From positions 2,801,001 to 2,865,000 of the forward strand of contig NZ_CP011028.1 of the NCBI RefSeq assembly GCF_002221525.1: a stretch of DNA of 64,000 nucleotides, given 5' to 3'. The stretch comes from Pseudoalteromonas espejiana DSM 9414. GTDB taxonomy: Bacteria > Pseudomonadota > Gammaproteobacteria > Enterobacterales > Alteromonadaceae. How positions within the stretch are numbered: position 1 is the first letter of the stretch; the number at the start of each line of letters is the position of its first letter. The position numbers and the translations under genes are program-made. This document shows positions 1 through 64,000 of the stretch, one piece after another. Under the pieces are notes generated by a model, which was not told the DNA's origin, searched no databases, and saw only the letters and a list, made by a program, of their open reading frames with translations.

Positions 1-3000
1 CTGTGGCGATCACAGAGCCCACATCCAGCAAAGAAATATCTAAGCCAATAAGTGACCAATTACCATCGGCATCAGTTGTGGTGGTGTAGGTGGCACCAAT
101 ACCACCGCCAACCAGTTGCTCGGTAATGGTGATTTCACTGCCTGCTGGCAAGTCAGAGGTACCACTTAAGGTAACTAATAAACCAAGCTCAAAGGTCGGC
201 GTAAAGGCAAGCGCCGGTGGCGTTACATCCACTTCGCCCGTATCGCTGCCTATGCCGGTGTTGCCCGCCGCATCGGTGATACTGGCGCTAACACTGTAGT
301 TCCCTTCTGCTAAGTCTGTCGCTGGAGTGGCACTCCAGTTACCGTTGATATCGGTTTGCACATCAATGGTTTGAACTGCGTTGGCCGCATCCGTAAAGGT
401 AACGGTGAGGGTGCTGTTTGGTGCATCACTGGTGCCTGTCACCGTTGGGGTGCTGTCGTTAGTGAGTATTGGCGCATCCACACTCACACTGGGCGCGGTG
501 GTATCAATGTTACCGCTGGCGGTAATATCGTTGCTGTTGCCCGCTGCATCGCTAATAGTCGCTTCGATGCTGTAAGGGCCTTCGGCCAATGCGTTTGGCA
601 CTTCGACTGAGAAGTTGCCGCTGACATCCACGGTGGTGGTAAAGGTTTGCTCGACTCCTAAATCATCTGTAACAGTAAAGGTGATCACGGTGCCTTCTAC
701 CGCATCACTGGTGCCACTTAAGGTTGGGGTGACGTCGTTACTTGAACCTGGGCTGGTTAGCTCAAGCGTTGGGGCAATGGTGTCCACTTCCCCTGAGCCA
801 GTTGCTGTTGCTTCATTGCCAGCGGCATCGCTTACGCTTGCACTTACTGTATAACTACCTTCAGCAAGGGCTGTTGTAACAGGCACTGACCACGTGCCAC
901 TTGCGCCCACTGTGGCGGTAATGGTTTGCGCTGCACCGGCACTGTCTGTCACAACAATTGTGACTTCGCTGCCTTGTGGTGCATCGCTTGTGCCCGAGAT
1001 AGTCGGTGTTGTGTCATTCCCCACGCCGTTATCTGTAATAGCAAGGCTTGGTGCGGTTAAGTCAATCTCACCGGTTTCGCTCGCGCTGCCAATATTCCCT
1101 AGGCCATCGCCTACTTCGGCGGTGACCGTGTATTCGCCTTCAGCTAAATCACTCGGGGCATCAACACTCCATACACCACCCGTTACGGTCGTATCAACAG
1201 TCGTAATATTTCCTGCACTGTCTACAAACGTTAAGCTAATGGTGGTGCCATCGGCTGCATCGCTTGTCCCGTTAATGGTTGGCGTGGTGTCGTTGGTATC
1301 CACCAAGGCATTAATGCTAATACTTGGCGCAGTGGTATTCAGTGTCGCGGTTTCACTTAATGTGGTGGTGTTACCAGCGCTGTCGCTCACGCTTGCTTCA
1401 ATGGTGAGCTCACCATCGCTTAAAGCGTTCGGTACATCCGCTGACCAGCTGCCATCAGCTTGTACTGTGGCGGTGAAGGTTTCGGTTGTGGTGCCATCGC
1501 TGACGCTGATACTAATCACCGTGCCCGCTGGCGCATTGCTGCTTCCGCTGATTGTCGGGGTGCTGTCGTTGGTCGCGCCTACGGTATCAAGCACAAGTGT
1601 TGGTGCTAAGGTATCAAGGGTGCCCACTTGCACGGCGCCCCCGGTATTGCCTGCTGCATCGGTAATGCTGGCTTGCACACTGTAACTGCCGTCTGGTAAT
1701 TCAGGGCTGGTTGCTTGCCAGTTGCCGTCGGCATCGACGGTGGCGGTAATCGGTGTTTCATCGCCATTACTGTCGGTGATGACAATGTTTACAACGGTGC
1801 CTTCAGGCTCTGTTGAGGTACCACTAATAACTGGCGTACTGTCGTTGCCAAGGCCCAGTGCATCCACGCTCACAATCGGGGTGATGGTATCTACATTACC
1901 GCTGCTGTTTGCAGTGGTGTCATTGCCCGCGGCATCGGTAATACTGGCGCTCACAGTAAAGTCACCTTGTGCGAGCGCACTTGGCACTTCAATGTCCCAG
2001 TGGCCATCACTACCAACAGTCGTGGTAATGGTTTGCACGGCGCCGTCGCTGTCGGTGACGGTGAGTGTGACCGTGCCGCCAATTTCGTTACTGGTGCCTT
2101 GCAAGGTCGGTGTTAGGTCGTTTACATCGCCCACGGTTTGTATGGTTAATGTGGGTGCTTGCGTGTCTAACGTAATTGTATCTGTAACTGTTGTTGTATT
2201 ACCGGCTTCATCAGACACACTTACTTCTATGGTGTTATCACCTTCATTTAAATCTGTTTGTGGCGTTACTTCCCAGTTACCATTTGCATCTACTGTGGTG
2301 GTAAGTGTTTGTTCTAATCCATTTTCATCTGTAATAACAACCGTGATACTGGTACCAACGTCTGCATCACTAGTACCTGAAATAGTAGGCGTTGAGTCGT
2401 TGGTTATAGCTTCAAAGTCAACGGTTAAGCTAGGACCTGATGTATCTATGTTGCCGGTAGCCGTAGTTGAAGCGCTATTTCCTGCAGCATCAGACACTTC
2501 AGCTTCTACAGAGTAATCTCCCGAGGCCAGCTCTTGAGAAAGCTCAACACTCCAATTACCATCGACATCTGTTGTTGCGCTAAATGAGCGGACAACTCCT
2601 TGAGAGTCAGTAACCGTTAAACTTATAACTGTGCCTGAAACTACGCCTGTTGTGTTACCAGAAATAACCGGTGTTGTATCATTACTTGTTTCTAATTCAT
2701 TGACTTGTATGGTTGGAGGCGTAATATCAATTACAGCATCAAGCTCTGCATTTGCGCTTCCACCACCTAGATCTGTTACTGTTGCACTAATTAAAATGGT
2801 GCCCTCAGCCAAATCGGCAGGCGGAGTAACACTCCATAGCCCGTTTTCATCAACAGTTGTCGTTAAAGTGATTACTGCACCCGCAGAGTCAGTGATCTGA
2901 ACTTCAACCGATGAGCCGGCTTGTGCATTAAAAGTATCACCATTTATTTGAGGTGTTTGGTCGTTAGTTTCACCAATAACATCAATGGTTATAGTCAACG

Positions 3001-4258
3001 CGCTTGTATCAATTGTACCTGAAGCATTTGCAGTGCCTTCATTACCAGCGCTATCAATAATACTTGCATCTACAGAGTAGCTCCCTTCAGCTAAAGCCAC
3101 AGGCACTTCAACTGTCCAACTTCCATCTGCAATTACTTGTGCCGTAATAGTTTGAACAGCACCATTAGCATCAGTCACAGTTAAAGTAATAGTTGAACCA
3201 GCAGGCTCACCGCTAACCGTACCTGAAATAGTAGGTGTTGTATCACTCGTATCACCTAACGCGTTAATAGTTACTATTGGCGCCGTGGTATCAACTTCAC
3301 CGGTTGTAGTTGCTGTTGTTTCATTGCCCGCAGTATCGGTCACCGATACCTCAACCGTAAATTCGCCTTCACTTAATTCATTGGGTACATCCACACTAAA
3401 GGTGCCATCGGCTTGCACTTCAGTGGTGATGATTTGTGGGTTACCCGCTTCATCCGTAACTGTAATGGTAACAACGGTGCCTTCTGGTTCGCCCGTTGCG
3501 GTGCCTGAAACTGTCGGTGTGGTGTCGTTAGTATCGCCCACAGGGTCGATTATTACTGATGGTGCAGCCGTATCTACTTCGCCGGTTGTGGTTGCTGTGG
3601 TTTCATTTCCCGCGGTATCGGTAACCGATACCTCAACGGTGAATTCACCTTCACTTAATTCATTAGGCACATCCACGCTAAAGGTGCCATCGGCTTGCAC
3701 TTCAGTGGTGATAATTTGTGGGTTACCCGCTTCATCAGTCACGGTAATTGTAACAACGGTGCCCTCTGGCTCGCCCGTTGCGGTGCCTGAAATTGTAGGC
3801 GTGGTGTCGTTAATATCGCCTACAGGGTCTATTATTACTGATGGCGCAGCCGTATCTACTTCACCTGTTGTGGTTTCGGTGGTTTCATTGCCCGCAGTAT
3901 CGGTAACCGATACCTCAACCGTGAATTCGCCTTCGCTTAATTCGTTAGGTACATCCACACTAAAGGTGCCATCGGCTTGCACTTCGGTAGTGATTATTTG
4001 TGGGTTACCCGCTTCATCAGTAACTGTAATGGTAACAACGGTGCCTTCTGGCTCGCCCGTTGCGGTGCCTGAAATTGTGGGTGTGGTGTCGTTAGTATCG
4101 CCCACAGGGTTACCCGCTGCATCGGTGGCTGTGGCGATCACGGAGCCCACATCCAGTAATGAAATATCTAAGCCAATAAGAGACCAATTACCATCGGCAT
4201 CAGTTGTGGTGGTGTAGGTGGCACCAATGCCACCGCCAACCAGTTGCTCGGTAATGGT
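1..4258 (-). CDS. lapA: Giant LapA-like adhesin, Ig-repeat region, continues off the left edge
   Basis: This is an uninterrupted minus-strand reading frame with no start of its own and no stop before base 1. It is in the same frame as the adhesin N-terminus that starts at 10333. It encodes consecutive Ig-like modules of roughly 95 residues with recurring motifs such as NDTTPTISG, DGTWSV and VSDAAGN, typical of large RTX/Bap/LapA-type biofilm adhesins. Three modules at 3288-4110 are almost identical 94-residue units. Bases 1-2160 use GC-richer codons than 2165-3280, so the array is a mosaic. The C-terminal secretion signal expected for a type I substrate would lie left of the window. The stretch is separated from the N-terminal part by the out-of-frame block 4259-6139, so whether it is translated is uncertain. 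Confidence 0.75.
9..1668. repeat. Long direct repeat, source copy
   Basis: About 1.66 kb that recurs almost base for base in 4259-6139, in two overlapping pieces. Only scattered single-base differences are visible, for example around 354-390 against 4825-4861. It codes for several Ig-like modules on the minus strand. The near identity implies a recent duplication or gene conversion, or an assembly artefact. Confidence 0.9.
3288..4110. repeat. 282-bp tandem repeats (94-residue Ig-like units), distal array
   Basis: Three nearly identical units start at 3288, 3570 and 3852, exactly 282 bp apart. Each encodes one 94-residue Ig-like module on the minus strand with the same core (PTISGTATGEPEGTVVTITV). 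Units this similar can be gained or lost by recombination. Confidence 0.9.
4131..4258. repeat. Third, slightly diverged copy of the repeat end
   Basis: These 128 bases match bases 3-130 at an offset of 4128, with several mismatches near 4141-4180. On its left, at about 4108-4120, this piece switches in frame into the 94-residue repeat array (DAAGN followed directly by PVGDTNDTTP). That skips the rest of one Ig-like module, so it is a further chimeric join. Confidence 0.7.
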
Positions 4259-6139
4259 ATCACAGAGCCCACATCCAGCAAAGAAATATCTAAGCCAATA
4301 AGTGACCAATTACCATCGGCATCAGTTGTGGTGGTGTAGGTGGCACCAATGCCACCGCCAACCAGTTGCTCGGTAATGGTGATTTCACTGCCTGCTGGCA
4401 AGTCAGAGGTACCACTTAAGGTAACTAATAAACCAAGCTCAAAGGTCGGCGTAAAGGCAAGCGCCGGTGGCGTTACATCCACTTCGCCTGTATCACTGCC
4501 TGTCCCGGTGTTGCCCGCTGCATCGGTAATGCTGGCGCTAACACTGTAGTTCCCTTCTGCTAAGTCTGTCGCTGGAGTGGCACTCCAGTTACCGTTGATA
4601 TCGGTTTGCACATCAATGGTTTGAACTGCGTTGGCCGCATCCGTAAAGGTAACGGTGAGGGTAAGGTCGGTGTAAAGGCAAGCGCCGGTGGCGTTACATC
4701 CACTTCGCCCGTATCGCTGCCTATGCCGGTGTTGCCCGCCGCATCGGTGATACTGGCGCTAACACTGTAGTTCCCTTCTGCTAAGTCTGTCGCTGGGGTG
4801 GCACTCCAGTTACCGTTGATATCGGTTTGTACATCAATGGTTTGAACTGCATTGGCCGCATCCGTAAAGGTAACGGTGAGGGTGCTGTTTGGTGCATCAC
4901 TGGTGCCTGTCACCGTTGGGGTGCTGTCGTTAGTGAGTATTGGCGCATCCACACTCACACTGGGCGCGGTGGTATCAATGTTACCGCTGGCGGTAATATC
5001 GTTGCTGTTGCCCGCTGCATCGCTAATAGTCGCTTCGATGCTGTAAGGGCCTTCGGCCAATGCGTTTGGCACTTCGACTGAGAAGTTGCCGCTGACATCC
5101 ACGGTGGTGGTAAAGGTTTGCTCGACTCCTAAATCATCTGTAACAGTAAAGGTGATCACGGTGCCTTCTACCGCATCACTGGTGCCACTTAAGGTTGGGG
5201 TGACGTCGTTACTTGAACCTGGGCTGGTTAGCTCAAGCGTTGGGGCAATGGTGTCCACTTCCCCTGAGCCAGTTGCTGTTGCTTCATTGCCAGCGGCATC
5301 GCTTACGCTTGCACTTACTGTATAACTACCTTCAGCAAGGGCTGTTGTAACAGGCACTGACCACGTGCCACTTGCGCCCACTGTGGCGGTAATGGTTTGC
5401 GCTGCACCGGCACTGTCTGTCACAACAATTGTGACTTCGCTGCCTTGTGGTGCATCGCTTGTGCCCGAGATAGTCGGTGTTGTGTCATTCCCCACGCCGT
5501 TATCTGTAATAGCAAGGCTTGGTGCGGTTAAGTCAATCTCACCGGTTTCGCTCGCGCTGCCAATATTCCCTAGGCCATCGCCTACTTCGGCGGTGACCGT
5601 GTATTCGCCTTCAGCTAAATCACTCGGGGCATCAACACTCCATACACCACCCGTTACGGTCGTATCAACAGTCGTAATATTTCCTGCACTGTCTACAAAC
5701 GTTAAGCTAATGGTGGTGCCATCGGCTGCATCGCTTGTCCCGTTAATGGTTGGCGTGGTGTCGTTGGTATCCACCAAGGCATTAATGCTAATACTTGGCG
5801 CAGTGGTATTCAGTGTCGCGGTTTCACTTAATGTGGTGGTGTTACCAGCGCTGTCGCTCACGCTTGCTTCAATGGTGAGCTCACCATCGCTTAAAGCGTT
5901 CGGTACATCCGCTGACCAGCTGCCATCAGCTTGTACTGTGGCGGTGAAGGTTTCGGTTGTGGTGCCATCGCTGACGCTGATACTAATCACCGTGCCCGCT
6001 GGCGCATTGCTGCTTCCGCTGATTGTCGGGGTGCTGTCGTTGGTCGCGCCTACGGTATCAAGCACAAGTGTTGGTGCTAAGGTATCAAGGGTGCCCACTT
6101 GCACGGCGCCCCCGGTATTGCCTGCTGCATCGGTAATGC
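4259..6139 (-). pseudogene. Out-of-frame duplicated block inside the adhesin gene
   Basis: Two pieces of Ig-repeat coding sequence are joined here out of frame. Piece B (4663-6139) matches bases 192-1668 at a constant offset of 4471. Piece C (4259-4662) matches bases 9-412 at an offset of 4250. They repeat 221 bp of the same source. Reading from the adhesin start, the frame is lost at 6140/6139, changes again at 4663/4662 and again at 4259/4258, where it returns to the original frame. The block is 1881 bp, a multiple of three, so the two flanks are in phase although the block is not. B and C each read as good Ig-like modules in their own frame. An assembly error is at least as likely as a real rearrangement. 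Confidence 0.75.
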
Positions 6140-9100
6140 GGTGGTTTCATTACCCGCAGTATCGGTAACCGATACTTCAACGGTGAATTCACCTTCACTT
6201 AATTCATTCGGTACATCCACACTAAAGGTGCCATCAGCTTGCACTTCGGTAGTGATAATTTGCGGGTTACCCGCTTCATCAGTAACCGTAATAGTAACAA
6301 CGGTGCCCTCTGGCTCGCCCGTTGCGGTGCCTGAAATTGTGGGTGTGGTGTCGTTAGTATCGCCCACAGGGTCGATTATCACTGATGGCGCGGCCGTATC
6401 CACTTCACCGGTTGTGGTTGCTGTGGTTTCATTACCCGCAGTATCGGTAACCGATACTTCAACAGTAAATTCACCTTCACTTAATTCATTGGGTACATCC
6501 ACGCTAAAGGTGCCATCGGCTTGCACTTCGGTAGTGATGATTTGTGGATTACCCGCTTCATCAGTAACCGTAATAGTAACAACGGTGCCCTCTGGCTCAC
6601 CCGTTGCGGTGCCTGAAATTGTGGGTGTGGTGTCGTTAATATCGCCTACAGGGTCGATTATGACTGATGGCGCAGCCGTATCTACTTCACCGGTTGTGGT
6701 TTCGGTGGTTTCATTACCCGCAGTATCGGTAACCGATACTTCAACAGTAAATTCACCTTCACTTAATTCATTGGGTACATCCACGCTAAAGGTGCCGTCA
6801 GCTTGCACTTCGGTAGTGATGATTTGTGGGTTACCCGCTTCATCGGTGACTGTAATGGTAACAACGGTGCCTTCTGGCTCACCCGTTGCGGTGCCTGAAA
6901 TAGTAGGTGTTGTATCGTTAGTGTTGCCTACAGGATCAACAGTAACCGTTGGCGCGGCAGTATCAATAATGCCTGTAGTTGAAGCCGATGCTTCATTACC
7001 TGCTGAGTCAGTTGCCGTGGCTGTAATAGTAAACTCACCTTCAGCAATTGCATCCGTTGCGCCTACTTGCCAAGAGCCATCTTGTGCAACAACTGCAGTT
7101 AATGTTTGTGAATCGCCGTTTGAATCTGTCACTAATACGGTGATCAAACTTCCTGGCTCAACATCGCTTGTTGTGCCACTAAAGCTAGGGGTCGTGTCGT
7201 TAGAATCTGTAAATGGATTAACACTAATTGTTGGAGCCGTAAGGTCAATATTACCCGCTTGAGAATCTTGTGCAGTATTACCCGCGCTATCACTCACATT
7301 TGCTACAACAGTAAACTCACCTTCAGCCAGCGCTTGTGGCACATCAATATTCCATGTGCCATCGCCATTTATTGCAGTTACAAACTGTTGTTCAGCACCT
7401 GCACTATCGGTAACAATTACAGTCACTACACTGCCAGCAGATAACCCTTGGGTTGAACCTGAAATAGCAGGCGTTGTATCGTTGCTATCGCCTAAAGTAT
7501 CTATGGTAACGCTAGGCGGTGTTAAATCAACGGTGCCTGTAACAGTTGCAGTACTGCTATTACCTGCTTCATCACTCACACTTGCAGTTACTGTAAAATC
7601 GCCTTCACTAAGCTCGTTTACAATATCGGCACTATAGCTTCCATCAGCATTAGTCACTGCGGTAATTGTTTGTTGATTACCGTTACTATCGGTAATTACC
7701 AGTGTTACTTCTGTACCTTGTGGTACATCCACTACACTGCCAGTAACACTTGGTGTTGTGTCGTTTGTATCTTCAATAGGATTAATAGTAATTGCAGGAT
7801 CAGTTAAATCTATTTCGCCAACTTCGCTTGCAGAAGCCGTATTACCGGCCGCGTCAGTAACCGTTGCAACCACAGTAAACTGCCCTTCCACCAGCTCATC
7901 GGTTGCTTCTATTGACCAGGTTCCATCTGCATTAGTTGTTACTTGTACGGTTTCTGTTGCGCCATCGCTGCCTGTAAAGGTAACGGTAACTACCGCCCCG
8001 GCATCTACATCTTGTGTAGAACCGCTAATTGTTGGTGTGGTATCGTTTGTATCAATTATAAAGTTAATACTTACTGTTAAATCTACATTACCAACTGTAC
8101 TTGCTTGTGCTTCATTACCTGAGTCATCAATTACTGCAGCAACAACGGTAAAATCACCTTCTGGTAGCGGCTGCGTAACCTGCGCAGTCCACGAGCCATC
8201 GTCTTGAGTTACCGCTAATAAAGTAAATGTGCTGCCATCACTTGCTGTAATAGTTAATGTAATGGTGGCGCCTGCAGGTACGTTACCGGTATTACCACTT
8301 AAAAATGGCGTGGTATCGTTTGTATCTGCAATCGAGTTTATTTGAATTGAGATAGGCGCAAAGGTCACTTCACCACTTGTTTGTGCTGATGCTTCATTAC
8401 CCGCAGGGTCGCTAACCGTAGCTGTAACATTAAAGTCGCCACCAGGAATGGCACTGGGTGATTCAACACTCCATGTGCCATCGGCTTCAAGTGTTGTGGT
8501 CAATGTTTGTAGATTACCGTCACTGTCTGTTACTAAAACAGTGATTACTGAACCCTCTGGCGCACCATCAACACGCCCAACAAAAGTTGGAGTAGCATCG
8601 TTAGTATCAGCAATTGCTGTAACCGTGATTTCAGGGCTTGTTAGGTCAACTAAACCTTGTTCAATAGCTTGCGCTTGGTTACCCGCATTGTCAGTAACCG
8701 TTGCGTTTACATCAAACTCACCTTGCGCTAAAGGCGTCGATACACTGACAGACCAACTACCGTCATCGTTAGTTTGTGTTAAAAGCGTTTGGGTTTGACC
8801 ATTAACATCAGTAATAACTACGGTAATTACTGAGCCTGCTGGCATATCTTGTACTGAACCTGTAATTACAGGTGTTGTATCTTGCGTATCTGCAATGGCA
8901 TTAATTTCAACAATAGGTGCGGTTAAATCTATAATACCAGCATCACTTGCTAGTGCCTGATTTCCTACACTATCACTTACTTGCGCATCTACCGTAAAAT
9001 CGCCCTCAGGTAATGCAGTTCCAACATCCACCGACCAGCTTCCATCTTCAGCGGTAACAGCAGTTAACAGCTGTACATCTCCTACGCTATTAGTAACCGT

Positions 9101-10333
9101 TATTGTTACCTCTGTGCCTTGCGGTACGCCACTGGTTGTACCGGTTAAAGGAGGCGTTGCATTATTCGTCTCTCCTGCAACCGTTACACTAATTTCAGGC
9201 GCTGTTAGGTCAACACTTGCAATAGCTTGGTCTATCGCTTGGTTACCAGCGGCATCTACTGCTACAGCATTTACACTAAACTCGCCCTCTGCTAATGGCG
9301 ACGTGGTTGTAATGCTCCAATTGCCTTGTGCATCTACTTGCGTAACAACTGTTTGCTGAGTACCCGTACTATCTGTAAGCGTTACAGATACATTATCACC
9401 GGTATTTAAACCCGCAACAGAGCCTGTTACCGTAACCGTTTGCGATGCAGAGTCAGCAACTGGGTCAATATTAATAACAGGTGCTGTGGTATCAATTTCA
9501 ATAGAAATAGCATCGTTAAACGCATTACCATCAGGGTCTACTGCCTCAACAACAACATCAACTGGGCCATCAGCTATTGGGTTTGGTAGTGTGATTTCAA
9601 ATGTGCCATCGGGACCAATAACCGCAGTAACTACTTGCGAGTTACCATCTTCATCTGTCACCGTTATATTAACAGTTTCACCGATAAGGTTTTCACTAGT
9701 ACCGCTAATAGTAGGTTGAGATGAGTTAGTTATTCCTAATTCATTTAATGATATAGACGCAGTGCTATCATCAGGCACAATCCCATCTGAAGTGTCTCGT
9801 AAATTAAATGCCTCGGTTGAATTAGGGTCAAAGCTAGAATCAAACGCCACACTGTTAGGGTCAACACTTTCAGAAATACGAGTGAGCTGTACAAAAGAAT
9901 TACCACCGCCAGAACCCGCAGCACCACCGCCGCCGGCAGCCGTTGCTTCTAAGTTATCTAAAATGTCACCATCGCCCTCTAGGGCATCTAAAAAGTCGGT
10001 TACATCAGCATTTGCAGCTGTTTGACCTTCGTTATTATCACCTTGCTCTAAGCTCGCTATTGCTGCATCAAGGCTGTCATCAAATACAGTGGTTTCGCTG
10101 CTTTCTCGTGCTTCTTTAGCTATTAAATCTGGCGTAATTTTTACATTTTGATTAGCAGGGATTGAAAGTGTCTCGCCTTGCACATCAATCATTAACGATG
10201 AATTGTCGGCTGTTACTACTAAATCGCCAACAGAAATAGTATCGCCCACCTCAAGTGGTTTAATTGTGCCGTCTTCTAAAACAACACCTGCAGAACCTTT
10301 TAGGTCAATAACTAATAATTGATTAGATTCCAT
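6077..10333 (-). CDS. lapA: LapA-like biofilm adhesin, N-terminal part (truncated as sequenced)
   Basis: This is the start of a giant cell-surface adhesin exported by a type I system. ATG at 10333 is chosen because GAGGAAAG lies just upstream; an in-frame ATG 30 bases earlier has no such site. Residues 1-130 form a LapA-type retention module with no Sec signal (begins MESNQLLVIDLKGSAG). TAAG at residues 131-134, followed by a Gly-rich linker, matches the dialanine site cut by LapG proteases. About a dozen Ig-like repeats of roughly 95 residues follow from residue 200, the last ones nearly identical 94-residue units. The frame is correct for about 1398 residues, then crosses into the rearranged block and stops after some 20 aberrant residues. 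Such a product would lack the C-terminal secretion signal. It is divergent from the secretion operon at 10557. Confidence 0.85.
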   Translation of the reverse strand: MESNQLLVIDLKGSAGVVLEDGTIKPLEVGDTISVGDLVVTADNSSLMIDVQGETLSIPANQNVKITPDLIAKEARESSETTVFDDSLDAAIASLEQGDNNEGQTAANADVTDFLDALEGDGDILDNLEATAAGGGGAAGSGGGNSFVQLTRISESVDPNSVAFDSSFDPNSTEAFNLRDTSDGIVPDDSTASISLNELGITNSSQPTISGTSENLIGETVNITVTDEDGNSQVVTAVIGPDGTFEITLPNPIADGPVDVVVEAVDPDGNAFNDAISIEIDTTAPVINIDPVADSASQTVTVTGSVAGLNTGDNVSVTLTDSTGTQQTVVTQVDAQGNWSITTTSPLAEGEFSVNAVAVDAAGNQAIDQAIASVDLTAPEISVTVAGETNNATPPLTGTTSGVPQGTEVTITVTNSVGDVQLLTAVTAEDGSWSVDVGTALPEGDFTVDAQVSDSVGNQALASDAGIIDLTAPIVEINAIADTQDTTPVITGSVQDMPAGSVITVVITDVNGQTQTLLTQTNDDGSWSVSVSTPLAQGEFDVNATVTDNAGNQAQAIEQGLVDLTSPEITVTAIADTNDATPTFVGRVDGAPEGSVITVLVTDSDGNLQTLTTTLEADGTWSVESPSAIPGGDFNVTATVSDPAGNEASAQTSGEVTFAPISIQINSIADTNDTTPFLSGNTGNVPAGATITLTITASDGSTFTLLAVTQDDGSWTAQVTQPLPEGDFTVVAAVIDDSGNEAQASTVGNVDLTVSINFIIDTNDTTPTISGSTQDVDAGAVVTVTFTGSDGATETVQVTTNADGTWSIEATDELVEGQFTVVATVTDAAGNTASASEVGEIDLTDPAITINPIEDTNDTTPSVTGSVVDVPQGTEVTLVITDSNGNQQTITAVTNADGSYSADIVNELSEGDFTVTASVSDEAGNSSTATVTGTVDLTPPSVTIDTLGDSNDTTPAISGSTQGLSAGSVVTVIVTDSAGAEQQFVTAINGDGTWNIDVPQALAEGEFTVVANVSDSAGNTAQDSQAGNIDLTAPTISVNPFTDSNDTTPSFSGTTSDVEPGSLITVLVTDSNGDSQTLTAVVAQDGSWQVGATDAIAEGEFTITATATDSAGNEASASTTGIIDTAAPTVTVDPVGNTNDTTPTISGTATGEPEGTVVTITVTDEAGNPQIITTEVQADGTFSVDVPNELSEGEFTVEVSVTDTAGNETTETTTGEVDTAAPSVIIDPVGDINDTTPTISGTATGEPEGTVVTITVTDEAGNPQIITTEVQADGTFSVDVPNELSEGEFTVEVSVTDTAGNETTATTTGEVDTAAPSVIIDPVGDTNDTTPTISGTATGEPEGTVVTITVTDEAGNPQIITTEVQADGTFSVDVPNELSEGEFTVEVSVTDTAGNETTALPMQQAIPGAPCKWAPLIP
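6140..6959. repeat. 282-bp tandem repeats (94-residue Ig-like units), proximal array
   Basis: The same 282-bp unit as at 3288-4110, with boundaries at 6396, 6678 and 6960. The unit at 6140-6395 is cut short by the block boundary. The variants ETTATTTGEV and ETTETTTGEV alternate between units in both arrays, so the two arrays probably derive from one another. Confidence 0.9.
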
Positions 10334-10556
10334 TGTACTTTCCTCAAACATAAAAATTAACAAACTATTAATTTAAATGTAGAACAACAAAGCACATTAG
10401 ATACTGTACTCAGGTACAGTTTTTATAAAATCGCTAAAATAAAAAAGTGGTAGAAAAATTATTTTATGCTAGCCAAAACGATTATTTGCGAAAACGGGAT
10501 TTTTTGACTAAACCATATGTAGGTATTGATAGCCAAAGACACTCTAAGAGGAAGAA
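10334..10556. promoter_or_regulatory. Divergent promoter region, adhesin / secretion operon
   Basis: An AT-rich 223-bp gap between two divergently transcribed units, the adhesin (minus) and the TolC-OmpA gene (plus). It must hold both promoters. I cannot assign -35/-10 hexamers with confidence. A clear dyad lies at 10404-10419. Confidence 0.6.
10404..10419. promoter_or_regulatory. Perfect dyad CTGT-N8-ACAG, probable operator
   Basis: The sequence CTGTACTCAGGTACAG has perfect CTGTAC/GTACAG arms, which extend by one base on each side. It fits the LexA pattern CTG-N10-CAG. It equally fits the CTGTA-N6-TACAG core of a LuxR-type box. A LuxR-type regulator is encoded by the fourth gene of the divergent operon, so it is a natural candidate, but the binding protein is not established. 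Confidence 0.5.
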
Positions 10557-12530
10557 ATGATTACAAAAAATACTTTGCTAAAGCGAAAAGGCACGCTGCT
10601 TATAGGTTTAACGCTAAGTGCGCTTAGTGTTCCTAATGTTGTACTAGCGGATAACAATTCGGTAGCACCACTTACTTACGTTTCGAGTAAAGCTATTGAA
10701 AATAATCCGGAGGTGCAAGAAGCATGGCATGCATTTAAGTCGTCAATTTATGGCGTTGATGCTGCTCGCTCAGGTTACTTACCCAGTGTTGATGTATCTG
10801 CAAGTGCTGGATATGAGCGACGTAACTACGGCATAGAAAAAGAGTACAACCGTAACACGGCAGAGCTAAGCGTTACGCAAATGCTTTACGATGGTTTTAG
10901 AACCTCAAACACTGTTGAACGTTTTGAAAGAATTCAACTTATTAGATACTTTGAGCTGATGTCGCAAACAGAACAAACAGCACTCGAAGCCTCAGTTGCT
11001 TTTTTAGACGTACAAAAATTTAAAGAGCTTGTAATACTTGCCGAAGAAAACTTGCAAGAGCACGAGTCGGTATACCAACAAATAGAACAAAGTGTTGGGG
11101 CCGGTGTTGCCCGAGCTGCAGATTTAGAGCAAATTAGCGGGCGTTTATCTTTGGCGCAATCAAATGTACTTACAGAGTATGCAAACCTTCACGATGTAAC
11201 AGCGCGCTATTTACGTGTAGTTGGAGAACTCCCAGTAAGCGATATTAAGCAAGCAAAGTTAGATGAGCAAAATGTGCCTATTTCAATTAATCAGGCATTA
11301 GATATTGCCTATAAAAACAGCCCTGAGTTTTACGCTTCGCTTTATAACATAGAAGCACAAAAAGCGAACGCTGAAGCACAAAAAGCAGCGTTTCATCCAA
11401 ACGTTGATTTATCTGCCCGCTATGGCAGCCAAGACAGAGACGAGCTGGGCTTAAACGAAACCAGAACAGAAGCACGAGTAGGTATTGATTTAACTTACAA
11501 CCTTTACAATGGTGGATTAGACAGTGCTAACCTTGAACAAGCCTACCAAGATGTAAATATAGCTAAATACCAGCGCGACCAAGCCTGTGTTGATATTCGC
11601 CAAAGTTTACAAATTGCTTATCACAACGTGAATATTATTGAGCAAAAACTCCCTACCCTAGATAACTACAAAAACTCATCTAACAGAGTAAAAGTAGCTT
11701 ATCGCGATCAGTTCGATATTGGTCAGCGCACATTACTAGACGTATTAGATGCAGAAAACGAAGCGTTTCAGTCTAACCGCTCATACATTGTGGCCCAATA
11801 CGACAGACAAACAGCCATATTAACTATGCTTAGCGAAATGGGTAAGTTATTGCCAGCGCTTGACGTTATGTCTGATAAATACCCTTCATTAAAAGAGTTA
11901 ACAGACGACCCTATCGTGCATGACGCACAAAATATCTGCCCTAGCTACGATGTAGCTGCAACATTTAAACGCAAAGCATTTTTAGAAAAAAAAGCCAAAC
12001 AAGATAATGCTTACATGAGCGTAACAGCAATGCCTAGGTACTTAGATATGCCTGCAGAAACAGACTTAACTAATAGCTTTGCAGATGATGACAACGACGG
12101 TGTACCCAATGAGCAAGATACCTGCCCAAGCACGCCTGCAGCAACTAACGTCGACCTTTCTGGCTGTACTTTATATAGCGAAGCAACTGACTCGGTTGAA
12201 ATAGGTATTCCGTTTGCTGCCGATTCAAGCCAAGTGCGTCCTGAGTACATACGCGAAGTTGAAAAGCTTGCTGAGTTTTTAAAAAACAACCCTGATAAAA
12301 AAGTAGAAATACAAGGTCATGCATCTTTAGATGGAGACAAAATATATAACCGAAAACTCTCAGAGCAGCGTGCATTTTCGGTCGCACAAATGTTAATTGA
12401 GCAATTTGATATTCAAACCAGTCGAGTAACGTCGTTTGGATATGGAATAGACCAACCTAAAGTAAATGAAATTTCGGTGCGTGCCAATGCTGCTAATCGT
12501 CGAATTGAGGCGGTTATTACCGATAGCTAA
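10557..12530 (+). CDS. TolC-family outer-membrane efflux protein fused to an OmpA domain
   Basis: The outer-membrane channel of the adhesin type I secretion system, equivalent to LapE/AggA. The start has AAGAGGAAGAA directly upstream. Residues 1-32 look like a Sec signal peptide (ends SVPNVVLADN). Residues 36-455 are an outer-membrane efflux protein region with two internally similar halves (AARSGYLPSVDVSA; AQKAAFHPNVDLSA). A Ca-binding thrombospondin-3-like segment follows at about residues 508-522 (ADDDNDGVPNEQDTCP). The last ~115 residues are an OmpA-type peptidoglycan-binding domain (QGHASLDGDKIYNRKLSEQR). At 657 residues it is about 200 longer than plain TolC because of this tail. It is first in an operon with the ABC and HlyD-like genes. 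Confidence 0.9.
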   Translation: MITKNTLLKRKGTLLIGLTLSALSVPNVVLADNNSVAPLTYVSSKAIENNPEVQEAWHAFKSSIYGVDAARSGYLPSVDVSASAGYERRNYGIEKEYNRNTAELSVTQMLYDGFRTSNTVERFERIQLIRYFELMSQTEQTALEASVAFLDVQKFKELVILAEENLQEHESVYQQIEQSVGAGVARAADLEQISGRLSLAQSNVLTEYANLHDVTARYLRVVGELPVSDIKQAKLDEQNVPISINQALDIAYKNSPEFYASLYNIEAQKANAEAQKAAFHPNVDLSARYGSQDRDELGLNETRTEARVGIDLTYNLYNGGLDSANLEQAYQDVNIAKYQRDQACVDIRQSLQIAYHNVNIIEQKLPTLDNYKNSSNRVKVAYRDQFDIGQRTLLDVLDAENEAFQSNRSYIVAQYDRQTAILTMLSEMGKLLPALDVMSDKYPSLKELTDDPIVHDAQNICPSYDVAATFKRKAFLEKKAKQDNAYMSVTAMPRYLDMPAETDLTNSFADDDNDGVPNEQDTCPSTPAATNVDLSGCTLYSEATDSVEIGIPFAADSSQVRPEYIREVEKLAEFLKNNPDKKVEIQGHASLDGDKIYNRKLSEQRAFSVAQMLIEQFDIQTSRVTSFGYGIDQPKVNEISVRANAANRRIEAVITDS

Positions 12531-12581
12531 GAGGTACTTCAAACACAAAATATAATTGTTCTACCTAACATTGGATGGTGT

Positions 12582-14720
12582 ATGGAATTAAATGATGTAC
12601 TTGATCATGGGGGCGCGCTGGTAGACTGCTTAGCAGTCCTGTGTCGCTTTCATGATAAAGATTTTTCAAGGGAGGCCCTTTTAAACGGCCTCCCTCTTAC
12701 AGATGGAAAACTCACTCCTTCAGGGTTTGCGCGTGCCGCCAAACGTGTTGGTTTTAAATCTAAGGTTGTAAATAAGCCCTTAAACCAAATTAACACCGCA
12801 TTACTCCCCGCTATTATTATTTTAGATAACAATCAAGCGTGCGTAATAAATGCAATTGATAACCAAAAAAAAGTGGCCCAAGTTACTTACCCTGAATTAA
12901 CAGAGTCCGTAGTTGAAGAAGACCTTGAGCAACTAACCGAAAAATCTACAGGCTTAATTATTTATTCTCACCCTGAGTTTATTTTTGATGAGCGCTCTCC
13001 GGTACTCGAAAAACTCTCTAAAGATGGCTGGTTTTGGGGTGTTATTAAAGAGTGTCGTTCGTTGTACAAAGACGTAATTATCTCTGCTATTGCGTTAGGT
13101 GTTCTCTCTGTGGCCATGCCATTATTTGTAATGAATGTTTATGACCGAGTTGTGCCAAATCACGCCACCGAAACACTATGGGTTTTAGCAATAGGCATAA
13201 TCATAGCACTAACTGCAGATTTTGTTTTGCGCTTAGTACGTAGCTATTTCGTAGAGCTTGCTGCAAGTAGAATTGACGTTAAAGTTTCAGCGGTAATAAT
13301 GGAGCGAGTATTAGGAATGAAGCTTAAAAACAGGCCTTCATCGGCCGGTTCTTTTGCTAGTAATATTCAATCTTTTGAAGCTGTTCGTAACTTTTTTAGC
13401 TCTATTACACTTGTTGCTTTGGTCGACTTACCTTTTGTGGCCATTTACTTAATTGTAATTGCAATTATAGGTGTGCCTTTAAGCCTGCCCATTATTGCAG
13501 GTGCATTAATACTATTATGTTATGGCATTGCTGCGCACCGAAAACTAGAAGCGCTCTCTGAGCAGACAATGAAAGCAAGCTCTATGCGTAATTCTGTACT
13601 GGTAGAGAGCTTAACAAATATCGAAGATGTAAAAAGCTTTCACAGTGAATGTAAAACACAATCAACATGGGAAAAATCAACAATTTATATTGCGCAAGTT
13701 AACGCGCAAAGCCGATTAATTTCTAGCTCCATTTCAAATAGTGCTTCATGGATCCAACAATGTGTTGGCGTAATTATAATGATCATTGGAGTCCACTTGG
13801 TGATCGAAGGTGAACTAACTCAAGGCGGGTTAATAGCAGCTTATTTGCTATCTTCTCGTGCTATGGGTCCATTAGGACAATGTGCATCAGTACTTGCGCA
13901 ATATCACCACTCAGCTATTGCAATGCAGTCACTTAATGAAATTATGGAAAAAGACGTTGAGCGCCCACCTAATAAGCATTGGTTAAGTCATCCTGTGCTC
14001 AAAGGTGAAATAGAATTTAAAGATGTATGCTTTAAATATGAAGACGACTCCCCATCGGCTCTTAACAATATTAGCTTTAAAATAAACGCCGGCGAAAAGG
14101 TCGCTATTTTAGGACGTAACGGTTCTGGTAAAAGTACCCTAGAGAAACTAATTTTAGGTTTATACGAGCCAACATCTGGCTCAGTTATGGTTGATAACAA
14201 CAATATTCAACAAATAGACCCCGCCGAGCTTAGACACAACATTGGTTATGTACCTCAAAATATTGCGCTATTTTATGGCAGCCTAAAAGACAACCTAACC
14301 ATAAGTGCGTGGCATGCAAGAGACGAGCAAATTATCAATGCCTGTGAAAAAAGCCAATTATTCGATTTAATAAACTCTCACCCTGATGGGTTTGATTTAC
14401 AAGTAGGCGAGCAAGGAAGACTTTTATCTGGAGGGCAAAAACAAGCAGTAGGTATCGCTCGGGCGTTAATAAACGATCCCCCTATTATGTTGTTTGATGA
14501 ACCGACGTCATCGCTCGATCACAACAGCGAAAATACAATTATTAATAACTTACAAAGTGCCACTAAAGATAAAACCTTAATTGTTGTAACACATAGATCA
14601 TCGCTTCTTGCCTTAGTCGATCGCATCATTGTGCTCGATAAAGGTAAAATAGTAGCCGATGGACCAAAGCAAAAAGTAATTGCTGCACTTAATAACCAAA
14701 CAGTGGGGCAAGCATCATGA
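12582..14720 (+). CDS. lapB: Type I secretion ABC transporter, LapB-like
   Basis: The inner-membrane ATPase-permease that drives export of the adhesin through the adjacent channel. Residues 1-130 are a C39-like domain that looks catalytically dead: the usual catalytic-His segment reads DNNQACVI, with no His. Membrane helices span about 165-330 and 390-440. The nucleotide-binding domain has Walker A GRNGSGKST at about residue 511, ABC signature LSGGQKQ at 615 and Walker B MLFDEP near 640. A degenerate C39 domain is usual for transporters whose substrate is not cleaved during export, which fits a LapA substrate. The 712-residue length is normal. It overlaps the next gene by 4 bases (ATGA), implying coupling. 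Confidence 0.92.
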   Translation: MELNDVLDHGGALVDCLAVLCRFHDKDFSREALLNGLPLTDGKLTPSGFARAAKRVGFKSKVVNKPLNQINTALLPAIIILDNNQACVINAIDNQKKVAQVTYPELTESVVEEDLEQLTEKSTGLIIYSHPEFIFDERSPVLEKLSKDGWFWGVIKECRSLYKDVIISAIALGVLSVAMPLFVMNVYDRVVPNHATETLWVLAIGIIIALTADFVLRLVRSYFVELAASRIDVKVSAVIMERVLGMKLKNRPSSAGSFASNIQSFEAVRNFFSSITLVALVDLPFVAIYLIVIAIIGVPLSLPIIAGALILLCYGIAAHRKLEALSEQTMKASSMRNSVLVESLTNIEDVKSFHSECKTQSTWEKSTIYIAQVNAQSRLISSSISNSASWIQQCVGVIIMIIGVHLVIEGELTQGGLIAAYLLSSRAMGPLGQCASVLAQYHHSAIAMQSLNEIMEKDVERPPNKHWLSHPVLKGEIEFKDVCFKYEDDSPSALNNISFKINAGEKVAILGRNGSGKSTLEKLILGLYEPTSGSVMVDNNNIQQIDPAELRHNIGYVPQNIALFYGSLKDNLTISAWHARDEQIINACEKSQLFDLINSHPDGFDLQVGEQGRLLSGGQKQAVGIARALINDPPIMLFDEPTSSLDHNSENTIINNLQSATKDKTLIVVTHRSSLLALVDRIIVLDKGKIVADGPKQKVIAALNNQTVGQAS

Positions 14721-16138
14721 GCGATAATAAAAAACCAATTGAACAAAGATCCTTCGAATCAGTAAGTAAAGCGATTGAATCAGCAAAAAAAGGCAAGCCA
14801 TCTGTATTTAATCGCCTGTTTAAGGGGTGGTTATCTCCTCCTGAATCGCAAGATTGGGTAGTAGATGCACAATGGGAAAAAATGCAGCAAGAGCCTGCCA
14901 GTGCACGCTTTTTATTGTATTTAATCTGTATCGCTTTTATTGCACTTGTTGTTTGGGCAGGCTTTGCTCAGCTTGATGAAGTCGCTCGGGGAGAAGGGCG
15001 AGTGATCCCATCAAATAAACTTCAGCTTGTGCAATCGTACGATGGCGGCATGGTTGAAAAAATAAACATACGAGAAGGTCAAATAGTTGATGAAGGTGAT
15101 GTATTAATAAAAATTGACCCTACTCGGTTTATCTCAAGCTTTAGAGAAAACCAATCAAAAGTACAGTCACTCACAGCAAAGGTAGCTAGGCTGCAGGCAC
15201 TCACCCGAAAACAAGATTTAGTCTTCCCGGACGAACTCGTTACAGAAGTGCCAGAGGCGGTTGCTCATGAGCGCTCAATATACTTAAGTAACCGCCAAGA
15301 GCTAGAGCAACAAGTTGCTATTCATAAGCGTCAACTTGAACAGCGAAGACAGGATCACATCGAAGCCAAAGCGGCACTGCAACAACATACAAGCGCACTT
15401 AGGCTGACCAATCGCGAGCTAAAAGTAACGCGTCCATTGTTAAGAACCGGTGCGGTATCTGATATAGATATAATTAGATTAGAGCGCGAAATAGTCGATT
15501 TAAATGGTGAAATTAACCGTACAAAAGCTGTAATAAACCGCAGCTTATCGGCTATAAACGAGGCCAAAAATAAAGTAACTGAAGTAGAGCTTGCCATGAT
15601 CAACCGATGGAACAACGAGCTTTCGGAGGCACTACTTAGGCTAGAGTCTATTAAAGAAACTGAATCAGGCCTTGCCGATAAAGTTACCCAAACAGAAATC
15701 AAGTCGCCCGTTAAAGGCACCGTACAGCGTTTATTAGTAAATACCGTGGGCGGTATTTTACAACCCGGTAGCGATGTACTAGAAATAGTCCCTTTGGACG
15801 ACCAACTTATTGTTGAGGCTAAAATACCACCTAAAGACATCGCATTTTTACGCCCAGGACAACCTGCGATGATTAAATTTAGTGCCTACGATTTTGCCGT
15901 TTATGGCGGACTAGAAGCCGAAGTACTGCACATAAGTGCAGATACGATTACAGACGATAGAGATAACACGTTTTACCTAGTACAACTAAAAACCACTAAA
16001 AATAATTTTTCAGACGAATTAACTATAATTCCAGGGATGACTACTCAAGTCGATATCATCACAGGTAAAAAAACGGTACTAGAATATTTGCTTAAGCCTG
16101 TACTTAGAGCAACATCACAAGCGATGACAGAACGCTAA
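14717..16138 (+). CDS. lapC: HlyD-family membrane fusion protein, LapC-like
   Basis: The periplasmic adaptor that bridges the ABC exporter and the TolC-like channel. It has a cytoplasmic tail of about 65 residues, one membrane helix at 66-85 (LYLICIAFIALVVWAGFA), a lipoyl-like segment (GGMVEKINIREGQIVDEGDV), a long coiled coil at about 140-300, a second lipoyl half near 330 (IKSPVKGTVQRLLVNTVGG) and a C-terminal beta domain. The 473-residue length is typical of the HlyD/LapC family. The start overlaps the stop of the ABC gene by 4 bases. Confidence 0.92.
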   Translation: MSDNKKPIEQRSFESVSKAIESAKKGKPSVFNRLFKGWLSPPESQDWVVDAQWEKMQQEPASARFLLYLICIAFIALVVWAGFAQLDEVARGEGRVIPSNKLQLVQSYDGGMVEKINIREGQIVDEGDVLIKIDPTRFISSFRENQSKVQSLTAKVARLQALTRKQDLVFPDELVTEVPEAVAHERSIYLSNRQELEQQVAIHKRQLEQRRQDHIEAKAALQQHTSALRLTNRELKVTRPLLRTGAVSDIDIIRLEREIVDLNGEINRTKAVINRSLSAINEAKNKVTEVELAMINRWNNELSEALLRLESIKETESGLADKVTQTEIKSPVKGTVQRLLVNTVGGILQPGSDVLEIVPLDDQLIVEAKIPPKDIAFLRPGQPAMIKFSAYDFAVYGGLEAEVLHISADTITDDRDNTFYLVQLKTTKNNFSDELTIIPGMTTQVDIITGKKTVLEYLLKPVLRATSQAMTER

Positions 16139-16162
16139 ACTTGAATTTATTGGAGTAAATTA

Positions 16163-16750
16163 ATGCGTCAAAGTATATTTATTACGCACCCAGAACTTGA
16201 ATCGAGCCACTGGAGCAGTGCGTTTGCAGGGTGTGTAATATGCACAAAAGAGCCAAAACAAATTAATGCGTCAAGTATTATATGGGTTCTTGCGGGCACG
16301 CCGGGCTGGCTTGAGCTTGTAAAAAAGTACACCCAAAAACGCCTTCCCGTTATTGTAATGACCACAAACTTAGATATTGAAGAGTTGCGAGCTGCACTAC
16401 AAGCAGGTGCTAGAGGCTACGTAGAGGCACTTGCATCTAAAGTAATACTTCAGCAAGTACTGGAAACTATTTGCTCTGGAGGCTTGTGGCTACCCGGTCA
16501 GTTGCTTTCAAATATTGTTGGTGCGCTGAGTCAGCAGCAAATTAATTACACTCATGCGTGCGACATTGAAAGCCTAACTAAAAGAGAGCGCCAAGTAGTT
16601 GATATTGTAATCACTGGTGCAACCAATAAACAGGCTGCAGAGTCGCTAAACATTACAGAGCGCACGATAAAAGAGCATATGAGCTCTATCTTTAGTAAAT
16701 TAAAAGTTCGCGACAGAATTCAGCTTATGCTGGCTGTAAAAGGCAATTAA
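16163..16750 (+). CDS. LuxR-family regulator with degenerate receiver
   Basis: Probably a transcriptional regulator of the adhesin locus. Residues ~1-125 resemble a response-regulator receiver but lack the acidic pocket and the phospho-acceptor Asp: the beta-3 strand reads SSIIWVLAG. Residues ~133-190 are a GerE helix-turn-helix (LTKRERQVVDIVITGATNKQ; ITERTIKEHMSSIFSKL). GGAGTAAATTA just precedes the ATG. It lies 24 bp after the HlyD-like gene, so it is probably co-transcribed. Its target is inferred; the dyad at 10404-10419 is a candidate. The output may not depend on phosphorylation. Confidence 0.8.
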   Translation: MRQSIFITHPELESSHWSSAFAGCVICTKEPKQINASSIIWVLAGTPGWLELVKKYTQKRLPVIVMTTNLDIEELRAALQAGARGYVEALASKVILQQVLETICSGGLWLPGQLLSNIVGALSQQQINYTHACDIESLTKRERQVVDIVITGATNKQAAESLNITERTIKEHMSSIFSKLKVRDRIQLMLAVKGN

Positions 16751-16865
16751 AACGGCTTTGCCCGTTAAGTAATATATGGTTATTTGAGCTTCATTTATAA
16801 ATAAACCTATAACAAACTCTTAATTCATATATTGGTTAGTAACAGCACTCCCACGATAATAATTA

Positions 16866-16917
16866 ATACCAATCCGTATTATTGGGGATTGGTATAAAGA
16901 GTCTTTTAAGACTCTTT
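16866..16917. terminator. Two adjacent stem-loops between convergent genes
   Basis: The first hairpin pairs ATACCAATCC (16866-16875) with GGATTGGTAT (16886-16895). The second pairs AAAGAGTCTT (16896-16905) with AAGACTCTTT (16908-16917) and includes the lapD stop codon. They lie between the convergent LuxR-type gene and lapD and probably terminate both transcripts. The ATACCAAT arm resembles the ends of the element at 25108-25272. Confidence 0.6.
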
Positions 16918-18864
16918 AATTATTCCATCAAACCCAAGATTAACCAGTGTATCTATATCATCTTGGCTTGTTACACCCTGTGCAACTACTTTAATACCAA
17001 TAGAATGCGCAAGTGTACAAACGCCACGTAGGAAGGTTTGGTTATCTTGGCTGTAGCTAATATTGTGACCATATATGCTATCTATTTTTAGCATCTCCAA
17101 ACCAAACTCTTGAATATTTTTAATTTTGGTAAACTCGGGCCCTACTCGTTTTAAGGCCACTTTTGCTCCCATACAACGCACTTGCTCACAAAACTCTTTA
17201 AATATTTCTTTTTCGTTTACAGCTATATTTTCGCGTATATCAAAACAAATATTTTTAGCTAAATCAGGAAATGCTGAAACATAAGTGAGCACCGAAGCCA
17301 ATGCCGTATCGTCCATTAGCGTCTGCGCCGAAAGCTCAACCGAAATCAATTCATTCGGTGGTGCTTCACCATATTGCATTACTATTTGCTTAATTAGCCC
17401 CCAATCTAAACGTGCTAAAAGCTTTAACCGGTTAGCCCATTGGTAGTAATAACTGGCTTTATAATGCTCCCCACCAAACTCTAAACTTAAACTCAGCTGA
17501 TGCTGAAGTAAGCTGTCGTTAAAACTTCTTACCTCTAAACAATTTAATTGAATTGTTTTTTGCTCAAGCGCGTTTTCAATAGCCTGTTGCCAGCCTGTTG
17601 AGTCATCAAAAATTTCACTTTTTTGTTTGTTATCAATAACTTTAGCTTGAACACCCGGCTTGTTGCCAGCTGTTTTTAATAAACTATCTACACGGCGTAA
17701 TAAGTCAAAGCGTGTGTCGTTTTTTTCTATATAAGTACAGCTATGTAAAATAGCCAAATCTATATTTTTATATTCATCAATAATCGATTTATGAAGCGCA
17801 GATACCTGTTCACTTAACGCCTGTATATCGTCTGTATCGCTAAATAATACGGTAAAGTCTGTATGAGATATGCGGGCAATGTAATTTTCAGAAAAGTGAG
17901 CCTGATTCGATTCTAAAAACTGTGTTAACACCTGAGAAAAACGACGTAAAAAATTAACCATTTCAACACGGCTAATTTGATCGCTTATTTTATCTAGGTT
18001 AACCACTCTAAATAAAAATAAAGCACCGTGGGCGTGGTCTTTCACTTTTTGCAAATGCGCCTCTAACGTAGCACTAAAATATTCGCGATTGGCAAGCCCT
18101 GTAAGCTCATCGTGCTGGGCTTTAAAACGCAGCTCCTCTAGGCGTTTGTTGTCTTCTTTTATAATGCGACTAAAACGGGTTGATAATAAGTTCATTGACT
18201 GCACAAGCCTTGCAAACTCAAAGGTATTAGGCACTTTCGATTTAATAAAACGTTTATCTCCAAAGGCATTGGCTTGATAAACCACATCATCGAGTGGGGT
18301 GAGTATTTTTCGTAATAGGTACGCACTAATAGCACAAGCAAAAAAAGCGACCACTAAAAAACTAAAAAATAGCTTAAGCGCACTTTCCCATAAAGCTTGC
18401 TCTGCATATTGGCTATGGCTTTCAACAAATAAAGTACCAAATTGTTGCCAACCATTATTAACCTGGCCAACACCCGGTTGTACTTTAAGCTGGTATAACG
18501 CCCTAAACCACGCAGGGGCTGTGTTATCTAACTTATCAGTAAAAATACGTTTTACGATAACTTCGCCATTAGGATCTTGTAGCTCTATACGCTTGTAATG
18601 GCCCGTATCAAACGTAGCAGATACCAGTAACTCAAGCTCAACAGGGTCTTTTTCAAGTTGGCTTATCATTAACGCAAGGGAGCTGGCATTATCGACATTT
18701 TTTAAGTACAGCTGCGTCGAAAAATAGTTCCGTGCAGAGTTTGTACTTATTAGTACACTACTTATAAAGCCAACAAAAATCACCACTAAAAGCGTAATCC
18801 ACAGCTCTTGCCTTAAGGTGATTTTTCTTTTTCTAAAAAACTTAAATAAGGAAAATGACGCCAT
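16906..18864 (-). CDS. lapD: LapD-like c-di-GMP receptor (degenerate GGDEF-EAL)
   Basis: An inner-membrane receptor that, when bound to c-di-GMP, sequesters the LapG protease and keeps the adhesin on the cell. TM1 lies at about 22-40, a LapD/MoxY-type periplasmic domain at 41-163, TM2 at 164-184, HAMP at 185-235, GGDEF at about 245-400 and EAL at 420-650. The GGDEF signature is replaced by SHTDF (333-337) and the EAL signature is not recognisable, so it should bind c-di-GMP without making or degrading it. Trp139, in a periplasmic loop (NNGWQQFG), could correspond to the LapG-contacting Trp known from Pseudomonas LapD; that is inference. The ATG overlaps the lapG stop as TAATG, so the pair is translationally coupled. 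Confidence 0.9.
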   Translation of the reverse strand: MASFSLFKFFRKRKITLRQELWITLLVVIFVGFISSVLISTNSARNYFSTQLYLKNVDNASSLALMISQLEKDPVELELLVSATFDTGHYKRIELQDPNGEVIVKRIFTDKLDNTAPAWFRALYQLKVQPGVGQVNNGWQQFGTLFVESHSQYAEQALWESALKLFFSFLVVAFFACAISAYLLRKILTPLDDVVYQANAFGDKRFIKSKVPNTFEFARLVQSMNLLSTRFSRIIKEDNKRLEELRFKAQHDELTGLANREYFSATLEAHLQKVKDHAHGALFLFRVVNLDKISDQISRVEMVNFLRRFSQVLTQFLESNQAHFSENYIARISHTDFTVLFSDTDDIQALSEQVSALHKSIIDEYKNIDLAILHSCTYIEKNDTRFDLLRRVDSLLKTAGNKPGVQAKVIDNKQKSEIFDDSTGWQQAIENALEQKTIQLNCLEVRSFNDSLLQHQLSLSLEFGGEHYKASYYYQWANRLKLLARLDWGLIKQIVMQYGEAPPNELISVELSAQTLMDDTALASVLTYVSAFPDLAKNICFDIRENIAVNEKEIFKEFCEQVRCMGAKVALKRVGPEFTKIKNIQEFGLEMLKIDSIYGHNISYSQDNQTFLRGVCTLAHSIGIKVVAQGVTSQDDIDTLVNLGFDGIIKES

Positions 18865-19571
18865 TACCACATAACCCCTTCTTGTGATGTTTGCTCCAAA
18901 ATTTTACGCCAGCGCGATAACCTTGCCGTTGGACTGGCTACACTTTTGGTCGAGTTATTTGCCCATAAACCTTGGCTGTTAAAGCTAAATACAGGGCTTA
19001 AATCAACTCGTTTTGCTGCAGGTAACACCTTTGTTATTAAACTATCTAAAATAAGCGGCTGGGCATTAGGCGTAGCAAAGTAGCCTAAAACCATATGCGC
19101 TTGTGTTTTGTTTGTGCCAGCAAGTTTTGCTTTTACATATATCAGTCTGAGTTTGTCATCGCTAACGCCAAGGGCCCGCAAGCTAATGTACTTAGCAATG
19201 GCATAATCCTCACAATCACCTAAACCCCGGCCTAGGGTTTCAAGTGGTGTTGCCCAATAGTCATTTTGTTTCCATAACTGTATATCGGTTTGATAGCGTA
19301 AATTGCGTGCAAAAAAATCGTTCACAATTAAAATTTGTTGTTGTTCTGATTTACTTTGAGTTTGTACTAGCATTGCCTGCCAGTTGCGCGCCACTATAAC
19401 GCGTGCAGGGCCATACTTTTGGCCCATTAACTCAATAAAAGTATTAAATTGAATGGTTAATCGGCTCGCAAACACACCGCTTGAGAGCAAAAAAAACAAC
19501 AGCAAGTAGCGCAAATTATTTTTGCACCAAAGTAGTAGTTTGTTGTAGGTAAGAAAAGGCCTAAGCGTCAT
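18864..19571 (-). CDS. lapG: LapG-like periplasmic cysteine protease
   Basis: A transglutaminase-like cysteine protease (BTLCP family) that releases LapA-type adhesins by cutting at a dialanine. The N-terminal hydrophobic segment at residues 21-35 is a signal sequence or anchor. The catalytic triad is visible as Cys120 (GLGDCEDY), His159 (QAHMVLGYF) and Asp176 (PLILDSL). Asp119 and Glu121 beside the Cys match the calcium-binding acidic residues of LapG. The length of 235 residues is normal. It is followed directly by lapD, and the TAAG substrate motif is present in the adhesin at 10333. Identification is strong because protease, receptor, substrate and exporter are all within 20 kb. Confidence 0.93.
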   Translation of the reverse strand: MTLRPFLTYNKLLLWCKNNLRYLLLFFLLSSGVFASRLTIQFNTFIELMGQKYGPARVIVARNWQAMLVQTQSKSEQQQILIVNDFFARNLRYQTDIQLWKQNDYWATPLETLGRGLGDCEDYAIAKYISLRALGVSDDKLRLIYVKAKLAGTNKTQAHMVLGYFATPNAQPLILDSLITKVLPAAKRVDLSPVFSFNSQGLWANNSTKSVASPTARLSRWRKILEQTSQEGVMW

Positions 19572-19709
19572 TCACAGGCCAAAAATATAAAGATTAAAAA
19601 CATATACTAAGCGCTACACTACTTGTTTAAATATTATTCGTAACAACAGCATAGCACTCAATATAAGAGGGTGAGATATTTTTCAGTGTTTTTTAATGGC
19701 ACTAACAAT

Positions 19710-20165
19710 TTAGTAGTAGGTTACCTTTTTAACTTCTCGTGGTTTAATTTCGCCAATGTATAAATCGTGAACGCGTTTCATGTTTAGCTCAAGCTCGGTT
19801 ACATACACATCATCCACTGAGTACGTTTTAATAATTTGAGCGCCTTTTATTATGCCTTGTACCTTACTTTCCATGTAATCATCTTGTGCTATTGCACCTG
19901 CCACAGAAGTACCTGCAGTAATTTTTTGGCCATATACTTGCTCAGTTAATTCGCGGTATGCCTCAAGCTTTGATGCCTTTATAGCCATTAATTGCTTTTG
20001 CGATTTATTTGCGCCCTGCTGCAAGCTAATAGGCGCATAACCCACCGCTTTAAGCGTTGGATAATTATTTGGCTCAACGTAGGTATATTCAACATGTTTA
20101 TCAAACACACTACTGCAACCGCCAAGACCAAGGCTTGCCAAAGTAAGTAATATAATTGCTCGCAT
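19710..20165 (-). CDS. flgP: FlgP-like flagellar outer-membrane lipoprotein
   Basis: An LPP20-family lipoprotein. In Vibrio, FlgP belongs to the outer-membrane disc/H-ring that stabilises the flagellar basal body. Residues 1-17 are a lipoprotein signal ending in lipobox LGGC. The remainder contains the alpha/beta core with SKLEAYRELTEQVYG and a final strand YVTELELNMKRV. Length 151 residues. It is divergent from flgT with a 143-bp shared promoter region, as in Vibrio. A paired flgO is absent here; FlgO-like genes are at 27555-29540. Confidence 0.8.
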   Translation of the reverse strand: MRAIILLTLASLGLGGCSSVFDKHVEYTYVEPNNYPTLKAVGYAPISLQQGANKSQKQLMAIKASKLEAYRELTEQVYGQKITAGTSVAGAIAQDDYMESKVQGIIKGAQIIKTYSVDDVYVTELELNMKRVHDLYIGEIKPREVKKVTYY

Positions 20166-20308
20166 TTATTTGCACCCTCTAAACTAATTACAAAAATAAA
20201 TGCAGGTTTAATGCCATTAATTACCTACAAGCTAACATAGAGTATTAATATTGGTGCACTCCTTGCTTAGCTAAAGCGTAATTAACTAATTTTATGTGGA
20301 GTACAGGT

Positions 20309-21502
20309 ATGAACACGTTTTTATCATCACTATTTGCAGGTGTAACTAGCGCTGTTTTATTAACGTTTTCTACCAGTACTTACGCACAATGGTTTGAATC
20401 TACCGGCCATGCGCAAATTCAAAATGGTGACATTAGCAGTGCTAAATCGTCTGCAATTAAAGATGCAATTACGCAAGCACTGGTGTTTTCTGGGGCGCGG
20501 GTTAGCTCAGTACAAACCTTGGTAGATGGGGTATTAACACAAGATCAGCTTAAAATTAGTAGCCATGGCGAAATTCAAAAAATAGAGCTTGTTAGTGAGC
20601 AGCGCCAAAACGAGCAATTTGCTATTACCTTACGCCTCGATGTGTTTGCTCAAACAGAGCAATGCCCACAAAGTCACTTTAATAAATTTATAGCAGTAAC
20701 CCAAAGTCAACTTGTACACCGAGAGCACGCGTTAATGGGTCAAATATTTGACATTAATAAAGTGGTAAGTAAAAGTTTATTTAACGCGCTTCAAAAAACA
20801 AAAATGAGCGCCCTACCTGTTGCTTATTACAATAAAGCTATCGATGTGGGTAGCTACTTCACACAACAATACGATTACTCAAACGCACAACTAGAAGAAC
20901 TTTCAAACCGAAGCAACGCACAGTATGTATTACTAAGCCAAATAACTAACTTAGCACCCAGCGATAAGCTAAATAATGACTACGCCTTTTGGCAAGACGA
21001 AATCTACCAACGCAGCTATGCCGTTGAGTTTATGCTATTTGATGGCACCACCTACGAGCAGCTGTGGCAAAACAGCTACCGTACACAAGCAATTTGGCCA
21101 TTTGAAAAAACAGCCATTATTGATGTAAACAGTGATAGGTTTTGGCAATCACCCTTCGGACAAAGCATTAGCGATATAAATCAAACTGTAAGTTACGATA
21201 TTCAAGCCGCTATGGCGTGCTTCCCTACTAAGGGAAAAATAATGCACATGGAAAACAGTAAACTAGTAATTAATTTAGGAAAAGATCATGGCCTTAAAAA
21301 AGGCCAGTTACTTAGCATTGCCCATCATAACTATTTAACTGATGCAAAAGGCAATACCATGCCGCATACCATTACTACACTTAACACCATACGCGTTGAG
21401 CAACTTTATAACCAAAGTGCAATAGCCGTAAGCATTGACGATAAGCCGCTTCCTGGCGTGCAAATAAATGATGTGGTAGAAATTGTAAGCCAAGAACGTT
21501 AA
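20309..21502 (+). CDS. flgT: Flagellar H-ring protein FlgT
   Basis: A periplasmic flagellar basal-body protein of the H ring, which helps anchor the motor. The ATG at 20309 is preferred over one 15 bases earlier because GGAG lies 7 bases upstream. The signal peptide covers about residues 1-26 (ends STSTYAQ). The N-terminal domain has GHAQIQNGD and DGVLTQDQLKISSHGEIQ. The C-terminal segment with NLGKDHGLKKGQLLSI is typical of FlgT_C. Length 397 residues. It is divergent from flgP. Confidence 0.85.
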   Translation: MNTFLSSLFAGVTSAVLLTFSTSTYAQWFESTGHAQIQNGDISSAKSSAIKDAITQALVFSGARVSSVQTLVDGVLTQDQLKISSHGEIQKIELVSEQRQNEQFAITLRLDVFAQTEQCPQSHFNKFIAVTQSQLVHREHALMGQIFDINKVVSKSLFNALQKTKMSALPVAYYNKAIDVGSYFTQQYDYSNAQLEELSNRSNAQYVLLSQITNLAPSDKLNNDYAFWQDEIYQRSYAVEFMLFDGTTYEQLWQNSYRTQAIWPFEKTAIIDVNSDRFWQSPFGQSISDINQTVSYDIQAAMACFPTKGKIMHMENSKLVINLGKDHGLKKGQLLSIAHHNYLTDAKGNTMPHTITTLNTIRVEQLYNQSAIAVSIDDKPLPGVQINDVVEIVSQER

Positions 21503-21505
21503 ATA

Positions 21506-21770
21506 GGGCGTGTTAACCTTTGGTGATTGAATTTGCAGCCGTGTGTTTGGTTTTTAGGCAAGGCAGAGCCTATGAAGTGTGGTTATTCCCCATAAATAGG
21601 CGATAACGTAGCATAAAGACCAAACATTCGCTGCCCAACGGGTTCTTTCTAGGGACGATTAACTCTTTGTTGTTCGCTTTTTACTTAGCCCACTAGGTTA
21701 CAAACCTCACGCCGCGATTTAACCGCCCCTAGATTGAACAAATTTCAATCCACAAAGGTCAACACGCCCC
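21506..21770. mobile_element. MITE-like element with ~30-bp terminal inverted repeats
   Basis: The left end (GGGCGTGTTAACCTTTGGTG at 21506) is an imperfect inverted copy of the right end at about 21739-21770 (GGGGCGTGTTGACCTTTGTG read on the minus strand). About 265 bp long, with no coding capacity. It lies in the convergent gap between flgT and oxyR, and its right end overlaps the last codons and stop of oxyR. No target-site duplication is obvious. The internal sequence looks like a non-autonomous repeat family, but I cannot count other copies from one window. Confidence 0.7.
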
Positions 21771-22661
21771 AAGCGCCCGCTTTAAGTTTGGGTGCGCACT
21801 TAGCCATTCACCGAGTTGCTCCACACCCGACAAATGCGGGTAGTGCTTTCTACAAGCAAATACCACATTGCGTTGTTGATTTGGAAAAATAGGTAAATAC
21901 TCAATACCCACGCGCTGAGTACACGCAAGTTTTGGTACAAATGTAACCCCATCATCTATTGCCACCAGCGCAAGCAATGTTTCTAAACTATTGCCTTGAT
22001 ACTGGTTAGAGACATCTACACCTGCAGAAAAACAAAACTTTTGGGCTTGATCTTTAAAGCAATGGCCATCACTTAACATTAATAGGCTACAACTTTGTAA
22101 ATCGCTTACTGCCACTTTTTTATGATTAGCTAGCGGGTTATCTGTTGATACAGCAACAACAAAGTCCTCTTTATACAAATTAACCGTATGGTAATTTTTA
22201 AGCTCGGGAACATCAGCCAAAATAGCAAAATCGAGTTCGCCGTTATCAAGTGCATCTAAAATAGTCGCTGTTTGCATTTCGATAAATGAAAAGTGGCTTT
22301 GGGTAAACGCCGCCTTCATTGATGTAAGTAAAGCAGGCAGTAAGTACGGCGCAATGGTAGGAATAATTCCAATTTTTAATTTGCCCTGAAGTGGCCCATT
22401 TGAAGTTGCAGCCAGCTCTTTTAAGATTTGCGTTTGCTCTAAAATAAAATCAATTTGCGTCAACAAACGTTCACCTTGTGCTGTTAAGGTAACGTGCTTG
22501 GTGGAGCGGTCAAACAAAACGACGCCAAGCTCTTGCTCAAGCTTTTTAACTTGGCCACTTAAGGTAGGTTGGCTAACAAAGCAGGCGTCGGCAGCTTTGC
22601 GAAAATGCTTATAGTGCGCTATTGCTTTTACGTATTCTAAATCTTTTAAGTTCAAATTCAT
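21759..22661 (-). CDS. oxyR: Hydrogen-peroxide sensing regulator OxyR
   Basis: A LysR-family peroxide sensor. ATG at 22661 is chosen: AGG lies 5 bases upstream, and the GTG six bases earlier is within that site. The helix-turn-helix is at about residues 15-50 (HFRKAADACFVSQPTLSGQV). The redox pair is Cys201 and Cys210 in DGHCFKDQAQKFCFSAG, equivalent to Cys199 and Cys208 of E. coli OxyR. Length 300 residues. The final residues (GAC) and the TGA lie inside the terminal repeat of the element at 21506-21770. It is divergent from the peroxiredoxin gene, with an OxyR-type operator between them. Confidence 0.93.
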   Translation of the reverse strand: MNLNLKDLEYVKAIAHYKHFRKAADACFVSQPTLSGQVKKLEQELGVVLFDRSTKHVTLTAQGERLLTQIDFILEQTQILKELAATSNGPLQGKLKIGIIPTIAPYLLPALLTSMKAAFTQSHFSFIEMQTATILDALDNGELDFAILADVPELKNYHTVNLYKEDFVVAVSTDNPLANHKKVAVSDLQSCSLLMLSDGHCFKDQAQKFCFSAGVDVSNQYQGNSLETLLALVAIDDGVTFVPKLACTQRVGIEYLPIFPNQQRNVVFACRKHYPHLSGVEQLGEWLSAHPNLKRALGAC

Positions 22662-22669
22662 CTCCACCT

Positions 22670-22706
22670 GATAGGTTATACCTATTAGTTTAATACAAAC
22701 AAACGA
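22670..22706. promoter_or_regulatory. OxyR operator
   Basis: The first half-site ATAGGTTATACCTAT (22670-22684) matches ATAGnTnnnAnCTAT exactly. After a 7-bp spacer, the second half-site (22692-22706) keeps the outer bases ATA and GAT. It sits between oxyR and the peroxiredoxin gene. A TTGGAA / CATAAT promoter pair (22707-22712 and 22731-22736, spacer 18) begins directly beside it and would serve the peroxiredoxin gene. Confidence 0.8.
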
Positions 22707-22764
22707 TTGGAACTATATTTAAATTCTCGCCATAATGGCTCCAACAAATCAAGAGGAACAAACT

Positions 22765-23493
22765 ATGTTAAAGAATATTGAAGGTCAAACAATCCCAAAC
22801 GTTACATTTGCAACGCGTCAAAACGACGAATGGAAATCAGTAACTTCTGACGAAATTTTTAAAGGCAGAACCGTTGTTGTGTTCTCACTACCGGGTGCAT
22901 TTACGCCAACGTGTTCGTCTACTCACTTACCACGCTATAACGAGCTAGCAGGTGTACTTAAGCAAAATGGCGTAGATGAAATTGTATGTTTATCAGTAAA
23001 CGACACTTTTGTAATGAACGCATGGGCTGAGCACCAAGAAGCGCAAAACATCACATTACTACCAGACGGTAACGGCGAATTTACTGACGGCATGGGCATG
23101 TTAGTAGATAAAAACGATTTAGGTTTTGGCAAGCGTAGCTGGAGATACTCTATGCTAGTTAAAGATGGCGTAATCGACAAAATGTTCATCGAGCCAGACT
23201 TACCAGGCGACCCGTTTGAAGTATCTGATGCAGACACAATGCTTGACTACATCAACCCAAAACAAACTAAGCCGGAGCCAGTAACCGTATTTTCTAAACC
23301 TGGTTGCCCGTTCTGTAAAAAAGCAAAAGAGCTACTAACAGAAAAAGGCTACGCATTTGAAGAAGTTGTTATGGGCGCAGGCGCAACACTTACAAGCCTT
23401 AAAGCAATCACTGGTCGTGATACCGTTCCACAAATATTTATTGGCGGTAAGCACATTGGCGGCTCAGACGATTTAGAAAAATACTTTGCTTAA
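22765..23493 (+). CDS. Peroxiredoxin-glutaredoxin fusion (hybrid Prx5)
   Basis: A glutathione-dependent peroxidase in which a Prx5 domain and the glutaredoxin that recycles it are one chain. Start 22765 follows AAGAGGA by 7 bases; an upstream in-frame ATG at 22735 lies within the -10 region and is unlikely. The Prx domain at residues 1-165 has peroxidatic Cys50 (PGAFTPTCSS). The glutaredoxin domain at 172-242 has CPFC at 181-184 and the GSH-site motif DTVPQIFIGG. The 242-residue length matches the Haemophilus hybrid Prx5 type. It is controlled by the OxyR operator directly upstream. Confidence 0.92.
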   Translation: MLKNIEGQTIPNVTFATRQNDEWKSVTSDEIFKGRTVVVFSLPGAFTPTCSSTHLPRYNELAGVLKQNGVDEIVCLSVNDTFVMNAWAEHQEAQNITLLPDGNGEFTDGMGMLVDKNDLGFGKRSWRYSMLVKDGVIDKMFIEPDLPGDPFEVSDADTMLDYINPKQTKPEPVTVFSKPGCPFCKKAKELLTEKGYAFEEVVMGAGATLTSLKAITGRDTVPQIFIGGKHIGGSDDLEKYFA

Positions 23494-23572
23494 TTAAGTA
23501 AAAATAGCTGGGGCCTGTGCGCCCCTCTATATCAATCTCATCGAATAGATTGAAATAATAAAGGAAACCACT

Positions 23573-25021
23573 ATGAAAGAATTACAAACCGATGTTGTTG
23601 TTATAGGTGCAGGTACTGCAGGCTTAAGCGCATACCGTAACGCTAAACAATTTACCCCTAACGTATTAATGATTGAATCAGGCCCGTATGGCACTACCTG
23701 TGCACGCGTTGGTTGTATGCCGAGTAAATTACTAATTGCCGCAGCCGAAGCCGCGCATTCAATTGAAATGGCGCCTGCATTTGGTGTACATAGCTCAAAA
23801 CCACAAATTGATGGTAAAGCAGTTATGGCACGCGTTAAAAGTGAACGAGATCGCTTTGCAGGATTCGTAGTAGAAGCCGTAGATGAATTACCCGATGAAG
23901 ATAAAATTCGTGGTTACGCTAAATTTTTAGACGCTAACCGTGTACAAATAGATGACCACACAATTATTACTGCTAAACGCTTTGTAATTGCCACAGGTTC
24001 TCGCCCTTCATACCCTGGCGTTTTTAATAACTTTGGCGACAAACTTATTATTAACGACGATGTATTTGACTGGGATGACCTACCAGAATCAGTCGCCGTA
24101 TTTGGCCCTGGTGTTATAGGCCTAGAAATTGGCCAAGCACTTAGCCGATTAGGCGTCAACGTAAAACTATTTGGTGTAGGCGGTGCAATTGGCCCACTTA
24201 CAGACCCAGTAGTAAAAGACTATGCAAACACCGTTTTTGCTAAAGAATTTTTTGTAGATACCGACTCAAACGTATCTGACATGATGCAAGTAGGCGATAA
24301 AGCCCAGCTGACATACACCGATAAACAAGGTGATAAGCATACCGAGCAATTTAACTACGTGCTTGCAGCCACAGGCCGAGTACCCAATGTAGATAAATTA
24401 GCCCTAGAAAATACAGGTATAGAACTTGATGAGCGTGGTGTGCCACATGCCGACCCACATACAATGCAATGTGGCGAGTCAAATATATTTATAGCGGGCG
24501 ATGCCAGTAATATGATCCCACTATTGCACGAAGCATCGGACCAAGGCGCTATTGCTGGCCAAAATGCAGGACGCTTCCCAGATGTTCGTATTGGCCTACG
24601 CCGCGCTAAAATTGCAGCTGTATTTAGCGACCCACAAATAGCAATGGTTGGTGAAAGTTATTCGCAAATTACAGAGCGCTTAGGTGAATGCGGTTGCTTT
24701 GAAGCAGGCGAAGTAAGCTTTGAAAATCAAGGCCGCAGCCGAGTTATGCTAAAAAATAAAGGCCACATGCGTGTTTACGCAGAGCAAGGCACAGGCTTAT
24801 TTTTAGGTGCAGAATTTATTGGCCCACAAGCCGAGCATATAGCTCACTTACTAGCATGGGCTGTACAAAATAAAATGACCGTACCAGAAATGCTAGATAT
24901 GCCATTTTACCACCCAGTAATAGAAGAAGGCCTACGCACTGCACTGCGTGATTTAAACGCCAAGCTAAAATTTGGCCCAGATATTATTAACAGCTGTATG
25001 GAATGTGGCCCAGGCGCTTAA
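23573..25021 (+). CDS. Dihydrolipoyl-dehydrogenase-like flavoprotein with C-terminal CxxC
   Basis: A class I pyridine-nucleotide disulfide oxidoreductase. FAD motif GAGTAG is at residues 12-17, the redox disulfide is Cys43-Cys48 (GTTCARVGCMPSK), the NAD motif is near residue 180 (GPGVIGLEIGQAL), and the interface His447/Glu452 pair is in HPVIEEGL. After this come 30 residues ending in CMEC (Cys475, Cys478), which ordinary dihydrolipoyl dehydrogenase lacks. It lies 79 bp after the peroxiredoxin-glutaredoxin gene. A short GC hairpin in that gap (23510-23525) may attenuate or process the transcript. SD AAAGGAAACC precedes the ATG. The substrate is unknown; a thiol reductase serving peroxide defence is an inference. 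Confidence 0.85.
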   Translation: MKELQTDVVVIGAGTAGLSAYRNAKQFTPNVLMIESGPYGTTCARVGCMPSKLLIAAAEAAHSIEMAPAFGVHSSKPQIDGKAVMARVKSERDRFAGFVVEAVDELPDEDKIRGYAKFLDANRVQIDDHTIITAKRFVIATGSRPSYPGVFNNFGDKLIINDDVFDWDDLPESVAVFGPGVIGLEIGQALSRLGVNVKLFGVGGAIGPLTDPVVKDYANTVFAKEFFVDTDSNVSDMMQVGDKAQLTYTDKQGDKHTEQFNYVLAATGRVPNVDKLALENTGIELDERGVPHADPHTMQCGESNIFIAGDASNMIPLLHEASDQGAIAGQNAGRFPDVRIGLRRAKIAAVFSDPQIAMVGESYSQITERLGECGCFEAGEVSFENQGRSRVMLKNKGHMRVYAEQGTGLFLGAEFIGPQAEHIAHLLAWAVQNKMTVPEMLDMPFYHPVIEEGLRTALRDLNAKLKFGPDIINSCMECGPGA

Positions 25022-25061
25022 CGTTCATATAGCAAAAAACAAATACATACTTGCTAACAAA

Positions 25062-25089
25062 AAGCCAAAACACCTGTTTTGGCTTTTTT
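25062..25089 (+). terminator. Rho-independent terminator
   Basis: An 11-bp stem AAGCCAAAACA / TGTTTTGGCTT with a 2-base loop, followed by a T-run. It lies 40 bp after the flavoprotein stop. Confidence 0.85.
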
Positions 25090-25107
25090 ATGTGTTTTTT
25101 TTAAGCT

Positions 25108-25272
25108 AATACCAATTGTATTAAATTATGCGTTATTTATAGCGACAGATAAATAGAGTGAAATCAAGGCATAAATTTTGATATGTAGTTGTTCTACTTG
25201 ATAAATTTATAACGCAGTTAGCGCTCTATTTAGAACGCTAGAATAACTAAATCTTTAATTCGATTGGTATAA
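25108..25272. repeat. Intergenic element with imperfect inverted ends
   Basis: A 165-bp non-coding element. The left end AATACCAATTGTATTAAA and the inverted right end ATTATACCAATCGAATTAAA are imperfect inverted copies. The internal parts GCGTTATTTATAGCG and CTATTTAGAACGC also pair loosely, so the whole may fold. It fills the gap upstream of the DHH gene, whose promoter it may contain. It shares the ATACCAAT arm with the hairpin at 16866. Confidence 0.6.
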
Positions 25273-25337
25273 TCTCTCAAAAAATATATTTGCTGTTACA
25301 CTCAATTGATTACTCAATTAAAAAAGATGGAATAGCC

Positions 25338-26270
25338 ATGCCCAATAATAAATTTAGACTAGTCACCCGCAGCGATTTTGACGGCTTAGTGTGCGCCGTA
25401 CTGTTAAAAGACTTAGACCTAATTGACGACATTTTATTTGTACACCCAAAAGACATGCAAGATGGCAAAATCGACATAACAGAAAACGACATCACCACTA
25501 ACCTACCCTACGTTGCAGGCTGTCATATTGCTTTTGACCATCACTTAAGCGAAACCGTACGTAACGCAAGCGATATAAAAAACCACGTAATTGACCCTAA
25601 AGCTCCTTCTGCTGCACGCGTTGTTTATGATTACTATGGCGGCGCTGAAAAGTTTCCAAACATTAGCACTGATATGATGGACGCAGTAGATAAAGGCGAT
25701 GCCGCACAGTTTTCAAAAGACGAAATATTAAACCCAACCGATTGGGTATTAATGAACTTTATAATGGATGCCCGCACAGGCCTTGGCCGATTCCGTGAAT
25801 TTAAAATTTCAAACTACCAATTAATGATGAAACTCATTGATGCTTGTAAAGATCAAAGCATCGAAGACATTTTAAAAATGGAAGACGTAGCCGAACGTGT
25901 TGCGCTGTATAACGAGCATAACGAAAAAGCTAAAGCACAAATAACACAGTGTGCAACGGTACACAAAAACCTAGTGGTACTGGATTTAACCCAAGAAGAA
26001 ACCATTTACGCCACCAACCGCTTTGTTATTTACGCCATGTACCCCGACTGCAATATATCAATTCACAAAATGTGGGGCCTAAAAAAACAAAACGTAGTAT
26101 TTGCCATAGGTAAATCAATCACCAACCGCAGCTCAAACACCAATGTGGGCGAGTTATGCCTTAAATACGGCGGTGGCGGCCACTTGAACGCTGGCACCTG
26201 CCAAGTAGAAACCAGCAAAGCCGAAGCGGTGCTTGTTGAGCTGATAGATAAGATTACAAGTGATGGTTAA
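25338..26270 (+). CDS. DHH-family phosphoesterase
   Basis: A DHH/DHHA1 phosphoesterase of the exopolyphosphatase-like or nucleotide-phosphodiesterase group. ATG at 25338 (MPNNKFRLVTRSDFDG) is preferred over the ATG 48 bases earlier because the conserved first motif begins right after it. Motifs: SDFDGLVCA, FDHHLSE (the DHH signature), a middle Asp segment DAVDKGDAAQ, and C-terminal GGGGHLNAGTC of DHHA1. Length 310 residues. It stands alone between an element and a terminator. The exact substrate (oligonucleotide, pAp, c-di-AMP or polyphosphate) cannot be read from the sequence. Confidence 0.8.
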   Translation: MPNNKFRLVTRSDFDGLVCAVLLKDLDLIDDILFVHPKDMQDGKIDITENDITTNLPYVAGCHIAFDHHLSETVRNASDIKNHVIDPKAPSAARVVYDYYGGAEKFPNISTDMMDAVDKGDAAQFSKDEILNPTDWVLMNFIMDARTGLGRFREFKISNYQLMMKLIDACKDQSIEDILKMEDVAERVALYNEHNEKAKAQITQCATVHKNLVVLDLTQEETIYATNRFVIYAMYPDCNISIHKMWGLKKQNVVFAIGKSITNRSSNTNVGELCLKYGGGGHLNAGTCQVETSKAEAVLVELIDKITSDG

Positions 26271-26297
26271 AGGTTAGTTTTTAACTATTAAGATCAT

Positions 26298-26330
26298 AAA
26301 GCGAGTAGATTTATTTTTACTCGCTTTTTT
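26298..26330 (+). terminator. Rho-independent terminator of the DHH gene
   Basis: Stem AAAGCGAGTA (26298-26307) pairs with TACTCGCTTT (26318-26327), followed by further Ts. Confidence 0.8.
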
Positions 26331-26632
26331 GTTTGTAATTATAAATACATAGCCAAAAAAGTTATTTTCTCTACACCCCAACTGATTAGTTATTCGTACC
26401 TTAGCCTGTAGGGTTGCTTTGAGCGAAAGCCAGTCATTCAGATTGGTAAATATCATCGTTAATTGATTGGTTAAACTACTCTTTGCGCATATATTCATTA
26501 AAATGAGCGGCGCGCGCATATTAGCTCATTTAACTCTACCTAAAAGTTTTAGAAAACTTAGTGATAGTAATACCTTAGGCAATTTGTTAAAACTATATTT
26601 TTTACTAAGATATTTTTTCTTGAAGGGTTTTA
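26331..26632. other. Gene-free gap, AT-rich
   Basis: About 300 bp without a convincing gene. It contains a stem-loop AAATGAGC (26501-26508) / GCTCATTT (26524-26531) around a short CG-rich stretch, and a small palindrome AAGTTTTAGAAAACTT near 26543. It presumably holds the promoter of the orphan gene at 26633. Confidence 0.5.
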
Positions 26633-27193
26633 ATGATTATTGTTTTTATTATTTTTATAGTTTTATTGATGTTCGCCTTCGCTAATTATTTTGGAAAATC
26701 TACCTTGACTAGTGAGAATAGAATTAGCGAGTTGATGGAATTCTCAAATATTAGTAAGTTCAATTTTTATCTATATGATGAAGTTGTTGATTTTAAGTCT
26801 TATGAATTAAGCTCTGATTCTGTAGCACTTCTGGACTTTAGTAATGATGGTGTTTCATTAAATATTGATGATGGTTTTTCTCTTATCGAATTTGAATACA
26901 ATATCCAATTTACAGTAGATAATAGAGTTTACTACTTTAGTCATTACGCTAATTTATCTGATGCTAAAACACCTGAAGTTTTGTACGAAAATTATTATTA
27001 TGACGACGGCGAACTTTCAAAAAATATTGCTTACAGAAGATTTGAAATCGTTGCTTATTGGTCTATTTGTAAATTATTTGATAAATTTAATTCAGAATTT
27101 AATGAAGAAAAAGATTTTGTTGAATCGATAGGTTTGGAAATGTTAGATGAATTAAAATCAAAACTAACTTTTGTAAGAAACTTTAATTGCTAA
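26633..27193 (+). CDS. Orphan AT-rich membrane-anchored protein
   Basis: Function not recognised. 186 residues with one N-terminal membrane segment (residues 2-18, IIVFIIFIVLLMFAFA) and an acidic, aromatic-rich soluble part (for example YENYYYDDGE). GAAGGG lies 8 bases before the ATG, supporting the start. Base composition is much more AT-rich than the neighbouring housekeeping genes and codon choice differs. It stands alone between the DHH gene and the 3' side of a tRNA-Arg gene, which suggests acquisition, but no integrase or att repeat is visible. Confidence 0.6.
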   Translation: MIIVFIIFIVLLMFAFANYFGKSTLTSENRISELMEFSNISKFNFYLYDEVVDFKSYELSSDSVALLDFSNDGVSLNIDDGFSLIEFEYNIQFTVDNRVYYFSHYANLSDAKTPEVLYENYYYDDGELSKNIAYRRFEIVAYWSICKLFDKFNSEFNEEKDFVESIGLEMLDELKSKLTFVRNFNC

Positions 27194-27345
27194 ATTTGAT
27201 AAACAAGCAACATAACAAGAATCCAGGGGCTCCCGACTGCGGCGCTCCGCCATGATTCTGTCTTTACGAACTTCCGAAAACTGTACTCTCCAGCCATTCG
27301 ACAGCATAAAATATTGATAATAATTGGCAAGGTATTTTACTGTGT

Positions 27346-27367
27346 CGGATGGCGCTTCGCTTATCCG
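27346..27367. repeat. REP-like palindrome
   Basis: CGGATGGCGCTTCGCTTATC and the two bases after it form an imperfect hairpin with CGGAT/ATCCG ends, resembling enterobacterial REP units. It is 54 bp from the tRNA-Arg 3' end. Confidence 0.4.
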
Positions 27368-27420
27368 GCCCACGCAGGCACAAAAGAGTTACTAATATTG
27401 CTTTAGGTTTTTGATTTTAT

Positions 27421-27496
27421 TGGTAGCCCCTGCAGGAATCGAACCTGCAACTGCCCCTTAGGAGGGGGCCGTTATATCCATTTAACTAAGAGGCCA
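27421..27496 (-). tRNA. tRNA-Arg (anticodon CCU)
   Basis: A 76-nt cloverleaf on the minus strand with encoded CCA (27421-27423). The acceptor stem TGGCCTC/GGGGCTA pairs with two wobbles. The anticodon stem GCCCC/GGGGC encloses loop CTCCTAA, giving anticodon CCT (reads AGG). The T arm contains GGTTCGATTCC. It lies 58 bp after the last FlgO-like gene on the same strand. Confidence 0.95.
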
Positions 27497-27554
27497 CATC
27501 AAGCTTACAAAAATTATAACGGCATCTTGTTTTTCATATCAAGCTAAAATTAAC

Positions 27555-28232
27555 TTAATTGCTTGATAAATATATATCTTCTTTGTTTAGTACATAAAGC
27601 GGGATAAGTTTTCGGCTAGTGGCAACCACATGCTTGCTATGCACATTTATAACACGGGTATTTACTGCTACGCCATTTGGGCGGTAGATTAAGGTGCCTG
27701 CTAGTACGTAGTTAGCCATACTGCTTTCACTCAGTTTTTCTATATCACGAGATAATACAAAGTCACCTCGGTTAGATACATCAATAGTACTCATGGTTTT
27801 AAAGTCAACAACACCGTAACCAAATTTTTGCAGCTGATGAATAAAGCTCTCAGCTATTTGATTCCCTAATTGGTTACTTTTATTAAGCGATGCGTCTAAA
27901 TCAACGATGGTTGTTACCGCTATATTAATGCTGTTGTTATCTTGTGCTTCAGATTCGAGCGTGTCGACTAAATCAAGCGCCATTTGCTCTACGTAATTAA
28001 CGAGCGTTTTATGGTGTTTAATCGGTGTAAAGTGCCTAGCTGTGTCGTACTCACTTTGTTGTTGTACAGATTGATTGGCATAAACGGGTGCAGGTTGGCT
28101 ACTTTGCGTTACTACAGTGTAATCTGAACGCGTGTTAACGTTTTCGTTGTGCTCATTATTTTGTGTAATTGAGCATCCAGTTAACGCAAGGCTCGTGGTT
28201 AACCCCGCTATAGCGTATAGTTTGTTAAACAT
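27555..28232 (-). CDS. FlgO-like lipoprotein, paralog 3
   Basis: An outer-membrane lipoprotein of the FlgO family. FlgO is part of the flagellar H ring / outer-membrane disc in Vibrio. ATG at 28232 is used because GAGG lies 6 bases upstream. The signal ends in lipobox LTGC. The FlgO domain covers about residues 70-220, with SLNKSNQLGNQIAESFIHQL, FVLSRDIEKL, ANYVLAGTLIYRP and NTRVINVHSKHVVA. Length 225 residues. It is third of three tandem paralogs whose domains align throughout. Whether it serves flagella or another envelope structure is not shown by the sequence. Confidence 0.75.
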   Translation of the reverse strand: MFNKLYAIAGLTTSLALTGCSITQNNEHNENVNTRSDYTVVTQSSQPAPVYANQSVQQQSEYDTARHFTPIKHHKTLVNYVEQMALDLVDTLESEAQDNNSINIAVTTIVDLDASLNKSNQLGNQIAESFIHQLQKFGYGVVDFKTMSTIDVSNRGDFVLSRDIEKLSESSMANYVLAGTLIYRPNGVAVNTRVINVHSKHVVATSRKLIPLYVLNKEDIYLSSN

Positions 28233-28240
28233 AATCAACC

Positions 28241-28933
28241 TCACTCGCTTGCTTGTTTAAGCATAATTCCATCTGTGCGATAACTACTATTTAACGCATC
28301 AACCACTGATTGTGGAATAAAACCTTGTGCACTACCTACCACTGCCTTGCTTTGTATGCCCACTATACGCGCATTTACTAATACGCCACCTTGGTGGCTT
28401 ACTAACGTGCCTGCTAATACATAATTAAAGTTTTGATCTTGGTTTAGCTCTAAGTAATCACGGCTAAAAACAAAGTCACCAGCAGGCGTTACACGCATGT
28501 AATCGGTTGTTTTAAAATCGATTACCGGCACACCAAAACTATGTAGTTCGTGCATAAAGCTTTCGGCTATTTGATTTCCGAGTAAGCTGCCATCGCTATA
28601 GTCGTCGTCTAAAAATACAAAACTAGATACAGCAAGTGGTGTTTTGTCGTTTACGTATTGCAGGTTTTCGACCATGTCTTGCATTATACCGCGAACATAA
28701 TGGTTTATATTTTTGCGTTTTGCAGGGGCACTTTTGGTGTAATTGCTTTGTTTGTTTAAATTAGACTGAAATAACGCCTCATTAGACTCTGGTGCTTTTA
28801 CCATACGTTGCTCTGAAACAAGCTGGGCAGCATTGTCTTGTTCAACTGGCTTAGGCTCTGGATTTAGCGAATCTAACATTTGCGAACAGCCAAAGCCTAA
28901 TGGCAAACAGAGGGTAATTAATAAGTTTCTCAT
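28241..28933 (-). CDS. FlgO-like lipoprotein, paralog 2
   Basis: Same family as its neighbours. The start at 28933 (MRNLLITLC) follows CAGGAGC by 6 bases; a longer frame to 28996 would overlap the upstream gene and lacks a signal. Lipobox GFGC is at residues 13-16. The FlgO domain contains DGSLLGNQIAESFMHELHSF, FVFSRDYLEL, FNYVLAGTLVSHQGG and NARIVGIQSKAVVGSAQ. Length 230 residues. It shares GNQIAESF with paralog 3, so these two are the closest pair. Confidence 0.75.
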   Translation of the reverse strand: MRNLLITLCLPLGFGCSQMLDSLNPEPKPVEQDNAAQLVSEQRMVKAPESNEALFQSNLNKQSNYTKSAPAKRKNINHYVRGIMQDMVENLQYVNDKTPLAVSSFVFLDDDYSDGSLLGNQIAESFMHELHSFGVPVIDFKTTDYMRVTPAGDFVFSRDYLELNQDQNFNYVLAGTLVSHQGGVLVNARIVGIQSKAVVGSAQGFIPQSVVDALNSSYRTDGIMLKQASE

Positions 28934-28946
28934 GGTGTGCTCCTGA

Positions 28947-29540
28947 TTAATATTCGCTACGGTACAAAGACCCGTCACGCTGCTGAATTTTTTCATTTCC
29001 CCACATTACATTTATAGGGATTTCTGTACTGCCCGCCGACAGTACTTGCTTGTTTTCAATATTAACTATTCTTGCATTAACTATATAAGCATGCTGCTGG
29101 CGCGTTACTGTGCCAGTGATCACTAAGTCAATATTTTGGCGATTGCGTAATTTACTTAAGTCGCGGCTTAAAATGCTGTCTGCATTTTGCGCTAAAATAA
29201 GGTTATTTCCGAGGCGGTACTCAACGGTATGATAACCAAGCTGAGTAAACTGGGTTAATAAGCTTTCTTGAATTTGCAAGCTTAAGCCCGATGCTTGCCC
29301 TGTTACTAGCTTTGTATCTAATGCATCAGCATAGTAAAAGCTGCTTACACCAATGCGCGCATTTGCATTTAAAGCCCCATTTACTTGGCCAAGTTGCGAG
29401 GTTAAATTAACCACGTACTCGTTAACCGTGTAAGGTGCCATTGCAGCTTTAGGCGCGTCAGTAGGTATGCTCGGCTCCGGGGGCGGTACCAAGTTACAAG
29501 CGGTTAAATTTAACAATATAAAAGGCAGTAAAAGGCGCAT
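28947..29540 (-). CDS. FlgO-like lipoprotein, paralog 1
   Basis: A FlgO-domain lipoprotein with a short signal (lipobox LTAC, Cys15). SD AGAGGA lies 8 bases before the ATG. Domain landmarks: LSLQIQESLLTQFTQLGYHT, ILSRDLSKL, IDLVITGTVTRQQ and NARIVNIENKQVLSAGS. Length 197 residues. It is the most diverged of the three paralogs and sits first in the tandem, 14 bp before paralog 2. Confidence 0.75.
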   Translation of the reverse strand: MRLLLPFILLNLTACNLVPPPEPSIPTDAPKAAMAPYTVNEYVVNLTSQLGQVNGALNANARIGVSSFYYADALDTKLVTGQASGLSLQIQESLLTQFTQLGYHTVEYRLGNNLILAQNADSILSRDLSKLRNRQNIDLVITGTVTRQQHAYIVNARIVNIENKQVLSAGSTEIPINVMWGNEKIQQRDGSLYRSEY

Positions 29541-29592
29541 AGTTGCCGTCCTCTTTTAAACATAATGAGGATAAAGCAATTATTATGCCTAA

Positions 29593-30144
29593 TTAGTATT
29601 TAGGCGTTTTGACGTAGTAAGTAACAAAGCAGTTATTATTAATTTTTAGTAATTTGCATGCTTTGTTTGCTTCTTCTTTTGTTTTAAACGCACCCAACTT
29701 TAATCTATAAAATATATGGTGGTTAACAAGCACTTGCTCGGTGTTAATTTCAAGCTTATTAGAGTCACTACGTTGCTTATACTGAATATCCTTTATAGCG
29801 GCCTCAAACATCGCTTTATTTTTATAGGCCCCTACTTGTACTGAAAATAACGCGTCTATATCAACTGATGACAAGTGGTTCGTTAGCTGAGTTTGCTCTG
29901 GTTCTGGGGGCGTATTAAGTTGCTTTAATTTATTTACGGCGTGCTGTAATTTATTTTCAAGCTTAAGCAACCTTTCTAATTCAGGCTTAGTTTCGTGCCA
30001 TTGCTGCGCTGACTCTTTTAATGCAGCTAAATCCTCTTTATTAATTAGCACAGCCTGTTTTTGGGTTGTTGCTAGTGAATATGCACTGTTGGCAAATGCA
30101 AAGCCCAAAAACAATGTAACTAAAAAATCCTTGTAGTGCAGCAT
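29593..30144 (-). CDS. Exported protein with SPOR-like C-terminus, paralog 2
   Basis: ATG at 30144 gives a clean Sec signal (MLHYKDFLVTLFLGFAFANS); the frame extends 16 codons upstream but without a signal. A coiled-coil stretch LKESAQQWHETKPELERLLK lies at about 40-75 and a C-terminal SPOR-like fold at 100-180 (FSVQVGAYKNKAMFEAAI; FYRLKLGAFKTKEEANKACK). SPOR domains usually bind denuded peptidoglycan. The coiled coil and SPOR-like domain are shared with the next gene upstream, so the two are paralogs. Confidence 0.7.
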   Translation of the reverse strand: MLHYKDFLVTLFLGFAFANSAYSLATTQKQAVLINKEDLAALKESAQQWHETKPELERLLKLENKLQHAVNKLKQLNTPPEPEQTQLTNHLSSVDIDALFSVQVGAYKNKAMFEAAIKDIQYKQRSDSNKLEINTEQVLVNHHIFYRLKLGAFKTKEEANKACKLLKINNNCFVTYYVKTPKY

Positions 30145-30240
30145 AAGTATGTTGTTAATTTGGGTAAGTGTGGGCGCTATTTTAACAGCCAATCAACGCT
30201 TAGCAAGTAACGTATTACTAGGCCTATCGTTCTGTTAGCT

Positions 30241-30933
30241 TTAAAGTTTAATAGGCTTATCGGTATAGTTACTTACTATGCAATCGAGCTTGTACATTTT
30301 AAACACTTCGCAATCAGCTTTGGCATTTTTAAGGTTTTGGTATGAGCCAAGCTTTAAACGGTAAAACGTTTTATCATTCACCTTTGCAGTTTCTACATTA
30401 GTTAAAATTTTGTCTCTAAATAATGGCGCTGCTTTGGTGTTTAACTCTTTCCATGCTTTAGCAACACCTTGCTGCGAGTCTACAGACGCAACTTGCAGTG
30501 CAAACACATGCTTTGGTGTATTTAGTTTTACTGATTGTTTATTTGTAGCAGTATATTTTTTATAAGACGAATGTCGACGAGGCTTATTAACTGGCGTTTT
30601 CGAAGATGTACGTGAGTAACGGTTACTGTAACCCTGGTTAGACTGCGCTATAGCTTTGCTATTAATTATATCGATATGATTTACAAGATAAGTAATTTCT
30701 TTTTCGAGTTTTAGAATGCGTTCTATTCCGGCGCGTGCTTGTTGCCACTGCATTGCGGCGTCTTTTAATTGGGCAAGCTCTAATGCTGTAATCGACACGT
30801 AATCAGGCGAAGTGTTGGGTGTTTCATTATCAATAGCAGGTTTAACACTAGGCGTAATAGAGCACGCCGTGCCAAACGTAAGCGTAAAAAGGCATACAAA
30901 AAAGTGTTTATAGTATTTTTTTAATTTAAGCAT
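30241..30933 (-). CDS. SPOR-like lipoprotein, paralog 1
   Basis: A lipoprotein with lipobox GTAC (Cys24). The coiled-coil motif LKDAAMQWQQARAGIERILK lies at about 52-90, followed by a basic Ser/Thr/Lys linker and a C-terminal SPOR-like domain (FALQVASVDSQQGVAKAWKE; FYRLKLGSYQNLKNAKADCE). Length 230 residues. It is probably the first gene of a five-gene run with the exported SPOR protein and three FlgO-like lipoproteins, on one strand with small gaps. The 290-bp leader upstream contains stacked hairpins (31023-31077). Confidence 0.7.
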   Translation of the reverse strand: MLKLKKYYKHFFVCLFTLTFGTACSITPSVKPAIDNETPNTSPDYVSITALELAQLKDAAMQWQQARAGIERILKLEKEITYLVNHIDIINSKAIAQSNQGYSNRYSRTSSKTPVNKPRRHSSYKKYTATNKQSVKLNTPKHVFALQVASVDSQQGVAKAWKELNTKAAPLFRDKILTNVETAKVNDKTFYRLKLGSYQNLKNAKADCEVFKMYKLDCIVSNYTDKPIKL

Positions 30934-31226
30934 GTACCCGTTATCCTGAAAGCAGTGCTTTGCACTTACATTTCAGTTAAACATTCTCACAAGAAAGCGT
31001 TTAACTTTGCAATTTAAACCATGAGCAATTGCTTGCTCCTGCACGCTTCTTTACCTTCTATGGGTAAATTCAACGTGACCCTTCCATGAGTTTGACCTTT
31101 AATACAAATTTAATGCCAATTAACATAAACTTTACAACACAAATTACGTTATCTCTACTTATAACGCAAATCTTATTATTTATGTAATAAATTAGTTTAT
31201 GCATTAATTAATAAATTACCACAAAA
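30934..31226. promoter_or_regulatory. Long leader of the SPOR/FlgO run with stacked hairpins
   Basis: Read on the minus strand, this gap holds a two-tier hairpin (outer CACG/CGTG at 31074-31077 and 31042-31045; inner TTTACC/GGTAAA at 31063-31068 and 31050-31055). A second hairpin GAGCAA/TTGCTC (31033-31038 with 31023-31028) follows. I recognise no known riboswitch class. The leader must also contain the promoter. Confidence 0.45.
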
Positions 31227-31250
31227 AAAGGCGCCAATTTAGGCGCCTTT
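31227..31250 (-). terminator. galU terminator
   Basis: A 9-bp stem AAAGGCGCC/GGCGCCTTT followed on the minus strand by a run of Ts, 21 bp after the galU stop. Confidence 0.88.
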
Positions 31251-31270
31251 ATACTTTAATTTAATAAATC

Positions 31271-32149
31271 TTAAATTAACGATTTAATAAACGTTTTTAA
31301 TTCACCTGCAAACTCTTCACGGCGCAGAGCAAATTCAATCGTTGCTTTTAAGTAACCTATTTTACTACCACAATCATGGCTGCGTCCTTTCATGGCGTAA
31401 GCGTCAACTTTTTCTTGCTGCATTAACATTGCAATTGCATCTGTAAGTTGAATTTCGTTGCCAGCGCCTTGTGGTGTTTTTGCAAGTAAAGGCCAAATAT
31501 TTTCGCTTAATACATAACGCCCTACTACCGATAGATTTGAAGGTGCTTCATCTACTGGTGGCTTTTCTACCATGTTAATAATAGGCGAGCTTTCACCTTG
31601 GTGAAGCTCAACGTCGCCTAAATCAACTACACCAAACTTGTCTACTTCGTCCATTGGTACTGGCTCAACCATGATTTGGCTATGCTTAGTTTCTTCAAAG
31701 CGAGCAATCATCTCTGCTAGATTATCTTTTTTGAGGTCGCTTTCTACGTCGTCAACGATTACGTCTGGCAAAATAACTACAAACGGTTCGTTGCCAATAA
31801 TTGGCGCAGCACAGTTAATTGCATGGCCTAAGCCTTTAGCTTCGCCTTGGCGTACGTGAATAATGGTTACGTCTTTAGGGCAAATTGCCTGCACTTCGGC
31901 AAGTAATTGCCGCTTTACGCGTTTTTCTAGTGTGGCTTCTAATTCAAAGCTGGTATCAAAGTGGTTTTCGATAGAATTTTTACTTGAGTGCGTTACAAGT
32001 ACAATTTCTTTAACACCTGCTGCCACGGCTTCATTAACTACGTATTGAATAAGTGGGCGGTCTACCACAGGGAGCATTTCTTTAGGAATTGCTTTTGTGG
32101 CAGGTAACATACGCGTACCTAGGCCTGCTACTGGGATCACTGCTTTCAT
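31271..32149 (-). CDS. galU: UTP-glucose-1-phosphate uridylyltransferase
   Basis: Makes UDP-glucose from UTP and glucose-1-phosphate for polysaccharide and envelope synthesis. Start 32149 follows AAGGAGAAC; an in-frame ATG at 32224 would run into thyA and lacks a site. The nucleotidyltransferase signature [19 protein letters not shown] begins at residue 10, with [22 protein letters not shown] and MVEKPP further on. Length 292 residues. It is last in the run rppH-ptsP-TSUP-lgt-thyA-galU and is followed by its own terminator. Confidence 0.95.
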
Positions 32150-32168
32150 ATTGTTCTCCTTAATCTTT

Positions 32169-33020
32169 TTATACTGAAAACGGGTATTGAATTGGTTCGT
32201 GGCATTGATAGCCTGTAACCTCAAAATCGTCTCGTGTAACCCATGTTTCGATGTCTTCTAGCGATTTAATATTTGGGTTTATTTTTAATTGTGGTGATGC
32301 AAATGGCTCGCGCTTTAATTGTACATCACGCATTAGCTCAAATTGATTTTCATAAACATGAGCATTCGCTATTTTGTGATAAGCTTTACCAGGCTTATGG
32401 CCAGTAATTTGAGCCACTAATGCAAGTAATACAAAGCATTGAATTTGGTTAAAATTAAGGCCAAGTGGCACATCACAGCTGCGTTGATACGATGTTAAAT
32501 GCAATGTATCACCTAGCAGCGAAAACGTGTGTGTATGCATACATGGACGCAAACAGCCAAGTTCAAATTCACCCGGATTATAAAAGGTAATTATTTCACC
32601 TCTGTCATCAATACCATTTTTTAAGTTATTAATGACTTTAGCAAGCTGATCGAGCGTTGAGCCATCAGGTCGTTGCCAACCGCGTCCTTGTACGCCATAT
32701 ACGCGACCCATGTCGTCATCGCCTTTGCGATTAGGGTTATTGAGCCATGCGGTATTATCGTTGGCGTTTGCATCCCATGTTTTACACCCAATATCACGAA
32801 ACTGTGCAGCGCTATCATAACCACGTAAGTAACCTAGTAGCTCTGCTATAGCAGCTTTGTAGTAACTTTTACGCGTAGTGATCATCGGAAACTGATTATT
32901 AGCAACGTCATATTCTAAATCAGCATTAATAACCGTTAAACAGCGTGTACCTGTACGCTTATTTTCTACCCATACACCCTCGTCAACAATGCGCTGACAT
33001 AATTCTAAATATTGTTTCAT
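32169..33020 (-). CDS. thyA: Thymidylate synthase
   Basis: Methylates dUMP to dTMP with methylene-tetrahydrofolate. The catalytic Cys is in [10 protein letters not shown], followed by the phosphate-binding segment [17 protein letters not shown] and, later, [10 protein letters not shown]. At 283 residues it is somewhat longer than E. coli ThyA (264), with an extra stretch before the conserved [10 protein letters not shown]. It lies 12 bp after lgt, the same order as lgt-thyA in E. coli. Confidence 0.95.
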
Positions 33021-33032
33021 GTTATGTTCTTA

Positions 33033-33836
33033 CTAAGCCTTTGCTGCAGTTACAGGTTGTGGTTTTTTATACGCCCAAATTAGTAGCCCTAAGCCACCAA
33101 TGATCATAGGTAGCGAGAGTATTTGCCCCATCGATATAAAGTCAGCAAACAGTCCAAGCTGCGCATCAGGTTGGCGGAAGTATTCAATACAAAATCTAAA
33201 CACACCGTAACCGAGTAAAAACACACCGGCTACACTGCCTGCTGGGCGTGGCTTTTTAATAAACCATAATAAGATTAAAAATAGCACTAAACCTTCAAAA
33301 AAGGCCTCGTATAATTGCGAAGGATGGCGTGCAAGAGGACCACCGGTAGGAAACACCATTGCCCATGGCACATCGCTTACGCGACCCCATAGCTCACCGT
33401 TTATAAAGTTACCTATACGCCCTGCTAATAAGCCTACAGGAACAAGCGGCACTACAAAGTCGCCCACTGCAAATAATGATTTTTTACGTGTTTTAGCAAA
33501 TAGTATAATAGCGGTTATTACACCTAACGTACCACCGTGGAAAGACATACCCCCTTGGTCAATTCTAAATAAATAAAGCGGGTTTTCTAAAAAATAACTA
33601 AATTGATAAAACAATACATAGCCAATACGCCCGCCCAGAATTACCCCTAGCATTCCGTAAAAAAGTAAGTCGCTTACTTGCTCTTTAGTCCAGCCAGAGT
33701 TGGGTTTTTCGGCTTGGCGATTGGCAAACCACATCGCAAACGCAAACCCAATTAAATACATTAAACCGTACCAACGTACGCTTAGCGGTCCAACAGAAAA
33801 AATAATTGGATCAATTTGAGGAAACTCAAGTGCCAT
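33033..33836 (-). CDS. lgt: Prolipoprotein diacylglyceryl transferase
   Basis: An inner-membrane enzyme that adds diacylglycerol to the lipobox Cys of prolipoproteins, including the FlgP/FlgO/SPOR lipoproteins in this window. About seven membrane helices. The Lgt signature [14 protein letters not shown] is near residue 140, with SFHGGTLG before it and [12 protein letters not shown] after it. Length 267 residues. AAAGG lies 9 bases before the ATG. Confidence 0.96.
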
Positions 33837-33848
33837 AAAAATAAACCT

Positions 33849-34658
33849 TTAGCTAAAAACCATTTTAAGTGCGATGAGCACAAGCAACACCGCGAAAATT
33901 TTCTTTATTATATTAACAGGTAAATAGTGAGTTGCTTTGGCCCCTAAAGGCGCCACAAACCACGATGTTACTACAATACCAAATAATGCGGGTAAATATA
34001 CAAACCCGGCAAATCCGTGGGCTAAATCGGTTACACGCCAACCTGCGCTTATATAACCAATAGAACCAAATAACGCGATAACAATGCCGCATGCTGATGC
34101 GCACCCTATCGCCTTTTTAATATCAACCGAGAAGTAGTTAAGCATAGGCACAATGAGTGCACCGCCGCCAATACCAATTAAACCCGAAAGTGCGCCCATC
34201 AGCGCCGAAATACCACCTAATATAGGCCCTTTAGGTAAAGGGTGGTCAACAATAGGCTTGTTACGTGTAGAGAGCACCATTCTGCCCGCAATAAAAACCA
34301 CACTAATAGCAAATACGCTACGCAGTACTTGTTCTGGAATGAGGCTTGCTGCAAAGCCACTTATTAATGCGCCTAAGCCTACGCCCGTCATAACCCAAGG
34401 GGCTATTTGCCAAGGCACGTTATCATTTTTATGATGAGCCAATGCTGAAGACGTCGAAGTAAATAAAATAGAGGCAAGTGAGGTCGCAATTGAAACAACT
34501 AAAACGTGGGAAGCTGAGGTAACATCAAACACCAATAATAAGCTAGTTAAAACAGGGACTATAATTAATCCTCCGCCGATTCCTAATAAACCAGCTAAAA
34601 AGCCAACAATACAGCCAAGTAGCGCACAACTAGCCACCAGCAAACCTAAGTCATACAT
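33849..34658 (-). CDS. TSUP-family (TauE/SafE) membrane permease
   Basis: An inner-membrane transporter of the sulfite-exporter TauE/SafE family. It has about eight hydrophobic helices in two similar halves, each opening with a Gly-rich motif (GLLGIGGGLIIVPVL near residue 22; GLIGIGGGALIVPML near 165). Length 269 residues. It lies between ptsP and lgt on the same strand, 12 bp before lgt. The substrate cannot be inferred. Confidence 0.88.
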   Translation of the reverse strand: MYDLGLLVASCALLGCIVGFLAGLLGIGGGLIIVPVLTSLLLVFDVTSASHVLVVSIATSLASILFTSTSSALAHHKNDNVPWQIAPWVMTGVGLGALISGFAASLIPEQVLRSVFAISVVFIAGRMVLSTRNKPIVDHPLPKGPILGGISALMGALSGLIGIGGGALIVPMLNYFSVDIKKAIGCASACGIVIALFGSIGYISAGWRVTDLAHGFAGFVYLPALFGIVVTSWFVAPLGAKATHYLPVNIIKKIFAVLLVLIALKMVFS

Positions 34659-34729
34659 AGTGTTCTCAAATACCTTTTCGTGCGTCTATATTAAAGGATT
34701 ATAAAGCGAATAGCATCTTTGCAACATGA

Positions 34730-36994
34730 TTATTTAGGTGTATAAAACAAATCGCCTAATTGGTGTTCAATCATAAAGTTGCGCGTTAAACGCAGTACTT
34801 GCTTTGCATTAGATTGCACTAAACACTCTGCGAGTAATTGCTGCATATCGTTAATATTTAAACGCCTTAAAATCCATTTAACTTTGGTTAAAGACGATAA
34901 GTTCATACTTAGGTGCCTGTAACCCATAGCTATAAGTAAAATAGCCCCTTCGGGCTCACCGCCAAGCTCACCACATAAACTAAAAGGTAAGCTGTGTTTG
35001 CTACATTCATTAGCCACTTTATTTAATACTCTTAAAACACCCGGGTGATAAGGGTTAAACAACTGGGCCACGCGGGCATTTGCACGATCGACCGCTAATA
35101 AATATTGCGTTAAATCGTTACTCCCTACAGAGCAAAAGTCGACCTTTTTAGCCCACTCATCAAGCATAAATATACTTGATGGCACCTCAAGCATTATTCC
35201 TACCTCGGGGCGTTCTAACTTTTGATTTGGGCACTTTTCGCTTAATTCAAAATAAGCCTGTTCAAACAAAGCGAGCGCTTCGTCTACTTCTTCTGTGCCG
35301 CTTATCATTGGCAGCATAATTTTTAAATTACCCAAGCCCATGTTGGCTTTTAACATGGCTTTGAGCTGATCTAAAAACAGCTCTGGGTGATCAAGGCTTA
35401 TACGTATGCCCCGCCAGCCTAAAAAGGGGTTTTCTTCGGTAATATTAAAATAATCTAAAACTTTATCGCCACCAATGTCGAGCGTACGCATAACAACCGG
35501 TGCTGGGTGGTAGCTTTTAAGAACTTCTCGGTACCAGTTTTCTTGCTCCGTTTGTGATGGAAACTGCCCCTTTTGCATAAACCACGCTTCGGTACGATAT
35601 AGCCCAACACCATCGCAAATATGCGCACTACTTTGTTCGGTATTAAGTTCAAGCCCCGCATTTAACATTAAGTTTATTTGCTCACCATCTAAAGTAACTG
35701 ACTGCGCGCTTTGCTCAGCTAAAAAGCGGTTATTTAAAAGGTTATCTTGATGCTTTAATTGTGCGTATTCATCGAGCAGCACTTGTGAAGGAGAAATATA
35801 CAAACGCCCTGCAAATGCATCTAATATCATAGGTTTACCATCAAACTGTAATAATGGTAAATCTTCAATCCCCCAAATTGCAGGAATACCCATAGCACGG
35901 GTTAATATAGAGGCATGGCTATTGGCTGAGCCATTTACACTCACTACTCCGGCTAAATGGCCATTTGGCACTTCAGCAAGCATAGCGGGTGTTAACGTGT
36001 TGGCAATCAAAATGGTATTAGGTGGGTAATCTTTTACAGCATGCTCAGTATTAACAAGGTGATGTAATACCCTTAACCCAATGTCTTTTACATCAACGGC
36101 TCGCTCTTTAATATAAGGGTCTTGCATTGCGTTAAATTGAGAAATTAAACGCTCAATAACTATTTTTAAAGAGCTTTTAGCGCACCAACCTTCTTGTAAC
36201 TGCACCTCAACATTTTGGCCCAAACTTTTAGCATCGAGTAATTGCTGATACACATCAAAAACAGCCAGCGCCTCTCGAGGGATCGAGTCACTTAGCGTCA
36301 TAGACAGTGTATTAAATTCTTTGCGCGTCGCAGCTACAGCTTGAGTAAAAAGCCTTCGCTGCTCTGTACTATCGGCATCTTTTTTAAGCTCTATTGATTT
36401 AAAGTCAAGCTTTGGTAATACAACAAAGGCTTGGCCAATGCCAATACCAGGCGCACTTGATACCCCTTTTAATACAGAGGTTTGATGTGATGATTCATCT
36501 TGTCGTAGTAATTCTTTAATTTCTGCGTGAGCAAGTTGCGATGCAAGCTGTGCAGAGAGCGTTATTAAAAAAGACTCTTCGTCTTGGCTAAAAACACGGG
36601 CCATTTTTTGTTGCACAACAATAACGCCCAATACCTTTTTTTGATGTACCACTGGCACAGATAAAAAAGCATTGTAGCCTTCTTCGTTTACTTCGGGGGA
36701 GAGCTTAAAACGCGGGTGAGACTTAGCAAAAGCAATATTAATGGGCTCTTCTCGCTGCGCCACTAAGCCAACTAAACCTTCGGTAAAGCCAATTCTAAAC
36801 TTACCTACCGCATCGGGGTTTAGCCCTTCGGTTGCCATAAGTACAAAATTGTCTTGGCTGTAATCTGCAAAATAAATAGAGCAGCACTGGGTTTTCATGG
36901 CGTCTTTCACCATTTTCACAAAGCACACTAAGGCACTGTCTAAATTCGCTTGTTGCGAAACAGACTCAGCAATAGTTCTGAGTGTAGCCAGCAT
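34730..36994 (-). CDS. ptsP: Phosphoenolpyruvate-protein phosphotransferase, nitrogen PTS enzyme I
   Basis: Transfers phosphate from PEP to the nitrogen-related PTS phosphocarrier. The N-terminal GAF domain covers residues 1-160 (CSIYFADYSQDNFVLMATEG). The enzyme I phospho-His domain follows, with active-site His in SANSHASILTRAMGIPA near residue 360. The PEP-binding barrel has FLGWRGIRISL, MLEVPSS, VDFCSVGSNDLTQYLLAVDR and LCGELGGEP. Length 754 residues. It follows rppH as in E. coli. Confidence 0.95.
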   Translation of the reverse strand: MLATLRTIAESVSQQANLDSALVCFVKMVKDAMKTQCCSIYFADYSQDNFVLMATEGLNPDAVGKFRIGFTEGLVGLVAQREEPINIAFAKSHPRFKLSPEVNEEGYNAFLSVPVVHQKKVLGVIVVQQKMARVFSQDEESFLITLSAQLASQLAHAEIKELLRQDESSHQTSVLKGVSSAPGIGIGQAFVVLPKLDFKSIELKKDADSTEQRRLFTQAVAATRKEFNTLSMTLSDSIPREALAVFDVYQQLLDAKSLGQNVEVQLQEGWCAKSSLKIVIERLISQFNAMQDPYIKERAVDVKDIGLRVLHHLVNTEHAVKDYPPNTILIANTLTPAMLAEVPNGHLAGVVSVNGSANSHASILTRAMGIPAIWGIEDLPLLQFDGKPMILDAFAGRLYISPSQVLLDEYAQLKHQDNLLNNRFLAEQSAQSVTLDGEQINLMLNAGLELNTEQSSAHICDGVGLYRTEAWFMQKGQFPSQTEQENWYREVLKSYHPAPVVMRTLDIGGDKVLDYFNITEENPFLGWRGIRISLDHPELFLDQLKAMLKANMGLGNLKIMLPMISGTEEVDEALALFEQAYFELSEKCPNQKLERPEVGIMLEVPSSIFMLDEWAKKVDFCSVGSNDLTQYLLAVDRANARVAQLFNPYHPGVLRVLNKVANECSKHSLPFSLCGELGGEPEGAILLIAMGYRHLSMNLSSLTKVKWILRRLNINDMQQLLAECLVQSNAKQVLRLTRNFMIEHQLGDLFYTPK

Positions 36995-37023
36995 TATCTG
37001 CTCCTTATTTTATAATTATGTTG

Positions 37024-37542
37024 CTACCTTTTATGTCGCCACTGATCTTTATGATGTTCTCTTTTATTAAAGGGCATTGCATAAGGTGCAAACTCTTTCA
37101 TAACACGTCTGTATACATCGCGTTTAAACGATACAACCTGTCTAACTGGGTACCAGTAACTCACCCAGCGCCAATCATCAAATTCAGGATGATGGGTTTT
37201 TAATAAGTTTACATCTTCGTCTTTACAGCGCAGCTTTAATAAAAACCATTTTTGTTTTTGCCCAATGCACACCGGACTAGAGTCGCGGCGAATTAAGCGT
37301 TTGGGTAATTTATAGCGTAACCAATGTTTTGAGCTTGCGACTATTTCTACATCTTCTGGTCGCAAACCTACTTCTTCGTGTAATTCACGGTACATGGTTT
37401 GTTCTGGTGTTTCACCATCATCAACACCGCCTTGGGGAAATTGCCAAGAATGCTGACCATAACGTCTAGCCCAAAAAACCTGTCCCTGATTATTGCAAAT
37501 TACAATTCCGACATTGGCACGAAAACCTTCGGCATCAATCAC
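37024..37542 (-). CDS. rppH: RNA pyrophosphohydrolase
   Basis: A Nudix hydrolase that removes pyrophosphate from 5'-triphosphate mRNA and so starts decay. GTG start at 37542 with GAGG 8 bases upstream; the N-terminus [15 protein letters not shown] is the expected one. The Nudix box [20 protein letters not shown] is at about residues 39-58. Length 172 residues. Confidence 0.95.
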
Positions 37543-38115
37543 CTTAGTGCCTCATTTGTAAGTCGATTTTTAATGATTGTTCCACATTAGCTGCAATTCG
37601 GCAAACACTATTATCCCCAACTAGGGGCAAGTTTAATATTTATACTGTGCATAACTACTTAATATCAACACGTTAAATTAATGCTTTTGAACTTAAGGTA
37701 TAAAATAACCCATAATTTACGCAACTTTTAATAAAAAAAGCAAAGCTATGTCTTGATTATTATGTTTAGTGCCATTTACTCACAGCTTGTGTATAACTTT
37801 TAGTAAACAAGGCTATTTTGCAAACAAGTCCACAATAGCAGATCTAAAACTTCGCTTTCTCCACAGATTCTGTGGATAAACATGTTTATATAGTTGTATT
37901 TATCCCAAATAGTATTTGTTAACTTAATTATAGCTGAACACTAAATTCAAAAATATCAATGCGAGTCAGTCACTTACGCCTTATTCGCTGCTTTTTCAGT
38001 TGTGTAAAATTGCACCGCACACACCAAGTACAAAAAACAACCAAAAGCAAAGATATCCACGTTCGTGCGATTTTGCTATCATGGCATTGTTAATAATTCA
38101 AGGTAAATCAGTAGC
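37543..38115. other. 573-bp rppH-mutH gap, DARS2-like DnaA-box cluster
   Basis: Non-coding and AT-rich. Three matches to TGTGNATAA, the reverse of the DnaA box TTATNCACA, lie in the same orientation: 37646-37654 (N=C), 37788-37796 (N=T) and 37871-37879 (N=G, the canonical box). A one-mismatch box TTCTCCACA at 37857-37865 faces the last one head-to-head, five bases apart. An exact IHF consensus (WATCAANNNNTTR) is at 37663-37675. E. coli carries its DnaA-reactivating site DARS2 near mutH, with DnaA boxes and IHF, so this is probably the equivalent. The gap also holds the divergent rppH and mutH promoters. Confidence 0.65.
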
Positions 38116-38787
38116 GTGCGACCAACAAAACCCTATTCAATTAATGACTTAATGCAGCGTGTAAATGCTATTGCTGGCTTAACACTTGGCCAATTAGCAT
38201 CGCAATATAACTTTAAAACTCCCGATGACCTATTACGTGAAAAAGGCTGGACGGGGCAATTAATTGAATACGTGTTAGGCGCTACGGCAGGCTCAAAACC
38301 CCTTCCCGACTTTGAAGATTTAGGCATTGAGCTTAAAACCTTGCCTATTTCCTATAAAGGCAAACCACTAGAAACCACGTTTGTATCGGTAACACCCCTT
38401 ATAAATGTAACGGGTATGACCTGGCATACGAGTGCAGTGCGTAAAAAGCTAAATCATGTTTTATGGTTACCCATACTAAGTGAGCGAGATATAGCCCCGT
38501 TTGACAGAACTATAGGTAGCGGCTTTTTGTGGCAACCAACACCTGAGCAAGATGCGCTATTACAGCGTGACTGGGAAGAACAAATGGAGTTAATTGCACT
38601 TGGGCGAGTAGATGAGATATCTGGTCACTTAGGGGATGCAATTCAAATAAGGCCAAAAGCAGCTAACAGCAAAGTGGTTACTGATGCTATTGGCCCAAAT
38701 GGTCAAATTATAAAAACCCTACCCCGTGGTTTTTATTTAAAAACCAGTTTTACGGGTGAGATTTTAAAGCAGCAGTTTCAGCTTTAA
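38116..38787 (+). CDS. mutH: DNA mismatch repair endonuclease MutH
   Basis: Nicks the unmethylated strand at hemimethylated GATC during mismatch repair. GTG start. The catalytic DEK motif is visible as Asp, Glu and Lys in DFEDLGIELKTLP near residues 64-73. Length 223 residues, as in the family. Its presence implies Dam methylation and a MutS/MutL system elsewhere. It is divergent from rppH across the DnaA-box gap. Confidence 0.95.
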   Translation: MRPTKPYSINDLMQRVNAIAGLTLGQLASQYNFKTPDDLLREKGWTGQLIEYVLGATAGSKPLPDFEDLGIELKTLPISYKGKPLETTFVSVTPLINVTGMTWHTSAVRKKLNHVLWLPILSERDIAPFDRTIGSGFLWQPTPEQDALLQRDWEEQMELIALGRVDEISGHLGDAIQIRPKAANSKVVTDAIGPNGQIIKTLPRGFYLKTSFTGEILKQQFQL

Positions 38788-38887
38788 TTACACGTAAGTA
38801 TTAAAAGCTTTAAGTGTGCTCATTTTACTAAATACGCACATTAGAAAGCCTACTCAGGTCTCCTATTATAAGAGTAACTGGCATAAA

Positions 38888-38911
38888 AAATCCCCGCCTG
38901 AGCGAGGATTT
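38888..38911 (-). terminator. eno terminator
   Basis: Stem AAATCCTCGC/GCGGGGATTT (minus strand, one G-T wobble) with loop TCAG and trailing Ts, 27 bp after the eno stop. Confidence 0.85.
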
Positions 38912-38937
38912 TATAACCTTAAAGTAAAGAGCAGTAA

Positions 38938-40272
<1,335 letters not shown>

Positions 40273-40321
40273 CTAACTTTACTACGTTTTATATCTATTA
40301 GTCAGCCCTTTAGACAAAAAA

Positions 40322-40347
40322 GCCGTGCAATATGCACGGCCTTTTTT
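40322..40347 (-). terminator. pyrG terminator
   Basis: An 8-bp stem GCCGTGCA/TGCACGGC flanked by an A-run on one side and a T-run on the other, so it may act on both strands. It lies 3 bp after the pyrG stop. Confidence 0.88.
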
Positions 40348-40349
40348 AA

Positions 40350-41999
<1,650 letters not shown>

Positions 42000-42146
42000 T
42001 CAGGAATTAAAAGGAATATAACACCCGAGAAAAAGACTCTGGGTATATCATCAAGACGGGGCGAAATTGTACCAAAACAGTGCTGAGCAATCCAGCTAAA
42101 AATAGCGATTACACGCACAAAAAATGTGCATTATTTAACATTAATC

Positions 42147-42944
42147 TTATTTCGCTTTTTTAATGGCTTCCCAAGCTTGGTCCATTTCTTCAAGTGTGGC
42201 AGTGTCTAAGCTTTTACCCTTTGCAATTAAGTAGCCTTGTACCTTTTCAAAACGCGCTGAAAACTTATCGTTTGCTTGTCTTATTAGTTGCTCAGGGTCA
42301 CGTTTAACATGACGAGCTACGTTCACGGTAGCAAATAATAAGTCGCCAATTTCTTCTGCACTGTGCTGTGAGTAAGGGTCGCGTTCAAGCGCTTCTTTTA
42401 CTTCAAGTACTTCTTCACTTACTTTATCAAGCGCGCCATGATAAGTAGGCCAATCAAAACCTAAACTGGCAACGCGTTGCTGAATTTTTTTTGCTTTGCT
42501 TAACCCAGGCATATTGGCAGGAATATCTTGCCAAAGCGGCGCATCTACTGGGTTTATTTTTGCTGCCCGTTCTTGTGCTTTAATAGCTTGCCACTGCTTT
42601 GCTAATTGTTCATCAGTTAATGTTTGCTTGTTATTAAATACATGAGGGTGGCGTCGCGTTAGCTTGCAATTAAGCTGCTCTACTACATCATTAAAATCAA
42701 ACAAGTTTTGCTCTTTAGCAAGTTGTGCGTAAAACACTATTTGAAACAGTAAGTCACCCAACTCATTTTTAAGCTCTGGCAAATTACCCGATTCAATGCA
42801 ATCTGCAACTTCATACGCTTCTTCTAATGTATGTGGCACAATAGATTTAAAGTCTTGTTTTAAATCCCAAGGGCACCCACCCTCAGGATCGCGAAGTGTT
42901 TGCATTATAATTAAAAGCTGCTCGAGTGCGTTGGTATCAGCCAT
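42147..42944 (-). CDS. mazG: Nucleoside triphosphate pyrophosphohydrolase MazG
   Basis: Hydrolyses NTPs to NMP and PPi. Start 42944 directly follows the relA stop (TAAAATG); an in-frame ATG 30 bases earlier would overlap relA. Two MazG repeats are visible: the first with CPWDLKQDFKSIVPHTLEEAYE and LGDLLFQIVFYAQLA, the second with KVSEEVLEVKEAL and EIGDLLFATVNVARH. Length 265 residues. Confidence 0.95.
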   Translation of the reverse strand: MADTNALEQLLIIMQTLRDPEGGCPWDLKQDFKSIVPHTLEEAYEVADCIESGNLPELKNELGDLLFQIVFYAQLAKEQNLFDFNDVVEQLNCKLTRRHPHVFNNKQTLTDEQLAKQWQAIKAQERAAKINPVDAPLWQDIPANMPGLSKAKKIQQRVASLGFDWPTYHGALDKVSEEVLEVKEALERDPYSQHSAEEIGDLLFATVNVARHVKRDPEQLIRQANDKFSARFEKVQGYLIAKGKSLDTATLEEMDQAWEAIKKAK

Positions 42945-42945
42945 T

Positions 42946-45102
42946 TTATTGGTTTCGCTTAGCACTATGAACACCTTCTATTTGGTGCAGTTTAGATAAA
43001 ACACGATTAGTGCCTGATAAGTCATGCACCTCTATTTGCATTGTAAATACTGCGAGTTGATCGGCCCCGACTGTATTTACATTCATATTGATCACATTTA
43101 CTTTTTCATTGGCAAGTACAGAGCTTATATCGCGAATAAGCCCTGAACGGTCGCTGGCTTCAATTCTAATGCTAAGCGCGTACGAGCCATTAATTTCATC
43201 AGACCAGCTCACAGAAATAACACGCTCTGGGTGTTGCTCTTTTAAGTTGTTAAACGCATCGCAGTCATCTCGGTGCACCCCAATACCGCGGCCTTGGGTT
43301 ATATAGCCAATAATTTGATCCCCTGGTACTGGGCGGCAACACTTAGCCACGTGGCTCATTAAGCTACCTACGCCATCAACCACGATGCCGTTTTTATCGC
43401 CGGTTACTTTGCTTGGCGCTTTAAAACGAATAACGGGCTCTTCTTCAGTGCGGTCACTTACAAAATTAAGCATTTGGTTAAGGCGCACATCGCCTGCCCC
43501 TATCGCAACCATTAAGTCATCGAGCTCTTTAAAGTTAAAGCGCTTAATGGCTGGGTCTAAATCTTTATAGGTTAAATCGAGCTTTTGTAACTCATTGTCG
43601 AGAATTTCTTTACCCGCACTTAGGTTTTTATCGCGGTCGAGCTGCTTAAACCAGTGATGTATTTTAGCTCTTGCACGAGAAGATTTAATATAACCTAAAG
43701 ATGGATTTAACCAGTCGCGGCTTGGATTTGGCTGCTTTTGAGTCAGTATTTCTACTTGATCGCCTGTTGTTAGCTGATGCGTAAACGGTACTATTTTACC
43801 AAATACCTTAGCACCAATACATCTGTGCCCAACGTTTGAGTGAATGTAGTACGCAAAATCAAGCGGTGTAGCCCCCAGTGGTAAGTCAATAATATCGCCA
43901 CTTGGGGTAAATATATAAACGCGGTCTTCTACTACTTGGTTTTTAAGCTCTTCGGCTAAATCGCCCCCATCAACCACTTCTTCTTGCCATTGCAGTAATT
44001 TACGCAACCAGCTAATTTTTTGCTCATACCCTGAGCCACGCCCTGGTAATGCACCTTCTTTGTACATCCAATGCGCAGCTACACCTAGCTCAGCATCTTG
44101 GTGCATGTCGCTGGTGCGTATTTGTATTTCTACGGTTTTTCCCTCAGGGCCAAATACCACAGTATGAATTGACTGGTAACCATTTTGCTTAGGTGTTGCA
44201 ACGTAGTCGTCAAACTCTTTATTAAGGTGGCGCCAATTAGTGTGCACAATACCTAGCGCGCCGTAACAGTCCTGCAGGCGCTCAACCACAATACGCATTG
44301 CGCGAATATCAAATAATTGGTCAAATTCGTAGTTTTTTTGCTGCATTTTTTTATAAATGCTGTAAATGTGCTTAGGGCGGCCATAAACTTGCGCGTCGAT
44401 ACCCGCTTCGCTTAAGCGCGTTTTTACTTGCTCAACCATATCTTCCATATAGGCTTCGCGGGCAAGGCGCTTGTCATCAAGCTGTTTTGCTATGCTTTTG
44501 TAGGTTTCTGGATGTAAGTACCTAAACGATAAATCTTCTAGTTCCCACTTTAGCTGGCCTATTCCAAGCCTATTAGCTAGGGGGGCAAAAATATCCGCGG
44601 TTTCTTTTGCGGCAATAACGCGCTCTTCTTCGTCGCCATCTTTTACGTTACGTAAATGACACACTTGCTCAGCAAGTTTAATAACTACAGCGCGTACATC
44701 TTCAACCATGGTAAGCAACATTTTACGAATGTTGTCTACTTGCATAGTGCCTTTACCTTGGTGCGACAAGGTGCTAATGGTCGCCATTTGCGCCACACCT
44801 GTTAAAAGCATAGCTACATTTTTACCCAGCTGCGCTTCTACGGTTTCAAGGTCCACTAAATCATTGAGGTAGTAATGGGTTAAATATGCCGTTGCAAGAG
44901 ACTCGGCATCTAAATTTAGCTCAGCTAAAATCTCGACCATTTCTATTGCCGTATTTTGTCTGGCTTGGTTGTCACATTTAACACACAATGCTTGCGCTTT
45001 ATTAAGTAACGTTATTTTGTCTTGCGATAACGCTAACTGTTTTAGGCTTGTAGCAAAGTCACCTGTGTCGTCCTGCTGATGTGATTGACGTGTAGCGACC
45101 AT
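42946..45102 (-). CDS. relA: (p)ppGpp synthetase RelA
   Basis: The ribosome-associated stringent-response synthetase. Residues ~20-200 correspond to the hydrolase region, but the His-Asp pair is absent (ATAYLTHYYLNDLVD), so it is probably synthetase-only. The synthetase region begins near residue 230 (GRPKHIYSIYKKMQQKNYEF; DIRAMRIVV). TGS starts around 400 (VYIFTPSGDIIDLPLGATPL), followed by the conserved Cys region KCCRPVPGDQIIGYI and a C-terminal ACT domain. Length 718 residues. It lies between rlmD and mazG as in E. coli. Confidence 0.96.
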   Translation of the reverse strand: MVATRQSHQQDDTGDFATSLKQLALSQDKITLLNKAQALCVKCDNQARQNTAIEMVEILAELNLDAESLATAYLTHYYLNDLVDLETVEAQLGKNVAMLLTGVAQMATISTLSHQGKGTMQVDNIRKMLLTMVEDVRAVVIKLAEQVCHLRNVKDGDEEERVIAAKETADIFAPLANRLGIGQLKWELEDLSFRYLHPETYKSIAKQLDDKRLAREAYMEDMVEQVKTRLSEAGIDAQVYGRPKHIYSIYKKMQQKNYEFDQLFDIRAMRIVVERLQDCYGALGIVHTNWRHLNKEFDDYVATPKQNGYQSIHTVVFGPEGKTVEIQIRTSDMHQDAELGVAAHWMYKEGALPGRGSGYEQKISWLRKLLQWQEEVVDGGDLAEELKNQVVEDRVYIFTPSGDIIDLPLGATPLDFAYYIHSNVGHRCIGAKVFGKIVPFTHQLTTGDQVEILTQKQPNPSRDWLNPSLGYIKSSRARAKIHHWFKQLDRDKNLSAGKEILDNELQKLDLTYKDLDPAIKRFNFKELDDLMVAIGAGDVRLNQMLNFVSDRTEEEPVIRFKAPSKVTGDKNGIVVDGVGSLMSHVAKCCRPVPGDQIIGYITQGRGIGVHRDDCDAFNNLKEQHPERVISVSWSDEINGSYALSIRIEASDRSGLIRDISSVLANEKVNVINMNVNTVGADQLAVFTMQIEVHDLSGTNRVLSKLHQIEGVHSAKRNQ

Positions 45103-45110
45103 AAAACGCT

Positions 45111-46436
45111 TTACCTCCGTTGAAATAACGCCATTGTTTCTATGTGACCAGTATGCGGAAACATATTCATTAGCCCAATTTTTGTAAGTTCAAAACCTGC
45201 TTGCGAAATAATTGCACTGTCACGGGCTAAAGTGACAGGGTCGCAAGAGACGTATAAAATTGTTTTAAACTGTTTTAAAGGTAGTTGCTCTAAAACAGCC
45301 ATTGCACCTGTACGAGAAGGGTCTAGTACCAGCACATCAAGTGCTTTACTAAACCATTGTGCTTTTTCGATTTTTTGTGTTAAATCAAAACAATGAAATT
45401 GTGCATTAGTAATAGAGTTAGTTTGCGCATTTTGCGTCGCCATTGCAACCGCCGATGCAACCCCCTCTACCCCAATAACTGATTTAGCTTGTTTTGCCAG
45501 CACTAATGAAAAATTACCAATACCACAAAATAAATCTAATAGTTGCTCATTTCCCTGTAAATTAAGCCAACTTACAGACTGTTGTAACATAGCTTGGTTT
45601 ACCTCATCATTTACTTGAATAAAGTTACCAAGTCCAAACTCAAATTTTAAATTAAATTTAGGTAATAAATAATAAGGCGTTGGTAAGTGATTGTGTTCAA
45701 TAACATCACTTTGGTCTTGCCATGTAATTAACCATTGCTTTGCATTAGCTATGTTATGTACATAACTTTTAGCTTCATCGCTTATCGCTTTAGTATGGCG
45801 AATAACAATAAAGTTCCCCGCCTCATTTTGGCACAGCTGCAGATGACTTATACTGTGCAGCGCTTTGTGTTGATTAATAAGCTCGTCAAACACGTTAAAC
45901 ACATCACTAAAGGCTTCGCTAAGTACATCACACTTATCAATACTAACAATACTTTTGGAGCCCGTTGCTCTGTAACCCACACGTACTTTTTTCATGGCTT
46001 TGTCATACATTACGGCAATACGGGCACTGCGCCTATAATGTGTGGGCTTACTTAATAACGGGGCTTGCCAGTTAAGATTGTCTAATTTAGCAAACTTACT
46101 AAACAGCTGCGTTACTGCATTTTGTTTTTCAATCACTTGCTGATTTATTTCAAGGTGTTGTAACTGACAACCACCACATTGGTGGTAATGTTTACAAAAT
46201 GCAGTGGTGCGCGCATCACTGGGGCTAAGTACTTTAACAAGCTTAGCACTGCTGTACTTAGCTTTGTCTTCAATTAAGCTAGCCGTTACTTTTTCGCCCA
46301 TTAAAGCACCGCTTACAAAGCACACTTTATTATTGTGTTTAGCTACACCGCGCCCTTGATGATCCATTGCAGTTATATCAAGTGTTAGCGTTTGCTGTTT
46401 GAGTGGCTTTTTCTTTGCTTTAAAAATTTGCGCCAT
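45111..46436 (-). CDS. rlmD: 23S rRNA (uracil-1939-C5)-methyltransferase
   Basis: A SAM-dependent methyltransferase with an N-terminal TRAM domain (residues 15-70, DITAMDHQGRGVA) and an Fe-S cluster motif HYHQCGGCQLQH. The SAM-binding motif is LLDLFCGIGNFSLVLA, then LDPSRTGA, and the catalytic Cys is in YVSCDPVTLARD. Length 441 residues. It is 8 bp upstream of relA and divergent from barA. Confidence 0.95.
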   Translation of the reverse strand: MAQIFKAKKKPLKQQTLTLDITAMDHQGRGVAKHNNKVCFVSGALMGEKVTASLIEDKAKYSSAKLVKVLSPSDARTTAFCKHYHQCGGCQLQHLEINQQVIEKQNAVTQLFSKFAKLDNLNWQAPLLSKPTHYRRSARIAVMYDKAMKKVRVGYRATGSKSIVSIDKCDVLSEAFSDVFNVFDELINQHKALHSISHLQLCQNEAGNFIVIRHTKAISDEAKSYVHNIANAKQWLITWQDQSDVIEHNHLPTPYYLLPKFNLKFEFGLGNFIQVNDEVNQAMLQQSVSWLNLQGNEQLLDLFCGIGNFSLVLAKQAKSVIGVEGVASAVAMATQNAQTNSITNAQFHCFDLTQKIEKAQWFSKALDVLVLDPSRTGAMAVLEQLPLKQFKTILYVSCDPVTLARDSAIISQAGFELTKIGLMNMFPHTGHIETMALFQRR

Positions 46437-46493
46437 GCGGCATTACCTTAAATTTAGTGTAACGTGTAAGCTGATCTGATGCTTTGAGAATAG

Positions 46494-49322
46494 GTGGTGA
46501 ACCGTATATACTCGATGCATACTAATAATGATAATAACACTTCCATTATGACCAAATTAGGCTTACGCGATTCTGTTTTAACCTTAACCCTGATCCCAAC
46601 GGTGATCATTGGTTTACTTCTTGGTGGCTATTTTACAATAAATCGTTACATTGAGCTTGATGAAATTTTATATCAGCAAGGGAGCGCTATTTCTGAGCCA
46701 TTAGCTATTGCGTTAGAGCAGCCTCTGCTTGAAAAAAACAAAAAGTTACTTAACCGTTTAATTAGCTATACACACAATAAACACTCGCCAACAATTAAAT
46801 CTATCGCCATTTTTGATACCAATAATCAACTCATCATGACCAGCAATTATCACCGCTCATTTGATGAACTAATAAAAAAAGAACAATTAGAAGACCTTCA
46901 CACAACAAAAATTAATAAGACCGAAGAATTAATCACTTTTTATACCCCTATATTTAATCATTCAGCCCCTACATCTAAGTGGAATATAAATCAGTTTCAA
47001 ACTCCCCTTGGCACTGTAATTTTACAACTTAATAAAGACCAAGCCATTATAGGGCAGCAGCGCGCGGTGTTAATTAGCGGCATTGTTATTTTGTTTTCGT
47101 TAATTCTTGCATCTATTTTAGCGCTAAAGTTAAGCCGCATGTTTATGAACCCGCTTAATAAGTTAGTACTTGCCACCGATAAACTAGTTGAAGGTAAAAG
47201 AGATACGGGCTTAAATGATAATATGATGGGTGAATTTGAGTTGCTCAGAGAAGGGCTTAATACCATTGCTCACACTATGGTGATGCAAAAAGATGAAATG
47301 CAAAAAAACATCGATCAGGCCACCAGTGACTACCGGGAAACCTTAGAGCAATACGAAACCTCAAATATTCAATTAACTATGGCCAAAAAAGAGGCGCAAG
47401 ACGCAAACCGCGTTAAGTCTGACTTTTTAGCAAAAATGAGCCACGAATTACGCACCCCACTTAATGGGGTTATTGGGTTTACACGCCAGCTTTATAAAAC
47501 GCCACTTAATAAACATCAAAAAGATTACCTTGATACCATAGAGCTTTCTGCAAATAGCCTACTAACAATTATTAGTGACATTTTAGACTTTTCAAAATTA
47601 GAAGCTGGGGCTATGGAGCTTGAGTCTATTCAGTTTCAATTACGCGATAGTGTTAACGAGGTAATGACCTTGTTGGCCCCAACAGCGCATGAAAAACAAC
47701 TTGAGCTGTCTATTTATATCAATCCGCAAGTGCCTGATGATTTAACCGGCGACCCTACTCGCCTCAAACAAGTACTTATAAACCTATTAAGTAATGCAAT
47801 TAAGTTTACCGAAAAAGGCTCAATTAAAGTTGATATAAGCTACCGCTTATTAGATGAAGAGCGTGCCTCTATTTTGGTTTCAGTGACCGATACTGGCGTG
47901 GGTATTCCTATGGATAAACAAGATGCGCTATTTACAGCCTTTGGACAGGCTGACTCATCTATTACACGTAAATTTGGCGGTACGGGCTTAGGTTTAATTA
48001 TTACCAAGCACATAGTTGAGGCTATGAGTGGGCGAATTACATTAAACTCAGCACCCGGTAATGGCACCTGTTTTACCTTTAATGGCGTGTTTAGAATTCC
48101 TGATCATACTTTTAGCAGCGACCTGCCAACTAAGTCGCTCATTGGTAAACGCATATTATATTTAGAACCACACGAGCATACCCACCACTCAGTGCTTTCG
48201 GTGCTCAACGAATGGGAAGCGGTTGTAACCGCGTGTTTTAACGAAGCTGCGTTTTTAGATGCCATTAAGCATAAAGTGTTTAAGTACGATATTTGTATTA
48301 TTGGTGATATGGCATCTGTTGACGATATGCAACGACTAAAAGGCTATGTAAAAACAGTTCGCGAATCATGCGACTATTTATACTTAATGCTTAATACTGT
48401 GTCACATAACATGCGTGAAGCCTTTATTGGCAGCGGCGCTGACGCGTGTTTAAGCAAGCCACTTAACCATCGTAAATTATGCGAAGTACTTGCCGCGCCT
48501 TATAGGCTTGATCACCCAACTTTAAATATTGAGCCTAGCGATCAAACCTTACTGCCATTAAAGGTACTTGTTGTTGATGACAACGATGCAAATTTAAAAC
48601 TTATTTGTACATTATTAAAAGATCAGGTCGAGCAAATAGACACAGCATATAATGGCTCACAAGCCTACAGCCTATGTAAGAGCCATAAATACGATGTTAT
48701 TTTTATGGATATACAAATGCCTATAATGGATGGCATTACCGCCTGTAAACTAATTAAAGAGTCGTCATTAAACGAAGACACTCCTATTATTGCCGTAACC
48801 GCCCATGCCTTGCACAGTGAAAAAGAGCAGCTTTTAAAAGATGGCTTTAAAGGGTATTTAACTAAGCCGATTGATGAGGATATGTTAAGCCAAATTATTT
48901 GCGACCATAGCCCGCAATCACCCGTAAGCCGCGATAAAGTAAAAAGTGAGGCACCGCAAAGCCCTGCTCCATTTAAAAGTAATTGTTTAGATTGGTCGCT
49001 TGCGCTGCAACGTGCCGGTGGCAAAGGCGAGCTTGCGCTTGAGATGCTTAATATGCTGCTTCAAAGCGTGCCGGAAATGCTCTCGCAACTAAATGAAGCC
49101 GTTGAAAGTAACGACTGTGAAAAAGTATTAAGTGTTGTCCATAAGTTTCACGGTGCTTGCTGTTATACAGGGGTACCTAAACTTAAATCCCTTGCAGAAA
49201 CAATCGAAACATCGCTTAAAAGCGAATGTGTGCTTGATAACGTTGAACCTGAGTTATTTGAACTACAAGATGAGCTTGAAAACTTAATGGCTGATGCAAG
49301 CGTTACTGAGCAGCAAAGATAA
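46494..49322 (+). CDS. barA: Hybrid sensor kinase BarA
   Basis: The tripartite sensor kinase of the BarA/UvrY (GacS/GacA) system, which drives CsrA-binding small RNAs. TM1 is at about residues 30-50, a periplasmic domain at 50-190, TM2 near 195-215, then HAMP. HisKA has MSHELRTPLNGVIGF, the ATPase domain has NLLSNAIKFTEKG and GTGLGL, a first receiver-like region is degenerate, the second receiver has DVIFMDIQMPIMDG, and the C-terminal Hpt has HKFHGACCYTG. Length 942 residues from GTG 46494. The ATG at 46548 (MTKLGLRDSVLTL) aligns better with the BarA N-terminus, but no clear ribosome site decides between them. Confidence 0.93.
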   Translation: MVNRIYSMHTNNDNNTSIMTKLGLRDSVLTLTLIPTVIIGLLLGGYFTINRYIELDEILYQQGSAISEPLAIALEQPLLEKNKKLLNRLISYTHNKHSPTIKSIAIFDTNNQLIMTSNYHRSFDELIKKEQLEDLHTTKINKTEELITFYTPIFNHSAPTSKWNINQFQTPLGTVILQLNKDQAIIGQQRAVLISGIVILFSLILASILALKLSRMFMNPLNKLVLATDKLVEGKRDTGLNDNMMGEFELLREGLNTIAHTMVMQKDEMQKNIDQATSDYRETLEQYETSNIQLTMAKKEAQDANRVKSDFLAKMSHELRTPLNGVIGFTRQLYKTPLNKHQKDYLDTIELSANSLLTIISDILDFSKLEAGAMELESIQFQLRDSVNEVMTLLAPTAHEKQLELSIYINPQVPDDLTGDPTRLKQVLINLLSNAIKFTEKGSIKVDISYRLLDEERASILVSVTDTGVGIPMDKQDALFTAFGQADSSITRKFGGTGLGLIITKHIVEAMSGRITLNSAPGNGTCFTFNGVFRIPDHTFSSDLPTKSLIGKRILYLEPHEHTHHSVLSVLNEWEAVVTACFNEAAFLDAIKHKVFKYDICIIGDMASVDDMQRLKGYVKTVRESCDYLYLMLNTVSHNMREAFIGSGADACLSKPLNHRKLCEVLAAPYRLDHPTLNIEPSDQTLLPLKVLVVDDNDANLKLICTLLKDQVEQIDTAYNGSQAYSLCKSHKYDVIFMDIQMPIMDGITACKLIKESSLNEDTPIIAVTAHALHSEKEQLLKDGFKGYLTKPIDEDMLSQIICDHSPQSPVSRDKVKSEAPQSPAPFKSNCLDWSLALQRAGGKGELALEMLNMLLQSVPEMLSQLNEAVESNDCEKVLSVVHKFHGACCYTGVPKLKSLAETIETSLKSECVLDNVEPELFELQDELENLMADASVTEQQR

Positions 49323-49342
49323 TATTTGTACGTTAGTAAACA

Positions 49343-49368
49343 AAAAGCGCAGTAATCACTGCGCTTTT
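49343..49368. terminator. Bidirectional terminator barA / pdxJ
   Basis: Stem AAAAGCGCAGT/ACTGCGCTTTT with a 4-base loop between the convergent stops of barA and pdxJ. Confidence 0.88.
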
Positions 49369-49393
49369 AAAGTATTTAAGTAATAGTTGAAGG

Positions 49394-50125
49394 CTAGATT
49401 CTTGCTTCAATCATTAACCGCTTCATATCGCGTACGGCCTTATCAAGCCCATCTATAGCAGCGCGTGCAATTATAGCATGGCCAATATTTAGCTCGTAAA
49501 TTTCCGGCATAGCCGCTATTGGTTTCACATTATGATAGTGAAGCCCGTGCCCTGCATTCACAATAAGGCATAAGCTTGCAGCGTATTTAACACCTTCGCG
49601 AATGTGTTCAAGTTCTTTGCTCAGCTCATCATCGTTGGTTGCATCAGCATACGCACCGGTATGAATTTCTACATAGGGTGCACCACATTCTTTCGCTGCA
49701 TCTAGCTGAGTTTTATCGGCATCTATAAATAGTGATACTTTAATACCTGCATCAGTAAGCGTTTTAGTCGCGGCTTTAATTTTTTCAATATTACCGGCTA
49801 CATCTAGGCCGCCTTCGGTTGTGAGCTCTTCACGTTTTTCAGGCACTAAGCATACGTATTCTGGTTTTACCTCTAGCGCTATGCTTATCATTTCATCGGT
49901 AACAGCGGTTTCAAGATTCATACGAGTTTGAATCGTTTTAGCCATAACATAAACGTCGCGGTCTTGAATATGGCGTCTGTCTTCACGTAAATGAATTGTG
50001 ATACCGTCGGCGCCAGCATGTTCAGCAACGCTGGCTGCATGGGCTGGATCTGGGTAAGTTGTACCACGTGCTTGGCGAAGCGTTGCAATATGATCAACGT
50101 TTACGCCTAAAAGAATGTCTTTCAT
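49394..50125 (-). CDS. pdxJ: Pyridoxine 5'-phosphate synthase
   Basis: Condenses 1-deoxyxylulose-5-phosphate and aminoacetone phosphate in vitamin B6 synthesis. Start 50125 follows AGGTAAC; a longer frame lacks a site and overlaps recO. Motifs: [32 protein letters not shown], and C-terminal [10 protein letters not shown] and [10 protein letters not shown]. The 243 residues equal the E. coli length. It is last of the lepA-lepB-rnc-era-recO-pdxJ run. Confidence 0.96.
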
Positions 50126-50147
50126 TTTGTTACCTGTAAAATTATGT

Positions 50148-50840
50148 TTATTGAGAGGCCATAAATAATTCACGGCTTTTTAATGGTTTATTACCCAGTA
50201 AAGGTTTTAATAAATAACGGCTTAATTGTTTAGCCATATAAAGCACATCACTTTGGCTAAAATCATGATTAGCAATAGCTTGTAGCTGCGCGCCGCTAAA
50301 GCCTGAGCGCGTATCTTGCTGCACTAAAAAACCCAGTTCAGGAAAGTAACTATACGTTTGCTTTTCGTCAATTGGCTCACCACTGGCATCATAACTAAAA
50401 TCAACGCCATAACCTAAAAGCTCTAATAGTTGAAACTCGTACGAACGCAGCACTGACTGTAAATCAACATCGGTGTTGAGGTTTTCGAGGTGAGTTTTGT
50501 AAAGTTCGAATACTTGTTCAAGCGGCTCATTTACTGGCACTATACGATTAGTCAGCTCGTTTAAATAAAAACCACAGTAAAGCTTATCCTTGGTCAAATA
50601 TAAAGGATTACCATGTAGTTCAAATTTATTAATATATTTTAATTCGTACTTGCCACTGTAATGAACAAGCAGTGCCTGAAACGGCTGAAGTTGTGCTTTA
50701 TGTTTAGTGGCCTGGCGACCACTAGTTCGCGCCAGCATTCTAAGCTGGCCAACGCCTTCTACCAGCATATCAAGCATTACTTGGGAGTCACTATAAGGAC
50801 GCCGATGTAACAAGTACGCAGTGTAGAAGTCGCTATCCAT
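50148..50840 (-). CDS. recO: DNA repair protein RecO
   Basis: A recombination mediator that helps RecR load RecA at gaps. The N-terminal OB fold starts with [20 protein letters not shown] and contains [11 protein letters not shown]. The helical C-terminus has [15 protein letters not shown] and [16 protein letters not shown] helices (residues ~90-150). Length 230 residues. It lies 20 bp after era. Confidence 0.93.
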
Positions 50841-50860
50841 ATTAATTGGCTAAATGGGGT

Positions 50861-51793
50861 TTAATCTTCGCCATAACCTAAGCTTCTTAGGGCACGTTCA
50901 TCATCTGCCCAACCCGACTTAACTTTAACCCACAACTCTAAAAACACCTTATTATCGAGCATTTCTTCAAGGTCTTTACGCGCTTCACGGCCGATAACTT
51001 TAAGCTTTTCACCTTTATTACCAATTACCATGCGTTTTTGCGTTTCACGCTCAACAAGAATTAAACCATTGATATGCCATACCCCGTTTTCTTGCCATTT
51101 AAACTGCTCTATTTCTACAGTTACTGAGTACGGTAGTTCTTCACCCATAAAACGCATTAGCTTTTCACGGATTACTTCTGCCGCCATAAAACGCATTGAG
51201 CGGTCGGTTACATAGTCATCAGGAAAATAAAACTCGCACGGCGGTAAACGTTTGGTTACTTCTGCTTTAATTAAATCAACATTTTTACCTTGGGTTGCCG
51301 AAACCGGCATAATGCCAATAAAATCAAACTTATCGCCAAGCATTTTCATGTGCGGTAGTACGAGGTCTCTATCTTTTACTTGGTCAATTTTATTAATAAC
51401 AAGTAAAACAGGCTTACCACTTTGCGATACTTTGTTTAGTACCATTTCGTCATCGGCATTCCAGTGAGTGCCTTCTACAACAAAAATAATAAGCTCAACA
51501 TCACCTATTGAACTAGACGCTGCACGGTTCATTAAACGGTTAATGGCACGTTTTTCTTCAACGTGTAGGCCTGGTGTATCTATATAAACAGCTTGGTGCT
51601 GTCCTTCGGTATGAATACCCATAATACGGTGGCGAGTTGTTTGTGGCTTACGAGAAGTAATACTCACTTTTTGCTCAATAATTTCATTAAGCAAAGTTGA
51701 TTTACCTACATTAGGGCGACCAACAATGGCAACCATGCCACAAAATGTATCAATTTCGCCTTCATGAGGCTGTATTAAGGTATCAAGATTCAT
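50861..51793 (-). CDS. era: GTPase Era
   Basis: A GTPase needed for 30S assembly that binds the 3' end of 16S rRNA. G1 [12 protein letters not shown] is at residues 26-37, the G2 region is [11 protein letters not shown]3 is DTPGLH, G4 is NKID and a KH domain lies at the C-terminus ([17 protein letters not shown]). Length 310 residues. It overlaps the end of rnc by 11 bases. Confidence 0.96.
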
Positions 51794-52460
51794 TTTTAAG
51801 TATCTTCAATGCTTTTTCAGCAGCTTTTTGTTCGGCCTTGCGGCGCGAGCTACCAACAGAAATAATGCTATCCATACCTTCAACTATACATTCAACCGTG
51901 AACGTTTGATTATGCGCTTGGCCTTTGGTATCAACAACTGTGTAGCCTGGTAAAGATAATTTACGGGCCTGTAGATACTCTTGCAGCAGGGTCTTCGGAT
52001 CTTTTTGATTAAGCCCTGGTGAAATAGCATCAAGTCGAGATTCGTACCACGCTAAAATTAAATCACCACAACGGTCGATATCTGAGTCTAAAAACACAGC
52101 ACCAATAATTGCTTCTACGGCATCAGCAAGTGTAGATTCACGTCTAAAGCCGCCACTTTTAAGCTCGCCTGGACCTAAGCGTAAGTAATCGCCCAAACCA
52201 AACTCAAGCCCAAATTCAGCCAGCGTTTGACCGCGTACAAGTGTAGAGCGCATACGGCTTAAGTCGCCTTCTCTGGCTTTTGGGAATTTGTCGTACAATG
52301 CATTTGCAATAACAAAACTCAAAATTGAATCGCCTAAAAACTCTAAGCGCTCGTTGTGTTGACCTTTGTGACTGCGGTGCGTCATTGCCTGTTCAAGTAA
52401 ACCTTGATCAGCAAATTCGTAGCCAATTCTGTTATATAATTCTGTTACATTTTTTTTCAT
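51783..52460 (-). CDS. rnc: Ribonuclease III
   Basis: A double-strand-specific endoribonuclease for rRNA and mRNA processing. The catalytic signature [13 protein letters not shown] is near residue 36, the second metal-site segment is [15 protein letters not shown], and the C-terminal dsRNA-binding domain covers 155-225 ([27 protein letters not shown]). Length 225 residues. It is 2 bp after lepB. Confidence 0.97.
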
Positions 52461-52462
52461 TG

Positions 52463-53398
52463 TTACTGAATATTACCTAGGCGTTCAAAACGAACACCAG
52501 TTGGAACCCATCCTGGTAAAATATCATCTGGGCCATTTTCAAATTCAAAACTCATCCATATAAAGACAGCTTTACCCACCAAGTTTTCTTTTGGTACAAA
52601 GCCCCAAAAGCGACTATCTTGGCTGTTGTCGCGGTTATCACCCATCATAAAGTAATGATCAGCTGGCACAGTCCATTCATCCGAAGGTGTACCTGGTTGC
52701 TGATAGTAACGCCCTTTTCGCTCAGGGGCGCGTGGGTTGATTAAAATGTCGTGCTTTAGTGTCGTTAAATCTTCATTTACACGGGCAAGCGACATTTGGC
52801 CTTGTTTAAATTCATTATCATTAATTAATTTAAAATCAATTTTATTGAATTCATTACAAAGAAGATCACCCTGTTGGCTTTCTCCTTCTTTACAGTTAGG
52901 TTGAATATACAAACGCTTATCACGATAAACAATTTTATCGCCCGGTAAACCTATAGCACGTTTAATATAATCGACTCTTTCGTCTAGCGGGTATTTAAAA
53001 ACAACAATATCACCACGCTCTGGCTCACCTACATCAACTAATTGGCTTCGCCATACAGGGTCTTTAACGCCGTACGAATACTTTTGTACTAAAATAAAGT
53101 CACCCACTAACAGTGTAGGCATCATTGAACCAGATGGTATTTGAAATGGTTCAAAAATAAACGACCTAAAAATAGTAATAGCTGCAATCATCGGAAAAAT
53201 CGACTTAGCAGTTTCAGTAATTACAGGCTCAGGCGCTATTAAAGCCGCAGTATCTTCATCAAGCTGGCCACCGGCTGAGGTCTGTGCAAGTGCCAAACGT
53301 TCTTGCCTTTTTGGCGCATACATTAGGTGGTCAATTAACCATATTAAACCTGAGCCTAACGTTAATATCACCAATAAAACTGAAAAATAACCAGCCAT
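52463..53398 (-). CDS. lepB: Signal peptidase I
   Basis: An inner-membrane protease that removes Sec signal peptides. TM1 is at residues 3-22 and a second hydrophobic segment precedes the active site. The catalytic Ser is in [13 protein letters not shown] and the Lys in [11 protein letters not shown]. The C-terminal box is [18 protein letters not shown]. Length 311 residues. It lies between lepA and rnc as in most gammaproteobacteria. Confidence 0.97.
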
Positions 53399-53414
53399 CT
53401 ATAATCCTTTGTTT

Positions 53415-55202
53415 TTATTTACCAACTTTCAAAATAGCTAGAAACGCTTCTTGAGGAACTTCAACGTTACCCAATTGCTTCATTCGTTTTTTACCATCTT
53501 TTTGCTTTTGAAGTAGCTTTTTCTTACGACTTACGTCACCACCGTAACACTTTGCAATTACGTTTTTACGTAGTTGTTTAACAGTAGTACGAGCAATAAC
53601 ATGTTGTCCTATTGCAGCTTGAATCGCAATATCAAACATTTGACGCGGAATAAGCTCTTTTAATGCATCAGCAAGCTGACGACCACGTGATTGAGCGCTA
53701 TCTCTGTGTACAATAATAGCGAGTGCATCAACGCGTTCACCATTAATAAGTATATCTACACGTACCATGTCTGAGGTTTGGAAGTGCTTAAAGTTGTAAT
53801 CAAGCGAGGCAAAACCACGACTTGTTGATTTTAACTTATCAAAAAAGTCCATCACAACTTCAGCCATAGGCAGTTCATAAGTTACCGCTACTTGCTTGCC
53901 GTGATAGCTCATTTTGGTTTGCATGCCACGTTTTTCAACACACAAAGTAATAACGCTACCTAAAAACTCTTGTGGTACTAGTATGTTAGCCTCAACTACT
54001 GGCTCACGAATTTCTAAAATATCATTTACAGCAGGTAAATCAGACGGGTTATCAATCTGAGTCGTACCTTCTTTAGTTACTACTTCGTAGATTACAGTAG
54101 GCGCGGTGGTAATTAAATCAATATCGTATTCACGCTCTAAACGTTCTTGAATAATTTCCATGTGCAGCATACCTAAAAAGCCACAACGGAAACCAAAACC
54201 AAGTGCCGTTGAGTTCTCTGGTTCAAAGAATAACGACGCATCGTTTAAGCTTAATTTATTAAGTGCATCACGGAACGATTCATAATCATCTGATGCGATT
54301 GGGAACATACCCGCATAAACCTGTGGCTTAATTTTTTGAAAGCCCGGTAAGCGCGCTGGCGCTGCATTTTTTTGATGCGTAATAGTATCACCAACTGGTG
54401 CACCGTGAATTTCTTTAATACCTGCAATAACAAACCCTACTTCGCCGGTACGTAAAATACCTGTATTAGTTTGTTTAGGGGTAAAAATACCTACGTGATC
54501 AGCAGTGTGAACATGCTCATTTGACATTATTTTAATTTTATCGCCAGCACGTAATTCACCGTGTTTTATACGCACTAGTGATACAACACCTTGGTATGGG
54601 TCAAACCACGAATCAATAATAAGCGCTTGTAAAGGTTCGTCTTTCTCGCCTTCTGGTGGCGGAATGTCCTTTACAATCATTTCAAGTACTTCAGCAATAC
54701 CCACACCCGTTTTAGCACTACACTGCACAGCATCAAGGGCATCAATACCAATAATATCTTCAATTTCTTCAGCAACACGAAGCGGATCGGCCTGCGGTAA
54801 ATCTATTTTGTTTAAAACAGGTATTACTTCTAGGTCCATTTCTATTGCGGTGTAACAGTTAGCTAGTGTTTGGGCTTCTACGCCTTGGCCAGCATCTACT
54901 ACTAATAATGCGCCTTCACAAGCCGCAAGAGAACGCGAAACTTCATAAGTAAAGTCAACGTGTCCTGGGGTATCGATAAAGTTAAGCTGGTAGGTTTCGC
55001 CATCGTTCGCTTTATAGTTCAACGTTACACTTTGCGCTTTAATGGTAATACCACGCTCACGCTCAATGTCCATTGAATCTAAAACCTGCTTTTGCATTTC
55101 GCGGTCTGTTAAGCCACCACAAACCTGGATCAGACGATCAGAAAGGGTCGATTTACCATGGTCAATATGGGCGATTATCGAAAAATTACGGATATGCTTC
55201 AT
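53415..55202 (-). CDS. lepA: Elongation factor 4
   Basis: A ribosome-associated translational GTPase. G1 [14 protein letters not shown] is near residue 11, G3 [13 protein letters not shown]4 NKIDLP, with the EF-G-like domains and the LepA-specific C-terminal domain ([21 protein letters not shown]) following. Length 595 residues. It heads the lepA-to-pdxJ run; the 184-bp gap upstream to rseC presumably carries its promoter. Confidence 0.97.
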
Positions 55203-55386
55203 AAACTGGATTCTAAACTTCTATTTTAATGGACTAAGTACGAACACCTGAGTGACTTGAAAATACTTATTGAGCATCAGCATTAAGCTGCAAATGAGTG
55301 TTAAATTATTAAAAATAATTTATTGCCTCTACCCTGTATTTCCAAGTTACTCTGGTATAAAACGGCAATTTTACATTTAATTGGCC

Positions 55387-55836
55387 TTAATCACCATCTA
55401 TTTGCGTTAAAGGAAGGCTAATTGGATGAATTTTTATCACTTTTATATCGTGCTGTAATGTTTTCACCTTGCTTTTAGCTAAAAAATAGCCAGCTACACC
55501 ACCAAAAGCGGCGAATATTATCTGCCAACCCTGCGATAAAAGTAGTAATTCAGCACCTATAAACGCAAACATCAAACCCAAAAATAACGGCAGCATGTAC
55601 ACCGCAAAGGCATGTTTAACCAAATGAGAGTCATCTAATGAAAGTGTCACTTTTTGCCCTACTTCAACGGGCTTATCAAATTGATATGGAAAGGTTTTTT
55701 TGTCACTGCCAAAAAGTTTGGCAAAAACCTGCGAGCCGCAGCGACCATTGCAACCTTCACAGGCTTTTTTCTGCTGGGCTTCTAAGTGGGCAGTGGCTCC
55801 ATCAAGGGCAACCACTGTAAGTGTTTGTTCAATCAT
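55387..55836 (-). CDS. rseC: SigmaE-locus protein RseC
   Basis: An inner-membrane protein of the rpoE locus with a positive role in sigmaE activity and reported links to redox systems. Start 55836 (MIEQTLTVVALDG) is the family start; a longer frame would read into rseB. The N-terminal Cys cluster ACEGCNGRCG is at about residues 24-33, and two membrane helices lie near 75-115. Length 149 residues. Confidence 0.92.
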   Translation of the reverse strand: MIEQTLTVVALDGATAHLEAQQKKACEGCNGRCGSQVFAKLFGSDKKTFPYQFDKPVEVGQKVTLSLDDSHLVKHAFAVYMLPLFLGLMFAFIGAELLLLSQGWQIIFAAFGGVAGYFLAKSKVKTLQHDIKVIKIHPISLPLTQIDGD

Positions 55837-55855
55837 AACAACCCTTACGAATTGT

Positions 55856-56806
55856 TTATAATGCGCGAGTGACCGACTCTGCAATCGCCTTAGCGGTTTG
55901 GCTTGGCACATTACCAACAACGGATACATCAAAGTTTCCGCCATTATGCACATAAATTGTCGTTGCACCAGAAGTTAATGACCCGCTCAAGCGTCTGCCT
56001 GGTAATGGGCGCTGCACAAAAACTGATATTTCAACAAAGCCGTCTGAGTATAAATAATAGTCGGTAAGTTCGTTGTTTAAATCAAGTTTATGGCGGTCTG
56101 ATTTAAGTAATTTAAAGCCTTTAGGTAACCAACCTATCGTCCAATTAGTGGCAATTTTTTCTTCGCCATCTAGTGCGTTGCCAGGAAGTGGAGTTGGGAA
56201 GTTACGATTAAGCACTTCTAAAATCATAGGCGCGGGTTGCTCTGTTACGCTAATGTGCGTTAACTGCAGTTGCTCTAGCGCTTCGCCTTCATGATTAACA
56301 TAAGCCGCTTTTAGTAGAAGTGATGATTCGGTATCAAGCCAAATCCAATAGTTATATTTGTATTCATCTTTTGATTCTATTCGAACTAACTGTGCAGCAC
56401 GCCCTGCTATACGCCCTTTTCCGCCTAAAACAAAATCATAATGGGCACTTAAAGCTTCTATATCTTTAAATAGCACCTCAGGGATTGGCCCTGCAATTGA
56501 ATCGGTATTAATAGAATAAGGTTGAGATTGTGGCTCAAAGTAGGTGACTTGGTCGTTAATTCTAACCATTTCTAAGCCGGCACCATTAAGTAAACTTAAA
56601 TGCTCTAACTCTGTTTCACCTTTCTTTGCATGCACCCAACGGTAGGGTTCCATGGCTTTGCCTTTAACCACCACAAAAGAGGCGTCAAAGTTTCGGGTAT
56701 GCACTGCATTCGCCATTTTAAGTAGTAAATCTTTGGCGGGGTTTGTGTCGTCAGCAAAAGCATTAACGCTTAGTACTAACGACAGAACAAAAGTGATTAC
56801 TTTCAT
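55856..56806 (-). CDS. rseB: Periplasmic sigmaE regulator RseB
   Basis: A periplasmic protein that binds RseA and shields it from DegS, and responds to mislocalised lipopolysaccharide. The signal peptide covers residues 1-18 (ends VNAFADD). The MucB/RseB fold follows, with MANAVHTRNFDASFVVVKG and, in the C-terminal domain, NWTIGWLPKGFKLL. Length 316 residues. It lies 4 bp after rseA. Confidence 0.95.
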   Translation of the reverse strand: MKVITFVLSLVLSVNAFADDTNPAKDLLLKMANAVHTRNFDASFVVVKGKAMEPYRWVHAKKGETELEHLSLLNGAGLEMVRINDQVTYFEPQSQPYSINTDSIAGPIPEVLFKDIEALSAHYDFVLGGKGRIAGRAAQLVRIESKDEYKYNYWIWLDTESSLLLKAAYVNHEGEALEQLQLTHISVTEQPAPMILEVLNRNFPTPLPGNALDGEEKIATNWTIGWLPKGFKLLKSDRHKLDLNNELTDYYLYSDGFVEISVFVQRPLPGRRLSGSLTSGATTIYVHNGGNFDVSVVGNVPSQTAKAIAESVTRAL

Positions 56807-56810
56807 TTAA

Positions 56811-57428
56811 TTAGTTTTTTTCCTCTGGCGCTTTGTCACCATTTTGCGCTGTTTGCAAAGAGTGTGCAACACGTGCTTGACGTTGATGCTCTAAAACTAA
56901 TGCACCAATGCGCTGCTGTTGTAGCTCACGTAAGCCTTGTTCTGCATTTTCTAGTGCCGGCTCCGATGAATAACTTACCGGCGATGCCATACCTGTTAGC
57001 GGCGTAGTTTGTAAAAGTGGTATTTCACTTTCTTGCTCGCCCGCACCTTGCGGTAAAGTATTTACACCAACAATAGCAAACATCGCAACACTTGCGGCAA
57101 TAGCTAGCTGAGCAACTGGTTTACGCCAGTTAAAAGCAACCACTTTGTTATCTTGCTGTACAGTGGTTTGCTCACTCTGTTTAGATGTTGATTGAGTAAA
57201 ATCAGCATATACAGGCTCACTTTCAAGTGCCAAAGCAATGTTATCGCTTATATCAATGTGTATGTCGTTGTTATTTTTTTGAGCACGCATCGCATCACCA
57301 ATTAGCGCATATCGACCAAACGTTGCAACATCCTGATCAGAAATTTTACCCTCTGCAAGTTGTTGTTCGCCGTCAAGTAATGCTGATAACGTTTCGCTAT
57401 CCAACTTGTTAACGTGTGCTTTTGTCAT
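56811..57428 (-). CDS. rseA: Anti-sigmaE factor RseA
   Basis: A single-pass inner-membrane protein that holds sigmaE inactive until it is cleaved by DegS and RseP. The cytoplasmic sigma-binding domain is at residues 1-95 (LSALLDGEQQLAEG; FGRYALIGDAMRA). The membrane helix is near 108-125 (QLAIAASVAMFAIVGVN) and a Gln-rich periplasmic tail follows. Length 205 residues. It starts 1 bp after the rpoE stop. Confidence 0.94.
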   Translation of the reverse strand: MTKAHVNKLDSETLSALLDGEQQLAEGKISDQDVATFGRYALIGDAMRAQKNNNDIHIDISDNIALALESEPVYADFTQSTSKQSEQTTVQQDNKVVAFNWRKPVAQLAIAASVAMFAIVGVNTLPQGAGEQESEIPLLQTTPLTGMASPVSYSSEPALENAEQGLRELQQQRIGALVLEHQRQARVAHSLQTAQNGDKAPEEKN

Positions 57429-57429
57429 A

Positions 57430-58011
57430 CTAAGACTCGCCTATTAATGGGTTTAATTTATTATCTATTGCTTCTCGGGCTCTAAAAATACGCGAACGTA
57501 CGGTCCCAACAGGGCAATCCATTACCACGGCTATTTCTTCATAGCTCATCCCTTCGATTTCTCTTAGGGTAATCGCGGTTTTCAGGTCTTCAGGCAAACT
57601 ATCAATCGTATTAAAAATAACAGCGCGTACTTCATCGCTTAAAAGTAAGTTTTCAGGGGATGCATTTGAACGCATCGAATCCGCACCGTCATAAAATTCG
57701 GCGTCTTCAGCGTCTATATCATTCGCTGGCGGTTTACGACCCTGAGCTACTAAATAATTTTTAGCACAATTAACGGCAATACGGTATAACCAAGTGTAAA
57801 AGGCGCTATCACCTCTAAAGTTTGGAAGTGCACGGTAAGCTTTAATAAAAGCCTCTTGTGCTACATCTGCAATATCGCCTTGGTTAGACACATAACGTGA
57901 TATTAAACCGGCAATTTTGTTCTGATACTTCTTAACTAATAGGTTGAAGGCGTTTTTATCTCCTTGCTGGACCCTTTTTACAAGCGCTAAATCTAATTCC
58001 TGCTCGCTCAT
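57430..58011 (-). CDS. rpoE: Extracytoplasmic sigma factor sigmaE
   Basis: The envelope-stress sigma factor. Start 58011 (MSEQELDLALVKRVQ) aligns with the E. coli N-terminus and has GAGGAG 11 bases upstream. In-frame ATGs at 58053 and 58071 lie at or near the predicted transcript start. Region 2 contains DVAQEAFIKAYRALPNFRGD and FYTWLYRIAVNCAKNYL; region 4 contains EGMSYEEIAVVMDCPVGTVR. Length 193 residues. First of rpoE-rseABC. Confidence 0.96.
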   Translation of the reverse strand: MSEQELDLALVKRVQQGDKNAFNLLVKKYQNKIAGLISRYVSNQGDIADVAQEAFIKAYRALPNFRGDSAFYTWLYRIAVNCAKNYLVAQGRKPPANDIDAEDAEFYDGADSMRSNASPENLLLSDEVRAVIFNTIDSLPEDLKTAITLREIEGMSYEEIAVVMDCPVGTVRSRIFRAREAIDNKLNPLIGES

Positions 58012-58077
58012 TCGAGCCGGTACTCCTCTGTTTGATTCTTGCTGGTTATTCATAGTGTCGCCATTGTTCACAAATAC

Positions 58078-58104
58078 TCTGACCTCTTTATGAATAAAAA
58101 GTTC
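58078..58104 (-). promoter_or_regulatory. SigmaE-type promoter upstream of rpoE
   Basis: On the minus strand, GAACTT (58104-58099), a 16-bp spacer and TCAGA (58082-58078). This fits the sigmaE consensus (GGAACTT, about 16 bp, TCTGA/TCAAA) and implies autoregulation, as in E. coli. The predicted start point is near 58071, which supports the rpoE start at 58011. Confidence 0.75.
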
Positions 58105-58256
58105 TGCTTAATATTATTTTTTTATAAAATAGTCTCAATTAACGGCGCTAAGCCATTAAAATCACTACGTAGTAATATGACAAATATGATACAACTACAT
58201 TATTAAAAACAAATATTGCTCTAATTTGAGCATTGTAACCGCAAAGTACCTCTGAC

Positions 58257-59867
58257 ATGAACCAAAATAAACATCATATTGCTGATGTCGCTATTATAGG
58301 TAGCGGCGCTGCGGGCTTATCTCTTGCATTGTCTTTAGCTAACTATTGTAACGTTACTGTGATCAGTAAAGGCGCCCTTACCGAAGGCTCAACTCTTTAT
58401 GCACAAGGCGGTATAGCCGCAGTATTTGATAAAAAAAATGACAGTATAGAATCCCATGTTGAGGATACACTTGATGCCGGTGGCGGCTTGTGTGACCGCG
58501 AAGCTGTACATTACACGGCAAGTAATGCACATGAGTGCTTACAATGGTTAATTGACCAAGGCGTGCCTTTTGATATGGAGTTTGATAGCAAAGGGAAAGA
58601 ACGTTTTCATTTAACCCGCGAAGGCGGTCACAGTCATCGCCGTATTTTACATGCCGCCGATGCCACAGGTAAGGCCGTTCAAACCACGCTAATTAGCCAA
58701 GTTAAAGCGCATAAAAACATTACCTTGCTCGAGCAATATAACGCCATTGATTTAATTAGCGATAAAAGTCTGGGCAGAGCGGGCTCACACATACACGGCA
58801 TGCATGTATGGAATAAAAAAGCGAAAAAAGTAGAAACCATTTCAGCTAAATTTGTAGCCCTTGCTACAGGTGGTGCAAGTAAAGTGTATTTGTATACTTC
58901 AAACCCTGATGTTTCAAGCGGTGACGGTATTGCTATGGCTTGGCGTGCAGGCTGTAGAGTAGCTAATATGGAATTTAACCAGTTTCACCCCACCAGCCTT
59001 TATCACCCTGAGCTGCAAAACTTTTTAATTACCGAAGCAATGCGTGGCGAAGGCGCCTATTTAAAGCGCCCAGACGGCACTCGCTTTATGAAAGACTTTG
59101 ACGAACGCGAAGAACTAGCGCCGCGCGATATAGTCGCCCGTGCTATCGACTTTGAAATGAAGCGGTTAGGCGCTAACTGCGTTTACCTAGATATTAGTCA
59201 TAAAGATAAAGACTTTATTATTGAGCATTTCCCTACTATTTACGCAAAATGTTTAAGTGTAGGGCTAGATATAACCAAAGAAGCCATTCCGGTTGTACCG
59301 GCTGCCCACTATACGTGTGGCGGTGTAATGAGTGACTTTAACGGTAAAACCGACTTAGATAACTTATACGCGGTGGGCGAAGTAGCCTACACAGGGCTAC
59401 ATGGCGCAAACCGTATGGCGAGCAACTCATTATTAGAGTGTATAGTGTTTGCTCACGCAGCTGCCAAAGACATTTTAAGTAAAATAGAGCATGCGCCTGC
59501 GCCTTTAGCGCTACCAAGTTGGGATGAAAGCCGCGTTAGCAACTCTGATGAAGAAATAGTAATTACACATAACTGGCACGAACTACGTTTATTTATGTGG
59601 GATTATGTTGGTATTGTGCGCTCAACTAAACGTTTAGAGCGTGCGCTGCATCGTGTAGAATTGTTACAGCAAGAAATACATGATTATTACGCTAACTTTA
59701 GAGTAAGCAATAACTTATTAGAGCTTCGTAATTTAGTGCAGGTATCTGAGCTAATTATAAGAAGTGCAATGGAGCGTAAAGAAAGCCGCGGCCTGCATTA
59801 CACTATCGATTACCCTGAGCAAAATGAAAACCCAACACCAACTATTTTGACTCCTCCTCGCCATTAA
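58257..59867 (+). CDS. nadB: L-aspartate oxidase
   Basis: A flavoenzyme that oxidises aspartate to iminoaspartate, the first step of NAD synthesis. The FAD motif [14 protein letters not shown] is near residue 16, with [14 protein letters not shown], the active-site segment [23 protein letters not shown] and the cap region [20 protein letters not shown]. Length 536 residues. It is divergent from rpoE, as in E. coli, and its 3' end overlaps the convergent next gene by 26 bp. Confidence 0.97.
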
Positions 59868-60261
59868 TCGCAATAAGTGCTGCGCGCTTTAAGCGCGCAT
59901 AGCTTTGCTCATCAACACCATTAGCTGAAATTATTAACCAGTGGTGTTGGTTAAACCCCTTAATATGCAGCCAAACAGCATTTGTGAGTATTAAGGTTTT
60001 AGCGGTTATTTTTCCTTGAATTTTAAAGCGCCCACTTTCAAAGCGAACTGATTTGGGCTCTAATATAATAACGCCGTTAACGGGATGAATGGCCATTATT
60101 TTTTGCCACACCCACCAAGCTGCAATACCATTTAAAATCACACAAATAATAATGCTAAAAAAAGAGCTTAAATAAAGCCCTAATAAAACACTTAATAAGC
60201 AGAAAAACAGCACAACAGGCCGATGATCTGCTTTGTTATTTACAACCGTAAATCTATACAC
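59842..60261 (-). CDS. YgfX-like small membrane protein
   Basis: 139 residues with two N-terminal membrane helices (about 17-35 and 37-53) and a beta-rich C-terminal half. Its position directly after sdhE, overlapping it by 8 bases, is that of ygfX (cptA), the partner gene of ygfY/sdhE in E. coli. Sequence similarity to YgfX is weak by eye, so the assignment rests mainly on size, topology and neighbour. Confidence 0.6.
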
Positions 60262-60505
60262 GAACTCGGTCTAGTATCAGCGACACCATAGTGTTGAGCT
60301 CTTTATCTTTACACTCTTCATGGCCCATAAACCAAGCAAATAAATCAGGGTCCTCTTGGGTTAGCAAACGCTGAAATACAGCCTGCTGCTGTGCATTTAA
60401 CGAATCATAAGCCTGCTCTACAAATGGCATAAACAAAACATCTAACTCTAACATGCCGCGGCGACAAGCCCAGCGTATACGTGCTTTACTATGAATTTCA
60501 GTCAT
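60254..60505 (-). CDS. sdhE: FAD assembly factor SdhE
   Basis: A small protein that promotes covalent flavinylation of succinate dehydrogenase and fumarate reductase. Start 60505 follows TGAGG by 6 bases; a longer frame to 60547 has no site. The family motif RGxxE is visible in RRGMLELD. Other landmarks: FVEQAYDSL and DLFAWFMGHEEC. Length 83 residues, near the usual 88. Confidence 0.93.
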   Translation of the reverse strand: MTEIHSKARIRWACRRGMLELDVLFMPFVEQAYDSLNAQQQAVFQRLLTQEDPDLFAWFMGHEECKDKELNTMVSLILDRVRV

Positions 60506-60666
60506 TTTAAACCTCATACTTAATTGCCCTGAGTTTAACAAATACACGCATAATTAGCAGCTATTAATCAGCGTTGAAAATAATAAAAACTGCCCTCTTG
60601 GTGGCTGTACCATAGGTAGTAACTGCGTTATTATGTCAGCTCACTTGTATTGCACAGAAGGTTTTT

Positions 60667-61578
60667 ATGTCGAGCGTTTATGCATGTCCGTTATCTCACC
60701 AACTTATTAGCCTAACCGGTGCGGATAAATTGTCTTATCTTCACGGACAAATCACTCAAGATCTCAATAAACTATCTAACAGCAATTATTTATGGGCTGG
60801 ACACTGTAGCGCCAAAGGTAAGCTTTGGGGTGTTTTTAAATTATTTTCTCACCAAGATAGTTACTATTTAGCAGGCTCAGAGCCTGAAATTGAACAATCT
60901 CTTAGCGAACTTAAAAAATACGCTGTATTTGCAAAAGTAGATATTAGTGTTTCTACGAATCGATTAATTGGTTTGATCAGCGACGATTTAGCCCCAGTCC
61001 TTGAAAAGCTAAATATTCACTTTGCTGATGGTGAAACAGCTTGCGACTTTCCAAGTGGTAAAGCATTAAAACTTGCTGATAACCGTGTTTTGTTAATGGT
61101 TGATGGGCAATTTAGTATGCCTGATGACGTATCAACATTAGATAACTGTGCGCTTTGGCAAGAAGCCGCTATAAAAGCAGGCGAGCCCCAGTTAAATAAC
61201 GACGCTATTGGCGAGTACGTACCACAAATGGTAAACCTGCAGGCCATTAATGGTATTAGCTTTAAAAAAGGTTGCTATACCGGCCAAGAAACCGTTGCCC
61301 GTATGAAATACCTTGGTAAAAACAAACGCGCAATGTATATCGTTACCGGTAAAAGTGATGGACTACTAGAACACCCTGAGCTAGAAACCCAATTAGGGGA
61401 AAACTGGCGCCGTGCGGGCAAACTGGTTGCACAAAGCTATAACGAAACGAGCCAAACTTTATCTGGCCTTGTTGTGCTGCCAAACGACACTCAAAGCACC
61501 CAAGTGCTTCGTGCAAAGCACACACCTCAGGTAGAGCTAAGCATTCTGCCTCTACCTTACTCTCTTGAAGATGAATAA
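60667..61578 (+). CDS. ygfZ: Folate-binding protein YgfZ
   Basis: A tetrahydrofolate-dependent protein that supports repair and assembly of some Fe-S enzymes. The signature KGCYTGQE at about residues 200-207 is the defining YgfZ/GcvT-like motif; its Cys is essential in E. coli. N-terminal GADKLSYLHGQITQDL is also typical. Length 303 residues. It is divergent from sdhE, as in Enterobacteriaceae. Confidence 0.95.
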   Translation: MSSVYACPLSHQLISLTGADKLSYLHGQITQDLNKLSNSNYLWAGHCSAKGKLWGVFKLFSHQDSYYLAGSEPEIEQSLSELKKYAVFAKVDISVSTNRLIGLISDDLAPVLEKLNIHFADGETACDFPSGKALKLADNRVLLMVDGQFSMPDDVSTLDNCALWQEAAIKAGEPQLNNDAIGEYVPQMVNLQAINGISFKKGCYTGQETVARMKYLGKNKRAMYIVTGKSDGLLEHPELETQLGENWRRAGKLVAQSYNETSQTLSGLVVLPNDTQSTQVLRAKHTPQVELSILPLPYSLEDE

Positions 61579-61590
61579 ATAGGAATGACT

Positions 61591-62076
61591 ATGATCGTTG
61601 CACCAAACACAGTAGTAAAAATGCATTATTCAGTATTGGATAATGACGGCAATACCATTGATAACTCATTCGATGGCGAGCCACTTGTTTTTATTATTGG
61701 CACAGGCTACTTAATTCCAGGCCTTGAAAACGCACTACAAGGCAAACAAGCCGGCGATACATTAAATGTAAAAGTAGAACCTGAAGAAGGCTATGGCGAG
61801 CGCCACGATAACTTAATGCAAGCGGTGCCTAAGTCTATGTTTGATGGCATGGAAATCGAAGTGGGTATGCAATTTAGAGCCTCTACTGACGATGGCGATC
61901 AATCTGTAATGATCATCGAAATCCAAGATGAAGACGTTATTGTTGATGGTAACCACCCTCTTTCGGGCATTACACTAAATTTTGATGTGGAAATTTTAGA
62001 AGTACGCGAAGCCACTCAAGAAGAACTTGCCCATGGGCATGTTCACGGTGAAGGCGGTTGTGGACACGAACATTAA
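61591..62076 (+). CDS. SlyD-type FKBP peptidyl-prolyl isomerase
   Basis: A proline isomerase/chaperone. ATG at 61591 is chosen because AGGA lies 6 bases upstream; the ATG six bases earlier would abut it. The FKBP domain is split by an insert-in-flap domain: FIIGTGYLIPGLENALQGKQ, EEGYGERHDNLMQAVP and DGNHPLSGITLNFDVEI. The C-terminal His-rich tail (HGHVHGEGGCGHEH) suggests nickel or zinc binding as in SlyD. Length 161 residues. Confidence 0.92.
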   Translation: MIVAPNTVVKMHYSVLDNDGNTIDNSFDGEPLVFIIGTGYLIPGLENALQGKQAGDTLNVKVEPEEGYGERHDNLMQAVPKSMFDGMEIEVGMQFRASTDDGDQSVMIIEIQDEDVIVDGNHPLSGITLNFDVEILEVREATQEELAHGHVHGEGGCGHEH

Positions 62077-62094
62077 TAAGTGTAAAAAACATAT

Positions 62095-62121
62095 AAAAAA
62101 AGCGCCAAAGGCGCTTTTTTT
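62095..62121. terminator. Bidirectional terminator
   Basis: Stem AGCGCC/GGCGCT extended by A-run/T-run pairing around a 3-base loop, between the convergent SlyD-type gene and the next gene. It touches the stop codon of the minus-strand gene. Confidence 0.88.
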
Positions 62122-62611
62122 ATAACATATTATTGTAGCTCGCTTTTGCCTGTGATTTAGGCTCTGCCGGGGGAGGTATTTCACCTGGGGTTATTTTACC
62201 TTCTAGGGCTGATAAAACACCTTGCTGATCGTTAGTTCCTACCCGATAAACACTGCCATCTTTTAAGGTTAATTGCACCGCGCTAAACCCCGATACAGAA
62301 TACACCCAACCATCGTGCGTTATACGGATACCAATACCGTGGCGATATGAATTTTGCACCGCCTTGGCTTCTATTATATCGCTTAATATCAATTTTTGCC
62401 CCGCAACACCTGGCCCAAATGCCCAGCTAATTGTTTCATCAGTTACTTTAACGGTTAAACCGTGAAACAAAAACCCGACTAAAATTAATACTCCAGCGAA
62501 TACCATTAAGGGTACATCTGCTCCAATTAAATTCCATGCTAAGGCAACAAAACCACCTATCCAAGCTAAAACAAAAAATATAAACACCGCATATTGCTTA
62601 TGCTGATACAT
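62120..62611 (-). CDS. Uncharacterised two-helix membrane protein
   Basis: Function not recognised. 163 residues: two membrane helices (about 8-28 and 33-51), then a beta-rich domain with WAFGPGVAGQKLILSDI and VQLTLKDGSVYRVGTNDQQG that resembles bacterial PH-like domains, and a Pro/Lys tail. It may be co-transcribed with the DUF481 gene 16 bp upstream. Confidence 0.7.
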   Translation of the reverse strand: MYQHKQYAVFIFFVLAWIGGFVALAWNLIGADVPLMVFAGVLILVGFLFHGLTVKVTDETISWAFGPGVAGQKLILSDIIEAKAVQNSYRHGIGIRITHDGWVYSVSGFSAVQLTLKDGSVYRVGTNDQQGVLSALEGKITPGEIPPPAEPKSQAKASYNNML

Positions 62612-62627
62612 AACACTCTCTTAATTA

Positions 62628-63440
62628 TTAAAAACTATAAACCAACGTGGCGCTTAACTCTGAATCGTATTTAAGGTTGTCATCTTCAGGCTTAGAATTA
62701 TAACGATACATATAAGCAAATTTAAGTGATACAGCACCTATTACTTGGCTTATTAGCGCGGTTTCTGATTTTAAGCGCGAATTTAACCCTGATAATGATT
62801 GCTCAATACTGACATCTTGGTTAAAGCGCGTACGCTTTGACACTAAGCGCTCCCATTGCATTGCAATACGCACCAAATAACCGGTTTGGTTTTCATCTTC
62901 ATCAACAACTTCCGTTTCGTCATCTGCAACAGAGCGATATAAACCAGGGCCAATATCAATATCAACTTTATTTTTTACGCCTTGATACACTCTTGCCCCA
63001 TAACCGGTTGCCAACGTGCTTTTATAATCTAGGCCGCTAAATTTATCTTCTTCGTAGTCGCCATAAATAAAAAATGAGGAGTTTTTTACACCTACCTTGT
63101 AGTTACCCTGGGCAGAGACAAAAATACGGTCTGCCGTTACATCTGTTTGCCCGGTGTCATCGTTTTGATCGCGTTTATACAAGGTGTCTAACTTAAATTG
63201 GTTACGCCAATTTTCAAAGTCTTGATATAAATTACCTCTAAACTTAAAGCTAGTGGAGTTAGTATTACCTTTACTTAAAATTAAACCAAATTCAGTATCG
63301 CCATAGAGCATTTCACCCTTATGTAGCTCATGAATTTCTTCATCAGAGAGTTGTCCATATTCATGAAAGTCTTCAAATGGATCAACAGCCCAGCAACGGC
63401 TGCTAATAATTAAAAACAAGAATAGTAAATACTTATGCAC
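62628..63440 (-). CDS. DUF481-family outer-membrane beta-barrel protein
   Basis: A YdiY-like protein. The GTG at 63440 gives a proper signal peptide (residues 1-18, HKYLLFLFLIISSRCWA); the frame extends to a TTG at 63467 but without benefit. The mature part opens with an acidic stretch (DPFEDFHEYGQLSDEE), then LSKGNTNSTSFKFRGNLYQD and alternating amphipathic strands, ending in an aromatic residue (LVYSF) as outer-membrane barrels do. Length 270 residues. Ligand unknown. Confidence 0.82.
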   Translation of the reverse strand: MHKYLLFLFLIISSRCWAVDPFEDFHEYGQLSDEEIHELHKGEMLYGDTEFGLILSKGNTNSTSFKFRGNLYQDFENWRNQFKLDTLYKRDQNDDTGQTDVTADRIFVSAQGNYKVGVKNSSFFIYGDYEEDKFSGLDYKSTLATGYGARVYQGVKNKVDIDIGPGLYRSVADDETEVVDEDENQTGYLVRIAMQWERLVSKRTRFNQDVSIEQSLSGLNSRLKSETALISQVIGAVSLKFAYMYRYNSKPEDDNLKYDSELSATLVYSF

Positions 63441-63473
63441 GGTAAACTCACTTGCATACACAAACAAAACTGC

Positions 63474-63803
63474 TTACTCAGCGTGCTCTGTTTCTTTCCA
63501 TAAAATATGACAAAACGGCGCGTCTTTATCACGGCTAATTAAAATCTTTGCAAATAACACATCATCGCTTTCAAACTCTAAACCCACCAGCACTTGCACA
63601 AACAGCTCTGGTTCTATTTCAAGGGCAACAAAATCTTGCCATTGGTCGTCAGGCTCGCCTTCTTCAATAAAGCCAAGCTCTTCTCGGTATTGATTAAAGT
63701 CCTCTACATCTTGTTCGCTTAGATTATTTGGCGCTAGCTCTAAAAAAATATCGTACGCCTGATGAGTAACTTCTTCTTCGCTGTATAAACGTGGGCCTGA
63801 CAT
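63474..63803 (-). CDS. yciU: DUF440 / HI1450-family putative dsDNA mimic
   Basis: A small, very acidic protein of the YciU/HI1450 family, proposed to mimic double-stranded DNA. Start 63803 (MSGPRLYSEEE) follows GAGG by 9 bases and gives 109 residues, the usual length; a longer frame to 63845 is unsupported. Landmarks: AYDIFLELAPNNL, DDQWQDFVALEIEPE and FAKILISRDKDAPFCHILWK. Confidence 0.88.
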   Translation of the reverse strand: MSGPRLYSEEEVTHQAYDIFLELAPNNLSEQDVEDFNQYREELGFIEEGEPDDQWQDFVALEIEPELFVQVLVGLEFESDDVLFAKILISRDKDAPFCHILWKETEHAE

Positions 63804-64000
63804 AGGTGGAACCTCAATGCTTGTAAAGTGCGCACATAATACCAAAAGTCACCTGCGTTTTGAGAAAAAACAGTTAAAAATAATGACTTTTTTGTTACCG
63901 GCTCATGTGTGGTTAAGCTTAATCAGTTACGACCCTGTAAGATAAAAATAATTCAATTTATTTTTTATTGTAAAACAAACCGTTACTTTACATAGTGCGC

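Follow-up and report, generated by a model that had tools for sequence, protein, structure and literature searches.

The gap between rppH and mutH in this genome very probably holds the Pseudoalteromonas orthologue of DARS2, a reading drawn from sequence comparison. We base this identity on conserved synteny, a core whose geometry is exactly that of the E. coli element, an IHF position conserved relative to that core, a related core upstream of uvrB, and the presence of the trans-acting proteins. The sites themselves, their order, spacing and conservation, together with the synteny and the protein complement, are established here. Counting against the DARS2 reading, the window's copies of box III and of the IHF site are both degenerate, at two mismatches each. 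The spacing from IHF to Fis also falls ~15 bp short of the E. coli value, and in E. coli shifts of 5 bp lowered activity (PMC4245941).

The window, by which we mean the whole 64-kb stretch analysed, spans positions 2801001-2865000 of contig C1 (3.72 Mb) in a genome of 4.50 Mb and two contigs. Its genes run thyA, lgt, an additional gene, ptsP, rppH and, past the gap, mutH (names by curated models); leaving aside the additional gene, the thyA-lgt-ptsP-rppH-mutH arrangement is syntenic with E. coli K-12. The gap is divergent, with rppH on the minus and mutH on the plus strand. The MutH protein shares 99% identity with its counterpart in Pseudoalteromonas sp. P1-25, which places the genome in this genus. 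DnaA, Fis, IhfA, IhfB and Hda are all encoded in the genome with scores above the curated cut-offs, which supplies the trans factors expected of a DARS2 (DnaA, IHF and Fis). The features discussed below are as follows, with offsets counted from the start of the core at 0.

37024-37542, minus strand: rppH, flanking gene (curated model, score above cut-off)
37646..37654, plus strand: first DnaA box of the first-pass annotation, in a variable insertion and judged outside the element
37663..37675, plus strand: exact IHF consensus of the first-pass annotation, in the same insertion and judged outside the element
37776..37796, no strand assigned: upstream head-to-head pair TTACTCACA-GCT-TGTGTATAA at -81/-69, containing the box at 37788
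37823..37834, plus strand: AACAA(A/G)TCCACA, conserved, with a weak DnaA box at -31
37857..37865, plus strand: DnaA box I of the DARS2 core, TTCTCCACA, one mismatch to TTWTNCACA
37871..37879, minus strand: DnaA box II of the core, head-to-head with box I across 5 bp; the plus strand reads TGTGGATAA
37883..37891, minus strand: DnaA box III of the core, TGTTTATAT, two mismatches, 3 bp past box II
37964..37976, plus strand: candidate IHF-binding site corresponding to IBS2 of E. coli, AGTCAGTCACTTA, with two mismatches
38028..38042, plus strand: candidate Fis-binding site in place of FBS2-3, GTACAAAAAACAACC, one mismatch, graded moderate
38053..38061, plus strand: box-V-like weak DnaA site, ATATCCACG, two mismatches, at +196 and 10 bp past CAACCA
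38116-38787, plus strand: mutH, flanking gene (curated model, score above cut-off)

Core and conserved register

The core occupies 37857-37891, between rppH and mutH, and reads TTCTCCACA-GATTC-TGTGGATAA-ACA-TGTTTATAT, a three-box arrangement with the fixed spacing 9-5-9-3-9 of the E. coli core. Mismatches in boxes I, II and III number 1, 0 and 2 in the window vs 1, 1 and 1 in E. coli. Across 47 distinct Pseudoalteromonas gaps box I is TTCTCCACA in 35 and TTTTCCACA in 12, and the box III offset has a mean of 2.0 mismatches, with TGTT.ATA conserved and the 3-bp spacing equal to that in E. coli. These gaps, and the 45 used below, were anchored on the motif of boxes I and II, and the invariance of box II within them is thus partly built in. 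Conservation in close relatives, on which the first-pass annotation had staked its reading, holds for boxes I and II, found with a looser pattern upstream of mutH in 25/25 same-genus genomes (own included); the box at 37646 is rarely shared. The motif of boxes I and II was likewise matched in 55/55 Pseudoalteromonas gaps, same-genome duplicates included. Among 119 rppH-mutH gaps scanned, again with duplicates, 107 have at least one core-type element at ≤5 mismatches, in some of them a second, mutH-proximal element, and 12 have none. Left out of this gap survey were L022, L035 and L098 (3 of 123 sequences), which gave no rppH match; the genome of L022, G009, was treated separately. Many loci represent one genome entered twice and the species are related, so that such counts are not independent events.

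The core starts 157 bp from the start of rppH in E. coli and 167-171 bp from it in 28/28 Vibrionaceae gaps. In the 55 Pseudoalteromonas gaps this distance is 158-188 bp in 36 and 261-492 bp in the 19 that carry extra DNA on the left, the window among the latter at 314 bp, with 259 bp from core to mutH. Four species show extra DNA on the other side: in L060, L063, L068 and G009 (L136) the core lies 2,423, 1,704, 903 and 3,835 bp before mutH, and it is still 167-168 bp from rppH despite ~0.6 to 3.6 kb of additional sequence. These four keep the IHF position with 2, 0, 0 and 2 mismatches, respectively, and all but G009 retain the Fis match. A CACTGTATAnAnATnCGGTTTTT stretch between the IHF and Fis positions, which resembles half of a LexA box, is common to L060, L063, L068 and L136, and none was seen in the window.

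Around the core, the Pseudoalteromonas sites stand in an almost rigid register, assessed over 45 distinct gaps for register counts and over 47 for the offset scan and for pairing; identical gaps were merged, and the 45-gap set omits L052, L054, L056, L065, L071, L072, L043, L044, L075 and L022. To the right of the core, the IHF offset +107 is the best plus-strand position of 360 (-130 to +229), with a mean of 1.66 mismatches and a z of -4.7. The site there has 0, 1, 2 or 3 mismatches in 5, 19, 13 and 8 of the 45 gaps, shifts to +106 in L020 and L021, and is the best IHF match within +60..+149 in 37/45, another position being better in 8/45. By sequence, then, a candidate IHF site lies at a set distance right of the core, and its copy in the window, at two mismatches, is a weak one; a second IHF site resembling IBS1 could not be made out clearly in the window gap. 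A weaker signal appears in Vibrionaceae, where the best plus-strand IHF offset is +119 with a mean of 2.71 mismatches. A Fis match with ≤1 mismatch stands at +171/+172 in 40/45 gaps, yet it ranks only fourth of the 360 offsets and is absent in G009. Beyond it, the box-V-like ATATCCACG is variable within the genus, and the arrangement CAACCA-10 bp-TATCCAC in the right arm is common to the window and E. coli.

On the left of the core, TGTGNATAA stands at exactly -69 in 41/45 gaps (mean of 0.3 mismatches over the 47) and the full head-to-head pair is present in 38/45. Closer in, AACAA(A/G)TCCACA is found at -34 in 44/45 gaps; a TTATnAACA-like box stands at -32 both in E. coli and in Vibrionaceae, with a mean of 1.14 mismatches over 28 Vibrionaceae gaps, and the E. 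coli counterpart of the weak left box is TTATAAACA. Most of the aligned Vibrionaceae sequences also carry a GGTCAAAGATCnACCA-like block, which is not kept in Pseudoalteromonas.

Between rppH and the core, at ~37600-37770, lie ~150 bp of extra DNA that is variable in sequence and differs in length among close relatives. The idea that this insertion is a repeated mobile piece was rejected, as a genome search at E ≤ 0.001 gave no further copy of 37600-37775. TGTGNATAA occurs further left than -150 in only 2/45 gaps (the window at -211 and L003 at -203), and L009 and L048 each have one left copy near -141. An exact IHF site at -194 is found in 0/44 other gaps and is absent even from the nearest relative, L003. 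Exact left IHF sites elsewhere occur in 5/44 other gaps, at -161 in L010, L012, L013 and L050 and three times in L051, and, given the -161 position shared by four relatives, some members of the genus may use a left IHF site. We rejected the box at 37646 and the exact IHF match at 37663 as parts of the element because relatives do not share the surrounding DNA in that form. The exact consensus at 37663 is probably a decoy, and the degenerate site at conserved distance appears to be the better candidate.

The first-pass annotation, which had placed a probable DARS2 counterpart at 37646..37879, was thus right about the kind of element, as synteny, core geometry and IHF position indicate, and partly wrong about its anatomy. 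Its interval holds boxes I and II of the core and misses the part of the conserved element that continues right to ~38061; of its three boxes, 37871 belongs to the core, 37788 to the conserved flank, and 37646 to the variable insertion, as does the IHF site that it had counted as part of the element.

DARS elements in other genomes

The first-pass annotation had proposed a comparison with E. coli DARS2 and other gaps beside mutH; in that comparison the 9-5-9-3-9 geometry is shared with E. coli. We located the E. coli DARS2 core at L001 5136-5170 as TTATTCACC-TTTTC-TGTGGATAG-AGT-TGTGAAGAA, which agrees with primers deleting boxes I-III in the available part of PMC4585315 and with the DARS2 map position of 64 min given in that of PMC5295017. 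In E. coli AGTCAATGCATTA begins at +109, 3 bp from TAAAATATTCATT; taking these two as IBS1-2 fits the text of PMC4245941 in the portion available, and the exact assignment is our own. Set against the E. coli element as described in the accessible text of PMC4245941 and PMC8682772, Pseudoalteromonas has the same gap, the same core geometry and the same order of core, candidate IHF site, candidate Fis site and box-V-like site, with a core-to-IHF distance of 107 bp vs 109 bp. The window differs in having a right arm of 259 bp to mutH vs 527 bp, one recognisable IHF site vs two, a weaker box III, an added conserved pair at -81/-69, and ~147 bp extra toward rppH.

Conservation of IBS1-2 and FBS2-3 wherever the core has a similar genomic position is noted in the portion of PMC4245941 available, and DARS-like sequences in many proteobacterial species in that of PMC10380432. 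The first-pass annotation had also argued that a conserved location here would show this replication-timing control to be older than the enterobacteria, a novelty that is forestalled by the DARS2 homologues listed for Vibrio cholerae and Shewanella denitrificans in the legend to Figure 8 of PMC8682772, from which Pseudoalteromonas is absent. These represent the same element beyond the enterobacteria, known to us by that legend mention alone (PMC8682772). A literature search, whose coverage excluded most subscription papers, found no published DARS2 in Pseudoalteromonas. The present site is very probably a further example of DARS2, whose existence outside the enterobacteria was already known.

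A related core lies upstream of uvrB. The pattern TTNTNCACN6TGTGNATAN, sought in 41 genomes, was present in 37 and matched 93 places vs 8 for a reversed-pattern control. After omission of one place in G014, the reverse reading of a palindrome, the remaining 92 divide into 31 upstream of mutH, another 31 upstream of uvrB (a single site per genome for either gene, ≤6 kb) and 30 elsewhere; the uvrB site of G031 is in the opposite orientation, and the mutH site of G034 is probably the second, mutH-proximal element. Among same-genus genomes, own included, the core pattern is upstream of uvrB in 22/25. The DARS1 counterpart of this genome is at C1:2422741-2422762 (L124, L151 near 4741), 1,815 bp upstream of uvrB, and reads TTATCCACG-GTTTC-TGTGGATAA-CTC-TGTTTATGA. 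The E. coli DARS1 core lies 419 bp upstream of uvrB, and a MATE-family transporter gene stands between core and uvrB in our genome.

Expressed as a fraction of the chromosome, the distance from oriC is 0.237 for DARS2 here vs 0.206 in E. coli, and 0.349 for DARS1 here vs 0.329; our own values are counted from the contig start, with oriC assumed near dnaA (C1:112-1551), and those for E. coli use what we take to be its oriC coordinate. GC skew changes sign between 1.7 and 1.9 Mb (19 sampled stretches plus the window). Both elements are on the same arm in our genome vs opposite arms in E. coli (PMC4585315). Relocating DARS2 to the other arm, with its distance unchanged, is reported to give wild-type behaviour (PMC5010248). 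E. coli DARS1 maps to 17.5 min in the available text of PMC5295017 and has few accessory regions in that of PMC8682772.

The gap lacks a core in G026, G027, G030, G036, G037 and G040, and G038 has weak matches only; in G031 there was no core in the 4.8 kb examined, where rppH was not found. Fis scored above the cut-off in 10 of 11 genomes, comprising these eight coreless or weak cases and three with a core (G029, G033, G039), the exception being the coreless G026. Loss of the DARS2 core is not dependent on loss of Fis, since Fis is present in most coreless genomes. The gap measures only 65-99 bp and has no core in L105, L118, L119 and L122 (Idiomarina, Pseudidiomarina) and in L078 (Agaribacter), and in these lineages DARS2 seems to have been lost or moved.

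Competing explanations and proposed mechanism

The components claimed by the first-pass annotation are all present: three TGTGNATAA boxes in one orientation (37646, 37788 and 37871, all on the plus strand), the head-to-head near-box TTCTCCACA at 37857, and the exact IHF consensus TATCAACACGTTA at 37663. Its assertion that the cluster exceeds chance also stands, in that three of five randomly placed positions would fall within 234 bp with P ~4e-4, and the rate of 193 sites per 4.50 Mb in this genome gives a Poisson P of ~1.7e-7 for at least 3 in one given 234 bp, both values being uncorrected for the number of windows covered by a scan. Box number alone is ordinary, at 5 in the 64-kb window, and 47/100 shuffles reach at least that many. 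IHF consensus sites are mildly enriched (9 in the window vs 4.95 expected, with 5/100 shuffles reaching 9), and the match at 37663 taken alone is not convincing.

Three exact boxes and a near-box within 234 bp might be expected of a passive DnaA-titration cluster, in which high-affinity boxes soak up DnaA with no nucleotide exchange, and DnaA titration on the E. coli chromosome is reported in the available text of PMC12371093. Such a cluster needs no fixed head-to-head spacing, no third box at 3 bp and no IHF site fixed at +107, all of which are conserved, and we consider this explanation improbable. Somewhat less credit still attaches to descent of the window core from a second, mutH-proximal box cluster of E. 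coli. Another core-like box set lies ~266-355 bp to the right of the core in E. coli (L001 5452-5486) and several relatives, often in the form TTATCCnan-N5-TGTGGATAA-N3-TGTGnnnnn. The E. coli copy is 211 bp before mutH, close to the 259 bp seen here, and two such elements coexist in several relatives, as this descent would allow; the rppH distance, the right-hand IHF site, CAACCA-10 bp-TATCCAC and the left box at -31/-32 instead fit the first core.

It is highly unlikely that the gap is simply a DnaA- and IHF-regulated promoter region of rppH or mutH. The gap is indeed divergent and the pair at -81/-69 lies on the rppH side, but in the four species with extra DNA before mutH the distance from rppH to the core is still 167-168 bp, the same core recurs at uvrB, and a scan by consensus alone found one promoter-like site in the gap vs a shuffle mean of 2.9. 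Control of rppH only is less well excluded than the wider promoter reading. That the inverted pair acts as a hairpin or as a transcription terminator, and not as a protein-binding site, can be dismissed almost entirely: boxes I and II do form 8/9 Watson-Crick pairs in 47/47 motif-anchored Pseudoalteromonas gaps, yet no terminator-like site was found in 37500-38200, and Vibrionaceae keep the box letters while the pairs formed number 6/9 in 18 gaps, 7/9 in nine gaps and 8/9 in a single gap out of 28. On these points hairpin, promoter and pure titration were each rejected as the main reading.

For the preferred DARS2 reading, binding and nucleotide exchange are all inferred from what is known in E. 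coli. The head-to-head pair of boxes I and II would be occupied by ADP-DnaA, with box III adjacent, and IHF bound ~107 bp right of the core start would bend the DNA and so bring Fis at ~+171 into contact with the DnaA complex. DnaA would next lose its ADP, and the resulting apo-DnaA would load ATP for a further round of initiation at oriC. At +196, the weak site may be where ATP-DnaA binds and displaces Fis, like box V of E. coli. As a compact natural DARS2, the element allows conserved parts to be separated from variable ones, and it corrects the choice of mutation targets, which should include the candidate IHF site at 37964 rather than the consensus at 37663. The pairing of DARS1 and DARS2, with their neighbours, spacing and distances from oriC, is now extended to a marine genus that carries two replicons.

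A third core near pta

A third DARS-like core is present in this genome at C1:1593198-1593219 (L145 near 3198; L172) and reads TTACCCACA-ATTTC-TGTGGATAA-CTA-TGGGAATTG, with a weak third box (TGGGAATTG, three mismatches). Of 30 pta loci, 16 have a core shortly downstream of the gene and in opposed orientation (within 700 bp, ≤6 mismatches). Among the 22 same-genus loci it is present in 13, comprising G011, G017 and the 11 nearest, our own being one of these, and missing from 9; among the 8 more distant loci it is present in 3 (G029, G032 and G035) and missing from 5. In E. coli the 16 kb surrounding pta contain no such core. To our knowledge, a 'DARS3' in E. coli has only been speculated upon so far, and the pta core is put forward here as a new lead only, suggested by sequence. 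An enlarged system, comprising DARS1 at uvrB, DARS2 with its added pair at -81/-69, and a third core toward the terminus in part of the genus as a DARS3 candidate, is conceivable and on balance doubtful; if it proved true, the pta core would be an actual candidate for 'DARS3'. In G003 the match lies 192 bp beyond pta by coordinates, and in G021, where pta was not found and the neighbouring gene is only a remnant, the core is kept. An alignment of 12 relatives sets the core and TGGGAAT...GTATAA apart from flanks that vary.
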